DNA of 64,000 nucleotides, from the NCBI RefSeq assembly GCF_002795865.1, contig NZ_CP024920.1, positions 2,701,001-2,765,000 of the forward strand, read 5' to 3'. Source of the stretch: Qipengyuania seohaensis. GTDB taxonomy: Bacteria; Pseudomonadota; Alphaproteobacteria; Sphingomonadales; Sphingomonadaceae. Made by a program: the position numbers and the translations under genes. Under the pieces are notes generated by a model. The model had not been told where the DNA came from, ran no database searches, and was given only the letters and a program-made list of their open reading frames with translations. Below, piece after piece: positions 1 to 64,000 of this stretch (position 1 is the stretch's first letter; each line of letters begins with the position of its first letter).

Positions 1-1
1 G

Positions 2-964
2 ACACGCCTGACCGACCTGTCCTACGCCAATTCCGGCACGATGGATGACAAAGCGCAGACGCTGCTGGTGACGCGGTCGAACGATGATCGCCCGCCTCAA
101 AGCTATCTTGCCGATGCAGAAGGAACGCGTCTCGTCTGGATCGAGCAGAACGAGATTGACAGTGAGCATCCTTATGCGCCCTATCTCGCCAGCCACCGGC
201 CAACGCAATATGGCGTGCTTCCGGCCGAGGACGGCACGCTGCTTTACTGGGAAATGGTCGCGCCGGACCTGGAGCCGGGCAAGAAATACCCGGTCTATTT
301 CTACCACTATGGCGGACCCGGCCCGCAGATCGTGACGAAAGGCTGGAACGGCGCGCTGCGCCAGGCAATCGTCGACAAAGGCTATATCTGGTTCGCCCTC
401 GACAACCGTGGCAGCGCCAACCGCGGGGTGAAATTCGAACAACCCATCTACCGCGCCATGGGCGGCGTCGAAGTGCGCGACCAGAAGGCGGGCGCAGAAT
501 TTCTCACCCAGTTCGACTTCGTCGACCCGGACAAGATCGCCATCGATGGCTGGTCCTATGGGGGATACATGACATTGAAGCAGCTGCAGGCGGATCCGGG
601 CCTCTATGCCGCCGGTATAAGCGGCGCGCCGGTCACGCGCTGGGAGCTTTACGACACGCATTACACCGAGCGTTACATGGGGACACCGCAGGATGACGGC
701 GAGGCGTACGAAACCGCTTCCGCCATACCCGACGCCACGAAGATCACGGATCCCATGCTACTGATCCACGGGATGGCAGACGACAACGTGGTGTTCGAGA
801 ACGCAACCGAGCTGATTTCGGCAATGCAGGAAGGCAATGTGCCTTTCCAGATGATGCTCTACCCCGGCTACACCCACCGCGTATCGGGCGAGCAGATCTC
901 CCCGCACCGCTACAACACAGTGTTCCGCTTCCTCGAGCACCATGGAGTGACCCCCCCGGAATGA
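2..964 (+). CDS. S9-family serine peptidase, C-terminal part
   Basis: The frame is open from base 2, so the true start lies outside the window. The visible ~320 residues are the alpha/beta-hydrolase catalytic domain of a prolyl oligopeptidase/dipeptidyl peptidase IV-like enzyme. The nucleophile serine lies in GWSYGGYM (codon 554-556), the acid in the HGMADDNVVF segment and the histidine in YPGYTHRV near the end, in the order usual for this clan. The stop overlaps the next start (ATGA at 961-964), so it is probably translated together with the permease that follows; peptide cleavage followed by amino-acid uptake is a plausible inference. The beta-propeller that would fix the subfamily is not visible. 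Confidence 0.9.
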   Translation, partial: TRLTDLSYANSGTMDDKAQTLLVTRSNDDRPPQSYLADAEGTRLVWIEQNEIDSEHPYAPYLASHRPTQYGVLPAEDGTLLYWEMVAPDLEPGKKYPVYFYHYGGPGPQIVTKGWNGALRQAIVDKGYIWFALDNRGSANRGVKFEQPIYRAMGGVEVRDQKAGAEFLTQFDFVDPDKIAIDGWSYGGYMTLKQLQADPGLYAAGISGAPVTRWELYDTHYTERYMGTPQDDGEAYETASAIPDATKITDPMLLIHGMADDNVVFENATELISAMQEGNVPFQMMLYPGYTHRVSGEQISPHRYNTVFRFLEHHGVTPPE

Positions 965-2148
965 ACAGCCCGCAAGAAGAAAAGGGCCAACTCGGCCTCG
1001 CTGCAGTTTGGGCCATCGCTGTTGGCGGTATGGTCGGAGGCGGGATTTTTTCGACGCTCGGCGTTGTAATCTCCGCTGCAGGGCATTGGGCTGCCTTGAG
1101 CTTCGTGCTCGGCGGCCTGGTTGCTTATGCTACGGGCCACAGCCTCGCCGCGCTGACAGTCGACAAGGACGAGGCCGGCGGTATCTACACCTTCCTTCGC
1201 GATTTGAAATTCGTGCGTCTGGCGAAATGGAGCGCCTGGGTGTTGCTGGCCGGGTATGTTCTGACCTGCGCGGTGTACGCATATACATTCGGTGCCTACC
1301 TCGGGCACGCGATCGGCGGTCCCGGCTGGCTCCCCCCTGCGATGGCCGCGGTCGCTATCCTGTCGATGACTGCGATAAACTTGCGCGGAGCAGGCCAGGC
1401 GGCAGGGGTCGAAATTGCCATTGTCGTGCTGAAGCTGGCGATCCTTGCCGCATTGGCTGCATTCGGGCTTTCGCAATTCGATGCCGCCAAGCTGGAGATT
1501 GCGCAGCAGCCCGGATTGATCGGGGTGGTGGTCGGCGCTGCAAGCGTGTTCATGGCCTACGAAGGGTTCGAATTGCTGGCGTATGATTATGACGAGATGA
1601 AAGATCGCAAGAAGACGATGAGCCGGATCATGCCCCTGGCTATCGGCTCTGCCGCCCTGATCTATGTTCTTGTCTGTCTTGCCGTGCCGATGCTGACCGG
1701 CACACAGGCGGTCATCAAGGACGGCGAAGTTGCCTTGAGCCAGGCCGGGCAGGCTGCGCTTGGCACGCCGGGTCTCATTGCAGTGACGATCGCCGCTGCC
1801 CTATCTACCGCAAGCGCCATCAATGCGACACTTTTCTCATCCGCTCGGTTGGCGCGCGAAGTGGCCCAGGACGGCGATTTGCCTGAGGCGCTGGGTAAGC
1901 AGAATTCGCATGGCTCCCCGCAATGGGCAGTGCTCGCCTTGGCGGCATTATCGCTGACACTTGCGGTGATGGGGGGGCTCGACGGGCTGGTAAGCGGCGC
2001 GAGCGTTGTCTTCCTGCTGGTCTTTGGCACACTGAACGCGCTTGCCGTAAAGGAGAATGTAGGGAAGCGCTGGATCACTCTTCCAGGGACAGTGTTGGCC
2101 TTCGCAGCCCTGGCAGTCCTGCTCGCGCATTTTGCCGGACTCGTGTGA
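961..2148 (+). CDS. APC-superfamily amino acid permease
   Basis: A 395-residue polytopic inner-membrane protein with about eleven to twelve hydrophobic segments. The first carries the glycine-rich substrate-site motif of APC transporters (AVGGMVGGGIFSTLG, residues ~20-34). The length is slightly short for the family (usually 420-480) but the whole core is present. The start ATG overlaps the stop of the S9 peptidase, implying coupling. The substrate cannot be read from sequence; amino acids or small peptides freed by the upstream peptidase are the likely candidates. No signal for regulation is seen. Confidence 0.88.
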   Translation: MNSPQEEKGQLGLAAVWAIAVGGMVGGGIFSTLGVVISAAGHWAALSFVLGGLVAYATGHSLAALTVDKDEAGGIYTFLRDLKFVRLAKWSAWVLLAGYVLTCAVYAYTFGAYLGHAIGGPGWLPPAMAAVAILSMTAINLRGAGQAAGVEIAIVVLKLAILAALAAFGLSQFDAAKLEIAQQPGLIGVVVGAASVFMAYEGFELLAYDYDEMKDRKKTMSRIMPLAIGSAALIYVLVCLAVPMLTGTQAVIKDGEVALSQAGQAALGTPGLIAVTIAAALSTASAINATLFSSARLAREVAQDGDLPEALGKQNSHGSPQWAVLALAALSLTLAVMGGLDGLVSGASVVFLLVFGTLNALAVKENVGKRWITLPGTVLAFAALAVLLAHFAGLV

Positions 2149-2232
2149 GCTTTATCGCCCGCAATCGAATGTGCGCTTGCGGGCGCGGCGGCAATCGCTA
2201 TCTCGGCGGCAGATTGATTTTGGAGAAGTGAT

Positions 2233-3258
2233 TTGGGCTATCGTGTTGCCGTAGTCGGCGCGACCGGAAATGTCGGACGCGAAATGATGATGGTGCTGGC
2301 CGAGCGCGGGTTCCCCTGCGACGAAGTGGCTGCCGTCGCCTCCAGCCGGTCGCACGGCTCGGAGGTCGAATTCGGCGACACCGGCAAGATGCTCAAGTGC
2401 AAGAATATCGAGCATTTCGACTGGGCCGGCTGGGACATTGCCTTGTTCGCCGCGGGTAGCGGTCCGGCCAAGGAATATGCGCCCAAGGCCGCTGCGGCGG
2501 GTTGCATCGTGATCGACAACAGCTCGCTCTATCGCATGGACCCGGACGTGCCGCTTATCGTGCCGGAAGTGAACCCGGAAGCGATCCACGATTATTCCAA
2601 GAAGAATATCATCGCCAATCCCAACTGCTCGACCGCGCAGCTGGTCGTTGCGCTCAAGCCGCTGCACGATGCCGCAACGATCAAGCGGGTGGTGGTCTCC
2701 ACCTACCAGTCGGTCTCCGGCGCGGGCAAGGCGGGCATGGACGAGCTGTTCGAGCAGAGCCGCGCGATCTTTGTCGGAGATTCGGTCGAACCGGTAAAGT
2801 TCACCAAGCAGATCGCTTTCAATGTTATTCCGCACATCGACGTCTTCCTGGACGATGGTTCGACCAAGGAAGAATGGAAGATGGTGGTCGAGACCAAGAA
2901 GATCCTCGACCCGAAGATCAAGCTGACGGCCACTTGCGTGCGTGTACCGGTCTTCGTCGGTCATTCCGAAGCGGTGAACATCGAGTTTGAAAAGGAACTC
3001 AGTGCAGAGGCTGCACAGGATATCCTGCGCGAGGCGCCCGGTATCATGCTCATCGATAAGCGGGAAGACGGTGGCTACACCACTCCCGTCGAGGCGGCAG
3101 GCGACAGCGCCACATATATCAGCCGCGTGCGCGAAGATCCGACGGTCGAGAACGGTCTCGTCCTGTGGTGCGTTTCCGACAACCTCCGCAAGGGCGCGGC
3201 GCTCAATGCCGTCCAGATCGCCGAACTGCTTGGCCGCGAGGTTCTGAAGAAGGGATGA
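2233..3258 (+). CDS. asd: Aspartate-semialdehyde dehydrogenase
   Basis: NADPH-dependent reduction of beta-aspartyl phosphate to aspartate semialdehyde, the branch point to lysine/diaminopimelate, threonine and methionine. 341 residues, the usual length. The N-terminal Rossmann motif is VVGATGNVGREM and the catalytic cysteine is in NPNCSTAQL (~residue 133). The start is TTG at 2233: it directly precedes GYRVAVVGATG, has a GGAGAAG ribosome site at 2222-2228, and no ATG or GTG lies nearby in frame. The stop overlaps the start of the lipoprotein gene that follows (ATGA at 3255-3258). The TTG start may limit translation. Confidence 0.96.
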   Translation: MGYRVAVVGATGNVGREMMMVLAERGFPCDEVAAVASSRSHGSEVEFGDTGKMLKCKNIEHFDWAGWDIALFAAGSGPAKEYAPKAAAAGCIVIDNSSLYRMDPDVPLIVPEVNPEAIHDYSKKNIIANPNCSTAQLVVALKPLHDAATIKRVVVSTYQSVSGAGKAGMDELFEQSRAIFVGDSVEPVKFTKQIAFNVIPHIDVFLDDGSTKEEWKMVVETKKILDPKIKLTATCVRVPVFVGHSEAVNIEFEKELSAEAAQDILREAPGIMLIDKREDGGYTTPVEAAGDSATYISRVREDPTVENGLVLWCVSDNLRKGAALNAVQIAELLGREVLKKG

Positions 3259-3818
3259 TGCGCGCAGGCATCCTTTCGGCTCTGACACTCGCTCTCGCTG
3301 CCTGCGGCGGCCAGAGCGACACGCCCACCGACGAAACCCAGCCTGGCGACACGCTGCCGACTGGAAAATCGCTCGTGCAGGCAAGGATGATCGTCGATGC
3401 CAATGGCTTCAGCGGCCGTGATGGCGCGCCCGTCCGGTTCGGCACGGCGCGCGAAGAGGTCGATGCAAAGGCCAGCGAGATATTTCCCGACGGGCCGATC
3501 AAATCGGAACAGGACGAGTGCGGCGCAGGGCCGATGGAATTCAGCAAGTACGGCCCGGTGGACCTCGCGTTTCTCGACGGGCGCTTTGCCGGATGGTTCC
3601 TGCGTCCCGGAAAGGATGTTGCGACATCCGATGGTATTGCCCCGGGTTTGACCACTCTCGATGCGCTCAAGTCAGAGCGGCAGGTCCAGGAACTGGACAC
3701 GACCCTCGATGGCGAGTTCCAGTACACCACCGCCGACTACGGGACGATAACCGGCTTTGCCGATCCCGATGGGTCGATCAGCGGCCTCTCGGCCGGGATC
3801 ACCTGCTTCTTCCGCTGA
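3255..3818 (+). CDS. Hypothetical lipoprotein
   Basis: A 187-residue protein with a lipoprotein signal peptide: MMRAGILSALTLALAACGG, lipobox LAAC, then an acidic/Thr-rich linker. The start is one of two adjacent ATG codons (3255 or 3258), the first overlapping the asd stop. The mature part has two cysteines (in DECGAG and ITCFF), possibly a disulfide, and no motif I recognise. Likely periplasmic or membrane-anchored. Function unknown; coupling to asd looks like genome compaction rather than shared function. Confidence 0.8.
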   Translation: MMRAGILSALTLALAACGGQSDTPTDETQPGDTLPTGKSLVQARMIVDANGFSGRDGAPVRFGTAREEVDAKASEIFPDGPIKSEQDECGAGPMEFSKYGPVDLAFLDGRFAGWFLRPGKDVATSDGIAPGLTTLDALKSERQVQELDTTLDGEFQYTTADYGTITGFADPDGSISGLSAGITCFFR

Positions 3819-3843
3819 GGCCGCGTGTCTGTATAAGACAGGC

Positions 3844-4491
3844 ATGACCCTTACCGCAGAGCTCTATTTCAGCTTTCGTTCGCCTTACAGCTACCTGTCG
3901 GTAGGACGATATCACGCGATGACGGAAGAGTACGACCTCAAGATCGCCCTGAGGCCCGTCTACCCGCTCGCGATCCGGCAGCCCGATTTCTTCGAGCGCA
4001 ACCATCCGAACTGGCTCGGATACACGATGCGCGACATGATCCGTGTGGCCCAGTTTCACGATATCCCGTTCGGCGGACCCAGGCCCGATCCGATCATCCA
4101 GGATATGGCGACGCGCAAGATAGCCGAGGACCAACCCTACATTCGCCGCGTGACCCGTATGGGGCAGGCTGCCGCTCGTCGCGGTGCAGGTCTCGTCTTC
4201 GCTGCCGAGGCGGGGCGGATGATCTGGGGTGGGCAGGAGAACTGGCACGAAGGCGGTCATCTCGACCGTGCGCTGGAGGCGGCCGGACTGGGTGTCGAGG
4301 AAATCATCGCCGAGGTGCAGGGCGATGCAGAGGCGCTCGACGCCGAGATTGCCGCAAACCAGGAAGCGCTGGAAGCCGCCGGCCACTGGGGCGTCCCCAC
4401 GCTTGTCTTCGACGGAGAGCCTTTCTTCGGACAGGACCGCATCGACATGGTCAAATGGCGGATGGAGCAGAAGGGGTTGGAAAAGCGGTGA
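3844..4491 (+). CDS. DsbA-fold 2-hydroxychromene-2-carboxylate isomerase-like protein
   Basis: 215 residues of the thioredoxin-fold DsbA/HCCA-isomerase/kappa-GST family. The N-terminus ELYFSFRSPYSYLS has Ser-Pro-Tyr where DsbA proteins have CxxC, typical of the glutathione-dependent isomerase/kappa-GST branch and not of disulfide oxidases. The C-terminal WGVPTLVFDGEPFFGQDR is the cis-proline loop and the family-typical ending. The start ATG at 3844 puts the first strand right after the initiator; an in-frame upstream ATG at 3757 would add residues lying inside the preceding gene and was rejected. It overlaps the GFA gene (GTGA), and both families use or resemble glutathione-linked chemistry. 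Substrate unknown. Confidence 0.82.
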   Translation: MTLTAELYFSFRSPYSYLSVGRYHAMTEEYDLKIALRPVYPLAIRQPDFFERNHPNWLGYTMRDMIRVAQFHDIPFGGPRPDPIIQDMATRKIAEDQPYIRRVTRMGQAAARRGAGLVFAAEAGRMIWGGQENWHEGGHLDRALEAAGLGVEEIIAEVQGDAEALDAEIAANQEALEAAGHWGVPTLVFDGEPFFGQDRIDMVKWRMEQKGLEKR

Positions 4492-4937
4492 AGGGTAAAT
4501 TGACCGGCGGGTGCCTGTGCGGCGCGGTGCGTTATACGCTCAAAGAGGGTATGCGGCTTGCACCATACGCATGCCATTGTACCGACTGCCAGAAGCGCAC
4601 CGGCACCGCATTTTCGGAACACATGTTGTTCGCGGAGAGGGATATCGATGTCGAAGGGGCGCTCGATGCTGCGGAATACACCCAGCCTTCCGGCACGAAA
4701 TCGACGATTTACGGATGCGAAACCTGCAAGGCCAGGATCTACGCAGTGAACGACCGCCGCGCGGGCTTCGCCAGCCTGAGGTGCGGAACCCTGGACAACA
4801 GCAGCGACGTCGTCCCTGCGGCGCATGTCTGGGTGAAGAGCAAGCAACCCTGGATAGTGATACCGGAGGATAGCCAGACAATGGATACCCAGCCTTCCTC
4901 TGCCGAGGATTGGGTCGCGCTGGTGGGGCTGGCATGA
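4488..4937 (+). CDS. GFA-family (CENP-V/GFA) zinc-binding protein
   Basis: 149 residues from a GTG start at 4488 that overlaps the preceding stop (GTGA). The zinc-binding cysteine pattern of glutathione-dependent formaldehyde-activating enzyme relatives is clear: GGCLCGAVRY, CHCTDCQKRTG and GCETCKARIY. Members bind zinc through these cysteines; some bind S-hydroxymethyl-glutathione, but most, including this one, have no proven substrate. It lies between a glutathione-isomerase-like gene and an alpha/beta hydrolase in a tightly coupled run, which may hint at a detoxification module. That role is inference. Confidence 0.86.
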   Translation: MKGKLTGGCLCGAVRYTLKEGMRLAPYACHCTDCQKRTGTAFSEHMLFAERDIDVEGALDAAEYTQPSGTKSTIYGCETCKARIYAVNDRRAGFASLRCGTLDNSSDVVPAAHVWVKSKQPWIVIPEDSQTMDTQPSSAEDWVALVGLA

Positions 4938-5689
4938 GCGGCGATTCTTTCGAAAGCTTCGACGGGACCCGCCTTGCCATTCACCGCATCGGCGAAGGCA
5001 GACCGCTGGTCTTGCTTCACGGCCTGTTCTCCAGCGCACAGATGAACTGGATCAAGTTCGGCCATGCCGAAAAGATCGCCTCACGTGGGTATGAGGTCAT
5101 CATGCTCGACTTTCGCGTTCACGGAGACAGCGAAGCCCCGGAAGAGCCAGAGAAGTACCCGCTAAACGTACTGGTGCGGGATGTGGCGGCGCTTGTCGAT
5201 CATCTTGGGCTTGAGGACTATGACCTGGGCGGCTTTTCCCTGGGAGCGCGCACATCGCTCCATGGCGTGGCGCATGGTATCCTCTCGCCAAAGCGGCTGA
5301 TCGTGGGAGGCATGGGCACGGCGGGTCTCGGCGAATGGGGTAAGCGCAGCGCATTCTTCAAGCGCGTGATCGATGAATTCGACACGATCGAGCGCGGCGA
5401 CCCGGCATATTTCTCGATGCAGTTCCTGAAGTCGCAGGGCGTCAATCGCACTGCCGCACGCCTCTTGCTCGACACGATGCCGGATCTCGATCTGGCCATG
5501 CTCGACAATGTTACCATGCCGACGCTGGTGGTTTGCGGCGACGAAGATCGGGACAATGGCTCTGCCGAAGCGCTCGCCGAATTGCTGCCGAACGCGGAGT
5601 ACGCGGAAGTGCCTGGCACGCATATGGGCAGTGTAACCAAGCCCGACCTCGGCATTGCCATGGCTGACTGGCTGGACCGGACACAGTGA
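4934..5689 (+). CDS. Alpha/beta hydrolase
   Basis: 251 residues. Oxyanion-hole HG (LVLLHGLFSS), nucleophile elbow GGFSLGAR (Ser ~residue 105), acid in VVCGDEDRDNG and histidine in PGTHMGSV give a complete catalytic triad in the right order. No signal peptide, so cytoplasmic. ATG at 4934 overlaps the GFA stop (ATGA), and its own stop overlaps the GTG of the next gene. The substrate is not predictable; small esters are typical for this size class. Confidence 0.88.
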   Translation: MSGDSFESFDGTRLAIHRIGEGRPLVLLHGLFSSAQMNWIKFGHAEKIASRGYEVIMLDFRVHGDSEAPEEPEKYPLNVLVRDVAALVDHLGLEDYDLGGFSLGARTSLHGVAHGILSPKRLIVGGMGTAGLGEWGKRSAFFKRVIDEFDTIERGDPAYFSMQFLKSQGVNRTAARLLLDTMPDLDLAMLDNVTMPTLVVCGDEDRDNGSAEALAELLPNAEYAEVPGTHMGSVTKPDLGIAMADWLDRTQ

Positions 5690-6207
5690 AAGCGGCTGTC
5701 CGATACTGGTGGATTATCTGGCTTTTCGGCCTGTTCGTTTTTGCGCTCCTGCGCATACCCCACGGGCCTTTGGCCATTCCGGAAGTTCCAGGCGGAATTT
5801 TCGACCATCAGGCGGCCGGCACCGCCGCCGAGGTAAACCGGATCCAGCAGGCGTGGAGCGATGCCGGATTGCTTGGTCACGCACGCTGGGGAATGATCGG
5901 TGACTTCCTCTTTATCGGATTGTACGGCTTGGGCTCGGTCCTCGGAGGCGTATCCTTCCGCCAAGCTGGAAGCGGCTTCCTCAGGGTAGCGGGGCTGCTC
6001 GTCGCGGTCGCAGGTGCCATATTCCTTTTTACGGATTACGCAGAGACTATCGCGCAGTTCATCCAGCTGACCTCGATGCGGGGTGACGACGGCCTTGCGA
6101 GCCTGGCGGCGACGATGCAGCCAATCAAGATGGTCGCGTTCGGAGTAAGCTTCCTCGGAACATTGGCCCTGCTTGTCATTCGACGAATGAAAGCTCGAGC
6201 GGGTTGA
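5686..6207 (+). CDS. Hypothetical four-helix membrane protein
   Basis: 173 residues from a GTG start at 5686 overlapping the hydrolase stop (GTGA). About four hydrophobic helices: near the N-terminus (WWIIWLFGLFVFALL), then around residues 65-85, 95-115 and 145-165, with a ~40-residue extracytoplasmic segment after the first. I recognise no family motif. It ends the coupled run that begins near 3.8 kb. Confidence 0.72.
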   Translation: MKAAVRYWWIIWLFGLFVFALLRIPHGPLAIPEVPGGIFDHQAAGTAAEVNRIQQAWSDAGLLGHARWGMIGDFLFIGLYGLGSVLGGVSFRQAGSGFLRVAGLLVAVAGAIFLFTDYAETIAQFIQLTSMRGDDGLASLAATMQPIKMVAFGVSFLGTLALLVIRRMKARAG

Positions 6208-6274
6208 TAAAGCCTCCAGACAGGTGCAATCCGGTGACATAAGAAACCGGATTACCCTGTTTGAGAGGACACAC

Positions 6275-8137
6275 ATGAAATTCTCCCCCGTCGCACTGTC
6301 CGCGCTCGCCATCTCGCTTGCCGCCTGTACCACTGCCAATGCAGAGCCTGTGCCCTCAGCACCGCTCGCACCTGTCGCAGAGGCCGATCCTTATCCGATG
6401 ACGCCCACAGGGGCCGCCGCATGGGTCGACATGGTCGAGAAGGACCTGTTCGACTTCGGCGTCGAGTATGCGCGCGTCGCTTGGCTGAATTCCACCTACA
6501 TCGTCCACGACAGTGATATGCTGGCTGCCAAATACGGTGCCGAAGCAACGCAGAAGTCGGTAGCCTATGCGAACAAGGCGGCGGAATATGCCCGCGTTGC
6601 CGGCCTGGATCCCGAGGTGGCTCGAAAGCTCGATATCCTGCGCAACGGCATCGTGATGCCTGCTCCCGTACGCGATGGCGCAGCGACAGAATTGTCCGAT
6701 ATCGCAACGCGCCTCGGCTCTTCGTACGGCAAGGGCAAGGGCACGCTGAACGGCGAGGAGATCAACGGCTCGGATATCGAGGCGGAGATGGGCAACCTCG
6801 AGCGTACGCCGGAAGAACTCGCCGAAATGTGGGCCAGCTGGCACGACAATGTCGGCGCGCCAATGCGCAGCGACTACCTGCGCATGATCGGCATTGCGAA
6901 CGAGGGTTCGAAAGAGCTCGGCTTCAACGATCTGGGCGCGATGTGGCGTTCGAACTACGATATGGACCCGGACCAGTTCGCCGGCGAGACCGAGCGGATG
7001 TGGCAGGAAGTGAAGCCGCTATACATGGCGCTGCACACCTATGTCCGGTCCAAGCTGAACGAGAAGTACGGCGATGCCGTGCAGCCCGCGACCGGGCCGA
7101 TCCGCGCCGACCTGCTCGGCAATATGTGGGCGCAGGAATGGGGCAACATCTACCCGCTCGTCGCTCCCGAGGGCGCTGGTGACATCGGCTACGACCTGAC
7201 CGAGCTCATCGAAGAAGACGGCATGGACGAAGTCCAGATGGTCCGCGTGGGCGAACAGTTCTTCTCCTCCCTCGGCTTCGAACCGCTTCCGGAGACTTTC
7301 TGGGAGCGCAGCCAGTTCACCAAGCCGCGGGACCGTGAAGTAGTCTGCCATGCCAGCGCCTGGGACGTGGACAATGTCGACGACCTGCGCATCAAGATGT
7401 GCATCAAGCGCAACGCGGACGACTTCAAGGTCATCCACCACGAGCTTGGTCACAATTACTACCAGCGCGCCTATAACCAGCAGGATTACCTGCACCTCAA
7501 CGGCGCGAATGACGGTTTCCACGAGGCGATAGGTGACATGATCGCCCTGTCGATCACGCCCGAGTACCTCGTCCAGATCGACATGCTCGCCCGTTCTGAC
7601 GTGCCGAGCGCCGACAAGGACATCGGCCTCCTGCTGCGCGAGGCGATGGACAAGGTCGCCTTTCTGCCGTTCGGCCTGATGGTCGACCGCTATCGCTGGG
7701 GCCTGTTCGACGGTTCGATCCCCGCCGAAGGCCTCAATGCCGGCTGGAACGACCTGCGCCTCGAATACCAGGGCATTACGCCCCCGGTGGCGCGTGATGA
7801 GACGAAGTTCGATGCGGGCGCGAAGTACCACATTCCGGGGAATGTGCCGTATACGCGCTACTTCCTCGCACGGATCCTGCAGTTCCAGTTCTACAAGGCT
7901 GCGTGCGACCAGGCTGGCTGGGAAGGGCCGCTTCACCGCTGCTCGTTCTACGGCAATGAAGAAGTGGGCAAGAACCTCAACGCCATGCTCGAAATGGGCG
8001 CGAGCAAGCCGTGGCCCGACGCTCTGGAAGCCTTCACCGGCGAGCGCCAGATGTCCGGCAAGGCCATGGTTGAGTATTTCGCCCCGCTGATGGCGTGGCT
8101 GGAAGAGCAGAACCAGGGCAAGCCGCAAGGGTGGTAA
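6275..8137 (+). CDS. M2-family peptidyl-dipeptidase (ACE-like), lipoprotein
   Basis: 620 residues. A lipoprotein signal (LAISLAACTT, Cys ~20) is followed by an Ala/Pro-rich linker and a full M2 peptidase domain. The zinc motif HHELGH (KVIHHELGHNYYQ) is followed by the downstream zinc-ligand region around NDGFHEAIGDM. M2 enzymes are zinc peptidyl-dipeptidases related to angiotensin-converting enzyme and common in sphingomonads. The start at 6275 is chosen for the GAGAGG ribosome site and because it begins the signal peptide. Expected to act in the periplasm; with the S9 peptidase upstream it suggests a protein-degrading lifestyle. Confidence 0.94.
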   Translation: MKFSPVALSALAISLAACTTANAEPVPSAPLAPVAEADPYPMTPTGAAAWVDMVEKDLFDFGVEYARVAWLNSTYIVHDSDMLAAKYGAEATQKSVAYANKAAEYARVAGLDPEVARKLDILRNGIVMPAPVRDGAATELSDIATRLGSSYGKGKGTLNGEEINGSDIEAEMGNLERTPEELAEMWASWHDNVGAPMRSDYLRMIGIANEGSKELGFNDLGAMWRSNYDMDPDQFAGETERMWQEVKPLYMALHTYVRSKLNEKYGDAVQPATGPIRADLLGNMWAQEWGNIYPLVAPEGAGDIGYDLTELIEEDGMDEVQMVRVGEQFFSSLGFEPLPETFWERSQFTKPRDREVVCHASAWDVDNVDDLRIKMCIKRNADDFKVIHHELGHNYYQRAYNQQDYLHLNGANDGFHEAIGDMIALSITPEYLVQIDMLARSDVPSADKDIGLLLREAMDKVAFLPFGLMVDRYRWGLFDGSIPAEGLNAGWNDLRLEYQGITPPVARDETKFDAGAKYHIPGNVPYTRYFLARILQFQFYKAACDQAGWEGPLHRCSFYGNEEVGKNLNAMLEMGASKPWPDALEAFTGERQMSGKAMVEYFAPLMAWLEEQNQGKPQGW

Positions 8138-8139
8138 GA

Positions 8140-9141
8140 ATGCGGATCGCGGCGCTCCTCCCCATCCTGCTCGCGTCATGCGCGCCGGTGGCGGAGGACG
8201 GGCTGCGCGCCGCATCTGACACTTCTGCGGAAGGCGCGCTGTTCGTGGCGGGCAAGTTCGGCAACACGTTGGCCAAGATCGATCTTGCCAGCGGGGCCGA
8301 GGTTGCGCGGGTGGACAGCTGCGCCAACCCGCACGAACTGGCGACGTCACCCGACGGCAAACACGTGGCGCTCGCCTGCTATGGCGGAACCAGTGTCGAC
8401 GTTTTTCGTACCAGCGACCTCGGCCGCGTGAAGTCGGTGGAGCTTGGTGAAAACGCACGTCCGCACGGGATCGTATGGCACCCGAACGGCGACCTTTACG
8501 CAACCGCCGAGGGGCGGCAGTCGATCTTCTGGATCCGCTCTCCAATGAGCGAACACGAGACTTTCGAATATTCGACAGGGAAGGAGGGCAGCCACATGAT
8601 TGCCGTCTCGCCCGATGCGCGTCACGCCTGGACGACCGATCTCGGCTCGAAGACAGTCACGCTGGTCGATTTGAAGACCCGCCGCGCTCCCCTTTCGGTC
8701 GAAGTGGGTGAGGAGCCCGAGGGCATTGCGCTGAGTCCCGATGGCGAGACGCTGTGGGTCTCCGCACGCGGCTCCAACAAGGCTTTCGTGCTTGATCCCA
8801 TGACCATCGCGATCCGCAAGGAGGTCGATACCGGGCGCTTTCCGCTGCGTATTGCTGTCCGTCCGCAAGGTGACTTCGCGGTGACCAGCGACCTTGCCGA
8901 TGGCGGTCTGTCGGTGATCGATACTGCGACCGGAGAAGTCGTGCGCACTATCGCCGTGTCCAGTCCCGACGAGGCGCAGACGCGCTTTCAGGTCACGATC
9001 CTGTGGTCGCCCGACGGAGAGCGTATCTACGCCGCAGAGACACGTTCGGACACGATCGCGGAAGTCGATTTCGCTAGCGGAGAGGTCTTGCGCCGCCTAC
9101 CGGGTGAAGGAGGCGGAGACGGACTGGCGATCATCGAATGA
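8140..9141 (+). CDS. YncE-like beta-propeller lipoprotein
   Basis: 333 residues. N-terminal lipobox LASC in MRIAALLPILLASCAP, then repeated ~40-residue blades with the VSPDG / LSPDG / WSPDG turns typical of YVTN/YncE propellers (TSPDGKH, VSPDARH, LSPDGET, WSPDGER). Seven-bladed propeller expected, periplasmic and membrane-anchored. It starts two bases after the M2 peptidase stop, so probably the same transcript. It overlaps the rimB-like gene (ATGA at 9138-9141). Known members bind nucleic acids or ligands, but no role can be assigned here. Confidence 0.85.
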   Translation: MRIAALLPILLASCAPVAEDGLRAASDTSAEGALFVAGKFGNTLAKIDLASGAEVARVDSCANPHELATSPDGKHVALACYGGTSVDVFRTSDLGRVKSVELGENARPHGIVWHPNGDLYATAEGRQSIFWIRSPMSEHETFEYSTGKEGSHMIAVSPDARHAWTTDLGSKTVTLVDLKTRRAPLSVEVGEEPEGIALSPDGETLWVSARGSNKAFVLDPMTIAIRKEVDTGRFPLRIAVRPQGDFAVTSDLADGGLSVIDTATGEVVRTIAVSSPDEAQTRFQVTILWSPDGERIYAAETRSDTIAEVDFASGEVLRRLPGEGGGDGLAIIE

Positions 9142-9599
9142 GTGATAAGAAGGTTTTGCCCGTGGTGGGGTGGCGGGAGCTTGTACACCTGCCTGAGCTT
9201 GGTCTGCGCGGTATTCCCGCAAAGATCGATACCGGAGCGCGCACGTCGTCCTTGCACGGCGTGGTGCTCGACGAATTCGAACGTGACGGAGAGAAATACG
9301 TCCGGTTCGCCGTCGACTTCGAAAAGCCACATGTGCGCCAGATATGCGAGGCGGTTCATGTCGACATCCGCGGCATCACCAGCTCCAATGGCGAAACCCA
9401 GTATCGCTATGTCATCAAGACGCCGCTGAAGATCGGCGACATCAAGTTTCGTGCGGAAATCAGCCTGGCCGACCGGTCGGACATGAAATTCCCGATGCTG
9501 ATCGGTCGCTCGTCCTTGCGTCGTAGATTTGTCGTGGATTCAGGATATTCCTGGCTCCAGACGCCCGAAATGAAGGTCAAGAAAGGCCACAAACCATGA
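9138..9599 (+). CDS. rimB: RimB-like retropepsin-fold/ATP-dependent zinc protease family protein
   Basis: 153 residues of the 'putative ATP-dependent zinc protease' family (Zn_protease, retropepsin-like). The active-site-like motif [13 protein letters not shown] is at residues ~30-42, and the C-terminal [16 protein letters not shown] is characteristic. Members are typically encoded beside rimK; in pseudomonads the partner is called RimB and takes part in control of S6 modification. Here the stop overlaps the rimK start (ATGA at 9596-9599), the same arrangement, so the symbol is given by homology and context. No rimA-like gene is seen. Confidence 0.85.
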
Positions 9600-10501
9600 A
9601 AATCGCCATGCTTGCGCGAAATCCCAATCTCTATTCGCACAAGCGCCTGAAGCAGGCGGCGGAGGAGCGCGGGCACGAACTCGATATACTCAACACGACG
9701 CGCTGCACGGTCCACATCGCGAGCCACCGGCCCGAAGTGTATTACAATGGCGAAGCGTGCGTCGGCTATGACGCGGTCATCCCGCGCATCGGCGCTTCGA
9801 TCACGAATTACGGGCTCGCCATCCTGCGCCAGTTCGAAATGCGCGGATGCTGGCCGCTCAACGAAAGCGTCGCCATCGGCCGCAGCCGCGACAAGCTGCG
9901 CAGTATGCAGATTCTTGCCAAACACGGGCTGGGCCTGCCCCTGACGGCCTATGCGAATGATCCCAAACAGGCTGAGGAGATCATCAAGGCGGTCAAGGGG
10001 CCGCCTGTCGTTATCAAGCTGCTGGAGGGCACGCAGGGCATCGGCGTCGTCCTTGCCGAAACCATGTCATCGGCCAAGTCCGTGATCGAGGCCTTCCGCG
10101 GGGCAAACGTGAACATCCTTGTCCAGGAATTCATCAAGGAAGCGGGAGGGACCGACATTCGCGCGCTGGTGGTCGGCGGAAAGGTGGTGGCCGCAATGAA
10201 GCGCACCGGCGCAGCGGACGATTTTCGCAGCAACCTGCACCGTGGCGGCAGTGCGCAGTTGATCAAGATCACCCCGGAAGAACGCTCGACCGCCGTACGC
10301 GCGGCCAAGCATATGGGCCTGAATGTTTGCGGCGTGGACATGCTGCGCAGCAATCACGGCCCGGTGATCATGGAAGTTAATAGTTCCCCCGGCCTCGAAG
10401 GCATCGAGAACGCCACCGGCAAGGACATTGCCGGAATGATCATCGACTACGTAGTAGCCAATGCGAAGGTCGGAAAGACCAAGACGAAGGGTAAGGGTTA
10501 G
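9596..10501 (+). CDS. rimK: ATP-grasp S6 modification enzyme (ribosomal protein S6--L-glutamate ligase)
   Basis: 301 residues, the usual RimK size. The N-terminal domain ([18 protein letters not shown]) precedes an ATP-grasp domain with the P-loop-like [11 protein letters not shown], the lysines of PVVIKLLEG and the metal-binding [13 protein letters not shown]. RimK adds glutamate residues to the C-terminus of ribosomal protein S6 in Escherichia coli. rpsF lies only 3 kb away (13397-13762), but its product ends in Arg-Asn, not Glu-Glu, so the real substrate here is open. It is coupled to the rimB-like gene. Confidence 0.93.
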
Positions 10502-10523
10502 CGCAAATCCAGCAGGAGGTTCG

Positions 10524-10919
10524 ATGGACCGGACAACTCACAATCCCACCGAATGGCTTACGCATTTCGGTTTGAACCACGCAGTCGAAGTGAAGGGTGG
10601 GGAGCGAACGCTCTACCTATCCGGCCAGACGGCTTCCGATCCGGACGGCAACGCCATGCATCCCGGTGATCTCGTCGCTCAATACGAGGCAGCTTGGGGA
10701 AATCTGCTCGACGCGTTGAAGTCCGCAGGGATGGATGCGAGCAACCTGGTCCGGCTGAACTTTTATACCACAGATGTGCCGCAATTCATGGAAAAGGCCG
10801 AACACATCGTTAGGTGGCATGTCGGAGCCGGAGCGCAGATTTGCAGCACCCTGCTCGGGGTGAAAGAACTCTACGATCCGGCTCTCATGATCGAAATCGA
10901 AGCGACTGCCGTCGGCTGA
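10524..10919 (+). CDS. RidA/YjgF-family protein
   Basis: 131 residues of the RidA (YjgF/YER057c/UK114) trimeric enamine/imine deaminase superfamily, seen in TLYLSGQTASDPDG, the QYEAAWGNLLDALKSAG helix and the C-terminal ALMIEIEATAVG strand. The canonical catalytic arginine before the final strand (usually xxRxxxEV) is not evident: the segment reads LYDPALMIEIEA. It is therefore more likely a RidA subfamily protein of different activity. Start ATG at 10524 has a strong AGGAGGT ribosome site. Confidence 0.85.
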   Translation: MDRTTHNPTEWLTHFGLNHAVEVKGGERTLYLSGQTASDPDGNAMHPGDLVAQYEAAWGNLLDALKSAGMDASNLVRLNFYTTDVPQFMEKAEHIVRWHVGAGAQICSTLLGVKELYDPALMIEIEATAVG

Positions 10920-10930
10920 CGGGCCCGGAT

Positions 10931-12370
10931 TTACCTGAAGGGCGGCTCATTAAACGCGCGCAGCTTCCGGCTGTGGAGCTTCGGGCCTTCCTGGCGCAGC
11001 AGGTCGCAGGCGGTGACGCCGATCTGCAAGTGGGCCGCGATGGCTTCCTCGTAGAACTTGTTTGCCTGGCCGGGCAGCTTGATCTCGCCATGGAGCGGCT
11101 TGTCCGAAACACATAGCAGCGTGCCGTAAGGGACGCGGAAGCGGTAACCTTGGGCAGATATGGTCGCGCTTTCCATGTCGATGCCGACTGCGCGGCTGAG
11201 GCTAAGGCGCTTGGCAGACTGGGTGTAACGCAGTTCCCAGTTGCGATCGTCGGTGGTGACCACTGTGCCCGTGCGCATGCGCTTCTTGAGGTCATTGCCA
11301 TGTTCGCCAGATACGGCCTCTGCCGCCTCGGCCAGCGCCTGCTGGACTTCGGCGATGGCGGGGAGGGGGATTTCCGGGGGGAGGACCGGGTCGAGCACGT
11401 GATCGTCGCGCAGATATGCGTGGGCGAGCACGTAATCGCCGATCTTCTGGCTGGGACGAAGGCCGCCGCAGTGGCCGATCATAAGCCATGCTTCGGGGCG
11501 CATTACCGCGAGGTGATCGCAGATAGTCTTGGCATTGGACGGACCGACGCCAATGTTCACCAGAGTGATGCCGCCGCCGTTCTCGCCCACGAGGTGGTAG
11601 GCCGGCATCTGGTGCCGACGCCAAGCCGTGTCGGACAACTGGCCGCGAGCGTTATCGGTCGCTTCTGTGAGCAACAGACCGCCAGCACCAGCGAGCGCAG
11701 TGTAACCGTTTTTGCCCAGCTGCGACCCAGCCCAGTCGACGAATTCGTCGACATAGCGGTGATAGTTGGTGAAGAGGATGAACCGCTGGAAGTGCTGCGG
11801 ATCGGTCCCGGTGTAGTGGGCGAGCCTCGCAAGGCTGAAGTCCGTGCGCAGGCCGTCGAACAGCGAAAGCGGGATGGGATCGTCGGGGTTTTCCAGCTCG
11901 ATCCCGTCGGCCAGCTCGTCGCCGATATCGGCGAGGTCGGTGGAGGGGAAGTGGCGAGCGATCTCGTTTGGATCGATCCCCGCCAGTACCGCGCCTGCTT
12001 CGCCGTCGAGCACATAAGGGAAGGGGATCTCCTGGCGGGAAGAGCCGACTTCGACCTCGATCTCGTAGTTCGAACCGATCAGTTCGAGCTGTTCCCGCAG
12101 GTAATTGCGAAAGAGGTTCGGCCTCGTGACCGTCGTTGCATAGAGCCCGGGCATGTTCAGCCGACCGAATGCGCGGTTGGAGCCGTCGGGCATCTGGCCG
12201 CCGCGAAAAAGCAGGCGAAGTTCGGGATAGGCGTAACTGCCGTCCTTGCGCCGTTCGGCGGCGGGCAGTTCGCGGGTCTTGCCGAAAGCGATCACATCTT
12301 CCCGCAGGCGAGTGATCGCCGCGTCATAGACGGTTTCGAGCTTGTCGAGGATCTGGTCGATTGATTCCAT
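10931..12370 (-). CDS. amn: AMP nucleosidase
   Basis: 479 residues; hydrolyses AMP to adenine and ribose 5-phosphate in the cytoplasm. The N-terminal regulatory domain and the C-terminal nucleoside-phosphorylase-fold domain are both present (segments AWLMIGHCGGLR, VGIDMESATISAQGYRFR and LCVSDKPLHGEIK match the catalytic half). Length fits the family (about 480). The start at 12370 begins MESIDQILDKLE and has an AGGAGA ribosome site; the frame stays open upstream through the rplI gene but that part is not this protein. It converges with the RidA gene 11 bases away. Confidence 0.93.
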   Translation of the reverse strand: MESIDQILDKLETVYDAAITRLREDVIAFGKTRELPAAERRKDGSYAYPELRLLFRGGQMPDGSNRAFGRLNMPGLYATTVTRPNLFRNYLREQLELIGSNYEIEVEVGSSRQEIPFPYVLDGEAGAVLAGIDPNEIARHFPSTDLADIGDELADGIELENPDDPIPLSLFDGLRTDFSLARLAHYTGTDPQHFQRFILFTNYHRYVDEFVDWAGSQLGKNGYTALAGAGGLLLTEATDNARGQLSDTAWRRHQMPAYHLVGENGGGITLVNIGVGPSNAKTICDHLAVMRPEAWLMIGHCGGLRPSQKIGDYVLAHAYLRDDHVLDPVLPPEIPLPAIAEVQQALAEAAEAVSGEHGNDLKKRMRTGTVVTTDDRNWELRYTQSAKRLSLSRAVGIDMESATISAQGYRFRVPYGTLLCVSDKPLHGEIKLPGQANKFYEEAIAAHLQIGVTACDLLRQEGPKLHSRKLRAFNEPPFR

Positions 12371-12436
12371 GGCTGGATTTTCTCCTGGCTTCTTGTTGTT
12401 TGATGACACCTCCTGCCACAGGAAGGGGCCTGTTAC

Positions 12437-12471
12437 AAAAAGGGCGCGGAGACCGAAGTCGCCGCGCCCTG
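12437..12471 (-). terminator. Rho-independent terminator of the rpsF-rpsR-rplI operon
   Basis: Read on the minus strand: a 9-bp GC-rich stem (AGGGCGCGG / CCGCGCCCT), an inner GAC-TTCG-GTC extension closing on a TTCG tetraloop, then five T residues. It lies 21 bases past the rplI stop and before the amn start, so it separates the ribosomal operon from amn. Confidence 0.9.
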
Positions 12472-12491
12472 TTTGTTCGAGGTCGATGCGC

Positions 12492-13160
12492 TTACGCGTC
12501 GTCGCCTTCCGGCTTCGTCGCTTCGATGAGGGCTTCGCTTTCGCTGGTGCCTTCTTCGGTGCTGACGCCATCTTCGAGCATGTCGGCGGGGATTTCACCC
12601 GGCTCGAGGCCCGTGTCGATGCGGCTGGCTTCGGCCTGTTCTTCGATTTCGCGCTGTTCTTCTTCGAACATCTGCGCGAGCACGTCGACGCCCTGGCTCT
12701 GCAGTTCGGCTTCGTCATCCGAGCGGGCGACGTTCGCCTTCACGGTGACGGAAACCTCGGGGTGGAGGTCGATGCGCACGTCATGCATGCCGATCGCCTT
12801 GATCGGGTTACCCATGATGACCTGCTTCTTGTCGATCTCGTGGCCCTTGTCGGAAAGGCCGTTCACGATGTCGCGAACGTTGACCGAACCGTACAGCTGG
12901 CCTGCGTTGGAAGCGGCGCGGATCAGCACGACTTCGACGCCGTCGACCTTTTCACCGGCCTTTTCGGCTTCGCCGCGGCGTTCCGCGTTTTCCTTTTCGA
13001 GGCGTTCGCGGTTAGCTTCGAAGACCTTCTTGTTCGCAGCGTTGGCACGAAGGGCCTTCTTCTGCGGAAGGAGGAAGTTACGCGCATAGCCGTCCTTCAC
13101 GGTGACGACGTCACCGATCGTGCCGAGCTTTTCGATGCGCTGGAGGAGAATGATATCCAT
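12492..13160 (-). CDS. rplI: 50S ribosomal protein L9 with extended C-terminus
   Basis: 222 residues against about 150 for most L9 proteins. The N-terminal rRNA-binding domain ([33 protein letters not shown]) and the long linking helix are normal. The extra C-terminal ~70 residues are strongly acidic and low in complexity ([14 protein letters not shown], then Glu/Ser/Thr-rich to the end). Third gene of the rpsF-rpsR-rplI operon, 12 bases after rpsR, followed by a clear terminator. Confidence 0.96.
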
Positions 13161-13172
13161 GGTCTCTTCTCC

Positions 13173-13397
13173 TTACTTCACGATGTACGGAAGCAGGCCG
13201 ATGTGGCGTGCGCGCTTGATCGCCTTGGCGAGTTCACGCTGCTTCTTCGCGCTGACGGCGGTGATGCGGCTGGGGACGATCTTGCCACGCTCGGACATGA
13301 AGCCCTGGAGGAGGCGAACGTCCTTGTAGTCGATCGCGGGGGCATTCTTGCCGGCGAACGGGCAAGACTTGCGGCGGCGGAAAAACGGACGGGCCAT
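13173..13397 (-). CDS. rpsR: 30S ribosomal protein S18
   Basis: 74 residues, normal length. [16 protein letters not shown], the [18 protein letters not shown] segment and [23 protein letters not shown] are the conserved S18 signature. It binds S6 in the 30S platform. The ATG overlaps the rpsF stop by one base (TGATG), as expected for the S6/S18 heterodimer partners. The short Cys-containing segment near the N-terminus is typical. Confidence 0.97.
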
Positions 13398-13762
13398 CAG
13401 TTACGCTCCTCGCGCTCGCGGCGCTTCTTGGAATCGCGCTCGTTCTTGCGCATCATGACCGACGGACCTTCTTCGTGTTCGTCGACACGGATGGTCATGT
13501 AACGGATGACGTCTTCGTTGATGCGCGTCTGGCGTTCGAGTTCAGCAACAACGGAGCTGGGGCCCTCGATGTTGAGCATCACGAAGTGTGCCTTGCGGTT
13601 GCGGTCGATCTTGTAGGCGAGGCTCTTGAGGCCCCAGGTCTCGGTCTTGGTGACCTTGCCTTCGTTGTTTTCGACGATTTCGGTCGCCGTGGCAGCGAGC
13701 TGGTCAACCTGAGCCTGGCTCAGGTCCTGTCGCGCCAAGAAAACATGCTCGTAGAGAGCCAT
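13397..13762 (-). CDS. rpsF: 30S ribosomal protein S6
   Basis: 121 residues. [22 protein letters not shown] and the [20 protein letters not shown] segment are typical S6. After the folded domain (~residue 95) comes a charged tail rich in Arg/Lys/Glu that ends in REREERN. This matters because RimK is encoded nearby: E. coli S6 ends in Glu-Glu and is extended from there, while this tail ends in Asn. First gene of the S6-S18-L9 operon. Confidence 0.97.
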
Positions 13763-13864
13763 GCTCTTGTCCTTTCAACTGTCGGCCGATCGCTGGCTTG
13801 TCCGCGGGATTGCGGGGCCCCTCCGGCTTTCTTCAGTCCTTCGCCCGGAAGCGAGGGATGCGCG

Positions 13865-13892
13865 CACATAGCCGGATTCTGACCGAATGCAA
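13865..13892 (-). promoter_or_regulatory. Candidate promoter of the rpsF operon
   Basis: On the minus strand a -35-like TTGCAT (13887-13892) and a -10-like TATGTG (13865-13870) are separated by 16 bases, about 100 bases before the rpsF start. The match is modest; it is offered because the operon must have a promoter in this 205-base divergent region. Confidence 0.35.
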
Positions 13893-13904
13893 GGCAAACT
13901 GTCC

Positions 13905-13929
13905 CCTTGCACAGGTGGAACGTGCAAGG
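13905..13929 (+). other. Perfect inverted repeat upstream of the DUF808 gene
   Basis: CCTTGCAC (13905-13912) and GTGCAAGG (13922-13929) form a perfect 8-bp stem with a 9-base loop, 38 bases before the GTG start of the DUF808 gene. No T-run follows, so it is not a terminator. It could be an operator or an RNA hairpin in the leader. Confidence 0.5.
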
Positions 13930-13967
13930 CAGGGGGCCGTTGGCAGTGGAAACACAGGAGATTTTGC

Positions 13968-14930
13968 GTGCCCGGCGGACTTGTAGCGCTTTTAGACGAC
14001 GTTTCGGTAATTGCCAGGACAGCCGCCGCATCAGTGGACGATATCACCGTCGCTGCCAGCAGGGCGGGCACCAAGACTGCCGGAGTGGTGATCGACGATG
14101 CGGCCGTAACGCCGTCCTACGTCACGGGTCTCAGCCCGGCTCGCGAGCTGCCGATCATCTGGAACATCACGAAGGGGTCGCTGAAAAACAAGCTGCTGAT
14201 CCTTCTTCCCGGCGCCCTGATTCTCAGCTGGCTGCTGCCCTCGGCGATCATATTTATCCTGATGCTGGGCGGGGCTTACCTGTCCTACGAAGGTGCCGAA
14301 AAAGTGATGGAGAAGCTGGGCGGAGAGAAGCACGGCAAGACACTCGAGGACGAGATTGTCGATCCGGTCGCCTTCGAGAAGCAGCGCGTCGCAGGGGCGA
14401 TCAGAACGGACCTCATCCTTTCCGCCGAAATCATGGCGATCACTCTCAACGAAGTAGCCTCGGAAGACTTTATCGTGCGTGCCGGTGTGCTGGCCATCGT
14501 GGGCATTGCGGTCACGCTTTTCGTCTATGGTGCAGTGGCCATTATCGTGAAGCTGGACGACATCGGTCTCCATCTATCCAAACGCAAATCGCAAGCTGCG
14601 GAGACGTTCGGCCGATTTCTTGTGCGCTCGGTACCCTACATCCTGAAAGCCCTCTCGTTCATCGGCACCATTGCCATGCTGTGGGTCGGCGGGGGTATCA
14701 TCCTGCACGGCCTGCACGAGCTCGGCCTGCACGGCCCGTCGGACTGGGCGCATGGAGTCCAGCACGCTGTCGAGACGGTCACGGGCGGATTGTCAGGTCT
14801 GCTCGGTTGGGCGACCTATGCTGCGATTTCGGCGCTGGTCGGCCTTGGCCTGGGCTTCGTGATCGTGATCCTGCTGCACAAGGTCTTCAAGATGGGCCAT
14901 GGCATGGGCGAGGGCGCCGAAGCCCACTGA
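13968..14930 (+). CDS. DUF808 (YedI-type) membrane protein
   Basis: 320 residues from GTG at 13968, with an AGGAG ribosome site seven bases before it and the family-typical start PGGLVALLDDVSVIARTAA. About six to seven hydrophobic helices follow (for example ILLPGALILSWLLPSAIIFI and VGIAVTLFVYGAVAIIV). The length agrees with DUF808/YedI inner-membrane proteins, whose function is unknown. The final His-rich residues (KMGHGMGEGAEAH) are notable but unproven as metal ligands. It converges with the Mur ligase gene four bases away. Confidence 0.88.
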   Translation: MPGGLVALLDDVSVIARTAAASVDDITVAASRAGTKTAGVVIDDAAVTPSYVTGLSPARELPIIWNITKGSLKNKLLILLPGALILSWLLPSAIIFILMLGGAYLSYEGAEKVMEKLGGEKHGKTLEDEIVDPVAFEKQRVAGAIRTDLILSAEIMAITLNEVASEDFIVRAGVLAIVGIAVTLFVYGAVAIIVKLDDIGLHLSKRKSQAAETFGRFLVRSVPYILKALSFIGTIAMLWVGGGIILHGLHELGLHGPSDWAHGVQHAVETVTGGLSGLLGWATYAAISALVGLGLGFVIVILLHKVFKMGHGMGEGAEAH

Positions 14931-14934
14931 TCAA

Positions 14935-16362
14935 TCACGAGAGGCGCTGGAAAATCCTCTGCGCAAACTCGCTCAGCGTGTCGTCGCGCGCGCCCATGAT
15001 CACGATGCGATCACCGGGACGGGCGAGCGACACGAGGCGGTCCTCGGCGTCCTTGCGCGACGGTATGTGTTCGGCCCTTGCGCCGCCGTCGGCAATGAGC
15101 TTCACGATCCGCTCGCTCCCCTCGCTGCGGTCGACCGTTCCGCCGAAATAAACGGGGTCTGAAAAGATTACGCGATCGTCGGCGCCCAATTCCTCGATGA
15201 ATGTCCGCGCCAGTTCCTCGCCCATCTGGCGCAAGGGGCCATATCCATGCGGCTGGAAGAAGGCGAGGACGCGGCCGTCATGGGCCTTCAATGTTTTCAA
15301 CGTGGCCGCGCATTTCTCGGGATTGTGTCCGAAATCGTCGATAACGGTGATGGCGGCGTGAGTGGTGCCGACAATGTCAAAACGCCGGGCGAGTCCGTCG
15401 AAACCGGCCAGCGCATGGACGGATTCGTTGATCGGTACCCCGGCTGCGGCTGCTCCGGCTATCGCTGCGAGCGCATTTGAGAGATTGTGGCGTCCGGGCA
15501 TATTCAGCCGAAGAGCGTGCTGGCTGCCGTCATGCCGGTCGACGACCATGGCGGCCTGCCGGACGGGCCCCTCAGCGATGCTTCCCGGCTCGATGCCGAT
15601 TTGCGCTTTTTCCTGATCGATCCCGAAGGTGATGACCTCTTTCGCGTGGGGCAGGAGGGCAAGCGCCTCCGGATCGTCCGCATTGATTACCGAGATGCGG
15701 CTGCGCGACAGATAATCGCCAAATAGCTGGCGCAATTCCTCCATGCTCTTGTGATCGAGCGAGACGTTAAGAAGGATGCCGACCGCCGGTTTGTAGAGCG
15801 CGATCGACCCGTCGCTCTCGTCGACTTCACTGACATAAAGGCTTTGCGATCCGACGACGGCGCTGGCGAATGGACGCTGCGGCGAGACGAAGTTTTTCAT
15901 CACGGCGCCGTTCATGACGGTGGGCGCGCGTCCGGTCGCCTCGAGAATCCAGCCCAGCATGCCAGTTACGGTCGATTTGCCGCTAGTCCCGGCCACGGCC
16001 AGGCCTGCGCCGCTGGTGTTGAAGAGGATCGAATTGAGTTCGGCACGCGTCAGGCGCAGGCAATCGAGCTCGTTCGCCATCTTGATTTCCGGCACAGTGT
16101 CCTCGATCGCGGCGGATGCGACGACGATCTGCTCGCTCGAAACGATCCCGCTGCCGTCCTGGGGATGAAGTTCGAACCCCTGATGTTCGAGCGCGGCGAA
16201 TTTCTCGGGGGAGCGCCCTTGGTCGAAGCTGCGATCGGATCCGGCTACCGTGCACCCTCTGCCCTTTAGGATCTGCGCAAGAGGCAGCATCCCCGACCCG
16301 CCGATACCGACAAAGAAGAACGGGCGGGCGAATAGTTCATCAGGGCTGGGGAAGTCGCTCAT
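14935..16362 (-). CDS. Mur ligase family protein (MurC/Mpl-like)
   Basis: 475 residues. The N-terminal domain has FFVGIGGSGMLPLAQ and the GSD of a UDP-MurNAc-binding MurC/Mpl fold; the central domain has the ATP P-loop VAGTSGKSTVTGML; the C-terminal domain has DDFGHNPEKCAATL and FFQPHGYGPLRQM. Its place divergent to an LD-carboxypeptidase, and not in a division cluster, suggests peptidoglycan recycling (attaching tripeptide to UDP-MurNAc, as Mpl does) or a second MurC-like ligase. Sequence alone does not settle which. Start at 16362 puts MSDFPSPDELF just before the Rossmann strand. Confidence 0.82.
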   Translation of the reverse strand: MSDFPSPDELFARPFFFVGIGGSGMLPLAQILKGRGCTVAGSDRSFDQGRSPEKFAALEHQGFELHPQDGSGIVSSEQIVVASAAIEDTVPEIKMANELDCLRLTRAELNSILFNTSGAGLAVAGTSGKSTVTGMLGWILEATGRAPTVMNGAVMKNFVSPQRPFASAVVGSQSLYVSEVDESDGSIALYKPAVGILLNVSLDHKSMEELRQLFGDYLSRSRISVINADDPEALALLPHAKEVITFGIDQEKAQIGIEPGSIAEGPVRQAAMVVDRHDGSQHALRLNMPGRHNLSNALAAIAGAAAAGVPINESVHALAGFDGLARRFDIVGTTHAAITVIDDFGHNPEKCAATLKTLKAHDGRVLAFFQPHGYGPLRQMGEELARTFIEELGADDRVIFSDPVYFGGTVDRSEGSERIVKLIADGGARAEHIPSRKDAEDRLVSLARPGDRIVIMGARDDTLSEFAQRIFQRLS

Positions 16363-16404
16363 TCCTGTCTCGCTATGCAGTTGCAGCCGCCAAGACAAGC
16401 AGGC

Positions 16405-17256
16405 ATGACCGCAGATGTGCACCGTCCGATCCGAAAAGTGGCCATTTGCGCCCCCGCGACCCCGCTCAACCGCCACTATGCGGAACAGGTGACCGATCTG
16501 GCAGCAGCGGAATTTCCCGGGATCGAATTGCAGTTTCACGAGCAGTGCTTCGTCGAAAAGGGACATTTTGCGGGGTCCGACGAGACGCGGCTGGCAGCTT
16601 TGCTAGAGTGCGCAAACGATCCGGATATCGATGCCGTATGGTTTGCGAAGGGCGGATACGGATCGAACCGCATCGCGGCTCGATTTCTCGAGCAAGTCGG
16701 TGATCCCGCGAGAAGCAAGCTCTTCCTCGGCTATTCCGACTGCGGCACGCTGCTTGGTGCCCTATACCGAGCGGGTATCGGCACTCCGGTCCACGCTCCC
16801 ATGCCGGTCGATATCAAGCGCGAAGGAGGCGATGTGGCGATCCGCCGTGTCTTGGCATACCTGTCGGGAAATTCGGATGGATTGGAGCCATCGCTGCCGG
16901 ATCGGCCGGTCGTGGCGTTCAATCTCTACACGCTCGCCATGCTGGTCGGCACCCCATTCATGCCGGATCTGACAGGGCACGAAGTGTACCTCGAGGAAGT
17001 CGGGGAATATGAATATGCCGTCGACCGATTGCTGTTCCATGTGACGGCCCAGATCGGAAACATTGCAGGCATCAGGCTGGGCGAGGTTACGGCGGTTCCC
17101 GAGAATGATCGCCCTTTCGGGGCAAGCGCAGAGGAAATTGTCCAAGACTGGTGTCGCCGTAGCGGGATTTCCTATCTCGGGCGAGCGGAGGTCGGGCATT
17201 CGTCTGCCAACAAGATCGTGCCTTTCGGTCTTGAGGGACGGACCTTGCGCGCCTAA
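16405..17256 (+). CDS. ldcA: LD-carboxypeptidase (S66 family)
   Basis: 283 residues from ATG 16405; an alternative ATG at 16375 adds ten residues but lies only 12 bases from the divergent start, and neither has a good ribosome site. S66 features: VAICAPATPL at the N-terminus, nucleophile Ser in FLGYSDCGTLLGAL, the LEEVGEYEYAVDRLL glutamate, and the catalytic His in EVGHSSANKIVPFG. The enzyme removes the terminal D-Ala from muramoyl tetrapeptides in the cytoplasm during wall recycling. The partner Mur ligase is transcribed away from it. Confidence 0.85.
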   Translation: MTADVHRPIRKVAICAPATPLNRHYAEQVTDLAAAEFPGIELQFHEQCFVEKGHFAGSDETRLAALLECANDPDIDAVWFAKGGYGSNRIAARFLEQVGDPARSKLFLGYSDCGTLLGALYRAGIGTPVHAPMPVDIKREGGDVAIRRVLAYLSGNSDGLEPSLPDRPVVAFNLYTLAMLVGTPFMPDLTGHEVYLEEVGEYEYAVDRLLFHVTAQIGNIAGIRLGEVTAVPENDRPFGASAEEIVQDWCRRSGISYLGRAEVGHSSANKIVPFGLEGRTLRA

Positions 17257-17281
17257 GCGCCGCTCCCAACAGGAGAGAAAC

Positions 17282-18220
17282 ATGACTGCTTTCATTTTCC
17301 CCGGACAGGGCAGCCAGAAGGTTGGCATGGGGACGGAATTAGCCGACGCCAGCGCCTACGCCCGAGAAGTTTTCGAAGAAGTCGACGAGGCGCTGAATCA
17401 GAAGCTGTCTGCCGTCATGCGTGACGGACCGGAAGGCGAACTAACGCTGACCTCGAATGCACAGCCCGCGATCATGGCGAATTCGATCGCCACGCTGCGT
17501 GTTCTCGAAAAGGAATTCGGCGTCGTTCTGGCGGATAAGGCAAGCTGCGTTGCAGGCCATTCGCTGGGTGAGTACTCGGCTCTTTGCGCGGCCGGTGCTT
17601 TCGGCCTCGCCGAAACCGCAAAACTACTTCGCCTGCGCGGTATCGCGATGCAGGACGCTGTGCCCATCGGCGTCGGTGCCATGGCGGCTCTGCTTGGTGC
17701 GGACATCGAGAAAGCGACTGCCCTGGCAGAGGCCGCGGCCGAGGGTCAGGTTTGCGAAGTTGCCAACGACAACGACCCGACGCAGGTCGTCATTTCCGGC
17801 CATGCTGAAGCGATCGACCGCGCGATCGAGCTTGCAAAGGAGCATGGGATCAAGCGCGGCATCAAGCTGCCCGTCTCCGCTCCCTTCCATTGCTCCCTGA
17901 TGGAACCTGCTGCCCAGCGCATGAAGCTGGCGCTGGAAGAGACGTCGCCATCGGCCTTTTGGGTGCCCTTGTTCGCCAATGTCACGGCATCCCGCGTCAC
18001 GGACCCTGCCGAAGAGCAGCGCCTGCTGGTCGACCAGGTCACTGGTCGCGTTCGTTGGCGTGAAAGCGTCCTCGCCATGAGCGAAGCTGGCGTCGAACGC
18101 TTTGTCGAACTCGGCGGCAAGGTGCTCGGACCGATGGTCGGCCGCATCGACAAGGAGGCGACAACGATCAGCCTCGTCACCATGGAAGATCTCGAGAATT
18201 TCGCGAAGGAGAACGCATGA
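17282..18220 (+). CDS. fabD: Malonyl-CoA:ACP transacylase
   Basis: 312 residues. FIFPGQGSQKVGMG at the start, nucleophile in AGHSLGEYSALCAAG (Ser ~residue 93), and the conserved ISGHAEAIDRAIE and SAPFHCSLM (His ~202) segments. It loads malonyl groups on acyl carrier protein for fatty-acid synthesis. Start ATG 17282 has CAGGAGAG upstream; the open frame further 5' belongs to another gene's shadow. The stop overlaps the fabG start (ATGATG), forming a fabD-fabG pair. Confidence 0.97.
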   Translation: MTAFIFPGQGSQKVGMGTELADASAYAREVFEEVDEALNQKLSAVMRDGPEGELTLTSNAQPAIMANSIATLRVLEKEFGVVLADKASCVAGHSLGEYSALCAAGAFGLAETAKLLRLRGIAMQDAVPIGVGAMAALLGADIEKATALAEAAAEGQVCEVANDNDPTQVVISGHAEAIDRAIELAKEHGIKRGIKLPVSAPFHCSLMEPAAQRMKLALEETSPSAFWVPLFANVTASRVTDPAEEQRLLVDQVTGRVRWRESVLAMSEAGVERFVELGGKVLGPMVGRIDKEATTISLVTMEDLENFAKENA

Positions 18221-18972
18221 TGTTTAGCCTGGAAGGCAAGACCGCCCTCGTTACCGGCGCCAGCGGCGGTATCGGTTCGTCGATCGCCTATGCTTTGGCA
18301 CATCAGGGCGCGCGGGTCGCCTTATCTGGCTCCAACGGCGACAAGCTACGCGCCTTTCGCGAACAGCTGAACGCGGACACGGGCGGCGATCATGTCGAAA
18401 TCACGTGCAACCTTTCCGATACGACGCAGGTGGAAGAACTCATTCCCGCGACGGTGGATACGCTCGGCAAGATGGATATTCTCGTCAACAACGCCGGTAT
18501 CACGCGCGACAACCTGACAATGCGCATGAAGGACGAGGAATGGGATGAGGTGATCCGCATCAACCTCGAGGCCAGTTTTCGCCTGATGCGTGCCAGTGCG
18601 CGGCCGATGATGAAGGCCAAGGGTGGTCGCATTATCTCTATCACCAGTGTTGTCGGCCACACCGGCAATCCGGGGCAGATGAACTATGTCGCGGCGAAAG
18701 CCGGCCTCACCGGCATGAGCAAGAGCCTGGCGCAGGAATTGGCCAGTCGTAACATCACGGTGAACTGCGTCGCACCGGGCTTTATTCGCACGGCGATGAC
18801 CGATGCTCTCAATGACGACCAGAAAGCTGCCATCAACGAACGTATTCCGATGGGCCGCATGGGCGAGGGCGACGAAATCGGCGCCGCGGTGGCCTATCTC
18901 GCCAGCGACGAGGCTGCCTATGTCACCGGCCAGACGCTGCACGTGAATGGCGGCATGGCGATGATGGGCTAA
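18217..18972 (+). CDS. fabG: 3-oxoacyl-ACP reductase
   Basis: 251 residues, a classical short-chain dehydrogenase: TGASGGIGSSIA cofactor loop, NNAGIT, catalytic Ser in SITSVVGHTGN, YVAAK (Tyr-x-x-x-Lys) and the C-terminal VTGQTLHVNGGMAMMG that is nearly diagnostic for FabG. NADPH-dependent reduction of 3-oxoacyl-ACP in fatty-acid elongation. Coupled to fabD by overlap. Two adjacent ATGs (18217, 18220) are possible starts. Confidence 0.97.
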   Translation: MMFSLEGKTALVTGASGGIGSSIAYALAHQGARVALSGSNGDKLRAFREQLNADTGGDHVEITCNLSDTTQVEELIPATVDTLGKMDILVNNAGITRDNLTMRMKDEEWDEVIRINLEASFRLMRASARPMMKAKGGRIISITSVVGHTGNPGQMNYVAAKAGLTGMSKSLAQELASRNITVNCVAPGFIRTAMTDALNDDQKAAINERIPMGRMGEGDEIGAAVAYLASDEAAYVTGQTLHVNGGMAMMG

Positions 18973-19129
18973 ATACCCCTTTATCCCCAAGGAATCGATC
19001 AGGGGGCGGGTTCGCGACGTGACGGAGCCTTGCCCCCGTAGGCGGCCTCGCTAAGGTCGTTATCCGTATTCCGGCGCGTAGGGGCGATTCCGGCCCCTGC
19101 TTCGCCCAACAGGGACGAAAGAAGGACCC

Positions 19130-20251
19130 ATGAAGGCCACTATCGAACGCGCCACGCTGCTGCGCTGTCTCTCCCACGTTCAATCCGTCGTCGAACGGCG
19201 CAACACGATCCCGATCCTGTCGAACGTCCTGATCGAAGCGGAAGGCGATGGTCTGCGGGTCATGGCGACCGACCTCGATCTGCAAGTGGTCGAACACATG
19301 GAAGCCAGCGTTGAGAGCGATGGTTCTGTCACTGTTTCTGCCCACCTCCTGTTCGATATCGCGCGCAAGCTGCCCGACGGTAGCCAGGTCAGCCTGGAAA
19401 CGGCTGACAACCGCATGGCGATCAAGGCAGGTCGCAGCCGCTTCTCGCTTCCGACCCTGCCGCGCGACGATTTCCCCGTAATCGTGGAAGGCGATCTGCC
19501 GACAAGTTTCGAGCTTCCGGCCAAGACGCTCGCCGAGATGATCGACCGGACGCGCTTTGCGATATCGACGGAAGAAACCCGGTACTATCTCAACGGCATC
19601 TTCCTGCACGTGTCGGATGAAGACCAGCCGGTTTTGAAGGCTGCCGCGACCGACGGCCACCGCCTTGCACGTTTCACCTTGGCACGGCCCGATGGTGCGG
19701 AAGGCATGCCGGACGTCATCGTGCCGCGCAAAGCTGTTGCCGAACTGCGCAAGCTGCTCGAGGAAAAGATGGACGCCAACGTCCAGATCGACCTTTCGGC
19801 CAGCAAGATCCGTTTCACGCTCGGCGGCCATGGCGGCATGGTGCTGACCAGCAAGCTGATCGACGGGACCTTCCCGGATTACTCGCGTGTCATCCCCACG
19901 GGCAACGACAAGCTGCTCAAGATCGACCCGCGCACCTTCCACGAAGGCGTCGACCGCGTCGCGACGATCGCGACCGAGAAGACCCGCGCGGTGAAGATGG
20001 GGCTCGACAAGGACAAGGTGACACTGACCGTCACATCGCCCGACAATGGCACAGCGACCGAAGAACTTTCGGCTGAATACGGTGCCGAAGGCTTCGAGAT
20101 CGGTTTCAACGCCTCCTACCTCAAGGACATCCTGGGTCAGATCGACAGCGATACGGTGGAAATCCATCTCGCAGATGCAGGGGCGCCAACGCTCATCCGC
20201 AAGGATGATGACAGCCCGGCGCTGTATGTCCTGATGCCTATGCGGGTTTAG
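19130..20251 (+). CDS. dnaN: DNA polymerase III subunit beta (sliding clamp)
   Basis: 373 residues, three repeated clamp domains: MKATIERATLLRCLSHVQSVVERRNTIPILSNVLIE, a middle domain beginning SFELPAKTLAEMIDRTRFAIS, and the C-terminal VLMPMRV end that forms the clamp's partner pocket. An AAGGA ribosome site precedes the ATG. No dnaA is adjacent in this window (usual for alphaproteobacteria); the 157-base gap upstream has G/C runs but no convincing promoter. Confidence 0.98.
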   Translation: MKATIERATLLRCLSHVQSVVERRNTIPILSNVLIEAEGDGLRVMATDLDLQVVEHMEASVESDGSVTVSAHLLFDIARKLPDGSQVSLETADNRMAIKAGRSRFSLPTLPRDDFPVIVEGDLPTSFELPAKTLAEMIDRTRFAISTEETRYYLNGIFLHVSDEDQPVLKAAATDGHRLARFTLARPDGAEGMPDVIVPRKAVAELRKLLEEKMDANVQIDLSASKIRFTLGGHGGMVLTSKLIDGTFPDYSRVIPTGNDKLLKIDPRTFHEGVDRVATIATEKTRAVKMGLDKDKVTLTVTSPDNGTATEELSAEYGAEGFEIGFNASYLKDILGQIDSDTVEIHLADAGAPTLIRKDDDSPALYVLMPMRV

Positions 20252-20307
20252 CACTCGCATTCGAGAGACTGCACGGCTAGCGTCTCCCACAAAGAGGGAG
20301 ATGCGCC

Positions 20308-21387
20308 ATGCAGCAGGTTCACGTCGATAAGTCGAAGCTGACCAACACCGAATTGGTGGAGTTGGATGCAGGTCCGCTAGCCGATGGCGGTGTTCGCCTT
20401 GCCATCGAGAGCTTCTCGGTCACTGCGAACAACATCACCTACGCTGTCGTCGGTGACGGTTTCGGATATTGGAATTTCTTCCCCGCACCGGACGGCATGG
20501 GCATCGTACCAATGTGGGGGCACGCGCGGGTGATCGAGAGCAATCATCCCGACTTTTCGGAAGGGGAAAGGGTCTACGGATACCTCCCGATGGCAAGCCA
20601 CCTCGACGTGATGCCGGGCAAGGTTTCTGCATCGGGCTTCGTCGACATGGCCGAACACCGCCAGCCGATGAGCCCGATCTACAATCAGTATTCCCGACTG
20701 GCGGCCGACCCCGAACACGACCCTGCGCGTGAAGGAGAGCGGATGATTTTTGGTCCGCTCTTCAAGACGGGTTTTCTCATCGAATATTTCATGCGCACGC
20801 AAGAGTGGTTTGACGCAACTCAGGTGATCCTGACCAGCGCTTCTTCCAAGACTGCGATGGGTCTGGCGAGTGTGACCAAGCGCCGTTCTCCCCAGGTTAA
20901 ACGCATCGGCCTGACGTCATCGGGCAATGTGGAGTTCGTGAAGGACAGCGGTCTTTACGATGACGTGCTGCCTTACGATGCAGTCGACCAAATCGAACGT
21001 GTCTCTAGCGTCACTGTCGACTTTGCCGGAAATGCCGGCCTGCTGCGCGACCTGCACCAGCATTTCGGAGACGCGCTCAAATACTCGTGCCTGGTGGGGG
21101 TGACCCATATCGAAGAACGAGGGTCGGGCATGGGCGGCGCGTCCGATCTGCCAGGACCGACGCCGACGCTCTTCTTCGCGCCGGATCACGCTGTGGCCCT
21201 GTTCAAGGAACATGGACCGGAAAAAGCTGGCGCCATGGTCGCCGAAAGCTGGCGCGGTTTTCTCGAAGATTCGGGCGATTCCGTCGAGATCGAACGCCAT
21301 TCGGGACTCGCTGCAGCACGCGATGTCTTCGTCGAAATGCTCGGCGGCAAGGTCGATCCCGCAAAGGGGATCGTGATCGAGCCCTAG
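20308..21387 (+). CDS. DUF2855 family protein
   Basis: 359 residues. The sequence (VRLAIESFSVTANNITYAVVGDGFGYWNFFP, and the MWGHARVIES segment) is typical of the DUF2855 family, distantly related to medium-chain dehydrogenase/reductase folds but without a clear NAD(P) glycine loop or zinc ligands. AGAGGGAG ribosome site. It converges with an alcohol dehydrogenase gene, the two stop codons overlapping inside an inverted repeat. Function unknown; an oxidoreductase-like role with a coenzyme-A or lipid substrate is speculative. Confidence 0.82.
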   Translation: MQQVHVDKSKLTNTELVELDAGPLADGGVRLAIESFSVTANNITYAVVGDGFGYWNFFPAPDGMGIVPMWGHARVIESNHPDFSEGERVYGYLPMASHLDVMPGKVSASGFVDMAEHRQPMSPIYNQYSRLAADPEHDPAREGERMIFGPLFKTGFLIEYFMRTQEWFDATQVILTSASSKTAMGLASVTKRRSPQVKRIGLTSSGNVEFVKDSGLYDDVLPYDAVDQIERVSSVTVDFAGNAGLLRDLHQHFGDALKYSCLVGVTHIEERGSGMGGASDLPGPTPTLFFAPDHAVALFKEHGPEKAGAMVAESWRGFLEDSGDSVEIERHSGLAAARDVFVEMLGGKVDPAKGIVIEP

Positions 21388-21402
21388 ATCTCGATCGCGA
21401 TC
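21369..21402. terminator. Inverted repeat spanning two convergent stop codons, candidate bidirectional terminator
   Basis: GATCGTGATCGAG (21369-21381) and CTCGATCGCGATC (21390-21402) pair over 13 positions with one mismatch around an 8-base loop that contains the overlapping stops of the DUF2855 gene and the alcohol dehydrogenase gene. T-runs are weak on both sides, so termination strength is uncertain. Confidence 0.5.
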
Positions 21403-22394
21403 TTGCCGAAGTGTCCGCCGCTTTCCTGATGACGGAAGGCGTCGGCCAGCCTACCCAAAGGGAAGGTGTCGCTGATCACCGGCTTGATGCCATTGGCCTC
21501 GATCGCTGCGATCATGTCCTGCTGCATCGCACGGCTGCCGACGGTCAAACCCTGCACCTTCAGGTTCTTGGAGAATAGCAGGGCGGTCTGCACGGGGCCG
21601 GCAAACCCGGCGAGCACACCGATAAGGGCGACATGCCCGCCTACCCGGGTAGCAAGCATCGATTGGTCCAGCGTGCCTGCGCCGCCTATTTCGACAACAC
21701 AATCGACGCCGCGACCGCCGGTCAACTCCAGGGCCTTGGGTCCCCAGGCCTGAATTTCCTTGTAGTTGATAAGGTGATCGGCCCCCATTGCCTTGACCCG
21801 CTCCAACTTCTCGTCGGAGGAACTGGTTGCGATTACCGTGGCACCCGCTGCCTTGGCGAATTGCAGGGCGAAAATGGAAACGCCGCCTGTGCCCTGGACT
21901 AAAACAGTGTCACCGGGTTTCAGCGAATAATCGACGAAGAGCGCCCGCCATGCCGTCAATCCGGCGCACGTGAGGGTGGCTGCTTCGGCATGGCTGAAAC
22001 CAGCGGGAGCGCGAGTGAACCAGTGGGTTGGCGCGGTAACGCGTTCGCACGCATATCCGTCTATCCCGTCACCCGGGACCCGTGTGAAGGCAGTCTGCGG
22101 CGGCTGTCCGTCGAGCCATTCCGGGAAGAATGTGCTCACTACATGATCACCGACTGCGAATTCAGACACACCTTCCCCGACTGCAGTGACAACGCCGGCA
22201 CCGTCGGACATTGGGATGCGCCCCTGCTCGGTCGGGATCATCCCTTTGACGACTGCATAATCGTGGTAATTCAGGGAGCTCGCCTTGATGTCCACGCTGA
22301 TCTCGCCAGCCGAGGGGGGAGGGGGTGCGTCGATATCGACAAGCTCGAGTGCATCCAGCGTGGACGGGGTGGCGCCGGTTCGGATCGCTTTCAT
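21384..22394 (-). CDS. NAD(P)-dependent alcohol dehydrogenase (MDR family)
   Basis: 336 residues of the medium-chain dehydrogenase/reductase family, quinone-oxidoreductase branch. The GroES-like domain (KASSLNYHDYAVVKGMIP, DGAGVVTAVGEGV) lacks the structural Cys cluster of zinc ADHs. The Rossmann domain has VLVQGTGGVSIFALQFAKAAGA. Start ATG 22394 overlaps the stop of the upstream amidohydrolase gene (ATGA), so the two are likely one unit. Substrate unknown. Confidence 0.88.
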   Translation of the reverse strand: MKAIRTGATPSTLDALELVDIDAPPPPSAGEISVDIKASSLNYHDYAVVKGMIPTEQGRIPMSDGAGVVTAVGEGVSEFAVGDHVVSTFFPEWLDGQPPQTAFTRVPGDGIDGYACERVTAPTHWFTRAPAGFSHAEAATLTCAGLTAWRALFVDYSLKPGDTVLVQGTGGVSIFALQFAKAAGATVIATSSSDEKLERVKAMGADHLINYKEIQAWGPKALELTGGRGVDCVVEIGGAGTLDQSMLATRVGGHVALIGVLAGFAGPVQTALLFSKNLKVQGLTVGSRAMQQDMIAAIEANGIKPVISDTFPLGRLADAFRHQESGGHFGKIAIEI

Positions 22395-24145
22395 TCTGCC
22401 GCCTCCGCGAGTTCGGCGCGTTGCGGCCCTCGGATCAGACCGCCCGGTGTCTCGCCGGTCCATTTGCCTGCACGGAATGTAACGACGCCGTTCTTGATGG
22501 TTGCGACGTAGCCCTCGGCCTTTTGCAGCAGGCGCTTTCCGCCAGCGGGTAGGTCAAATGCCAGCCAGGGCTTGCCCAGCTTCAGACGTTCCATATCGAT
22601 GATATTGATGTCCGCGAGATAGCCCGGTGCCAGCACTCCGCGATCTTCGAGCCCATACAGGCGGGCCGTGTCGTTGCATTGGCGCTTGATCGCATTTTCG
22701 AGCGTGATGCGGTCCCCGCGTTTGCGATCGCGGACCCAGTGCTCAAGCATGAACGTGGGAGACGCCGCATCGCAGATCGTTCCGCAATGTGCGCCGCCAT
22801 CGGACAGTGAATTCACCGTGTCGTCCGCATGCTGCAACGGATGGAGGAAATCGAGGTTCTTGTCTGCGTAATTGAGGATCGGGAAATAGATGAAGCCTTT
22901 CCCGTCATCGCGGCATAGCATGTCATAGGCATACTCCTGCGCATCGACACCGGCCTTGTCCGCTCGTGCCTGAACAGTCGCGTGATCTTCGGGCTCGTAG
23001 TCGAAATCCTCGTCCATTTCGTACATCAGCGCCCAACCCTGGGTGAGGGCGGCTACGACCGGGAGGATGTCCGCAGGTGCTTCAGAATAGTCGTTCGCTT
23101 CGGAAAGAAGCTGGGCCTTGAACTGCGGGTCTTCCAGCCTTGCTCTCTTTTCTTCCCAAGGGAGCTCGGCGATGGCCTGCCAGCTCGGTCGATAGACGAA
23201 GGGATTCACCGTTCCCTGCCAGGCCATGATCACGCCGTTCCCGCGCAAGGCGATCTGGGCGACGATATTGGCGCCATTGTCGTTCTCGGCGCGCATAGTT
23301 GCGATCTGTTCGTCGAGCGGCAGTTCCTTCGCTATCGACTGAAGCGCTGCAAAGGTGACCGGCAGACCGGTTTCGCGGCTCAGCTTGCCCATCCATTCGA
23401 ACTCGTTCCAGTCGCGCTGCAGGTCGCTGGCCATTTCAAACACGCCATGCCCGACGCGGCCCATGGCCCTGCCTAGCTCGACGAGCTCTTCGGCGGTAGC
23501 GGTGGTCCCGGGAACGAGCACGCCGTCCACATCCTTGTGGAGCACGGTGCGGCTGGTCGAGAAACCCAGCGCTCCAGCGCGAACTCCCTCTTCAACAATT
23601 GCCGACATCTTGGCGAGATCATCCTGGGTCGGGACGGCGCCGGGTTCTTCACGATCACCAAGTACATAGGCCCGCACCGCTCCGTGCGGGACGTGTGTGC
23701 CAACATCGATGGCGCGCGGCATCTTCTCCAGGGCATCCAGATATTCGGGGAAGGTCTCCCATTCCCAGGTGATGCCTTCTGCAAGGGCAGTGCCGGGTAT
23801 GTCTTCCACGCCTTCCATGAGCCCGATCAGCCAATCGTGCTGGTCGGGGCGGGCAGGTGCAAAGCCGACCCCGCAATTGCCCATGACGACGGTGGTCACG
23901 CCATGCCAGCTGGAAGGGGCCATTTCCTGGTCCCATGTCGCCTGCCCGTCGTAATGCGTATGGATGTCGACGAAGCCCGGAGTGACGATCATGCCGGATG
24001 CGTCGATGGTTTCCTGCGCATCGCCGGTCACCTCGCCCACCTGGGCGATAAGACCGTCCTTGATGGCAACGTCGCCGGTGAAGGGCGCTTCGCCGCTCCC
24101 ATCGACGATCGTACCTCCGCGGATGATCAGGTCGAATGCAGGCAT
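22391..24145 (-). CDS. Amidohydrolase family protein (N-acyl-D-amino-acid deacylase-like)
   Basis: 584 residues. [19 protein letters not shown] start, metal-binding [20 protein letters not shown], and the C-terminal [17 protein letters not shown] typical of urease-superfamily amidohydrolases of the D-aminoacylase/dihydroorotase class. The start ATG at 24145 has GAGAGGAG upstream. Substrates in this broad group include N-acyl-D-amino acids and hydantoins; nothing local fixes it. Coupled to a downstream alcohol dehydrogenase and 61 bases after an MFS gene on the same strand. Confidence 0.88.
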
Positions 24146-24206
24146 GGTGAATCTCCTCTCTCGGCGAGAGAAGGTTCCACATTGCAACTTATGAGTCCAG
24201 CGCGGA

Positions 24207-25688
24207 CTAGTCGTGACGGCTTGTCATTCGCACGGTTAGCAGCGTTGCAACGCCGACGAGAAAGAGCAGGTTTATCGACAGCATCCCGATCCGCTGGTCG
24301 CCAGACCACAGGGTGAACTGCTCGACCAGGAGCGGGCCCATCCAGACCGTGATGGTACCGGCGATGGCGTAGAGCCCGAAGAACTCGCCGCTTCGGCCCT
24401 CCGGTGCAAGCGCTACCAGCATGGTTCTGCTTGAGGAGATACTGGCAGTCGCCGTGATCGCGATAATGCTGATGAGGCCGAGATAGGTCAGGTCGGAAAG
24501 GGTGGAGAACACAATGCCGTCCCAGACCTCGAAATTAGGAACGAGGCCGAGAAAGAGGCTCTCCTGCGTTATCGACAGCTGGACGAGGCCGGTGACGATC
24601 ATCGCCATGATTTCAAGCGCGAGAGCGCGTTTCACACCGACTTTCTCTTCCAGCCACCCACCGAAGATACCGCCCCCGAACGCACAGATGCTCGCGAAAA
24701 TCGCGTAGCAGAGCATCTCAAGAAAATTCCATTCGAGAAAAAGCGCGACATAAACCGCACCGAGCGCCAGCAGGGCTGCCATTCCGTCGGCGTAGAACAT
24801 GCGCGCGAGGAGGAATTTCATGAGCTCGCGGTAGTGCGCTGCCTTGCGAACCGTGCGAATGACGCTCTGCGCGCCTTCGCGAAATGCCTTGAGCCAGCTT
24901 GCGCCGGGCGTCCCCGGGTCTTTCGCGTGCAGGAAGAAGGGGATCGAGAAGCCTGCCAGCCAAACGGCACACACCGGTCCTGCCAGCCGCGCATGTTCGA
25001 ACTTGGTCAGATCGACACCGAACTGCGCTTCGGCAAAGGGCCAACTAACGAGTGCAGGCAGGACGAAGAGCAGCGCGATGGCTATGAAGATGAGCGATGC
25101 GGCAAGATTGCCAAGCCCGAGGCCAAGGCCCGATATCATAGCCAAACGCCGCGGTTCGCCCGCAACGCTCAACATCGAATTGTGGGTGACCTCGGAATAG
25201 GTGTAGCTGACATAGGCGATCACCAGCAATGTCATGATTGCGGGCACTGAGAGACCCTGTCCACCGGGCATGGCGAACCAAAGCAGCGCGGAGGAGATCG
25301 TAATGGCACCGAGGAAGAGAGCTAGGATCGGCTTCAATCTGCCGCCCCTGTCCAGCGCCGCCCCGAGGAAGGGGGCGGTAAGGGCGGCTATGACACCCGC
25401 CCATTTGGTGACCGAGGCGATAGTTGCCTGTCCCCTTGCGTTGGCCGTGGCCTGTGCATCTTCGGCAGTCAGTCCATCGAGCTCTCCGCTCGCAAGGAGG
25501 TCGGCTCCGATTATGTCCCGTGCGAAGTACGGCGCGAAAATGTAGATGACGATCAGGATGTAATAGGGATTGCGGGCCCACTCAAAGACGGCCCAGGCAA
25601 ACCCCGTTTTTCCCAGAGCCCCTCCGTTCCCCCGTGTCTCTCGCGCCGCCAAAGGGCGAACGAGAGGATCGGGGGCGGCGCTTTCCAT
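24207..25688 (-). CDS. MFS transporter, UMF1 (Atg22-like) family
   Basis: 493 residues with about twelve transmembrane helices. The N-terminal WARNPYYILIVIYIFAPYFA and the periplasmic 'LTAEDAQATANARGQA' stretch after helix 1, then KWAGVIAALTAPFLGAALD, match the UMF1/Atg22-like branch of the major facilitator superfamily. These proteins are often linked to amino-acid or nutrient export, but specific substrates are mostly unknown. Gap to phaZ is only 18 bases, so it may be cotranscribed with the PHA genes. Confidence 0.85.
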   Translation of the reverse strand: MESAAPDPLVRPLAARETRGNGGALGKTGFAWAVFEWARNPYYILIVIYIFAPYFARDIIGADLLASGELDGLTAEDAQATANARGQATIASVTKWAGVIAALTAPFLGAALDRGGRLKPILALFLGAITISSALLWFAMPGGQGLSVPAIMTLLVIAYVSYTYSEVTHNSMLSVAGEPRRLAMISGLGLGLGNLAASLIFIAIALLFVLPALVSWPFAEAQFGVDLTKFEHARLAGPVCAVWLAGFSIPFFLHAKDPGTPGASWLKAFREGAQSVIRTVRKAAHYRELMKFLLARMFYADGMAALLALGAVYVALFLEWNFLEMLCYAIFASICAFGGGIFGGWLEEKVGVKRALALEIMAMIVTGLVQLSITQESLFLGLVPNFEVWDGIVFSTLSDLTYLGLISIIAITATASISSSRTMLVALAPEGRSGEFFGLYAIAGTITVWMGPLLVEQFTLWSGDQRIGMLSINLLFLVGVATLLTVRMTSRHD

Positions 25689-25706
25689 CAGCCGCTTGAG
25701 CCGAGA

Positions 25707-26567
25707 TCAGGCCGCGGCACGGTCCTCGCCTTTCCGGGCGTCGAGAAAGGCGCGCAACGTTGCAACGCTTTCATCGGCGTGGGTGAGCAAGAACAGATGC
25801 CCGCCGCCCTTGATCACCTCAAGTTGCGAATTGCGGATGGTCGAGGCCAGAATACGCCCGTTGATCAACGGCACTATCTGGTCGTCGTCGCCCATCATGA
25901 TCAGCACTTCCTTGTTGAGGAAGGGCAGCGCAGGCAGGCTGGTCCAGCCCAGCATCGCAAGGAGCTGGTACATATATCCGCGCGGGGAGGGCGGCTTGAG
26001 GCGCCCGATGTGGCTGTCTTTCTGATGCGCTTCGCCGTCGGGATCGACGCCGCCATAAAGCGTTGCGAAGTGTTCGTTCATGAATTCCGGATCGATATAG
26101 CGGCGTGGGTCGGCCATCTTGGTGAGGGCGGCCGGATTGCCCGGCACCATCAGCATTCCTGCAGTGGTCGCCGCCAGCACCAGTCTACGCGTCCGGCGGG
26201 GGTGTTGGAGCGCAAAATGCTGCGCCATCGCGCCGCCCCAGCTGACGCCCATGACGTCGACAATCTCGACATCGAGCTGATTCAATATCTGGCTGGCGGT
26301 CCAGCACATCGTGAACGGGTTGTAGGGCATTACCGGATCGGGGCTTTCTCCGGTGCCCGGCATGTCGAACATGATGAACGCGCGTTCGGTCAGCATTTCC
26401 GCAAGCGGCGCGACCGCTTCGATATTGGCGCCGATACCGTTAAAAAACAGCATCGGGAAATGGTCGCTTTCCTGGTCCAGACGCCAATGCGCGACGCGCA
26501 AAGTCCGACCGCCTGCCTCGATCATTTCGATGGTGGCGGTCATGGGTTCGTCTTTCGATGCGGTCAC
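25707..26567 (-). CDS. phaZ: Intracellular poly(3-hydroxyalkanoate) depolymerase
   Basis: 286 residues, alpha/beta hydrolase. FFNGIGANIEAVAPLAE, DMPGTGESPDPVMPY, the nucleophile elbow MGVSWGGAMAQ (Ser ~109), LAATTAGMLMVPG, ADPRRYI, MLGWTSLPAL and GGGHLFLLT (catalytic His) closely resemble the medium-chain-length PHA depolymerase of pseudomonads. No signal peptide: cytoplasmic granule enzyme. It is 31 bases downstream of phaC on the same strand, as in pseudomonad pha loci. Two in-frame ATGs (26567, 26543) are possible starts. Confidence 0.88.
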   Translation of the reverse strand: MTASKDEPMTATIEMIEAGGRTLRVAHWRLDQESDHFPMLFFNGIGANIEAVAPLAEMLTERAFIMFDMPGTGESPDPVMPYNPFTMCWTASQILNQLDVEIVDVMGVSWGGAMAQHFALQHPRRTRRLVLAATTAGMLMVPGNPAALTKMADPRRYIDPEFMNEHFATLYGGVDPDGEAHQKDSHIGRLKPPSPRGYMYQLLAMLGWTSLPALPFLNKEVLIMMGDDDQIVPLINGRILASTIRNSQLEVIKGGGHLFLLTHADESVATLRAFLDARKGEDRAAA

Positions 26568-26598
26568 GCGTTTATCCTGTTGCTCGCCGACAAAGGTG

Positions 26599-28287
26599 TC
26601 AGCACTCCTCCATAACGTACAGTCCGGGGGCGGGGTCCAGCGGTTCGTAAGCTTTGTTCCCCAATTTCGCAGGCGCCTTCTTCTTCTCGCCCGCGCGATT
26701 CTGCACCCATTCCATCCAGTATGGCCACCAAGACCCTGAAACTTCTTCCGTTCCCTTCAGCCATTCGTCGGCAGTCTCGGGCAGCTTTTTCTTCTCGTCC
26801 TTCTGGATGTAATAGCGCGCTTTCGGATTTCCCGGAGGGTTGAGAATGGCCTGCATATGGCCGGAGTGCGAAAGAACGTAGGTTACATCCTTGGACCCAA
26901 ACAGCCGCGTCGACCGATAAGTCGCCTTCCAGGGCGTGATATGATCGGTCACGCCGCCCAGAATGAACAGGTCGCTCGTTACCTTGGACAGGTCGATCTT
27001 GTGATCTACCATCTCGACTTCGCCCTGCTTCGTAAAGGCGAGCGTTTCGAACACGGTCAGGAAGTCTCCCATCAGCGCGGCCGAAAGATTGGTCGCATCC
27101 GCGTTCCAGAAAAGCACGTCGAACGCCGGCGGGTCCTGGCCGAGAAGATAATTGTTGATCACGTAATTCCAGATGAGGTCGTTCGGGCGCAGCCAGGCAA
27201 AGCCGCGCGCCAGATCGTCTCCCTTGATCACGCCCTTCTTGGAGGCACGACGCTTGGCGAGGGCGAGGCCGTTTTCCGATACGAGCGAGCCCGCTTCTAT
27301 ATCGTTCTGCTTGGGATGCAGGACGCAGACCATAAGCGTAAGCGCGCCGAGCAGGTCGTCCTTGTCGGATGCCATCTTGCTTGCGAGCATCGAAGCGGTC
27401 TGGCCGCCAGAGCAACCGGCGGACACATTGACCTTCTTGGAACCGGTAATCTTGCTAACCGCCTCCATCGCTTCCCGGCAGGAGCGAACGTAATCGGCCA
27501 TGTCCCAGTGGCCCTGTTCCTTGGTCGGGTTCTTCCAGCTGATGACGAAAGTTTGGATGCCGTTGTCTAGCTGGTACTTCACCACCGATTTTTCGGGCGA
27601 AAGATCGTTGATGTACATCTTGTTGATCTGCGGCGGGATGGTCAGCTGCGGAATCTCGTACACTTCGTCGGTTGTCGGCGCGTATTGGACCAATTCCATC
27701 ATGTCCGTGCGCAGAACGACAGAGCCCTTCGATGTGGCGATATTTTCGCCCAGCTTGAACGGTTTCTTGTCGACCTGGCTAACCATGCCCTTGTTGTGGA
27801 CCATGTCATCATATGCGTTCTTGAGCCCCTTGATGAGGCTGAGACCGCCTGAGTCGATCGCCATCTTCTGGGCGGTGGGATTTCCGACCAGCGTATTCGT
27901 CGGCGCCAGCCCGTCGATGATGATGTTCGAAATGAAGCGGGCGCGGTCACGTTCTAGATCGTCGAGTTCCAGGTCCTCGAGCCAGCGCGAAGCGCCTTTC
28001 TGGACGGCCAGGTAATACTGCATGCCAGCCCGCATGAAGGGATTGTACTGCCATGCCGGATCGCGGAAACGCTTGTCCTTGGGGTCGGGTGCCAATTCGC
28101 TCTTGCCGGTCATGATCTTGATCATGTCCTGGCCGACTTCCTGGCTATGTTTCATCAGTCTTTGGGGATCGGATGCGGTCTCGCGCAGCATGACGGCGAC
28201 CGCACCGAAGATATCCTCCCGCGTCAGGCCAATCAGGGGGCCAAGGGCGCTGGTGGACTGTGCGGCTTCGTCTTCGAGCTGTGCCAT
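26599..28287 (-). CDS. phaC: Poly(3-hydroxyalkanoate) synthase, class II-like
   Basis: 562 residues. Lipase-like box SAGCSGGQT with the nucleophile Cys292, acid in GGVTDHITPW (Asp448) and His in HSGHMQAILNPPGNPKA (~477). Several segments (FAWLRPNDLIWNY, NNYLLGQDPPAFDVLFWN, LNPPGNPKA, GSWWPYWMEWVQ) follow the pseudomonad class II pattern, and the length matches class II (~560) more than class I (~590). The enzyme polymerises 3-hydroxyacyl-CoA into PHA granules. Next to phaZ, with no phasin in the window. AGAGGA ribosome site. Confidence 0.92.
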   Translation of the reverse strand: MAQLEDEAAQSTSALGPLIGLTREDIFGAVAVMLRETASDPQRLMKHSQEVGQDMIKIMTGKSELAPDPKDKRFRDPAWQYNPFMRAGMQYYLAVQKGASRWLEDLELDDLERDRARFISNIIIDGLAPTNTLVGNPTAQKMAIDSGGLSLIKGLKNAYDDMVHNKGMVSQVDKKPFKLGENIATSKGSVVLRTDMMELVQYAPTTDEVYEIPQLTIPPQINKMYINDLSPEKSVVKYQLDNGIQTFVISWKNPTKEQGHWDMADYVRSCREAMEAVSKITGSKKVNVSAGCSGGQTASMLASKMASDKDDLLGALTLMVCVLHPKQNDIEAGSLVSENGLALAKRRASKKGVIKGDDLARGFAWLRPNDLIWNYVINNYLLGQDPPAFDVLFWNADATNLSAALMGDFLTVFETLAFTKQGEVEMVDHKIDLSKVTSDLFILGGVTDHITPWKATYRSTRLFGSKDVTYVLSHSGHMQAILNPPGNPKARYYIQKDEKKKLPETADEWLKGTEEVSGSWWPYWMEWVQNRAGEKKKAPAKLGNKAYEPLDPAPGLYVMEEC

Positions 28288-28357
28288 ATTGTACGGATCC
28301 TCTTTTGTCTTTGTTCTTGCTACTATTCCAATGCGGCGCCACGCGCCAGTGTTCCGC

Positions 28358-29665
28358 TTAATTACGGGCGGCGATCATGCTTGCGATGTCGACGAACTTT
28401 TCACGGGGCGCGCCTGCGCGCGCTGCGGCGGTTTCCGCTTCCTCGATCTTTTGCCAATCCCGGAAAGTGACAACGTCGAGACCTCGTTCGCGGGCCAATT
28501 CGTCGAAGCCTTCGCGCCCGCGCTTGCGCCCACCCTGGCCGATATCCTCGGCCACTTTCTCGATAACGCCGTATCCATCCGGTCGGTTCGTGCCGATGGT
28601 CCCGGTAGGCCCTCTCTTCGCCCAACCCACGCAGTAGAGGCCGGTAAGGATGCGGCCCTCGTCATTGGCGAAACGTCCCTGTCTTTCATCAAACGGGACG
28701 CCTTCGATAGCGGACGAGCGGTAACCGATGCAGGTCACCGCCACATCCGCTCGCACGATGTAGGTTTCACCGGTTCCCACCGCGCGGCCCTTGTCGATGA
28801 CCGTACGCTCCACCTCTACGCCATTAAGCCTGCCGTCTTCAGTCAAAAACCGGAGCGGGTTGGCGAAAAAATCGAATTCGATCGCGATAGTCTTCTCGCC
28901 GTGAATGCTTTCGGGGATCGCTGCGAAGTCGCGTAGCAGGGTAACCGATTTGCGCAGGCCCGGCTCAAGGATGGCATCATCGCCTTCAGGGGGCAGGTCA
29001 TCGCCCTCGACATGGGGACTGGCGCGTTCGAGGTGCATCAGTTCGCCAAGTTCCTTCGGCGTCATCATGATCTGGTGCGGCCCGCGCCGTCCGAGGATCG
29101 TGATCGTTTCAAGCTTTGAACTGCGCAGTATCGAGAGAGCATGCTCGACGATGTCCGAACCAGCGAGTTCGTCCTCGGTTTTCGAAAGGATACGCGCCAC
29201 GTCTAGCGCGACATTGCCCATGCCGATCACGACCGCATGTCGCCTGGACAAGTCGGGGTCTATCTCGGCAAATTCGGGATGGCCGTTGTACCAGCCAACA
29301 AATGCAGCACTGCCGAAAATGTTCGAAGCATCCTCGCCCTCCAGCCCAAGCGATCGATCTTCCGGTGCGCCGGTGGCAAAAATGATCGCGTCGTAAAGCT
29401 CCTGCAGTTCAGGCACCGAAACGTCCTCGCCAACCGTGACATTGCCTACGAAACGAACGTTCTCGCTAAGAGCCGTTTTCTCGTATCGACGCGCTACGCC
29501 CTTGATCGACTGGTGATCCGGGGCAACGCCAGTGCGGATGAGGCCGTATGGTACGGGAAGTTTGTCGAAGACGTCGATGCGCGCCTCGTCCTCCCACTGC
29601 TTTCCGGCTGCTTCGGCGGTGTAATATCCGGCCGGGCCCGACCCGATGATGGCGATATGTCGCAT
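28358..29665 (-). CDS. Ferredoxin/adrenodoxin-NADP+ reductase-like FAD protein
   Basis: 435 residues of the adrenodoxin reductase/FprA family. MRHIAIIGSGPAGYYTAEA is the FAD-binding Rossmann motif, VPYGLIRTGVAPDHQ is diagnostic, GMGNVALDVARIL is the NADP site, and the C-terminal GWAKRGPTGTIGTNRPDG is conserved. It moves electrons between NADPH and a ferredoxin, often serving P450 systems or iron-sulfur supply. The start at 29665 is set by the FAD motif; an upstream in-frame start would add an unconserved 36 residues. Cytoplasmic. Confidence 0.92.
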   Translation of the reverse strand: MRHIAIIGSGPAGYYTAEAAGKQWEDEARIDVFDKLPVPYGLIRTGVAPDHQSIKGVARRYEKTALSENVRFVGNVTVGEDVSVPELQELYDAIIFATGAPEDRSLGLEGEDASNIFGSAAFVGWYNGHPEFAEIDPDLSRRHAVVIGMGNVALDVARILSKTEDELAGSDIVEHALSILRSSKLETITILGRRGPHQIMMTPKELGELMHLERASPHVEGDDLPPEGDDAILEPGLRKSVTLLRDFAAIPESIHGEKTIAIEFDFFANPLRFLTEDGRLNGVEVERTVIDKGRAVGTGETYIVRADVAVTCIGYRSSAIEGVPFDERQGRFANDEGRILTGLYCVGWAKRGPTGTIGTNRPDGYGVIEKVAEDIGQGGRKRGREGFDELARERGLDVVTFRDWQKIEEAETAAARAGAPREKFVDIASMIAARN

Positions 29666-29848
29666 TGGCGGCTCTCTCCCCCGCAAGTCCGAGCGAGACA
29701 ATGCCTTCAGGGAAGACGGGACGCAAGCATCCTTGAGGAGCGCCGAGAACCCCCAGCCCCGATGGTTATGCATTGGGTAACGATTTGCCGCTAGCAGAGC
29801 ACGTCAACCGCGTGGAAAACGCGGAAGCAAGGATAATCGGGTTAAGAT

Positions 29849-32074
29849 ATGAGTGGATTTTTCTCGAAGCGGAGCAAGAAGCCTTCAAGAGCGAAGGTTG
29901 CAGCGAACGAAAACCAGGGCGAGGGCATCGATGCTCCCAAGGCGTTCTCGCGCATCCAGATGCTCGACAGCTTCGAGAATGCCGGCCTCGGGTGGTTCTG
30001 GGCGACCGATTCCGAGAACCGTATCATCTACCTGTCTCCCTCTGCTGTTGCGCAGGTCGGACTGACCAAGAAGGAGGCGATTGGACGGCCGATCGCAGAA
30101 TTCTTCAATCAAGATGAAGAGCACGTTCGTGAAGGCCGCCCGCTCAAGTTCCTTGTCAGCGCACGCAATTCGATTAGCCACCATCCGGTCAAAGTCGTGG
30201 CGAGCGAGCACGACAATCCGCAATACTGGGAGCTAACCGGAGTTCCCCAGTACGATGACGAGAAGAATTTCATCGGCTATCGCGGCAGCGCGAAAGACGT
30301 AACTGCCAGCCGCGCATCGCGCATCGATGCAGAGCGAATGGCGCAGTATGATTCCCTTACCGGGCTCGCCAACAGGCACCGCATGACCAAGCGCCTGACC
30401 TCCACGCTGAAGGCTTTTCATGCATCGCAGCGCAATTGCGCACTCCTGATGCTAGATCTCGATCGCTTCAAGCAGGTCAATGATACGCACGGCCATCCCG
30501 CAGGCGACGAGCTGCTCAAGCAAGTTGCCAACCGGATCGAGCGCATCGTCGGAAACAAAGGCGAAATCGGGCGTCTTGGCGGTGACGAATTCCAGATCAT
30601 GTTGCAGGACATGGACGACCGCGCCGAACTGGGCGAACTGGCAGATCGTCTCATCAAGATGATTTCCCAGCCGTACCAGCTCGCCAACGCCCGCGTGTCT
30701 ATCGGAACCTCTGTCGGTATCGCGGTGTCGCCGTTCGACGGGGTCGAGCCGGACGAGTTGGTGAAGGCTGCGGACCTTGCGCTCTATGGAGCGAAGAACA
30801 AGGGCAAGGGCTGCTATCGATTTTACAACGTGGATATGCGCGATGGCGCACAGACCCGAAACCAGATCGAGATGGACCTCCGCCGCGCGATGGAAGACGG
30901 CGAATTGAGGATGTATTACCAGCCGATCGTCAGTGCGAAAGATCACAATCTGAAATGCCTCGAGGCATTGATGCGCTGGGAGCATCCGGAGCGCGGGTTC
31001 ATTCCTCCCTCGCAGTTCATCCCGGTTGCCGAAGAAATCGGCCTGATCAACGAACTGGGCGATTGGGCATTGCGCCAGGTTTGCCAGGAAGCGGCCAATT
31101 GGCCGTTCGAACTGCGGGTTGCGGTGAACGTTTCAGCCATTCAGTTTGCGCAGGACAATTTCCCTGAAAAGGTAAAGGAAGCGCTGCGTGAAGCGCGCAT
31201 GCCTGCAGGAAGGCTAGAGCTCGAAATCACCGAAAGCGTGTTTGTCGGCGATGCGGGCAGGACGCAGGAAATGTTCGAGGATCTCAAGCGGATAGGTGTA
31301 CGCCTTGCTCTCGACGATTTCGGAACGGGCTATTCTTCGCTCAGCTATCTGCAGAAGGCTCCGTTCGACAAGATCAAGATCGATCAGGCTTTTGTCCGGG
31401 GCGCCACAGAAAAGGGCAACAACAATCCGGCCATCATGTCGGCCATTGTCAGCCTGGCGGAATCGCTTGGCATGGAGACCGTCGCTGAAGGAGTGGAAAC
31501 CAAGGACGAACTAACCCTGGTGGAAGAACGCGGCGCAAGCCACATCCAGGGCTTCATCTTCTCCCCGGCGATCAGTCACGAGGAACTGCTCGAGCGTCTC
31601 GAAAGCAAGGAATTGAAGTACGAGGCGCGCGGACCTGAACGGTTCCGTGCCGAGCGCAAGAGCGTATTCCGCCGTGTCGGGCTGATCCATGAGGATCATC
31701 GCTATCACGTGACCATGCGCGACTTGTCCAAGACCGGTGCGCGGGTCGAGGGATTGCTCAATGTGCCGATTGGGACACCGGTTGTGCTCGATCTCGGCGG
31801 CGGGCAGTTGGCGGTTGCAGTCGTCAGGCGCTCCGAGGAATACACCCAGGGACTGGAATTCGAGACCCCGCTTATCAGCGATGGTGCAGATGGCCTCTGC
31901 ACACGACACCGCGTCTCGCCCTATGAAATCGCGTCGGCGTCGAATGCCCCTCTCGCCAGCCTTCCGGAAGACCCATACGCTTTGCTTATGGCCGAGAACG
32001 CCGCGAACGGTACTCGCAAGCAATTTCTCGAGGTCGACACCAGCAAGAATTCGCGCAGCCGCAAGGCTGGCTAA
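29849..32074 (+). CDS. PAS-GGDEF-EAL-PilZ c-di-GMP protein with intact EAL
   Basis: 741 residues, soluble, no membrane segment. Order: PAS (~35-155), GGDEF (~160-325, GGDEF at 244-248, no RxxD inhibitory site upstream), EAL (~345-590) and PilZ (~600-690, RAERKSVFRR and DLSKTG motifs). The EAL site is intact: LEALMRW, NVSAIQF, EITES, DDFGTGYSS, KID (512) and EGVE (547-550). It can in principle make and degrade c-di-GMP and sense it through PilZ. A paralogue follows 90 bases downstream whose EAL is degraded. Confidence 0.95.
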   Translation: MSGFFSKRSKKPSRAKVAANENQGEGIDAPKAFSRIQMLDSFENAGLGWFWATDSENRIIYLSPSAVAQVGLTKKEAIGRPIAEFFNQDEEHVREGRPLKFLVSARNSISHHPVKVVASEHDNPQYWELTGVPQYDDEKNFIGYRGSAKDVTASRASRIDAERMAQYDSLTGLANRHRMTKRLTSTLKAFHASQRNCALLMLDLDRFKQVNDTHGHPAGDELLKQVANRIERIVGNKGEIGRLGGDEFQIMLQDMDDRAELGELADRLIKMISQPYQLANARVSIGTSVGIAVSPFDGVEPDELVKAADLALYGAKNKGKGCYRFYNVDMRDGAQTRNQIEMDLRRAMEDGELRMYYQPIVSAKDHNLKCLEALMRWEHPERGFIPPSQFIPVAEEIGLINELGDWALRQVCQEAANWPFELRVAVNVSAIQFAQDNFPEKVKEALREARMPAGRLELEITESVFVGDAGRTQEMFEDLKRIGVRLALDDFGTGYSSLSYLQKAPFDKIKIDQAFVRGATEKGNNNPAIMSAIVSLAESLGMETVAEGVETKDELTLVEERGASHIQGFIFSPAISHEELLERLESKELKYEARGPERFRAERKSVFRRVGLIHEDHRYHVTMRDLSKTGARVEGLLNVPIGTPVVLDLGGGQLAVAVVRRSEEYTQGLEFETPLISDGADGLCTRHRVSPYEIASASNAPLASLPEDPYALLMAENAANGTRKQFLEVDTSKNSRSRKAG

Positions 32075-32164
32075 TTGCTGTTTTGAGAACGGCGTTAGGC
32101 TAAAAATAACCATTCTGATCTAGACCGAACCCTGCAAGTTCAATGTAGTCGAGGTCTACCCGCT

Positions 32165-34351
32165 ATGGGGGCCATGCCCTTTTCCAACCTGTTCTCGTCT
32201 CGTGGCGATACCGTTGCGCCTGAAATCCGGCAAGGTATGAGCCCAGACGAGAAGCTGCGGATCGTCGACGAAATCGAGAATAGCGGTACCCTTGGATTTT
32301 GGGCGACCGACCGAAACGGTAATATCGTCTACCTGTCCCCCTCGATCGCGAAGCGGCTTGGCGCGCTGCCGGAAGAACTCCTCGGCACACCGCTTCAGCA
32401 GGTTCTGATCCCTGTAGAAGGTGAAACGGACGGCAGATCGCTTGGTCTCAAACTCAACACCCGCAAGTCATTTTCCAACTTGTCTGCGCAGGCTCAGGCC
32501 CGCGACAACGATGCCGTACTCAGCCTGTCTGGCCGGGCGCTCTACGACGAAAAGACGGAGTTCGCCGGTTTTCGCGGCAGCGTCATAGACATTACCGAAG
32601 ATTTCCGAGCGGAGGCCGAAGCCAACCGTCTGGCAAAGTTCGATTCCCTGACCGGGCTCGCCAACAGGCACCGGATGGAGCAGCGGATCGACTCAACGCT
32701 CAAGACCTTCTGTGCAGCAGAGCGCACAGCCGCGCTCATGATGCTCGATCTGGACCGATTCAAGCAGGTCAACGATACGCTGGGTCACGCAGCCGGCGAC
32801 CAGCTGCTTCAGCAGGTCGCAGACCGGCTGAGTAGCGCAGTCGGAGGACGGGGCGAAATCGGCCGCCTTGGCGGTGACGAATTCCAGGTCCTTATCCCGG
32901 ACATGGACGACCGCGGCGAGCTTGGTGAGATCGCGAAGAAGATAATCCAGATGCTCTCGCAGCCCTATTCCGTCGAGGAGGGACGCTGCACGATCGGGTG
33001 TTCGGTCGGCATTGCGATCGCGCCATACGATGGTTTGGAGCGCGATGAACTGACGCGCGCTGCCGATCTCGCGCTGTATGCTTCGAAGAACGGGGGGCGC
33101 GGTCAATTTCGGTTCTATGGTGCAGACCTTGAGCACGAAGCAAACCTGCGCAAGCGGATGGAGGACGATCTTTCCGCTGCCATCGAAGCTGGCGACTTTG
33201 CCCTCGAATACCAACCCGTGGTCGACCTCGCCAGCAACACTGTTGTGGGCCTGGAAGCGAAATATACCTGGGAGGACGAAGACCGAGGACGGGTCGCGCC
33301 AGAGACTTTCCTCCCGATTGCCGAAGGCAGCCGCCTGATCGTGCCGATTGGCGAATGGGCCTTGCGCAGGGCGTGCGAGGATGCGGTCCAGTGGCCAGGC
33401 GCTCTTCGCCTTTCCATGAATATCTCCCCGGTCCAGTTCGAAACCAATGGGTTTGCCGAACTGGTCGAGAGAATTCTCGAGGAAACCGATCTCGACCCGA
33501 CACGGCTCGAACTGGAACTTAATGAAAGCGTCCTCCTCGGAGATGCTTCCAAGGTCGATGCCACGCTTGGACATCTCTTCAAGTTGGGTGTGCGCTTGAC
33601 GCTCGACCAGTATGGATCCGGACGATCATCGCTCGCTTATCTGCGCCGTGCGCCATTCAATACGCTCAAGATCGGGGGCAATTTTTTCGAGCCTATGCTC
33701 GGGAACGAGCTGGGTGACATGGAACTCGTGCGCGCAGTGGTCGCACTGGCGAATGCCCTCGGCATGGAGACCGCGGCTTCGGGCGTACACGCGCTCAAGC
33801 TTATGGAAGAGCTGAGGCATCTAGGCGTCGGCCAGGTCCAGGGCTTCGTATATTCCGATGCTGTCAGCCATGCCCAGGTGATCGAGGAAATCGAGAAGGG
33901 TGAGTGGATCATCGAGCCGACCGATCAGGGTAGCCAGCGTGCCAACCGTCGTACGGTTTATCGGCGGATCGGCGTCATCCATGAGGATCACTACTACGAT
34001 GTGACCCTGCGCAACCTCTCGCGTTCGGGCGCAATGATCGAAGGTCTGGAAGATGTGCCTGTCGGGACCATGTTCGTCCTCGATTTCGGTGGAGGGCAGC
34101 TAGCTGTCTGTACGGTCCGCCGAACGATGGATGATACCCAGGGCCTGGAATTCGAGCAGGAGCTGGTCGATGATGGAGCCGGCGGCTTGTGTACGAGAAA
34201 CCGCGTCAGTCCGTATGAACTTGCAGCTGCAGGCGCACCTCTCGAAGCATTGCCGGCCGGCAAGTATGCCATGGCTGCTCAGTCGCAGGCACCGTCGAGC
34301 TATCCGAAATTCAAGGTGTCGCAAAGCGCTGCGAGTCCGAGCCAGAACTGA
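32165..34351 (+). CDS. PAS-GGDEF-degenerate EAL-PilZ c-di-GMP protein
   Basis: 728 residues with the same domain order as the preceding gene, clearly a tandem paralogue. GGDEF is intact (GRLGGDEF, 236-240; no RxxD site). The EAL domain has lost its catalytic set: LEAKYTW for LEALxRW (364-370), DQYGSGRSS for DDFGTGYSS (481-489), KIG for KID (502-504) and SGVH for EGVE (539-542). It is therefore probably a cyclase or a c-di-GMP-binding regulator without phosphodiesterase activity. PilZ (RRTVYRR, NLSRSG) is retained. Start ATG 32165 follows GAGGT by nine bases. Confidence 0.94.
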   Translation: MGAMPFSNLFSSRGDTVAPEIRQGMSPDEKLRIVDEIENSGTLGFWATDRNGNIVYLSPSIAKRLGALPEELLGTPLQQVLIPVEGETDGRSLGLKLNTRKSFSNLSAQAQARDNDAVLSLSGRALYDEKTEFAGFRGSVIDITEDFRAEAEANRLAKFDSLTGLANRHRMEQRIDSTLKTFCAAERTAALMMLDLDRFKQVNDTLGHAAGDQLLQQVADRLSSAVGGRGEIGRLGGDEFQVLIPDMDDRGELGEIAKKIIQMLSQPYSVEEGRCTIGCSVGIAIAPYDGLERDELTRAADLALYASKNGGRGQFRFYGADLEHEANLRKRMEDDLSAAIEAGDFALEYQPVVDLASNTVVGLEAKYTWEDEDRGRVAPETFLPIAEGSRLIVPIGEWALRRACEDAVQWPGALRLSMNISPVQFETNGFAELVERILEETDLDPTRLELELNESVLLGDASKVDATLGHLFKLGVRLTLDQYGSGRSSLAYLRRAPFNTLKIGGNFFEPMLGNELGDMELVRAVVALANALGMETAASGVHALKLMEELRHLGVGQVQGFVYSDAVSHAQVIEEIEKGEWIIEPTDQGSQRANRRTVYRRIGVIHEDHYYDVTLRNLSRSGAMIEGLEDVPVGTMFVLDFGGGQLAVCTVRRTMDDTQGLEFEQELVDDGAGGLCTRNRVSPYELAAAGAPLEALPAGKYAMAAQSQAPSSYPKFKVSQSAASPSQN

Positions 34352-34415
34352 CGAGAGAGCCGGACAAGCAATTCCGGCTGACAGGTCTTCAAAGCGCGGC
34401 TAAAGGGCGGTCGCA

Positions 34416-36233
34416 ATGACTGACCTTTCCAAGATCCGCAATTTTTCCATCATCGCGCACATCGACCATGGCAAGTCCACGCTGGCCGACCGGTTGATCC
34501 AGCATTGCGGCGGGCTGACCGATCGCGAGATGTCCGAGCAAGTCCTTGATAACATGGACATCGAGAAGGAGCGCGGCATCACCATCAAGGCGCAGACCGT
34601 GCGCCTCAACTACACCGCCAAGGATGGCGAGACCTATGAGCTCAACCTCATGGACACGCCCGGCCATGTCGACTTCGCCTACGAGGTCTCCCGCAGCCTC
34701 GCCGCCTGCGAAGGCGCGCTCCTCGTCGTGGACGCGGCTCAAGGCGTAGAAGCCCAGACCCTCGCCAACGTCTACCAGTCGATCGAGCACGACCACGAGA
34801 TCGTCCCCGTCATCAACAAGATCGACCTCCCCGCCGCCGAGCCCGACAAGGTCCGCGCGGAAATCGAGGAAGTCATCGGCCTCGACGCATCGGACGCCGT
34901 CCTCACATCCGCCAAGTCCGGCATCGGCATCGAGGAAACGCTCGAGGCGCTCGTCGCCCGTATTCCTCCGCCCAGCGGCGACCGCGACGCACCCTTGAAG
35001 GCCATGCTGGTCGATTCCTGGTACGACCCCTACCTCGGCGTCGTGATCCTCGTGCGCGTGATCGACGGGGTCATCAAGAAGGGCCTCAACGTCAAGTTCA
35101 TGCAGGGCGGCACGCAGCACCTGATCGACCGCGTCGGCTGCTTCACCCCCAAGCGCACCGACCTGCCCGAACTCGGCCCGGGCGAAATCGGCTTCATCAC
35201 TGCGCAGATCAAGGAAGTCGAACAGGCCCGCGTCGGCGACACCATCACCACGGTGAAGGGCGGGGCGGTAAAGGCGCTTGCCGGCTACAAGGAAGTGCAG
35301 CCCGTGGTCTTCTGCGGCCTCTTCCCGGTCGACGCTGCCGAGTTCGAGAAACTGCGCGAAAGCATCGGCAAGCTGCGCCTCAACGACGCCAGCTTCAGCT
35401 ACGAGATGGAAAGCTCCGCCGCGCTGGGCTTCGGCTTCCGCGCCGGCTTCCTCGGCCTGCTGCACCTGGAGATCATCCAGGAACGCCTCAGCCGCGAATA
35501 CGACCTCGACCTCATCACCACTGCCCCGTCTGTGGTTTACCGCGTGCACCTCGCCCATACGAAGAACGAGGACGCCGCCGTGGTCGACATCCACAACCCC
35601 GCCGACTGGCCGGACGTGAACCGGATCGACGCGGTGGAGGAACCGTGGATCAAGGCGGTGATCTATACCCCCGACGAATATCTCGGCGCCATCCTCAAGC
35701 TGTGCCAGGACCGCCGCGGCATCCAGACCGACCTCACATACGTCGGCGGCCGCGCACAGGTGAGCTACGAGCTGCCGCTGAACGAAGTGGTGTTCGACTT
35801 CTACGACCGCCTGAAATCGATCAGCCGCGGCTATGCCAGCTTCGATTACGAACAGATCGGCCTTCGCGAAGGCGACCTCGTGAAGATGAACATCCTCGTC
35901 AATAACGAGCCGGTCGACGCCCTATCGCTGATCGTCCACCGCTCCGTTGCGGAAGAGCGCGGCCGCGGCATGTGCGAGCGCCTGAAAGACCTCATCCCGC
36001 GCCACCTGTTCAAGATCCCGATCCAGGCCGCGATCGGCGGCAAGATCATCGCCCGCGAAACCATCGCTGCGCTCCGCAAGGACGTGACCGCCAAATGCTA
36101 TGGCGGCGACATCAGCCGCAAGAAAAAGCTGCTGGAAAAGCAGAAGAAGGGCAAGGCCCGGATGCGCGAGTACGGGAACGTGAGCATCCCGCAGGAGGCG
36201 TTTATCGCTGCGCTGCGGATGGGGGAGGAGTAG
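34416..36233 (+). CDS. lepA: Translation elongation factor 4 (LepA)
   Basis: 605 residues, the normal length. GTPase motifs [22 protein letters not shown] and NKIDLP are intact, followed by EF-Tu-like and EF-G-like domains and the LepA-specific C-terminal end ([18 protein letters not shown], then [10 protein letters not shown]). It back-translocates or remodels ribosomes under stress. The coding sequence is clearly high-GC, in contrast to the genes directly downstream, so its stop marks the left edge of the restriction-modification island. Confidence 0.98.
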
Positions 36234-36311
36234 GGGCCTAATATGCCTGTAGACGACATCAAATTGCTTCGATAACCCATTCGATCTTAATGATCTCAGT
36301 TGGATATTGTG

Positions 36312-37250
36312 ATGGAATTTGATGCGCCGATCTATAAAGTGTTAGCACACAATGACACTGGGCAAGCGGCAGGCCACCAAGGCGGCTTCGTGCTGCCGAA
36401 GGATTTGGAAGATTACTTCCCATTATTAAGAAACTCGACAAGTCCCTCCAATCCTACTGTCGACGTTCCAATCACCGCTGACCTTTTTGTTGGCAGCCTA
36501 TTCATCGCGACAGTTGGAACGCGCTATCAATATCAGACATGGGGCGGCGAGCGCTCGCCCGAGCGGCGAATAACGAGCGGAATTTCAGAGTTACGCAACC
36601 TTGCTGAAAAAGATGACATTCTCGTAATAGAGCGCGGTGTAGATCGTGATGATCATTACCGCTTCACTTTGATTAAAAAAAATATGAGTGATTACGAGGG
36701 CCTGAGATCTTCGTTTGGCGGCAGTCGCTGGGGACCGTTGCGGCAGGGTGAGTTGCCGGCCTCTGAAGACGTCGTAGATGAAACAATCGAACAACTCGAA
36801 GACGTAGCAAGTAAAGAGTTCGCTCTTTTTGACAGCGAGGCTGGGCATCAGGAGAGCCGAATTAGGCGCGTTGCTCGCAGTAGGGCATTTCAAAGGATTG
36901 TGCGACGCTCATATTACGATGAATGCGCCATTTGTAAGCTCGGACTGAGGCATCCTGATGGTCGGTCCGAGCTTGAAGCTGGACATATTGTCTCGCGTTC
37001 GTTGAAAGGCAGCGATGACATTCGGAATGGGCTATTGTTCTGCAAGAGTCATCACTGGGCGTTTGATGCTGGGCTGATGGGATTGAATGACGATTATACG
37101 ATCCTAGTGCCCGATGTGGTCGCACAGATTGATCGAAACAGTTCGCTAGTTTCATATGCTGATCAGACGATCAGCCTCCCAGAATCCGAGCACCATTTGC
37201 CATCACTTGAGGCATTGGCCTGGCATCGTGAGCATATCCTAGTATCCTAA
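36312..37250 (+). CDS. HNH endonuclease, predicted restriction enzyme
   Basis: 312 residues from ATG 36312 (a TTG at 36300 is also possible). The C-terminal third is an HNH_2-type nuclease: DECAICKLGL, LEAGHIVSRSLKG and NGLLFCKSHHWAFDAG contain the zinc cysteines and catalytic histidines. The N-terminal ~190 residues (GGFVLPKDLEDYFPLL) carry no motif I know and probably hold DNA recognition. Codon use is AT-richer than the neighbours (runs such as AAAAAAAATATG). It converges with vsr (4-base stop overlap), which follows a cytosine methyltransferase, so it is most likely the restriction partner of that enzyme. Confidence 0.85.
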   Translation: MEFDAPIYKVLAHNDTGQAAGHQGGFVLPKDLEDYFPLLRNSTSPSNPTVDVPITADLFVGSLFIATVGTRYQYQTWGGERSPERRITSGISELRNLAEKDDILVIERGVDRDDHYRFTLIKKNMSDYEGLRSSFGGSRWGPLRQGELPASEDVVDETIEQLEDVASKEFALFDSEAGHQESRIRRVARSRAFQRIVRRSYYDECAICKLGLRHPDGRSELEAGHIVSRSLKGSDDIRNGLLFCKSHHWAFDAGLMGLNDDYTILVPDVVAQIDRNSSLVSYADQTISLPESEHHLPSLEALAWHREHILVS

Positions 37251-37675
37251 ACCTGCGCACTTCTCAGCCAGCGAGCGACTTCATCCATTCGAGTTGCGAA
37301 TGCATCGGATGTGGATCGAGTTTCACATTCCCAGATCACTATTGACCGAACGCCCTGCGTTTCCAGATTGATGAGATTTCGCTGATCTCTCTTCCGGTTG
37401 GCCATAAGCTTTTCCTCCCAAAACTCGGTGTTGGTTTTGGGCAGTTTAAAAAGTCTGCAATCATGAGCATGCCAGAAGCATCCATGGACAAAAACGGCGC
37501 TCTTGAACTTCGGGAAATAGAGGTCGGGCTTTCCCGCGAGGTCAGTTCGATGCAACCTGAATCGAAAGCCACGATCATGCAGGGCACGTCGAACAAGCAA
37601 TTCCGGCTTTGTGTTCTTGGCTCGAATGCCAGCCATCATCTGGCTGCGTTTGGATGGTGAAACTATATCTGCCAC
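37247..37675 (-). CDS. vsr: Very short patch repair endonuclease
   Basis: 142 residues, the Vsr length. RSQMMAGIRAKNTKPELLVRRALHDRG (conserved start), AGKPDLYFPKFKSAVFVHGCFWHAHDC (active-site Asp, His and Trp) and NRKRDQRN are diagnostic. It nicks beside T:G mismatches made by deamination of 5-methylcytosine. Start is GTG at 37675, directly adjoining the dcm-type stop (TGA-GTG with no gap), so the two are translated together. It shares the AT-rich composition of the island. Confidence 0.95.
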   Translation of the reverse strand: MADIVSPSKRSQMMAGIRAKNTKPELLVRRALHDRGFRFRLHRTDLAGKPDLYFPKFKSAVFVHGCFWHAHDCRLFKLPKTNTEFWEEKLMANRKRDQRNLINLETQGVRSIVIWECETRSTSDAFATRMDEVARWLRSAQV

Positions 37676-38719
37676 TCAGGCGGCCTGCGAAGACACCCTC
37701 TTTTGAGCCAACGCTGCATAGAGATGTGATTTCATTGCTTGAGCTATGAATTCGACAACCGGCACTACGACTGCGTTGCCAAATTGACGATAGGCTTGCG
37801 TATCAGAAACGTCTTTTGGGATGATCCATTTCCGCTCACCATATTCAAAGCCCATGAGGCGGGCGCACTCTTGAGGGGTAAGCCGCCGGGGCCTCGATCC
37901 GTTTTGCGCCACCAGAATCTCAGAGCCATCTTTGTAATAACGGGCTGAAAGCGTTCTCGCGACATCGCTTGGTCCACAGAGGCCAAAGCCAAATCCATTC
38001 CCTTTCGCTTCATGTTTGGCTCGGTAATCCTGAAGATACTGCCATAAGCGTGGCGTCAGTGTGTACTTCGGATCGACAGTTTCGTTCGGCTCCAGAATTT
38101 CACCGAGGGTTGGATTGGTCTCAGGAAGGGTCAGCTTCTCGAAATCAAATGACGTCGCTCCCTTGAAGCCGACGATAAAAATTCGCTCCCGCTTTTGCGG
38201 GACCCACGGATGGCTTGAGATAACACGGGCTTGAACGTTGTATCCCAGTTCGTTCTCCAAAACATGCATGATTGTTTTGAAGGTTCTGCCCTTGTCATGC
38301 CGTTCTAGATTTTTGACGTTCTCCAATACGAAGGCAGTGGGCTGGTGGTGCTTGATGATTTTCGCGGTATCGAAAAACAGAGTGCCTTGCGTATCGTCAA
38401 GGAAGCCGTGGGGGCGACCAAGTGAGTTCTTCTTTGAAACCCCTGCGATGGAAAATGGCTGACATGGGAACCCAGCCAGAAGAACGTCAAATTCTGGAAT
38501 TAGGCTTGGATCAGCCGAGAAAGGCTCAATGTCTTCACCAAGTTCGTGATTGTCTCGAAAATTCGCTTGGTACGTCCTCCGCGCATACTTATCACGCTCA
38601 GAAGTAAACACGCAGTGGCCGCCAATATTATTGAATCCTACACGCAAACCGCCGATACCAGCAAAGAGATCGATAAATCTGAAATGGGACAATCTGGCCT
38701 CCGAAACGCTCTCACCCAT
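37676..38719 (-). CDS. DNA (cytosine-5-)-methyltransferase
   Basis: 347 residues. The canonical C5-methylase motifs appear in order: [26 protein letters not shown] (catalytic Cys), [42 protein letters not shown] and [14 protein letters not shown]. The variable target-recognition region lies between VIII and IX (~residues 200-285). A coupled Vsr implies it makes 5-methylcytosine in a site Vsr repairs; the recognition site cannot be read off. Named a Dcm-like modification enzyme of a type II system with the HNH nuclease. Confidence 0.94.
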
Positions 38720-38821
38720 TGATGAAACATTAGTGGAACACCCGCAACCCTAAGGTAGGGAAAATGGTCGGAAATGGTGCAATTTTCCCCGGCTTGTCGG
38801 ATCCCGCTTGCCTTAACTACT

Positions 38822-39640
38822 TCAATCCCACCCATCATCCTTGAGCGTCCGCTTGCGCGGGTGTTCCTCTTGCTGCGGCTCCGGGGGGCGCTTTTGCCAA
38901 TGGGGCGGGGGTAAGGGGATGGAGTCCTCGGCGCGGTGCGTGGCGGGATCGTCGGGGGCGGTGCGCTTCGCGTAGTGGGGGTGGTCCGGGTCGTCCTGGG
39001 CGCGGTAGCCGTTTGCTTCGTCCTCTGCCCGGATGCGCTTGTATTCCTGCCATGCGGCCCAGGCGCGGGGGCTGTGGTTGCGCTCCATCAGGGCCAGCGT
39101 GTCCTGCACCTTGCGCTCGATACTGGCGCGCACCTCTGCCGGAGTGACGCGGGCCTGCTCGGCCTCCCATTCCTTGCGCCACTCCTTCTTCTTGCGTTTC
39201 AGGTCCATCTTGCCGATCGCGTTCATCGCCTTGGCTCTGCCTTCGGCAAACCGCTCGGGCGCGCGGTTTCTCAGCATGAACATCAGCAGGCGGTCGTTGT
39301 AGACCATGCGCGTGCCGACGAGCTTGCCGTAGGAATAGACCGGCTGTTCCACCCCGTTGAGCGCGCGGTCCATGGCGACGTCCTCGATCCGCTTCATGCC
39401 GAAATCGAGCGCGGCCTCCCACGCGGCGGCGAATTCCTCGGCCCCGGGCTGGCGGCGCAAGTTGTAGGCGCCGTGGGTGGACCGGTTCACCGCGCGGCAG
39501 GCGGAGGCGACGCTGCCGGTATCGGCCAGCGCCTCGATGAAGGCGCGCTGGACATGCGGTTTCCACCCGTTGCTGCGGTCCTTCAGGCGCGGGACGGGGG
39601 TGAAGTCGGGGAGGCGGGTAGGGGGTTTGGTGTCGGACAC
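38822..39640 (-). CDS. Hypothetical protein with helix-turn-helix-like N-terminus
   Basis: 272 residues, high GC, unlike the island beside it. Residues ~25-75 (HVQRAFIEALADTGSVASAC then RAVNRSTHGAYNLRRQPGAE) look like the homeodomain-like helix-turn-helix found in phage terminase small subunits. The rest is highly charged (KRKKKEWRKEWEAEQ, then a Pro/Arg/His-rich tail). Function unknown. Orphan phage-like genes of this kind occur in many sphingomonads; no other phage gene is nearby. Confidence 0.7.
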   Translation of the reverse strand: MSDTKPPTRLPDFTPVPRLKDRSNGWKPHVQRAFIEALADTGSVASACRAVNRSTHGAYNLRRQPGAEEFAAAWEAALDFGMKRIEDVAMDRALNGVEQPVYSYGKLVGTRMVYNDRLLMFMLRNRAPERFAEGRAKAMNAIGKMDLKRKKKEWRKEWEAEQARVTPAEVRASIERKVQDTLALMERNHSPRAWAAWQEYKRIRAEDEANGYRAQDDPDHPHYAKRTAPDDPATHRAEDSIPLPPPHWQKRPPEPQQEEHPRKRTLKDDGWD

Positions 39641-39657
39641 GGCGGCTCTCCCATGCG

Positions 39658-39685
39658 AAAAGGGCCGGGGAATGCCCCGACCCTT
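39658..39685 (-). terminator. Rho-independent terminator of the proC-proA unit
   Basis: Minus-strand hairpin with an 11-position stem (one mismatch) and a 4-base loop: AAGGGTCGGGG ... CCCCGGCCCTT, running into TTTT. It begins 25 bases past the proA stop and ends before the hypothetical gene's start at 39640. Confidence 0.65.
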
Positions 39686-39709
39686 CGCAGTAGGAAAATG
39701 AAATAGGAT

Positions 39710-40975
39710 TTAGGGCCGCGTCTGACCGTCGCCGTGGACGAGGTATTTGAAGCTGCACAGCTGTTCGAGGCCGACGGGGCCGCGGGCGTGCATCTTGCCG
39801 GTGGCGATGCCGATTTCCGCGCCCATGCCGAATTCCCCGCCGTCGGAGAACTGGGTGGAGGCGTTGTGCATGACCACCGCGCTGTCGACCGAGGTGAGGA
39901 ACTGGCGGGCAGCGTCCGCGTCTTCGGTCAGGATTGCGTCGGTGTGGTGGCTGGAGTGGTCCTCGACCCAGGCGATGCCTTCCTTGAGGCCGTCGACGAT
40001 CTTCACGCTGGCGATCGGATCGAGATATTCGGTGCTCCAGTCTTCGTCGCTGGCGGGCTTGAGCCGGTCGTCGATCGCAACCGCTTCCGCGTCGCCGCGC
40101 AGTTCGCAGTCTGCCGCCATGGCGTCGGCGATCCTGGGCACGACCTGGTCGGCGATGGCGCGGTCGATCACGATGCTCTCCGTCGCCCCGCAGATGCCGG
40201 TGCGGCGCAGCTTGGCGTTGCGGATGACCTTCACGGCCTTGTCGACGTCTGCCGCCGCGTGGACATAGGAGTGGCAGTTGCCGTCGAGGTGGAGGAGGGT
40301 GGGCACGCTCGCCTGGTCGCGGACCAGCTCGACGAGGCCGCGGCCTCCGCGCGGGATCACGAGGTCGACGAATTCATCGGCCTTGAGCAGCGCGGCGACC
40401 GCAGCGCGGTCTGTCGTCTGGACGGTCTGGACGGCGTCCTTGGGCAAGTCTGCCGCTTCGAGGCCCTTTTGCATCGCTTCCACGATGACGCGGGTCGAAT
40501 GGCGGCTTTCGCTGCCGCCGCGCAGGATGATGGCATTGCCGCTCTTGAGGCACAGGGCAGAAGCGTCCGCGCCCACGTTCGGGCGGCTTTCGTAGATCAT
40601 GCCGATCACGCCGATCGGCACGGCAACGCGCTCGATGCTGAGGCCGTTGGGGCGTTCGAAGGTGGCGAGCTTGCGGCCGACAGGGTCGGGCAGCTCGGCA
40701 ATTTCTTCCAGCGCCTTGGCCATGCCTTCGATGCGGTCTTCGGTGAGGCGAAGGCGGTCGATGAAGCTTTCCGGCTTCTTGCCTTCCACGCTGGCGACGT
40801 CCTTGCCGTTCGCATCGAGCAGCTCATGCGTCGCATCGCGCAGCGCCTTGGCGGCTTCGCGAAGCGCAGTGTTCTTCGCCTCGGTGCTAGCGGATACCAG
40901 GCCGCGGGCTGCCCTGCGGGCGCGCTGGCCGAGGTCGTGGATATGGATCTGCGGGTCGAGTGTCTGGTCGGTCAT
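39710..40975 (-). CDS. proA: Glutamate-5-semialdehyde dehydrogenase (gamma-glutamyl phosphate reductase)
   Basis: 421 residues, normal length. It reduces gamma-glutamyl phosphate with NADPH in proline synthesis. Clear aldehyde-dehydrogenase-type fold: [31 protein letters not shown], catalytic Cys in [11 protein letters not shown], and [21 protein letters not shown]. It lies 46 bases after proC on the same strand; proB is divergent, so all three proline enzymes are in one locus. Confidence 0.97.
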
Positions 40976-41021
40976 GATGTCTCTTCTATCAAATTATTGT
41001 GGCAGGCGGGAGGCAGCGCGT

Positions 41022-41930
41022 TCAGCGCAGCTCGACCGCCCGGTCGTAACAAGCCTGCAAGGTGGCGCGCAGGCGTTCGGTAAGGCCGCCATCGCCGTTG
41101 AGCGCGTTGAGGCCGGCGGCGGTGGTCCCGCCCTTGCTGGTCACGCTGTTGCGAAGTTCTTCCAACGAAAGCGCGCCGGGTTCTGCGGCCATATCGATCG
41201 CGCCGCCCATGGTGCCGAGCACCATTTCGCGCGCCTGTTCTTCGGTAAAGCCGTGCTCCATCGCCACTTCGACATAGGCGCGGGCGATTTCGAACACGTA
41301 ACCCGGGCCGGAGCCAGCGACGGCGGTGACACGGTCCAGCTGTTCTTCGGTTTCGACGGTGACCGTGATCCCTGCGCGGGCCATGAATTCCTGCGCGTGG
41401 GTGAGGTGCTGTTCATTCGCTTCGGGAGAGGCGAATATGCCGCTTACGCCGCGTCCGATGGCGGCGGGCAGATTGGGCATGACGCGGACAACCGGTGCAT
41501 CATGCATCGCCGCAGACAGGCGTGCTGACGTATAGCCTGCCGCAATCGAGATCACGTAGCCGCCCGGCGCGAGGTGTTCGACATAGTCCGGCATCACGTC
41601 GTCGATCATCTGGGGCTTCACGGCCACGATCACACAGTCGAAGAGTTCGCCTTCCAGCGCAGCCCGGTCCGACACCAGCCTGGCGCCTCCGGGCACGCTT
41701 TGCTGACCCGGATCGACCACCGTGATCGATTCCGGTCCCTTGGACCATTGCTCCAACAAAGCGGATCCCATCTTTCCGCATCCGACTATGAGGACTGTAT
41801 TTATAATAGTATCTTGCCGTTTCTGCGCCGGTGGCGCGTTTGTATAAGTAATAAATTCTTGAAAGAACTTTGAATAGGTTTCCACAGCGCCGTATAATTG
41901 TTCGAGCATATTACTTTTCACTTCATCCAC
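41022..41930 (-). CDS. proC: Pyrroline-5-carboxylate reductase
   Basis: 302 residues from a GTG start at 41930 (an ATG at 41909 is the other candidate). The core from ~residue 44 (NTVLIVGCGKMGSALLEQW) is standard ProC, with SIAAGYTSARL, RVMPNLPAAIG and the C-terminal GGTTAAGLNAL. The preceding ~43 residues (EQLYGAVETYSKFFQEFITYT...) are AT-rich and not part of the usual enzyme; no ATG, GTG or TTG lies just before the core, so the extension appears to be real coding sequence. The last step of proline synthesis. Confidence 0.93.
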   Translation of the reverse strand: MDEVKSNMLEQLYGAVETYSKFFQEFITYTNAPPAQKRQDTIINTVLIVGCGKMGSALLEQWSKGPESITVVDPGQQSVPGGARLVSDRAALEGELFDCVIVAVKPQMIDDVMPDYVEHLAPGGYVISIAAGYTSARLSAAMHDAPVVRVMPNLPAAIGRGVSGIFASPEANEQHLTHAQEFMARAGITVTVETEEQLDRVTAVAGSGPGYVFEIARAYVEVAMEHGFTEEQAREMVLGTMGGAIDMAAEPGALSLEELRNSVTSKGGTTAAGLNALNGDGGLTERLRATLQACYDRAVELR

Positions 41931-41951
41931 CGGAATTTCTTCAAAATCCTA

Positions 41952-41980
41952 TTGTGCGTTGCACCATAACCATCTATATA
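41952..41980 (+). promoter_or_regulatory. Candidate proB promoter in AT-rich divergent region
   Basis: TTGTGC (41952-41957) and TATATA (41975-41980) are separated by 17 bases, 38 bases before the proB ATG. The -35 fit is modest but the spacing is ideal and the region is the AT-richest in this part of the window. The opposite strand must hold the proC-proA promoter. Confidence 0.4.
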
Positions 41981-42018
41981 GGTTTCCGAAAATTTCAAGG
42001 TTGAATAACTTTTACATT

Positions 42019-43167
42019 ATGACAAAATCCAAGACCATCGTTGTTAAAATCGGCTCCGCGCTGCTGGCAAATCAGGAATTGCTTACCCCCCGTTATGGTT
42101 TCCTTCAGCGCTTGATGGAGGATATCACGCACCTGCGATCAGACGGATGGAACGTGATCGTTTGCTCCTCCGGTTCCGTCGCGCTCGGCCTGCGCATCAT
42201 CGGTGAAACTCCCGAGAGCGCCGGTGTCTCCGACAAGCAGGCCGCTGCCGCCTGCGGAATGCCGCTACTTCTCAATGCCTACAAGCAGGTCGGACACGAG
42301 TTCGGCTTCGACATTGCACAGGTACTCCTGACGCTGGGCGATTTCGAAGATCACCGTCGCTTCCTCAACACGCGCAATACGGTCCATCGCCTGCTGCAAT
42401 CGGGCATCATGCCGATCGTGAACGAGAACGACACGATCACGACCGAGGAAATCCGCGTCGGCGACAACGATCGCCTCGCGGCCAAGGTTGCGCAAATGGT
42501 GGGCGCGACCGATTTCGTCATCCTTACAGGCGTGGACGGTCTTTACGACCGCAATCCCGATGATCCGGACGCGCAGTTCGTGGCCGAAGTCCACGATGTG
42601 AACGAATACATGGACGCGACCAAGGGCAAGAGCACGCTTGGAACGGGCGGCATGGCCACAAAACTCCAGGCCGCCAACATGGCTCAGGAAGCCGGTGTCA
42701 CGACCTGGATCGCGCAGGGCGAAGTCGATCGTCCGCTCTCGCGCGTGCTCGACGGCACGGGCCGCGCCACGCGGGTGGTGCCTAATCCCGATCCGCTTTC
42801 GGGTTGGGACAGCTGGATTGCCAACCGTCTGCAGATGGCCGGAAGCCTGGTCGTTACCGAAGCTGTCGCTTCGAGCCTTGCGAACGGTGACCGCCCGATC
42901 CGTCGCTCCGACGTGATTTCCGCAGACGGCGATTTTACGCGCGGCGATGTCCTGCACATCTATGACAGCAAGGGTATCGAGCGTGCGCGCGGCCTGTCCG
43001 ACTTCACTTCGGAAGAGCTTCGCGTGATGATCAACAACCCGGAAACCGATGCCGAACAGCTGCTCGGCTATCGCACCAAGGGCGAGATTATCCGCAGCAA
43101 CAATCTCGTGGCTCTCGATACGCGCCACCTGCTGTGGGATGCGCCTGCCGCCCTGAGCGACGGCTGA
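42019..43167 (+). CDS. proB: Glutamate 5-kinase
   Basis: 382 residues. An amino-acid-kinase domain (TIVVKIGSALL, CSSGSVALGLRI, IVNENDTITTEEIRVGDND, GVDGLYDRNP, LGTGGMATKLQAA) is followed by a C-terminal PUA domain (~280-380). It phosphorylates glutamate, the first and feedback-controlled step of proline synthesis. The start at 42019 is fixed by the kinase motif; the frame stays open upstream through the promoter region, which is not protein-coding. Divergent from proC-proA. Confidence 0.97.
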   Translation: MTKSKTIVVKIGSALLANQELLTPRYGFLQRLMEDITHLRSDGWNVIVCSSGSVALGLRIIGETPESAGVSDKQAAAACGMPLLLNAYKQVGHEFGFDIAQVLLTLGDFEDHRRFLNTRNTVHRLLQSGIMPIVNENDTITTEEIRVGDNDRLAAKVAQMVGATDFVILTGVDGLYDRNPDDPDAQFVAEVHDVNEYMDATKGKSTLGTGGMATKLQAANMAQEAGVTTWIAQGEVDRPLSRVLDGTGRATRVVPNPDPLSGWDSWIANRLQMAGSLVVTEAVASSLANGDRPIRRSDVISADGDFTRGDVLHIYDSKGIERARGLSDFTSEELRVMINNPETDAEQLLGYRTKGEIIRSNNLVALDTRHLLWDAPAALSDG

Positions 43168-43242
43168 CTTTTCATTTATCCGGTGGGTTAGGCGCGAACT
43201 TCACTTGGCGTTCAGCGGGGGGCTGGTTATAGGCTCGCCACC

Positions 43243-44046
43243 ATGACGACCCAATCGCGTTTCGCTCGCAAGCTCGCCCTAGGCGCCCTCGTCGGTGCCA
43301 CCCTTGTAACTGCCGGCTGTGCAAGCCGCGGCGGGGGCGGGGCGGAAGACACCGCTTACATCGCACGCGACGTCGAAACGCTGTATGCAGAAGCGAAGGA
43401 GCGGCTCGACCGCAACCAGCCCAAGCTGGCCGCCGCGCTGTTCGACGAAGTGGAACGTCAGCACCCCTATTCGCCTTGGGCCCGCCGTGCACAGCTGATG
43501 AGCGCTTTCAGCTATTACGTCGCGCAGGACTACAACAAGACGATTACGACCGCGCAGCGCTTCCTTTCGATCCATCCGGGTAACAAGGACGCGCCTTATG
43601 CCTATTACCTGATCGGTCTGAGCTATTACGAGCAGATCAGCGATATCCAGCGCGATCAGAAGGTGACCGAACAGGCTCTCACCGCGCTGCGCGAAGTCGA
43701 TCGCCGTTTCCCGCAGTCGGAGTACGCGGCCGACGCGCGCCTCAAGGTCGACCTGGTTCGCGATCATCTCGCGGGCAAGGAAATGGAGATCGGCCGCTAT
43801 TACCAGCGTTCGGGCAAATGGATCGCGGCGCAGATCCGGTTCCAGAACGTGGTCGAAAACTTCCAGACCACCAGCCATGCTCCCGAAGCGCTTTATCGCC
43901 TCACCGAATCCAGCCTCGCGCTCGGCATTCCCAACGAGGCTGTGAAGTATGCAGCCGTTCTGGGTGCCAACTATCCGGGCAACGAATGGTACGAGAAGGC
44001 ATACGAACTGGTGCAGGACCACGCTGCCGGCGTCAGCGCCAGCTGA
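43243..44046 (+). CDS. bamD: Outer membrane protein assembly factor BamD
   Basis: 267 residues. Lipoprotein signal with TAGC lipobox (GATLVTAGCASRGGGG), then about five TPR-like repeats; AKERLDRNQPKLAAALFDEVERQHPYSPWA and YAYYLIGLSYYEQI are typical of BamD (ComL/YfiO). It anchors the BAM complex that inserts outer-membrane beta-barrels. Followed by a strong terminator. recN and ligA lie further downstream, as in many alphaproteobacteria. Confidence 0.95.
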   Translation: MTTQSRFARKLALGALVGATLVTAGCASRGGGGAEDTAYIARDVETLYAEAKERLDRNQPKLAAALFDEVERQHPYSPWARRAQLMSAFSYYVAQDYNKTITTAQRFLSIHPGNKDAPYAYYLIGLSYYEQISDIQRDQKVTEQALTALREVDRRFPQSEYAADARLKVDLVRDHLAGKEMEIGRYYQRSGKWIAAQIRFQNVVENFQTTSHAPEALYRLTESSLALGIPNEAVKYAAVLGANYPGNEWYEKAYELVQDHAAGVSAS

Positions 44047-44067
44047 AGCGGGTCAATCCCGGCATCG

Positions 44068-44101
44068 AAAAGGGCGCCATGGAAACGCGGCGCCTTTTTT
44101 C
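44068..44101 (+). terminator. Rho-independent terminator after bamD
   Basis: GGCGCC (44073-44078) and GGCGCC (44089-44094), a palindromic 6-bp all-GC stem with a 10-base loop, followed by six T residues and preceded by an A-run. It lies 27 bases past the bamD stop and isolates the nhaA region downstream. Confidence 0.85.
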
Positions 44102-44194
44102 TTGCCTGAAATCGGGATCTTATGGATCCCGCGCAAAAAATTCTCCGAAACCTTGAAACCAGATCGATCCGGTCGCATTTAGTTACTGCGGACC

Positions 44195-44315
44195 GGGCCC
44201 CTCTGGCGTGCACGAGAAAGTGCACGTGATGTCGGACCGCATCGGACAACCGATGCGTGCTGGCAGGCCCTTTCCCCTCCCCCTCCCAGCCTCCCAGCGC
44301 CATCGGGTGTCCGAT
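44195..44315 (+). ncRNA. Three-way-junction RNA leader upstream of the DUF465/nhaA/terC genes, candidate riboswitch
   Basis: P1 pairs GGGCC (44195-44199) with GGCCC (44266-44270). Inside it are two perfect hairpins: CGTGCAC/GTGCACG (44207-44226, six-base loop) and CGCATCGG/CCGATGCG (44238-44257, four-base loop). A C-rich, G-poor stretch follows (44271-44300), then a hairpin ATCGG/CCGAT (44302-44315) whose CCGAT could instead pair with ATCGG of the second hairpin. It sits after the bamD terminator and 30 bases before a coding start. The nhaA-I and nhaA-II motif RNAs, reported as lithium-responsive, occur before nhaA genes; I could not confirm a match. Confidence 0.55.
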
Positions 44316-44344
44316 CGACATAAGCCTCGATCACGGAGACTACG

Positions 44345-44518
44345 ATGACGGCCCGTACTTACAGACTGACGCAAATCCACCAGCGGATCGACGAGCGCTT
44401 GCGCCTCGAATTGCGCAAACGCGCACCCGACGGGATGGAGATTTCTCGTCTGAAGAAGATGAAATTGCGCGCGAAAGACGCGCTCTATCGCATGGCCAAG
44501 CGCGCCAAGCCTGCCTGA
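44345..44518 (+). CDS. Small DUF465 (YdcH-like) protein
   Basis: 57 residues. The segment RLTQIHQRIDERLRLELRK ... EISRLKKMKLRAKDALYRM has the 'H..LD..I ... LKk.KL.lKD' layout of DUF465/YdcH proteins, which form helical hairpins and have no known function. ATG at 44345 has CGGAG eight bases upstream. It sits between the RNA leader and nhaA, so it may be the first gene of that unit. Confidence 0.78.
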   Translation: MTARTYRLTQIHQRIDERLRLELRKRAPDGMEISRLKKMKLRAKDALYRMAKRAKPA

Positions 44519-44532
44519 CGGCAGCAAAGGGG

Positions 44533-44572
44533 GCCGTCGCCGCACATCCATCCCCCATGTGCAGGCGGCGGC
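44533..44572 (+). other. Strong hairpin between the DUF465 gene and nhaA
   Basis: GCACAT/ATGTGC core stem extended by GCCG.CGCC / GGCG.CGGC pairs with small internal mismatches, about 35 bases before the nhaA start. There is no T-run, so attenuation by a simple terminator is unlikely. It may stabilise or tune the downstream transcript. Confidence 0.45.
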
Positions 44573-44606
44573 TGCCCATCCATTTCCAGAAATACCGGAG
44601 TAAACC

Positions 44607-45797
44607 ATGGTCAAAGCCATCGCCCCCATGTTGCGCGACTTCCTGCAAAAGGAATCTGCAGGCGGTATCGTCCTGATCTTTGCGGCGCTGCTGGCCTTGG
44701 CGGTTGCCAATTCGCCCTTGCTATCCGCCTATCAGGATGGGCTCGCGACTCCGGTGGTGTTCGGCGTTGGCGGCTTCGTCATCGACAAGCCATTGCTCCT
44801 GTGGATCAACGACGGCCTGATGGCCGTTTTCTTCTTCCTCGTCGGCCTCGAGGTGAAGCGCGAGATTTTCGAAGGCCAGTTGTCGAGCTGGGACAAGGCC
44901 TCGCTCCCGCTCATCGCCGCAATCGGCGGGATGGCGATCCCGGCTGTCATCTTCCTGGCGCTCAATGAGAACTCGCCTGAAAGCATCAATGGCTGGGCCA
45001 TTCCGGCTGCGACCGATATCGCGTTTGCGCTCGGTATCCTCTCGCTGCTCGGCTCGCGCGTTCCTGTCGCGCTCAAGGCGCTGCTACTGGCCATTGCAGT
45101 GATCGACGACATCGGTGCGATTGCGATCATTGCGCTTTTCTATTCGGGCGAACTGGACACCGGCATGCTCGGCCTTGCCGCGATCGTGTTCGTCGCGATG
45201 CTGGCGATCGGACGGGCCAAGGTCCAGTCCACCATCCCCTATATTCTCCTTGCCATCCTGATGTGGGCCTTCGTCCTCAAATCGGGCGTCCACGCAACGC
45301 TTGCAGGCGTCGCTGCCGCAATGACGGTGCCGCTCGATACAAAGAGCGATCACGGGCCGCTCGAGACGATGGAGCATGCACTCCACCCGTGGGTGGCGTT
45401 CCTCGTGATCCCGATTTTCGGCTTTGCCAATGCGGGTGTCACCTTGTTCGGCCTGTCGCCTTCCGCGCTGCTCGAACCGTTGCCCCTGGGCATCGCGCTC
45501 GGCCTGCTGATCGGCAAGCAGATCGGCATCTTCGGCTTTGCATTTGCGGCCGTGAAACTGGGGCTGGCGAACCTACCGGAAGAGGTGAACTGGGCGCAGG
45601 TCCATGCCATGAGCCTGCTTGCCGCGATCGGTTTCACGATGAGCCTCTTTATCGGCAATCTGGCCTTCGCATCGCCGGAGCAGATCGACGCGGTGAAGAT
45701 CGGCGTGCTGTCCGGCTCGACCATTGCGGCGCTGGCCGGCTATCTCCTCCTCAAGCGCGCACTGCCCAAGGCAGGCGCTAGCGAAAGCATCGCGTGA
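44607..45797 (+). CDS. nhaA: Na+/H+ antiporter NhaA
   Basis: 396 residues with about twelve transmembrane segments. The ion-binding aspartates are in AATDIAFALGILSLLGSRVP and AIAVIDDIGAIAIIALFYS (the paired Asp of helix V), and DGLMAVFFFLVGLEVKREI is conserved. It exchanges Na+ or Li+ for protons at alkaline pH. Start ATG 44607 follows CGGAGTAAACC. Its stop overlaps the terC start (TGATG). A structured leader lies upstream. Confidence 0.97.
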   Translation: MVKAIAPMLRDFLQKESAGGIVLIFAALLALAVANSPLLSAYQDGLATPVVFGVGGFVIDKPLLLWINDGLMAVFFFLVGLEVKREIFEGQLSSWDKASLPLIAAIGGMAIPAVIFLALNENSPESINGWAIPAATDIAFALGILSLLGSRVPVALKALLLAIAVIDDIGAIAIIALFYSGELDTGMLGLAAIVFVAMLAIGRAKVQSTIPYILLAILMWAFVLKSGVHATLAGVAAAMTVPLDTKSDHGPLETMEHALHPWVAFLVIPIFGFANAGVTLFGLSPSALLEPLPLGIALGLLIGKQIGIFGFAFAAVKLGLANLPEEVNWAQVHAMSLLAAIGFTMSLFIGNLAFASPEQIDAVKIGVLSGSTIAALAGYLLLKRALPKAGASESIA

Positions 45798-46816
45798 TGG
45801 ATTTTCTCTTCGCCGACTGGCTGGGAACGCCGACCTGGTTCTGGATGGCGTTCATGGCCATCGTGATCGTGCTGACCGCGTTCGACCTTGGCGTGCTTCA
45901 CAAGGAGGACAAGGAACTCGGCATCGCCGAAAGCCTCAAGCTTTCCGTATTCTATATCGGGGTCGCACTGCTGTTCGGCGCCTGGGTGTGGCTGGAACGC
46001 GGGCCGACCGCAGGGATGGAATATTACACCGGCTTCTTCATCGAAAAGGCGCTGTCGATCGACAACGTCTTCGTGATCAGCCTCATCTTCACCTATTTCG
46101 CGATCCCTGCGAAATATCAGTACCGCGCGCTGTTGTGGGGCATCATGGCGGTAATCGTGCTGCGCGGCATGATGATCGCGGGCGGGGCGGCGCTGCTGGC
46201 AGAGGCTTACTGGGTGCTCTACCTGTTTGCAGCCTTCCTGATCGTCACCGGCATCAAGATGTTCTTTGCCGGGGACGAGGCGATGGACGTCGGCAAGAAC
46301 CCCATTATCCGCTGGATCAGCACGCATATGCGCGTGACGAAGGAGCTGCATGCCCAGCGCTTCTTCGTGAAGGTCGAGGATGAAAAGACGGGCCGCATGG
46401 TGCGCGCGGCAACGCCCCTGTTCCTGGCGCTGGTCGTAATCAACCTCGCCGATCTCGTCTTCGCGCTCGATAGCGTGCCGGCGATCTTCGCGATCACGAC
46501 CGACACATTTATCGTCTATACGTCGAACATCTTCGCGATCCTTGGCCTTCGCGCACTGTATTTCGCGCTCGCGGCGATGATCCACCGCTTCCACTACCTC
46601 AAATACGCCCTGGCGGCGGTGCTGGTGTTCATCGGAAGCAAGATCTTCGTCACGGACTTCCTGCTGGATGGCGGCAAGATGCCCGCGTGGATCAGCCTCG
46701 GGGTGACCTTTGGCCTCATCGCGGCCGGCGTGCTCTACTCGCTGTGGAAGACACGCGGGCACGAGGAAAAGGACTGGCCTGCCGAAGCTGTTGCTAACGG
46801 AACAAAGGGTGGATGA
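45797..46816 (+). CDS. TerC family membrane protein (Alx-like)
   Basis: 339 residues with about nine helices. TAFDLGVLHKEDKELGI, FIEKALSIDNVFVISLIF and LADLVFALDSVPAIFAIT are the TerC/Alx metal-site signatures. Alx-type proteins are linked to alkaline pH and manganese export; pairing with nhaA suggests joint control of pH/cation homeostasis. ATG 45797 overlaps the nhaA stop; a GTG one codon earlier is also possible. The manganese yybP-ykoY riboswitch that precedes alx in some bacteria was not recognised here. Confidence 0.93.
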   Translation: MDFLFADWLGTPTWFWMAFMAIVIVLTAFDLGVLHKEDKELGIAESLKLSVFYIGVALLFGAWVWLERGPTAGMEYYTGFFIEKALSIDNVFVISLIFTYFAIPAKYQYRALLWGIMAVIVLRGMMIAGGAALLAEAYWVLYLFAAFLIVTGIKMFFAGDEAMDVGKNPIIRWISTHMRVTKELHAQRFFVKVEDEKTGRMVRAATPLFLALVVINLADLVFALDSVPAIFAITTDTFIVYTSNIFAILGLRALYFALAAMIHRFHYLKYALAAVLVFIGSKIFVTDFLLDGGKMPAWISLGVTFGLIAAGVLYSLWKTRGHEEKDWPAEAVANGTKGG

Positions 46817-46849
46817 CGCGGGGCTTCGGGTGGGCTAGGAGTTCTTCCG

Positions 46850-48514
46850 ATGCTCACCCGGCTGGCCATCCGCAATATCGTGCTGATCGAAGCGCTCGAC
46901 CTCGAATTCGGGCGCGGCCTCGGTGTGCTTACGGGCGAGACCGGGGCCGGCAAGTCGATCCTGCTGGATTCGCTGGGCCTCGTGCTCGGCAACCGTGCCG
47001 ATAGCGGCCTGGTACGCGGCGGCGAGGAAAAGGCCAGCGTCAGCGCCAGTTTCGAATTCGCATCCCTGCCGGATGCGCTCGGCGAATTGCTCGATGATGC
47101 CGATATCGAAATCGAGGAGGGCGAACCGCTCATCATCCGTCGCCAGCTGAAAGCCGACGGCAAGAGCAAGGCGTTCGTCAATGACCAGCCCGTCAGTGTC
47201 GGCCTGCTGCGCGAAATGGCGGGGCACCTCGTCGAGCTGCACGGCCAACACGACGATCGCGGCCTCGTTAACCCGCGCGGGCACCGCGCCTTGCTGGACC
47301 GCTTCGCCGGCGGCGAGACAGCGAAGGTGGAGCAGGCCTGGTCCACCTGGCGCGATGCCGAGGATAAGCTGGCCGAAGCGCGCGGCAAGCTGGAACAGGC
47401 GAAACTCGACCAGGACCTGCTGCTGGCCCATCTTTCCGAACTGACCGCACTCGAACCGCAGGCAGGCGAAGAAGCTCGCCTCGCCGAAACGCGCGCCGCG
47501 ATGCAAAAGGGCGAGAAACTGTCCGACGACCTCGAGGAACTGCGCCACCTGTGGGAAGGCTCTGACTCGCCGCTTGCATCGATGCGGGTTGCGGCGCGTC
47601 GTCTCGACCGCATTGCGCCGGAACACCCTTTGCTGGCCGAAGCGCTTGCCGCGCTCGATCGCGCTGTGATCGAGGCAGGCGAGGCGGAGGACAAGCTGCA
47701 GGCTGCGGCCGAAGCGCTCGAACACGACCCGCAAGCGCTCGACGCTGCCGAAACCCGCCTGTTCGAATTGCGTGCAATCGCCCGCAAGCATCGCTGCGAG
47801 GTGGACGAACTACCCGAAAAGATGCGCGAGATGCGCAGCCAGCTCGACTCGATCGAAGGGGGCGAGGCCGAGCTGGACGCGCTGGAGCAGGCGGCCAAGA
47901 CCGCTGGCGCGCGGTATGCGGCAGAGGCAGAGGCGCTCCATGCCAACCGCGTCGCTGCGGCGATGCGTCTGGACGAGGCGGTCGCACGCGAACTCGCGCC
48001 GCTCAAGCTGGACGCCGCGCGGTTCAAGACGGCGGTGGCTGCGCTCCCGGAAGAGCGCTGGGGCCCGCACGGCATGGACAGCGTCGAATTCCTCATCGCC
48101 ACCAATCCGGGTGCCGATTTCGCGCCGCTCAACAAGATCGCCAGTGGCGGCGAACTGTCGCGCTTCATCCTTTCGCTCAAGGTCGCGCTCGCCGAACAGG
48201 GCGGGGCGGCGACAGTGATTTTCGACGAGATCGACCGCGGCGTGGGCGGCGCGGTGGCAAGCGCGATCGGAGAACGTCTCGCACGTCTGGCAAGCGACGG
48301 ACAGCTGCTGGCCGTAACGCATTCCCCGCAGGTCGCGGCGCGCGGCGGCATGCATTACATGATCGCCAAGAGCTCCGAAGGCACGGTCACCAAGACCAGC
48401 GTGACCAAGCTCGACGAAGCAGGCCGGCAGGAAGAGATAGCCCGAATGCTTTCCGGCGCTGAAATTACGCCTGAGGCGCGGGCGCAGGCGGACAGGTTGT
48501 TGGAGAGTGTGTGA
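46850..48514 (+). CDS. recN: DNA repair protein RecN
   Basis: 554 residues, SMC-like. Walker A is in GVLTGETGAGKSILLDSLGLVLG (residues ~24-46), a coiled-coil rich in Glu/Ala/Leu/Arg follows, and the C-terminal signature and Walker B are LNKIASGGELSRFIL and TVIFDEIDRGVGGAVA, then LAVTHSPQVAARG. It acts in double-strand break repair. Follows terC by 33 bases. A tiny membrane-protein gene overlaps its end (GTGA). Confidence 0.97.
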   Translation: MLTRLAIRNIVLIEALDLEFGRGLGVLTGETGAGKSILLDSLGLVLGNRADSGLVRGGEEKASVSASFEFASLPDALGELLDDADIEIEEGEPLIIRRQLKADGKSKAFVNDQPVSVGLLREMAGHLVELHGQHDDRGLVNPRGHRALLDRFAGGETAKVEQAWSTWRDAEDKLAEARGKLEQAKLDQDLLLAHLSELTALEPQAGEEARLAETRAAMQKGEKLSDDLEELRHLWEGSDSPLASMRVAARRLDRIAPEHPLLAEALAALDRAVIEAGEAEDKLQAAAEALEHDPQALDAAETRLFELRAIARKHRCEVDELPEKMREMRSQLDSIEGGEAELDALEQAAKTAGARYAAEAEALHANRVAAAMRLDEAVARELAPLKLDAARFKTAVAALPEERWGPHGMDSVEFLIATNPGADFAPLNKIASGGELSRFILSLKVALAEQGGAATVIFDEIDRGVGGAVASAIGERLARLASDGQLLAVTHSPQVAARGGMHYMIAKSSEGTVTKTSVTKLDEAGRQEEIARMLSGAEITPEARAQADRLLESV

Positions 48515-48801
48515 CCAATAGAGCGAGAAGCCTGCTTCACATCAGGTCGGCACGCGTTGCCGTCGGCTTCTTTATCCTGCTTTGGTCGTTGGGCATGGTG
48601 TGGATGGGATATGCGGTCAACAACACCTACTTTCCAGATTTCGACAAGGGCCGATATTTTCTGACAAGTGCTGTCGTTGTCCTTTTCTCTGGCGGGATCG
48701 GAAGCGTCGTCTCCTTCTATCGGTTTGGATCGGTCAGGGCAGGCAAAGTGGCCATAGTCGGAGGACTGGCCCTTCTGGTGGCGCTCTGCCTAAGCCTTTG
48801 A
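48511..48801 (+). CDS. Small hypothetical membrane protein
   Basis: 96 residues from a GTG at 48511 that overlaps the recN stop (GTGA). Three hydrophobic helices: VAVGFFILLWSLGMVWMGY, TSAVVVLFSGGIGSVVSFY and VAIVGGLALLVALCLSL. No recognised family. Coupling to recN may be coincidental. Confidence 0.65.
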   Translation: MTNRARSLLHIRSARVAVGFFILLWSLGMVWMGYAVNNTYFPDFDKGRYFLTSAVVVLFSGGIGSVVSFYRFGSVRAGKVAIVGGLALLVALCLSL

Positions 48802-48863
48802 GGTAGTTTCAGAAACCGATGGTTAAGTAGTGCGTTAGAGCCATGAAATCCATCGGAGGTTCC

Positions 48864-49832
48864 ATGCGCGCACTGATCGCCGTTTTCCTGGCCTTGAGCT
48901 GCACTGCCTGCTCTGCCTACCTCCCCCGCTATGAGCCCCCAAAAGGCGCGTTCGCGACCGGCTATTACGAAAACATCCAGACGCCCCGGCTCGCGCTGCT
49001 GGAATACCGGCTGGGCAATTATTTCGCGCAATCGAAACGCCCCTATCCCGTCGTGTGCGCGGCAGCTGCAAATGTCGATCCGCATGACGCGGCGTCACAG
49101 GCTCGCACGCTCGATCCCGATGTGGAGCTCAAACTTATCGCGCGCTTTCCGGGCCTTTCGCCCCTATCGCGCTGCGAGCGGGAGGGACTGGATATCGTGG
49201 CAAGCGATACCGGACAGGCAGCAGCAATTTTCGACGTGCACGAATTGGTCTGTGACACGCCCACGGCCTGCCTTGCATGGGCGGGCTATTATGCGAACGG
49301 CCAGCACGGCTGGAGCTACTATCGAATGACTTTCGAAGGTGGCGAATGGCGGATCGAGCGGGAAGAGCTTACTATCATAACCACCGCCGGCGGCCGTGAT
49401 GGACAGGACTTTCCGGCGGCCCGGGCAGAACTGCCCGACACACCGCAAATGGCGCTGCTGACGCACCTGCTGGACGAGCAATTCGCCAATCCGGATCGCT
49501 ATGCTACAACTTGTGCGACCATTACGCCGGGAAACCAGGCATCGCAGGCGCTTCCCGACGAGATCGAGGTCGCACTGATCCAGAACTACCCTGAACTCGC
49601 GCCGTTCGACCGCTGCGTCTGGAAAGACGATGCGCTGGTCGTCGACGCCATCACCGGTGAGCGGGCCGTCATCTATTCGGTGCGTAGGACCGTTTGCGGA
49701 GCGAAAGACGAGTGCACGGCTTGGGGCGGCTGGATCACGGCCAATCTCGGCGCACAGGCGTGGGAATACCGCATCCGGCGCGTCGACGGCAGCTGGACCG
49801 TCGAACGCACCGGCAATGGCGTAATTTCCTAA
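48864..49832 (+). CDS. Hypothetical secreted protein with duplicated domain
   Basis: 322 residues. ATG 48864 is chosen because GGAGG sits just before it; an ATG at 48843 lacks a site. The N-terminus is a signal peptide with a lipobox-like LSCTACS. Two halves are repeats: LLEYRLGNYFAQSKR...CAAA, VELKLIARFPGLSPLSRCE, LVCDTPTACLAWAGYY and EGGEWRIERE in the first match LLTHLLDEQFANPDR...CATI, VALIQNYPELAPFDRCV, TVCGAKDECTAWGGWI and DGSWTVERT in the second. Conserved cysteines suggest disulfides in the periplasm. Function unknown. Confidence 0.8.
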   Translation: MRALIAVFLALSCTACSAYLPRYEPPKGAFATGYYENIQTPRLALLEYRLGNYFAQSKRPYPVVCAAAANVDPHDAASQARTLDPDVELKLIARFPGLSPLSRCEREGLDIVASDTGQAAAIFDVHELVCDTPTACLAWAGYYANGQHGWSYYRMTFEGGEWRIEREELTIITTAGGRDGQDFPAARAELPDTPQMALLTHLLDEQFANPDRYATTCATITPGNQASQALPDEIEVALIQNYPELAPFDRCVWKDDALVVDAITGERAVIYSVRRTVCGAKDECTAWGGWITANLGAQAWEYRIRRVDGSWTVERTGNGVIS

Positions 49833-49833
49833 A

Positions 49834-49844
<11 letters not shown>
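49818..49844 (+). terminator. Terminator overlapping two convergent stop codons
   Basis: GGCGTAATTT (49818-49827) and AAATTACGCC (49831-49840) form a perfect 10-bp stem with a 3-base loop, then TTTT (49841-49844). The stem holds the stop of the upstream gene (49830-49832) and of the converging minus-strand gene (49834-49836). Confidence 0.8.
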
Positions 49845-52478
<2,634 letters not shown>

Positions 52479-52524
52479 TCCCGACTTTTCGGAAACTTAT
52501 GCGCGCGCCTTTGTTGGCATTACC

Positions 52525-53625
52525 GTGACCCGACCGCTCGTAACCCTATCGCTCCTGATCGTTTCCGCGTTCTTCCTGCTTGGCACCTGTGCGCAGGGAC
52601 CCGCAGAAAGCGCGGCGGATTTCGAGCAACGCATCATGCCAGAGGAAGTCGTGGAAGCAGAACCCGAACTGGACGCGCAGCACGAGAGGCTGGAGGCCCG
52701 GCTTCGGGAAATCGGCGGCACCTTCTCGGGCGAAGTCGGCATTGCGGCGGTCGAAGTCGCGAGCGGCGCGACCATGGCCTATAACGGCGACAGGCCGTTT
52801 CCCCAGCAAAGCGTCAGCAAGCTATGGGTAGCCCTGACGGCGCTCGACCTCGTAGACGAAGGTGCGCTGGATCTTTCCGAACCGGCCGCGATCCGGCGCG
52901 AGGACCTGACCGTTTTCTACCAGCCGATCCGTGACATCGTGCGCACGCGCGGCGTGTTTCGGACTGATTACCGCGACCTGATGGAGCGCGCACTCACGCA
53001 GAGCGACAACACGGCCAACGACCGGCTCCTGCGCCGTGTCGGCGGCCCGCAGGCGGTCGACGCGTTCATACGGCGCAAGGGGATCGAAGGCGTCCAATTC
53101 GGCACCGACGAGCGCAGCAAGCAGAGTGCGATTGCAGGCCTCGACTGGCAGCCGAGTTATTCGATCGGGCGCAATTTCTACGACGCGCGCGACCGGGTGC
53201 CGGACGACCGAAGGCGCGCCGCTTTCGAGGACTACCTCCACGATCCTATCGATGGGGCCAGTGCTTCCGCGATGGCGCAGGCCCTGGCGCGCCTGGCGCG
53301 CGGAGAACTGCTGTCGCCCCGGTCCACCAAGTTCATCTTGTCGACACTGGAAAACACAAAGAGCGGTCCGAAGCGCCTGAAGGGCGGCGTCCCTTCGGGT
53401 TGGTCGATTGCGCACAAGACCGGCACCGGACAAGTCTTCGATGGCGACCATTCCGGCTACAACGATGTCGGCGTGCTTACCGCGCCCGATGGCAGGCAGT
53501 ATGCGCTAGCCGTGATGATTGCGCGGACCAGAACTTCCTACGCGGCGCGGTTCGAAATGATGCAATCGGTGACGCGCGCGGTGGTGGAGTATCACGAAGC
53601 CAGGATGGCGAGCGAGACTACCTAG
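52525..53625 (+). CDS. Class A beta-lactamase-like serine hydrolase
   Basis: 366 residues from GTG 52525, with a secretion signal (LLIVSAFFLLGTCAQ). Active-site motifs of class A enzymes are present: SVSK (Ser96-Lys99), SDN (160-162) and KTG (298-300). Between SDN and KTG there is an insertion of ~40 residues where the omega loop belongs; the usual ExxLN is not clear (best candidate ExxLH at 235-239), so deacylation and true beta-lactamase activity are uncertain. Convergent with a DUF2459 gene (8-base overlap). Confidence 0.85.
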   Translation: MTRPLVTLSLLIVSAFFLLGTCAQGPAESAADFEQRIMPEEVVEAEPELDAQHERLEARLREIGGTFSGEVGIAAVEVASGATMAYNGDRPFPQQSVSKLWVALTALDLVDEGALDLSEPAAIRREDLTVFYQPIRDIVRTRGVFRTDYRDLMERALTQSDNTANDRLLRRVGGPQAVDAFIRRKGIEGVQFGTDERSKQSAIAGLDWQPSYSIGRNFYDARDRVPDDRRRAAFEDYLHDPIDGASASAMAQALARLARGELLSPRSTKFILSTLENTKSGPKRLKGGVPSGWSIAHKTGTGQVFDGDHSGYNDVGVLTAPDGRQYALAVMIARTRTSYAARFEMMQSVTRAVVEYHEARMASETT

Positions 53626-54316
53626 TCCCGGCGGGCGAGGGGATCCATTTCATCACCCCTCCGGCCAGCGGCGTCCAATGGCCCATCCTGACCCCGGCTT
53701 TTGCCAGCGTGTCACCCACCCACTGGTTGCAGGTTTTGGCCAGCGTATAGCGCCCCAGCGCATCGTAATTGCGCGCCCCGTGTTCGAAACTGTCATGGCT
53801 GAACCGTTCTTCGCCATGCGGCACATGGGGTAGGGCGGCTTCCACTTCGGCTACCAGCACGCGGTATTCTTCGGGCCTGAGCACGAGGGGGCGATGATAT
53901 TCGGAAGGCTGCGGCCAGGCGTAATGACCCACCCGCATCAGACCGTCGCCTCCCTGGAAGGCAATCCGCAGCGCGGTGCTTGCCCTCAGGTCGCCCCAGG
54001 TAGGCGTATTCAGGAAAACCTCTTTTTCGCCCCACCCGATCGCGACATGGGTCGGCATCCGCCCGTCCGAGCGTGTCATTCCAGCGGACGGAAACGTCTG
54101 CCGCCAGTCTTTCACATCACTGACGACAGGCATGACGATGCCGGTGTGGATGCCATTGGTTTCCACCATGATGACGATGCCGTCATCGCTTTCGGTCCAA
54201 TCCGCATTGCGTGGTACGGAACTGCCGATCCAGGCTGAAATAAAGAAGAGGGCGACAACAAGTAGGGGTAGGGCAAGCACGACCCCGGTCAGCTTGAAGA
54301 CGCGCCGCAAGGTCAC
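53618..54316 (-). CDS. DUF2459 (TIGR02117) family protein
   Basis: 232 residues from GTG 54316, which overlaps the prmA stop (GTGA). One N-terminal membrane anchor (VVLALPLLVVALFFISAWIG), then a periplasmic domain with ETNGIHTGIVMPV, the THVAIGWGEKEVFLNTPTW segment and the C-terminal KTCNQWVGDTLAKAGVRMG. His and Cys residues in conserved blocks recall cysteine-peptidase-like folds, but the family is uncharacterised. Often annotated 'TIGR02117 family protein'. Confidence 0.82.
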   Translation of the reverse strand: MTLRRVFKLTGVVLALPLLVVALFFISAWIGSSVPRNADWTESDDGIVIMVETNGIHTGIVMPVVSDVKDWRQTFPSAGMTRSDGRMPTHVAIGWGEKEVFLNTPTWGDLRASTALRIAFQGGDGLMRVGHYAWPQPSEYHRPLVLRPEEYRVLVAEVEAALPHVPHGEERFSHDSFEHGARNYDALGRYTLAKTCNQWVGDTLAKAGVRMGHWTPLAGGVMKWIPSPAGTR

Positions 54317-55215
54317 CGGATGCGGCTCTTGCGCAGCCAAAGGATGGACCAGTCGCCGTTCGTCACCCGACGTGCCAGCCTCATTCCTTGTGCCCGGTAG
54401 GCCCTGCGCACTTCGGCTTCCTGCGTCTGCAAAAGCCCGGCAAGGAGCAGGCTGCCACCGGAAGTGATCGAGGAAGCGAATTCCGGAGCGAGTTCCACGA
54501 GAGGTCCGGCGAGGATGTTGGCGATTAGCAGGTCGTAGGGCGCGCGAGCCTGCAGCAATTCGTGGTCCATGCCGGGTGCAATAATCATGGTCAGCCGGCC
54601 GGCCTTGTTGCCCGACGCCACGCCGTTCAACGCCGCATTGTCTTCCACGACACCGGTGCATACCGCATCGATATCCGAAGCCGTCGCCAGAGCGTGGGGC
54701 CACAGATGCATTGCCGCGAAGGCGAGCAGGCCGGTGCCGGTCCCGATATCCGCGTGATTGCGAACGGTAACGCCCTCGCGCTTCATCAAATCCAGCATGG
54801 CAAGGCAGGCAGCGGTGGTTTCATGCTGGCCGGTGCCGAACGCCTGGCTGGCGGGAATGACGAAATCGACCATGGACGGGTCGGGATCATGTTCCGGCGT
54901 ACGCACGTGGAAACGGCCCGCGCGGATGGGTTCGACGCCCTGCTGGCTGAGGGTGACCCAATCCTGATCGGGAAGCTTTTCGGCGCTCAGCTTTGGCGGA
55001 GATGTCGCGAACAACGCCTTCACGGCCTTCTTGTCAGCCGCGGTCGGTTTGTGGTCGAGCCAGACTTCGAGAATCCAGTCGTCCGGCTTATCCTCCGCGA
55101 TTTCGCGGCCGGAAACCACTATTTCCTCGGGAAAATCCCATGCCTCTCCATGCGCGAGCAACGCCGCATGAATGACCGCTTTCGATGCTTCTCCCGAGAG
55201 TTTCCACGCGCTCAC
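54313..55215 (-). CDS. prmA: Ribosomal protein L11 methyltransferase
   Basis: 300 residues from GTG 55215, which overlaps the stop of the metallo-beta-lactamase gene (GTGA). The SAM-binding Rossmann motif is HADIGTGTGLLAFAAM; the catalytic IVPASQAFGTGQHETT-like segment reads FVIPASQAFGTGQHETTAAC; YDLLIANILAGPLVELAP is the NxxY-like PrmA block. It trimethylates L11. An open frame extends further 5' into a shadow and was not used. Confidence 0.95.
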   Translation of the reverse strand: MSAWKLSGEASKAVIHAALLAHGEAWDFPEEIVVSGREIAEDKPDDWILEVWLDHKPTAADKKAVKALFATSPPKLSAEKLPDQDWVTLSQQGVEPIRAGRFHVRTPEHDPDPSMVDFVIPASQAFGTGQHETTAACLAMLDLMKREGVTVRNHADIGTGTGLLAFAAMHLWPHALATASDIDAVCTGVVEDNAALNGVASGNKAGRLTMIIAPGMDHELLQARAPYDLLIANILAGPLVELAPEFASSITSGGSLLLAGLLQTQEAEVRRAYRAQGMRLARRVTNGDWSILWLRKSRIR

Positions 55216-56168
55216 TCGGCGCTTTCCTTCGCCAGCCGTGCGTCGAGCCGCTTGCCCAGTCGCTCGGCGTAGAAGCCGCAACCCTTGTGCAGGTAGAGGC
55301 CATATTCACCGCTCATCAGGTCGAGCATGGATCCGGCAGAAGGGTGCGGCGTGACGAGATATTCGCACTGGAGCATTCGTGCCTTGTCGATGCTTGTGCG
55401 AAAGGCCCGAACCATCTCAGGGTGGTCGGTGAAGCGATAGTCGTCGGCCGAAACTGCGGACAGGCTGTCGATATAAGCAAAGCGATTGCATGCCGGAGGC
55501 TCTCCCGGAAGGGTGCACGACCACCACGTCCAGCTGAGCGCCCCGGGCGAGTGGCCGGGGGTTTCATGGGCCGTGATGCGCAGGGTGCCGAGATCGAGCA
55601 TTTCCCCATCACCGATCACCCGGTCGACCTTTACCGGGGTCATATCGGGATGGCCGGATGCAGCCTGCGGATCGTCGGCGGCGACTTTCCCGGTTTCGAG
55701 CACGGGCTTGGCTCTTGCCGACGCCACCACTTGCGCGCCCGTCGCTTCCTTGATGGCGGCATGCGCGCCGACATGGTCGAAATGCTCGTGGCTCATCAGG
55801 AGATAGCGGATATCCTTCGCATCGAAGCCGAGCGAGGCGATATTCGCGAGGACCAGCGGAGCCGCTTCGGGCACGCCGCTGTCGATCAGGATATGTCCTT
55901 CATCGCCGGTAATCAGCACCGCCGATATGCCGCAGGTCCCGACATACCAGCTGTTGCCCATCAACTGGAACGGTGGAGCGGGCTTGTCCCATTCGTCCCA
56001 CGGCTCGCACGCATCGAGAAACGCCATCTGCATTTCGTGGCTGTTCACCACCTTTGCCGTTGGCGCGGGCGAGGGCGGCGTGTCCGCATCTGCAGCTTGC
56101 GGGACCGGAGCCGTTGCGCAGGCACCGATAAGCAAGGGAACGGCCGCGACCAGCGCTTTAACGGACAT
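55212..56168 (-). CDS. Subclass B3 metallo-beta-lactamase
   Basis: 318 residues. Lipoprotein/secretion signal (SVKALVAAVPLLIGACATAP). Zinc motif HEHFDH in LLMSHEHFDHVGAH, His in HETPGHSPGALSWTWW and TPHPSAGSMLDLM give the B3 set of zinc ligands. The family hydrolyses carbapenems and other beta-lactams in the periplasm, and naturally occurring chromosomal B3 enzymes are known from erythrobacters. ATG 56168 has a GGAGC site; it overlaps the SDR gene end. Coupled to prmA. Confidence 0.93.
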   Translation of the reverse strand: MSVKALVAAVPLLIGACATAPVPQAADADTPPSPAPTAKVVNSHEMQMAFLDACEPWDEWDKPAPPFQLMGNSWYVGTCGISAVLITGDEGHILIDSGVPEAAPLVLANIASLGFDAKDIRYLLMSHEHFDHVGAHAAIKEATGAQVVASARAKPVLETGKVAADDPQAASGHPDMTPVKVDRVIGDGEMLDLGTLRITAHETPGHSPGALSWTWWSCTLPGEPPACNRFAYIDSLSAVSADDYRFTDHPEMVRAFRTSIDKARMLQCEYLVTPHPSAGSMLDLMSGEYGLYLHKGCGFYAERLGKRLDARLAKESAE

Positions 56169-56868
56169 AGCTTGCTCCATTGGCATCGAGCGTAGCACCG
56201 GTAAGCGATGGCGGGGCGTCCAGCGAGAGGAATTCGACGATCCGGGCGATCTCCTCCGGTTCCGCCACGCGGCCTAGCGGGATGTCGGCCAAGAGGCCGG
56301 CGCCGCCGCGGCTGTCGATGTAATCGCCCGCCATCGCGGTGTCGGTGAAGCCGGGTGTGATGGCAAAGCTCAGGATGCCTTGGGAAGCATACTGGCGCGC
56401 GATGGTCTTGTGCATAGCCAGCATGCCGCCCTTGCTCGCCGCGTAGTGCCAGTGCGCCGGCGAATCGCCGCGATGGCCCGCGCGGCTGGCGACATGGACG
56501 ATCCGCCCCGTCGCGCCGCGTTCATGCCAGTGACGCACGGCCAGCCTGCTCAACTGGGCGGAGGCGGTGAGATTGATGCGCATGGTCTCTTCCCACCCAG
56601 TTAGCCAGTCACTGTCCGACTGCTCGATCGGGTTGGGGTCGAACAGCCCGGCATTGTTGACCAGGACGTCGATTTCTCCACCCGCCTGCGTGAGTGCCGC
56701 TTCCCACAGCGCATGCGGAGCATCGGGGTCGCGAAAGTCCGCGGCGAGGGTTCCGAAGCCTTCGCCCGAGGTCGATTGCCCGATCACTTTCGCGCCGCGC
56801 GCTTCGAGTGCCGTACGGGAAGCGGCGCCTATCCCGCGAGAGGAGCCGGTAAGAAGGATGCATGTCAT
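56158..56868 (-). CDS. SDR family oxidoreductase
   Basis: 236 residues, classical short-chain dehydrogenase: LLTGSSRGIGAASR cofactor loop, VNNAGLFDPNPIE, IVHVASRAGHRGDSPAHWHYAASKGG (Ser, Tyr-x-x-x-Lys) and ITPGFTDTAMA. NAD(P)-dependent, cytoplasmic, substrate unknown. First gene of a minus-strand unit SDR, B3 lactamase, prmA, DUF2459, divergent from sdhCDA across 108 bases. Confidence 0.9.
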   Translation of the reverse strand: MTCILLTGSSRGIGAASRTALEARGAKVIGQSTSGEGFGTLAADFRDPDAPHALWEAALTQAGGEIDVLVNNAGLFDPNPIEQSDSDWLTGWEETMRINLTASAQLSRLAVRHWHERGATGRIVHVASRAGHRGDSPAHWHYAASKGGMLAMHKTIARQYASQGILSFAITPGFTDTAMAGDYIDSRGGAGLLADIPLGRVAEPEEIARIVEFLSLDAPPSLTGATLDANGASYVR

Positions 56869-56976
56869 GCATCACGCTATTCGAAAATTTGCGCCTTTTG
56901 TCGAGGCCGCACGCCTTGCCATGCACCGGCAGTTCGCTAAGGAGGCGGCACGAATTCAGCGATATGGAATAGATGC

Positions 56977-57357
56977 ATGGCCAACCGCCCGCTTTCACCA
57001 CACCTGCAGATCTGGAAATGGGGACCGCATATGGCGGTATCCATCCTGCACCGCATCACCGGTGACGGACTGGCGCTCGTCGGTCTCGGCGTATTGCTCT
57101 GGTGGCTCGGTTCGATGGCCGCAGGCGAGGCAGCCTACGCCACCTTCGCGGGTATCATGGGTTCGCCTGTCGGCATGATCGTGCTGGTCGGCCTGAGCTG
57201 GGCGTTCTTCACCCACATGATGAGCGGCCTGCGCCACTTCGTTCTCGATATCGGCGCGGGTTACGAACTCGACACCAACAAGACGTGGTCGATCCTCTCG
57301 CCCGTCATCGCAATCATTCTCACCGCCCTTTTCTGGGCCGTGATCCTGCTTAAGTGA
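56977..57357 (+). CDS. sdhC: Succinate dehydrogenase cytochrome b556 subunit
   Basis: 126 residues, three transmembrane helices. RPLSPHLQIWKWGPHMAVSILHRITGDGLA is diagnostic and HMMSGLRHFVLDIG holds the heme-ligand His and the family motif. Membrane anchor of complex II binding quinone. Start ATG 56977. Nine bases before sdhD. Confidence 0.96.
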   Translation: MANRPLSPHLQIWKWGPHMAVSILHRITGDGLALVGLGVLLWWLGSMAAGEAAYATFAGIMGSPVGMIVLVGLSWAFFTHMMSGLRHFVLDIGAGYELDTNKTWSILSPVIAIILTALFWAVILLK

Positions 57358-57366
57358 GGCCGCGCA

Positions 57367-57753
57367 ATGGGTAACGGAACTTCCATCGGACGCGTGCGCG
57401 GGCTGGGCCCGTCGCATGAAGGCGCGCATCACTGGCTGGTGCAGCGCTTCACTGCCATCGGCAATCTCGTGCTCATGCTGTTCCTCGTGGTCAGCCTGGC
57501 GATGCTGCCTTCCTACGACTACGCAGCCATGACCGGCTGGGCTTCGCAGACGCTGCCCGCCACCGCTCTGGCGCTGCTGATCGTCAGCGTTTTCTGGCAT
57601 GCGCGCCTTGGTCTCCAGGTGCTGATCGAAGATTATGTCCACGACGCCGGCACCAAGTTCGGCGTGCTCACCCTTCTCAACCTTGCAACAATCGGCGGCG
57701 CAGCCTTCGGTCTCGTATCGATCGCGCGCCTCGCCCTCGGAGGAGCCGCCTGA
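57367..57753 (+). CDS. sdhD: Succinate dehydrogenase hydrophobic membrane anchor subunit
   Basis: 128 residues, three helices. [20 protein letters not shown] and [17 protein letters not shown] are conserved; the latter's His is the second heme ligand. Partner of SdhC in complex II. Its stop overlaps the sdhA start (TGATG at 57751-57755). Confidence 0.96.
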
Positions 57754-59594
57754 TGGCCCGCACCGAAACTTTCGAAATCGGCGGTCGCAGCTACCCGATC
57801 ATCGACCACACCTATGACACCGTCGTCGTCGGCGCCGGTGGCTCGGGCCTGCGCGCCACCATGGGCAGCGCGGAAAGCGGCCTGCGCACGGCCTGCATCA
57901 CCAAGGTTTTTCCGACCCGCTCGCACACCGTTGCAGCGCAGGGCGGCATCGCCGCTTCGCTAGGCAATAACACGCCCGATCACTGGTCGTGGCATATGTA
58001 CGATACCGTGAAGGGCTCGGACTGGCTCGGCGACCAGGACGCCATCGAATACATGGTCCGCGAAGCCCCGCAGGCCGTCTACGAGCTGGAGCACGCCGGC
58101 GTGCCCTTCAGCCGCAATGACGACGGCACGATTTACCAGCGCCCCTTCGGCGGCCACATGCAGAACATGGGCGAAGGCCCGCCGGTGCAGCGCACTTGTG
58201 CTGCGGCGGACCGTACCGGTCACGCCATGCTGCACGCGCTTTACCAGCAGAGCCTGAAGTACGATGCGGACTTCTTCATCGAGTATTTCGCGCTCGACCT
58301 GATCATGGAAGATGGCCCGAACGGCAAGGTCTGCCGCGGCGTCATCGCCATGTGCCTCGACGACGGCACGATCCACCGTTTCCGCAGCCATGCTGTCGTG
58401 CTGGCAACCGGCGGTTATGGCCGCTGCTATTACACCGCGACCTCGGCCCATACCTGCACCGGCGACGGTGGCGGCATGGTTCTGCGCGCGGGCCTGCCGC
58501 TGCAGGACATGGAGTTCGTCCAGTTCCACCCGACTGGCATCTACGGTGCTGGCGTGCTCATCACCGAAGGTGCGCGCGGCGAGGGCGGGTATCTCACGAA
58601 CTCCGAAGGCGAGCGTTTCATGGAACGCTATGCTCCTAGCGCCAAGGATCTTGCATCGCGCGACGTCGTTTCGCGTTCGATGGCGCTGGAAATGCGCGAA
58701 GGTCGCGGTGTCGGCCCCGATGGCGACCACATCTACCTGCACCTCGATCACATCGATCCCAAGGTGCTGGGCGAGCGCCTGCCGGGCATCACTGAAAGCG
58801 GCAAGATCTTTGCCGGTGTCGACCTGACCAAACAGCCGCTGCCGGTCACGCCGACGGTCCATTACAACATGGGCGGCATCCCCTGTAACTATCACGGCGA
58901 AGTGATGGCAGGCGATCCGAGCGATCCGGAAAAGATCGTCCCCGGCCTGTTCGCCGTGGGCGAAGCGGCCTGCGTTTCGGTCCACGGTGCAAACCGCCTC
59001 GGCTCGAACTCGCTAATCGATCTCGTGGTCTTCGGCCGCGCGACCGGCCACCGCCTGAAGGAAATCGTCAAGCCCGGCGTCAGCCATGACGAACTTCCCA
59101 AGGACAGCGCCGATCTCGCGCTGACGCGCCTCGACCACTTCCGCCATGCCGACGGCAGCATCCCGACCGCAGTGCTGCGTTCGGACATGCAGAAGAGCAT
59201 GCAGAAACACGCCGCCGTGTTCCGCGATAGCAAGCTGCTGTCCGAAGGCGTCGAGCTGCTCCGCGACGTCAACAAGCGGATGGAGGACGTGAAGGTCCAC
59301 GACCGCTCGATGATCTGGAACAGCGACCTCATCGAAACGCTCGAACTCGACAATCTTATGGCGCAGGCCAATGTGACCATCGCTTCGGCCGAAAACCGCA
59401 AGGAAAGCCGCGGCGCCCACGCGCACGAAGACTTCCCCGAGCGTGACGACAAGAACTGGATGAAGCACACCATTGCCTGGTTCGACGGTTGGGGCGGCAA
59501 TGGCGGCGGCGTGAAGATCGACTATCGTCCGGTCCACGAATACACGCTGACCGACGACGTCGACTATATCGAGCCGAAAAAGCGGGTCTACTAA
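57753..59594 (+). CDS. sdhA: Succinate dehydrogenase flavoprotein subunit
   Basis: 613 residues. FAD-binding [20 protein letters not shown], the covalent-flavin His in [14 protein letters not shown], catalytic region [20 protein letters not shown], and [19 protein letters not shown] near the FAD end. Oxidises succinate to fumarate in the TCA cycle and respiratory chain. The usual next gene sdhB (iron-sulfur subunit) is not present; instead an unrelated gene follows after 18 bases. Confidence 0.98.
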
Positions 59595-59612
59595 GCCCGC
59601 CGCAAGCCGATC

Positions 59613-60716
59613 ATGCCGTTACGTGTCGCAATCATCGGAGGCTACGGCAACTTCGGTGGCTACGTCGCACGCCAACTGGCGGCGGACGGTGCCATCGAAC
59701 TCGTCATCTGCGGACGCAACCTGGCAAAGGCACAGGGGTTCGCAGCTGGCTGGCAGGCTGCAAATCCGGCGCAAGGGGCCCGTGTCGATATCGCGGACCC
59801 TCCCGCGCACATGCTTGGCGATATTGCGCCGGACCTCGTGATCAACATGGTCGGCCCATATCATGGCCAGGGGTATGGCGTAGCGAAGGCCGCGATCGCG
59901 GTCGGGGCCCATTATTGCGACATCGCCGATGCGCGCGCTTTCGTTTGCGGCATCGGACAACTGGATACAGCGGCGCGGGAAAAGGGCGTGACAGTCCTCT
60001 CCGGCGCCAGTTCGGTTCCAGCACTGACGGCTGCCTATTGCGACGCAGCGCTGCAGGAGATGGCGCAATTACGCCGCGTCGAATACGGGATCAGCGGCGC
60101 GGAACAGGCCAATCGGGGGGCAGGGACGGTGGCTGCAGTGCTCTCCTATGTCGGTGAGCGGTTCACGCGCCTTCGCGATGGCCGGATGCAGGAAGAGATC
60201 GGATGGCGCGGCGCTATCCCCGTCGACTATCCCGAACTCGGACGCCGCTGGTTCGCTACCGGCGATGTGCCGGATCTTGAACTTTTCCCGGCAAGATATC
60301 CGGGATTGCAGGAACACCGCTTCCTTGCCGGACACGAGATCGCGCCTCTGCACTTCGGCCTATGGTTTCTGGGCGCCCTGCGTAGGTTGCGGTTGATCCC
60401 GAACCTTTCGCGCTATGCCGATATGCTGGTCAAACTCTCGAAACCCTTCAATGTCTTCGGCCGCGGCCGAAGCGGATTTCACATGGTTATCGAGGGCGTG
60501 GACGAAAGCGGCGCGGTGGCCGTCAGGCGGCACTGGATCATCGCCCGTAGCGGCCACGGACCGAACATCCCTATCATCCCTCCGATCCTGATCGCGCGGA
60601 AGTTTGCGCGCGGCGAACAGATCGAACCCGGAGCACGGCCGTGCCTCGACGTGATCTCGCTCGATGACTATCGCGCGGCTTTCGCGGGCCTCGATATCGA
60701 GTGCATCGACGAATGA
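59613..60716 (+). CDS. Saccharopine dehydrogenase-like NAD(P)-binding protein
   Basis: 367 residues. Rossmann loop VAIIGGYGNFGGYVAR, LVINMVGPYHGQGYGVAKAAI, HYCDIADARAFV and SGASSVPALTAAY follow the saccharopine dehydrogenase NADP-binding family, which includes many lipid- or storage-linked oxidoreductase-like proteins with unknown substrates. It sits where sdhB would be expected. The stop overlaps the next start (ATGA at 60713-60716). Confidence 0.85.
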   Translation: MPLRVAIIGGYGNFGGYVARQLAADGAIELVICGRNLAKAQGFAAGWQAANPAQGARVDIADPPAHMLGDIAPDLVINMVGPYHGQGYGVAKAAIAVGAHYCDIADARAFVCGIGQLDTAAREKGVTVLSGASSVPALTAAYCDAALQEMAQLRRVEYGISGAEQANRGAGTVAAVLSYVGERFTRLRDGRMQEEIGWRGAIPVDYPELGRRWFATGDVPDLELFPARYPGLQEHRFLAGHEIAPLHFGLWFLGALRRLRLIPNLSRYADMLVKLSKPFNVFGRGRSGFHMVIEGVDESGAVAVRRHWIIARSGHGPNIPIIPPILIARKFARGEQIEPGARPCLDVISLDDYRAAFAGLDIECIDE

Positions 60717-61156
60717 CCCGTCCGCCATACAGCTATCGCGACGATCCGCAGGTCCCGGACTTCGACGATAGCCGTCCGCTGTTCGTCTTCGACAATGTCT
60801 GCGTCCTGTGTTCGGGCGGAGCGCGGTTCATCATGCAGCATGACCGGCGCGAAACGATCGCGCTTACCAGCGCGCAAGGCGAACTGGGCAGCGAGCTTTA
60901 CCGGCATTACGGCCTCAGGATGGATGACAGTTACCTGTTCCTGGCGGAAGGGCAGGCGTACGAGATGAGCGAAGGATACTTCCAAATGGCGCGCCATATG
61001 GGCGGCATGTGGCAACTGGCCGGGATCTTCCGCTTCGTCCCGCGCCCTTTTCGCGACGCGCTCTATCGGCTCGTCGCGCGCAATCGCTATCGCTGGTTCG
61101 GCAAGACCGAAGCCTGTGCATTGCCAACGCCCGACCAGAGGGCGAGATTGCTATGA
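60713..61156 (+). CDS. DCC-family thiol-disulfide oxidoreductase (DUF393)
   Basis: 147 residues. RPLFVFDNVCVLCSGGARFIMQHDRR has the CxxC (Cys-Val-Leu-Cys) of the DCC family in the 'D..C.LC' place; GELGSELYRHYGL, SYLFLAEGQAYEMSEGYFQMARHM and VPRPFRDALYRLVARNRYRWFG are typical. Predicted redox-active, cytoplasmic or membrane-associated. Translationally coupled on both sides. Confidence 0.88.
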   Translation: MTRPPYSYRDDPQVPDFDDSRPLFVFDNVCVLCSGGARFIMQHDRRETIALTSAQGELGSELYRHYGLRMDDSYLFLAEGQAYEMSEGYFQMARHMGGMWQLAGIFRFVPRPFRDALYRLVARNRYRWFGKTEACALPTPDQRARLL

Positions 61157-62016
61157 AGGGTTTCATGTCGCCCGCGCTGATTTTCGCCCTCGCGGCTTGT
61201 GCGGTGATCCCCAAAGCACCGCCAGAGAGGGTGGGCGCCGAAGCCTTCTATCAGAAACATGTCGACGTGCGCGGTATCCCGATCCTGTCATCGGCCCGGG
61301 TATCGGACGAGGCGCTGCTCGCCGCGCGCGACATGGCGCAAGGGATGCTCGCGGATAGGCCCGAATTCGCTGCGTGGCTTGCGGCCAACGATTACCGCGT
61401 TGCGATTATTGCCGAAGACGAGGCGCTGCTGGACCTGCCCGACAAGGCGCACTGGACCAAGCCTGCGCGCGACGATCCGCGCCTGACGCGCTGCGAGATC
61501 AAGCATTACGATGTCCGCATCGGTGCGAAATCCGACCGGCAATATTGGGACGAGCGGGCACGGGGCATTGGCGGAGAGCGCACGGTGGGATCGGAAGAGG
61601 ACGTCCTCGGCCTGCCGACGTCACGCTATTACGGCGAAACCATTTTCGTCCACGAAATGGCGCACAATGTGCTGTTCGCGATCGAGGCGGTCGATCCGGC
61701 GTTATTTGCCGAGATCGAAGCCGCCTACGCCAATGCTCTCGCAAACGATCTCTGGCTGAATGAATACGCGACGACGACCATTCAGGAATATTGGGCCGAG
61801 GGCACGCAGGTCTGGTTCAATTCGAACAAGCTCGTGGTCGTGGACGGTCAGCGAATCCTCGATCACCCCGATCTCGCGGCATATGATCCGAGATTGTTCG
61901 CGGCCTTGGGCAAGGCATACGGTACGCGGCACCGGCTGAAATCGGACCCGTTTTACGCAAGCCCGGCCCGGGTACCGCCGGGCCCCATTCCGGAAAATAC
62001 CGCCGAGGTCTGTTAA
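61153..62016 (+). CDS. Predicted zinc metalloprotease lipoprotein (HExxH)
   Basis: 287 residues from ATG 61153 (overlapping the previous stop). Lipobox LAAC in MKGFMSPALIFALAACAV. A zinc motif VHEMAHNVLF lies around residue 160-170, and a glutamate-bearing TIQEYWAEGTQVWF about 45 residues later could supply the third ligand, as in gluzincins. It resembles secreted metallopeptidase domains of unclassified type. Substrate and family unknown. The 3' end overlaps a cyclophilin gene (4-base convergent). Confidence 0.75.
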   Translation: MKGFMSPALIFALAACAVIPKAPPERVGAEAFYQKHVDVRGIPILSSARVSDEALLAARDMAQGMLADRPEFAAWLAANDYRVAIIAEDEALLDLPDKAHWTKPARDDPRLTRCEIKHYDVRIGAKSDRQYWDERARGIGGERTVGSEEDVLGLPTSRYYGETIFVHEMAHNVLFAIEAVDPALFAEIEAAYANALANDLWLNEYATTTIQEYWAEGTQVWFNSNKLVVVDGQRILDHPDLAAYDPRLFAALGKAYGTRHRLKSDPFYASPARVPPGPIPENTAEVC

Positions 62017-62660
62017 TCCTCGCTCGAGGCTACGAAGCGGCGCGCCTCGATGATCTTGACCGGCTCGGCCAGCATCTGGCCCTTCATCCATCCTTCTCCC
62101 TTTTCGGGGTCGGTCGGCATGGCATGGATTGCGGCGACCACGTCCATCCCTTCCACGACATAGCCGAACACCGCGTAGCCGTTCTGCCAGACGGGGTCTG
62201 CGGACGTGGGATCGGCGTCCATGCCGGTCGAATCCTGAAGGAAAATCGAGAAGTCTCCATTGGCCGTTCCCGGTTCGCCCATCGCCATGGAGAGCGCACC
62301 CTTGGTGTGGCTGAGGCCGGTGACCGTCGTCGGTTCATGTGGGATGCCGGGCAGGACCCGGTCCGGGTCCCACTGCGTGCCGCCCTGGATAAGCCCGTTG
62401 GGCTGTTCGCCCCAGTCCAGCGTCATCGCGCGATAGAACACCGTACCGTCGAAGCGGTCTTCATCGACATAGCGCAGGAAATTGCCCGCCGTGATCGGTG
62501 CCCGCTCGGTCTCCAACTCCAGGGTAATGTCGCCTGCCGTCGTTCCGAGAACAACACGGACGGTTTCGGGTTCGCCAGGTTGGGGAGGGGCGAGCTCCGC
62601 CTCCTGCGCGCCAAGCGGTGCGGCAATCAGGGCGAGGGCGGGGAGGAAAATCTTAAGCAT
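62013..62660 (-). CDS. Cyclophilin-type peptidyl-prolyl cis-trans isomerase
   Basis: 215 residues with a cleavable signal peptide (LPALALIAAPLGAQEAE), so periplasmic. The cyclophilin core includes RVVLGTTAGDITLELETERAP, AGNFLRYVDEDRFDGTVFYRAM, QGGTQWDP and the MDADPTSADPVWQNGYAVFGYVVEGMDVV block. Catalyses proline isomerisation to aid folding of exported proteins. Confidence 0.93.
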   Translation of the reverse strand: MLKIFLPALALIAAPLGAQEAELAPPQPGEPETVRVVLGTTAGDITLELETERAPITAGNFLRYVDEDRFDGTVFYRAMTLDWGEQPNGLIQGGTQWDPDRVLPGIPHEPTTVTGLSHTKGALSMAMGEPGTANGDFSIFLQDSTGMDADPTSADPVWQNGYAVFGYVVEGMDVVAAIHAMPTDPEKGEGWMKGQMLAEPVKIIEARRFVASSED

Positions 62661-62807
62661 GCAAGGCAGGCTACATCAGCGTGGTGCGTCGTCAATCCTG
62701 AGCTTAGTTGCCGTTCATCGATAGTCGGGCGCCCCGTGCAGAGCCTTTGTTGCATTACGGCCACCTCCCATCTTTGCCAGATGCGGGTGCGGGAATCGTT
62801 TTATGTT

Positions 62808-62838
62808 TACAGGCGTAGTCAATCTGTCTACAGCCGTA
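62808..62838 (+). promoter_or_regulatory. Twin BlaI/MecI-type operator upstream of blaI
   Basis: TACAGGCGTA (62808-62817) and TACAGCCGTA (62829-62838) differ at one base and are 21 bp apart, two helical turns. Each resembles the TACAnnTGTA half-site consensus of BlaI/MecI repressors with one deviation. The outer bases also form a larger GTTTAC...GTAAAC dyad. The pair lies 38 bases before the blaI start, the place for autoregulation. Confidence 0.7.
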
Positions 62839-62875
62839 AACGAAATCAACGAATCCCGAGGGGAAGAGGTACGTT

Positions 62876-63265
62876 ATGGCTCAGCGCAAGCAATCGCCGG
62901 GTGATCGGATCAGCGAGGCGGAACACGCGGTGATGGAAGCACTGTGGACCGAAAGTCCGCTGTCCGCCGCCGAAGTCTGCGAACGTGTCTGCGCGGACAA
63001 CGACTGGTCCATGCCGACGGTCAAAACCCTGCTCGGTCGCCTGGTCGCCAAGCGCGTTATCGGTACCGAGCCGCAGGGGCGCAAATTCCTCTACCACCCG
63101 CTGATCGAACGCTCCGACTATGTCGGCGGCGAATCGCGCAGGCTGGTCGATCGCCTTTTCGGTGGACGCGCAGCTCCGCTATTCGCGCATCTGGCCGAAA
63201 ATGAAGCGCTCACGGATTCCGACCTCGAAGAGATCGAGGCGCTCCTGAAGGAGATGCGGAAATGA
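62876..63265 (+). CDS. blaI: BlaI/MecI/CopY-family transcriptional repressor
   Basis: 129 residues. Winged helix: RISEAEHAVMEALWTESPLSAAEV, WSMPTVKTLLGRLVAKRVIGTEPQGRKFLYHP, then the C-terminal dimer segment (GRAAPLFAHLAENEALTDSDLEEIEALLKEM). Members repress beta-lactamase or copper genes and are released by cleavage or ligand. GAGGGGAAGAGG upstream is a good ribosome site. The stop overlaps the blaR1 start (ATGA at 63262-63265). Confidence 0.94.
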   Translation: MAQRKQSPGDRISEAEHAVMEALWTESPLSAAEVCERVCADNDWSMPTVKTLLGRLVAKRVIGTEPQGRKFLYHPLIERSDYVGGESRRLVDRLFGGRAAPLFAHLAENEALTDSDLEEIEALLKEMRK

Positions 63266-64000
63266 TCGAGCTCTTGCACGAATATTGGGAATGGTTCCTG
63301 TTCGACACACTGGTGTGGACAGGCGCCCTGATCGCGATGGTGATGGTGCTTCGCCGTCCCGTAGCAAGACATTTCGGCTCTGGTGCTGCCTACGCGCTGT
63401 GGTTCATTCCGCTGGCGCGCCTGTTCGTGCCGCCGTTCACGCTTCCTGCCTGGATGAACCTGACCCCGCGCGAGGAAGTCTCTTTCGAAACCGCGCCGCT
63501 CGCCCTGGATGAGGCCGCGGGAGAACCTGCGGGCTATTTCGCGGACATGGTTGCCAGCACACCCGCGCCGCAGACCTTCCCGGACCCGACCGACTTCGTG
63601 TTGCCGCTCGTGGCGATCTGGCTGGTCGGTGCTGCCGTCATGCTGACGCGGCGCTTCTATCTCTATTTCGAATTGCGCCGTGACTTGCTCGACGATGCCC
63701 GGCCCGTGGGCGATGTCGGCAGCGTACGCCTGATCGAAACGCCAGCGATTTCTGGGCCCATGGCGTTCGGCGTGCTCGACCGTGTGATTGCGCTACCTGC
63801 TGGCTTCATGGCGAGCCGAGACAGGATATCCCGCGATCTCGCCATTGCGCACGAACTCGCCCATCACCGCGGCGGGGACCTGATAGTCAACATGGCCGTC
63901 CAGCCGCTGTTCGCGATCCATTGGTTCAATCCGCTTGGCTGGCTGGGCTGGAGCGCGCTGCGCCGCGACCAGGAAGCTGCCTGTGACGCTCGTGTCGTCG
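63262..64000 (+). CDS. blaR1: BlaR1-like M56 metallopeptidase sensor, N-terminal part
   Basis: The gene runs off the window; 246 residues are visible. Hydrophobic helices (LVWTGALIAMVMVL, AYALWFIPLARLFV, VLPLVAIWLVGAAVMLT) alternate with loops, and the zinc-site HELAHHRGGDLIVN with the NPLGWLGWSALRRDQEAACDARVV block is the M56 signature. Such proteins sense a signal at the membrane and trigger cleavage of the coupled BlaI repressor. Whether a penicillin-binding sensor domain follows is outside the window, so beta-lactam sensing is not proven. Confidence 0.88.
   Translation, partial: MIELLHEYWEWFLFDTLVWTGALIAMVMVLRRPVARHFGSGAAYALWFIPLARLFVPPFTLPAWMNLTPREEVSFETAPLALDEAAGEPAGYFADMVASTPAPQTFPDPTDFVLPLVAIWLVGAAVMLTRRFYLYFELRRDLLDDARPVGDVGSVRLIETPAISGPMAFGVLDRVIALPAGFMASRDRISRDLAIAHELAHHRGGDLIVNMAVQPLFAIHWFNPLGWLGWSALRRDQEAACDARVV

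Follow-up and report, generated by a model that had tools for sequence, protein, structure and literature searches.

A terC RNA heads a DUF465-nhaA-terC operon and may act as a two-state switch linked to pH or inorganic carbon

The stretch of DNA analyzed here (the window, 64 kb) contains a leader followed by three genes on the same strand:

44345..44518, + strand: DUF465 gene, 57 aa (PF04325, E 5.5e-8)
44607..45797, + strand: nhaA (PF06965, E 4.5e-144)
45797..46816, + strand: terC/alx-type gene (PF03741; TIGR03718, 389.6 bits against a cut-off of 246.4)

The ATG of the terC/alx-type gene (45797) overlaps the nhaA stop codon. The DUF465 protein is presumably YdcH-like. Further upstream, a terminator-like hairpin with a T-run is visible at 44073-44100, as a sequence-only reading of this stretch had described. 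The same reading took the leader for a riboswitch-like RNA of the nhaA-I or nhaA-II type, or else of a new class.

We compared the window with the Rfam covariance models. Using cmscan, positions 44185..44244 on the + strand matched terC RNA (RF03067) at 63.7 bits, the curated cut-off being 39.9, over model positions 1-59 of 59, and this was the sole Rfam match above cut-off within the whole window. Under permissive settings, RF03067 matched the interval 44050-44450 at E 5.7e-11, and the nhaA-I, nhaA-II and yybP-ykoY models gave no match to this interval at E up to 10. RF00080 (yybP-ykoY) also had no match in the genome of the window under stricter filters. Membership of the leader in any of these three families was therefore rejected. 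P1 and P2 are present together with the conserved internal loop GCCCCUCUG / GAUG, as RF03067 requires, and the leader lies upstream of, and co-directional with, DUF465-nhaA-terC, as expected of this cis-regulatory family. Judged by its sequence, the leader is a genuine, ordinary terC RNA, a member of a known orphan family; it is structured, but it is neither an nhaA-I nor an nhaA-II RNA. Nor is the class new, being already in Rfam. The terC motif was reportedly first described by Weinberg and others in Nucleic Acids Research in 2017.

A lithium (or sodium) riboswitch of the nhaA-I or nhaA-II class would suit the nhaA gene of the operon, and one study describes Li+ riboswitches as commonly controlling nhaA (PMC9646797). 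However, besides the missing model matches, NhaA was found behind a terC RNA for just three genes (G000, G014, G054) in 59 genomes, which hold 68 NhaA match rows, some of them fragments. The second nhaA of the window's own genome (G000) is not behind a terC RNA. We therefore give this explanation almost no chance. The class assignment of the sequence-only reading was wrong, and its functional intuition, a riboswitch-like leader before cation/proton exchange genes, was reasonable and is supported by the results below.

The conserved part of the leader consists of two stems around a near-invariant core:

44187..44195, + strand: P1, 5′ strand, pairing with 44233-44241; covariation in 93 sequences and 238 copies
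44193..44205, + strand: core, first half, CCGGGCCCCTCTG; near-invariant, exact in 230 of 238 copies, half of which came from a pattern scan that required the core bases CCGGGCCCCTCTG and GATGTCGG
44206..44227, + strand: P2 hairpin, 7 bp and a G-U; changes on both sides in 7 of its 8 pairs
44228-44235, + strand: core, second half, GATGTCGG; exact in 235 of the same 238 copies
44233..44241, + strand: P1, 3′ strand, with 44238-44241 common to P1 and P3; covariation in 93 sequences and 238 copies

Of the 119 copies that the covariance model detected, 108 have an exact core in both halves. To assess covariation, 93 cores were aligned, roughly half of the 185 distinct ones with a loop length of 16-26. 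In this alignment P1 and P2 jointly showed 85% standard pairs, and 330 cells were changed on both sides, compared with 117 ± 10 after shuffling and at most 98 in slid structures. Across the 238 copies, pair 7-52 (Rfam numbering) was formed in 219 (150 expected if independent) and pair 5-54 in 178 (108 expected). Compensatory changes in the stems are thus numerous among relatives. Of the 238 copies, 123 have G-A or A-A at P1 position 8-51 and 87 have U-A; the leader of the window has an A-A mismatch there (44192/44236). This non-standard opposition adjoins the near-invariant core and could belong to a ligand site. Both 44170-44344 and 44187-44344 were more stable than all of 200 dinucleotide shuffles (z -5.4 and -4.3, respectively).

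Both hairpins that had been described as perfect are present in the sequence, one of 7 bp at 44207-44213/44220-44226 and one of 8 bp at 44238-44245/44250-44257. Their arrangement in a stable three-way junction was not confirmed, as the covarying helix P1 encloses the first hairpin alone and overlaps the second by four bases. As for the outer helix proposed at 44195-44199/44266-44270, the complementarity exists, but one strand lies in the near-invariant core and is outside the reach of covariation. Eight short patterns behind the second hairpin were picked after inspecting the sequences. Among them, GG[CT]CC occurred in 23 of the 52 long leaders (at most 15 in 200 shuffles), and GGGCC was not enriched (1 of 52). 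GG[CT]CC could be used in the proposed outer helix or in an anti-P1 pairing.

The core could also be a protein or small-RNA site, or sense temperature or pH directly, instead of being a ligand-binding aptamer. As far as our literature search reached, no ligand has been reported for terC RNA, and a search linking riboswitch, carbonic anhydrase and Rfam returned nothing on terC RNA in titles and abstracts. The core bases CCCCUCU can pair with Shine-Dalgarno sequences, and this pairing appears in the fold of 44170-44344. However, a single small internal loop, near-invariant on both sides, between freely covarying stems has the typical look of an aptamer. Moreover, the family spans Alphaproteobacteria as well as Pseudomonas and Arenimonas records, so that a protein partner would need an equal spread. 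Such a site or direct sensor is, in our judgement, improbable.

Two promoter-like elements precede the core:

44153..44158, + strand: -35-like element TTGAAA; TTG[ACT] is conserved upstream of the core
44176..44181, + strand: -10-like element CATTTA; an A/T-rich element is conserved at matching spacing

In 174 of 238 copies a TTG[ACT] precedes the core by 34-47 nt, compared with 21-30 copies in each of five control windows. A/T content is raised 13-18 nt before the core, and in 182 aligned copies the A/T-rich element keeps a constant distance from TTG that equals the spacing of a -10 box. Most relatives carry a promoter-like element immediately before the RNA. Transcription is therefore likely to begin near 44187 (give or take a few bases), which is the 5′ end of P1, rather than downstream of 44270.

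The RF03067 model is followed in the leader by a candidate expression platform that reaches to the first gene:

44238..44257, + strand: P3 hairpin, 8 bp, read from the sequence; alternative to extended P1 and to a long-range helix
44297..44317, + strand: segment Y, able to form 19 base pairs with the P3 region (44238-44258)
44313..44332, + strand: P5 hairpin (44313-44318/44327-44332), from the sequence and a constrained fold of the leader
44335..44338, + strand: Shine-Dalgarno GGAG of the DUF465 gene

Because the P1 3′ strand overlaps P3 at 44238-44241, complete P1 and complete P3 are mutually exclusive. Y is a downstream segment able to pair with the second hairpin, as had been noticed from the letters. 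P5 overlaps Y, and its extension can reach into the ribosome-binding site. Specific pairings were tested in 52 long and 120 short leaders; a further 22 of the 194 leaders with a confident start fell in neither class and were omitted. P3 of at least 4 bp was found in all 52 long leaders, which had been selected for a P3-like 5′ arm directly behind the core. In a specific-pairing test, which like that on the short leaders and the comparison of states below was chosen after a negative accessibility test, the P3 region paired with its own downstream leader at -22.7 kcal/mol, compared with -17.3 for other loci and -18.6 for the lowest of 200 permuted means (n = 52). These values indicate that the long-range P3-Y pairing is co-adapted within loci, which would fit a switch between two states at the ribosome-binding site.

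Extension of P1 moved the balance between P3 and the long-range helix by a mean of 5.0 kcal/mol toward the latter, positive in 41 of 46 leaders, a coupling that is partly built in through the overlap of the strands. The mean difference of P3 minus long-range in these 46 leaders was +1.2 kcal/mol with P1 extended and -3.8 with P1 blocked. For the leader of the window with 20 coding bases, the values were -1.7 and -7.1 kcal/mol, P3 being ahead in both; 44187-44344, lacking coding sequence, folded into P1 and the long-range helix with the ribosome site open. The long-range state was the more open at the ribosome site in 44 of 52 long leaders, and the excess in openness over shuffles was modest (0.154 vs. 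0.121, p = 0.005, n = 42). When P1 was simply forced or blocked, the resulting difference in ribosome-site accessibility did not exceed that in linker shuffles (0.056 vs. 0.054, n = 186), and the leader of the window went in the opposite direction (0.40 with P1, 0.63 without). Among the short leaders, pairing of the P1 3′ strand was slightly stronger with its own ribosome-site region (-10.96) than with others (-9.96) or in the lowest permutation (-10.57), with a median rank of the own pairing of just 49.5 of 120. No such signal between P1 3′ strand and ribosome site was seen in the long leaders (-5.42 vs. -5.45).

The stretch at about 44266-44297 is C-rich and G-poor, as previously described, and the linker of the window has 22 C and 5 G in 36 nt. 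This composition would agree with Rho-dependent termination in the linker, the switch between P3 and the long-range helix gating the access of Rho. In 48 long leaders the mean linker content is 0.39 for C and 0.26 for G, with C above G in 37, so that a C-rich linker is only weakly general. The C excess is thus weak on average and missing from some leaders. In addition, the 3′ end of the platform lies near the ribosome site, with Y ending 7-34 nt upstream of the start codon in 48 of 52 long leaders. The ribosome-site results leave room for Rho, to which we assign a low probability.

To see which genes the family accompanies, we sampled genomes at two levels. terC RNA was present in 33 of 59 genomes of the Sphingomonadaceae sample (one per genus), in 52 of 385 genomes of the class sample, and in at least 119 stretches of the genome collection, Pseudomonas and Arenimonas records included. 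Gene calls behind the RNAs were mechanical, from ORFs and BLAST clusters, with 16 loci labelled by hand, and families were named by Pfam or NCBIfam scans of representatives. A BLAST-conserved ORF lay downstream of 220 of 239 copies. The tally took 48 of 49 places of the family sample and 71 of 72 new places of the class sample. The first genes in the family sample (48) were DUF465 (13), TerC-like (9), alpha-carbonic anhydrase (7), Zn-ribbon (4), Bax1-I (4), iota-like carbonic anhydrase (3), beta-carbonic anhydrase (2), Na/Ca exchanger (2), NhaA (1) and other or unknown (3). In the class sample (71) they were TerC-like (50), DUF4112 (6) and others (15), which include one beta-carbonic anhydrase (L217) in genome G381, a further member of the window's family. 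The pattern scan (120 listed copies) gave TerC-like (63), DUF465 (16) and others (41), among them three iota-like carbonic anhydrases (L070, L106, L140), one MnhE and four copies with no gene before the contig end.

By BLAST cluster, DUF465 often comes first after a terC RNA (28 of 220), and the RNA is directly followed by a small Zn-ribbon (TFIIB-type) protein in 10 of 220 (L017, L010, L130 and others). In a few loci the gene of the latter is adjoined by TerC, Tim44-like, DUF465 or Bax1-I genes. Back-to-back divergent pairs of terC RNAs were seen in L161 (G097), L170 (G186) and G185:C157; in L161 and L170 one RNA drives a TerC gene and its partner a DUF4112 gene. Tandem regulation is possible at L129, where two terC RNAs precede a TerC gene (5352-5748), and at G017:C1:2847271-2850183 (L179), with three matches, one of them below cut-off, within 3 kb.

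Carbonic anhydrases of three types recur behind the RNA. The genome of the window has two terC RNAs above cut-off, the second of which (G000:C1:2622671-2622724, - strand, locus L002) is the leader of an alpha-carbonic anhydrase whose N-terminus reads as a signal peptide. The 59 genomes hold 11 alpha-carbonic anhydrase genes. Eight of them follow a terC RNA, seven directly and the eighth in an operon DUF465-nhaA-alpha-carbonic anhydrase (G014); the remaining three are in two genomes with no terC RNA match (G005, G015). Half of the eight strong iota-like matches are also behind a terC RNA, three directly (G054, G018, G041) and one in an operon DUF465-terC-iota (G047), and the other four are not; a ninth, weak match was excluded from this count, and the label itself comes from NCBIfam matches below cut-off (114.8 vs. 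350 bits). Beta-carbonic anhydrase matches, by comparison, were directly behind a terC RNA in just 2 of 86 cases (G006, G010). A TAT-signal model matches the G006 protein (L012) but not the G010 protein (L188), the start of which resembles a signal peptide. In two loci beyond the family (L155, L163), beta-carbonic anhydrase is the next conserved gene after TerC. Carbonic anhydrases were seen as first genes in the window's family and in three pattern-scan records (L070 Erythrobacter, L106 Altererythrobacter, and L140), so they may have joined the regulon locally.

The frequency of carbonic anhydrase and ion-transport genes behind terC RNA relatives hints at a signal related to pH or carbon dioxide. 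Alternatively, the RNA could respond to a divalent metal, Mn2+ or perhaps Zn2+ or Ca2+, as an alphaproteobacterial counterpart of yybP-ykoY for TerC transporters and exported metalloenzymes. TerC-like genes are indeed the commonest first genes (122 of 239), and the TerC of the window is of the type that NCBIfam names R_switched_Alx. VIT1 (as second gene), a P-type ATPase and a Na/Ca exchanger were found behind terC RNAs as well, and the TerC-dominated class sample (50 of 71) is, taken alone, equally compatible with a metal signal. Three papers link TerC proteins to Mn export or to the metalation of exported enzymes (PMC10550928, PMC12096827, PMC13274385).

Several observations argue against a metal signal. 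The Mn riboswitch RF00080 coexists with terC RNA: at E up to 0.001, and uncorrected for kinship, terC RNA was found in 52 of the 385 genomes, RF00080 in 56 and both in 25 (above cut-offs, 51 and 42 genomes, respectively). A complementary distribution of the two RNAs was rejected on account of these 25 genomes. Moreover, no TerC-like ORF was detected by BLAST, with a working control, at 20 RF00080 loci, and six proteins from RF00080 loci had no match among the ORFs behind terC RNAs. A Pfam check of four of these six proteins gave three GDT1 and one MntP. NhaA, MnhE and carbonic anhydrases are, to our knowledge, atypical Mn genes, which also counts against a metal. Antiporters, Alx-type TerC, unrelated carbonic anhydrases, the Na/Ca exchanger and Bax1-I together lead us to favor pH or inorganic carbon over Mn2+, and we consider metal sensing unlikely.

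Our main reading, to which we assign a probability of roughly 0.5, is that terC RNA combines an aptamer-like domain with a bistable platform and answers a signal linked to alkaline pH or inorganic carbon. It builds on the membership in the family, the covarying stems, the position, the genes associated with the RNA and the alternative pairing that is co-adapted within loci; ligand binding, polarity and the nature of the signal are what we infer from them. The DUF465-nhaA-terC mRNA would begin with the small aptamer-like domain, with the bistable platform behind it. The signal would stabilize P1 and thereby disfavor full P3. With P1 formed, the P3 region would pair with Y (44297-44317), breaking P5 and opening the ribosome-binding site (ON). 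In the absence of the signal, P3 would form and leave Y free, and P5 with its extension would mask the ribosome-binding site (OFF). P1 formed is most likely the ON state, and as signal we regard something linked to alkaline pH or to inorganic carbon as most likely, be it bicarbonate/carbonate or an effect of high pH. A broader reading, possible yet on balance doubtful, makes terC RNA a natural pH or bicarbonate/carbonate riboswitch class and the master switch of an alkaline/inorganic-carbon regulon in Alphaproteobacteria, which would comprise TerC/Alx, Na+/H+ antiporters and three unrelated types of carbonic anhydrase and work through the competition of P1, P3 and the long-range helix.

The family itself was already known; its regulon is informative, and the candidate platform lies beyond the Rfam model. 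With alpha-, beta- and iota-like carbonic anhydrases in the regulon together with TerC and Na+/H+ antiporters, the ligand candidates shrink to a short, testable list, and two terC RNAs in one genome, before an antiporter operon and a carbonic anhydrase, are two ready constructs. In Box 4 of a 2022 review, the absence of a reported proton-responsive riboswitch is called surprising (PMC10043782). A ligand test would therefore be informative whichever way it turns out.

Compared with known systems, the leader is closest to terC RNA as described by RF03067, with which it shares the full model match, the core bases, P1 and P2, and the position before a protein gene. The operon here likewise contains terC, but DUF465 and nhaA come first and terC only third. 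The Rfam model stops at 44244, whereas the P3/Y/P5 platform of the leader lies mostly outside it. The nhaA-I and nhaA-II (Li+-I, Li+-II) and DUF1646 (Na+-I) riboswitches have the nhaA neighborhood in common with the leader, but the leader matches none of their models at E up to 10. The yybP-ykoY (Mn2+) riboswitch and the alx pH-responsive element also control TerC/Alx genes, in other bacteria; yybP-ykoY does not match the leader, and its 20 alphaproteobacterial loci lack a TerC-like gene. The active structure of the alx leader forms when transcription occurs in alkaline conditions (PMC3874183), and manganese and alkaline pH act jointly on the E. coli mntP riboswitch of the yybP-ykoY family (PMC9603457).
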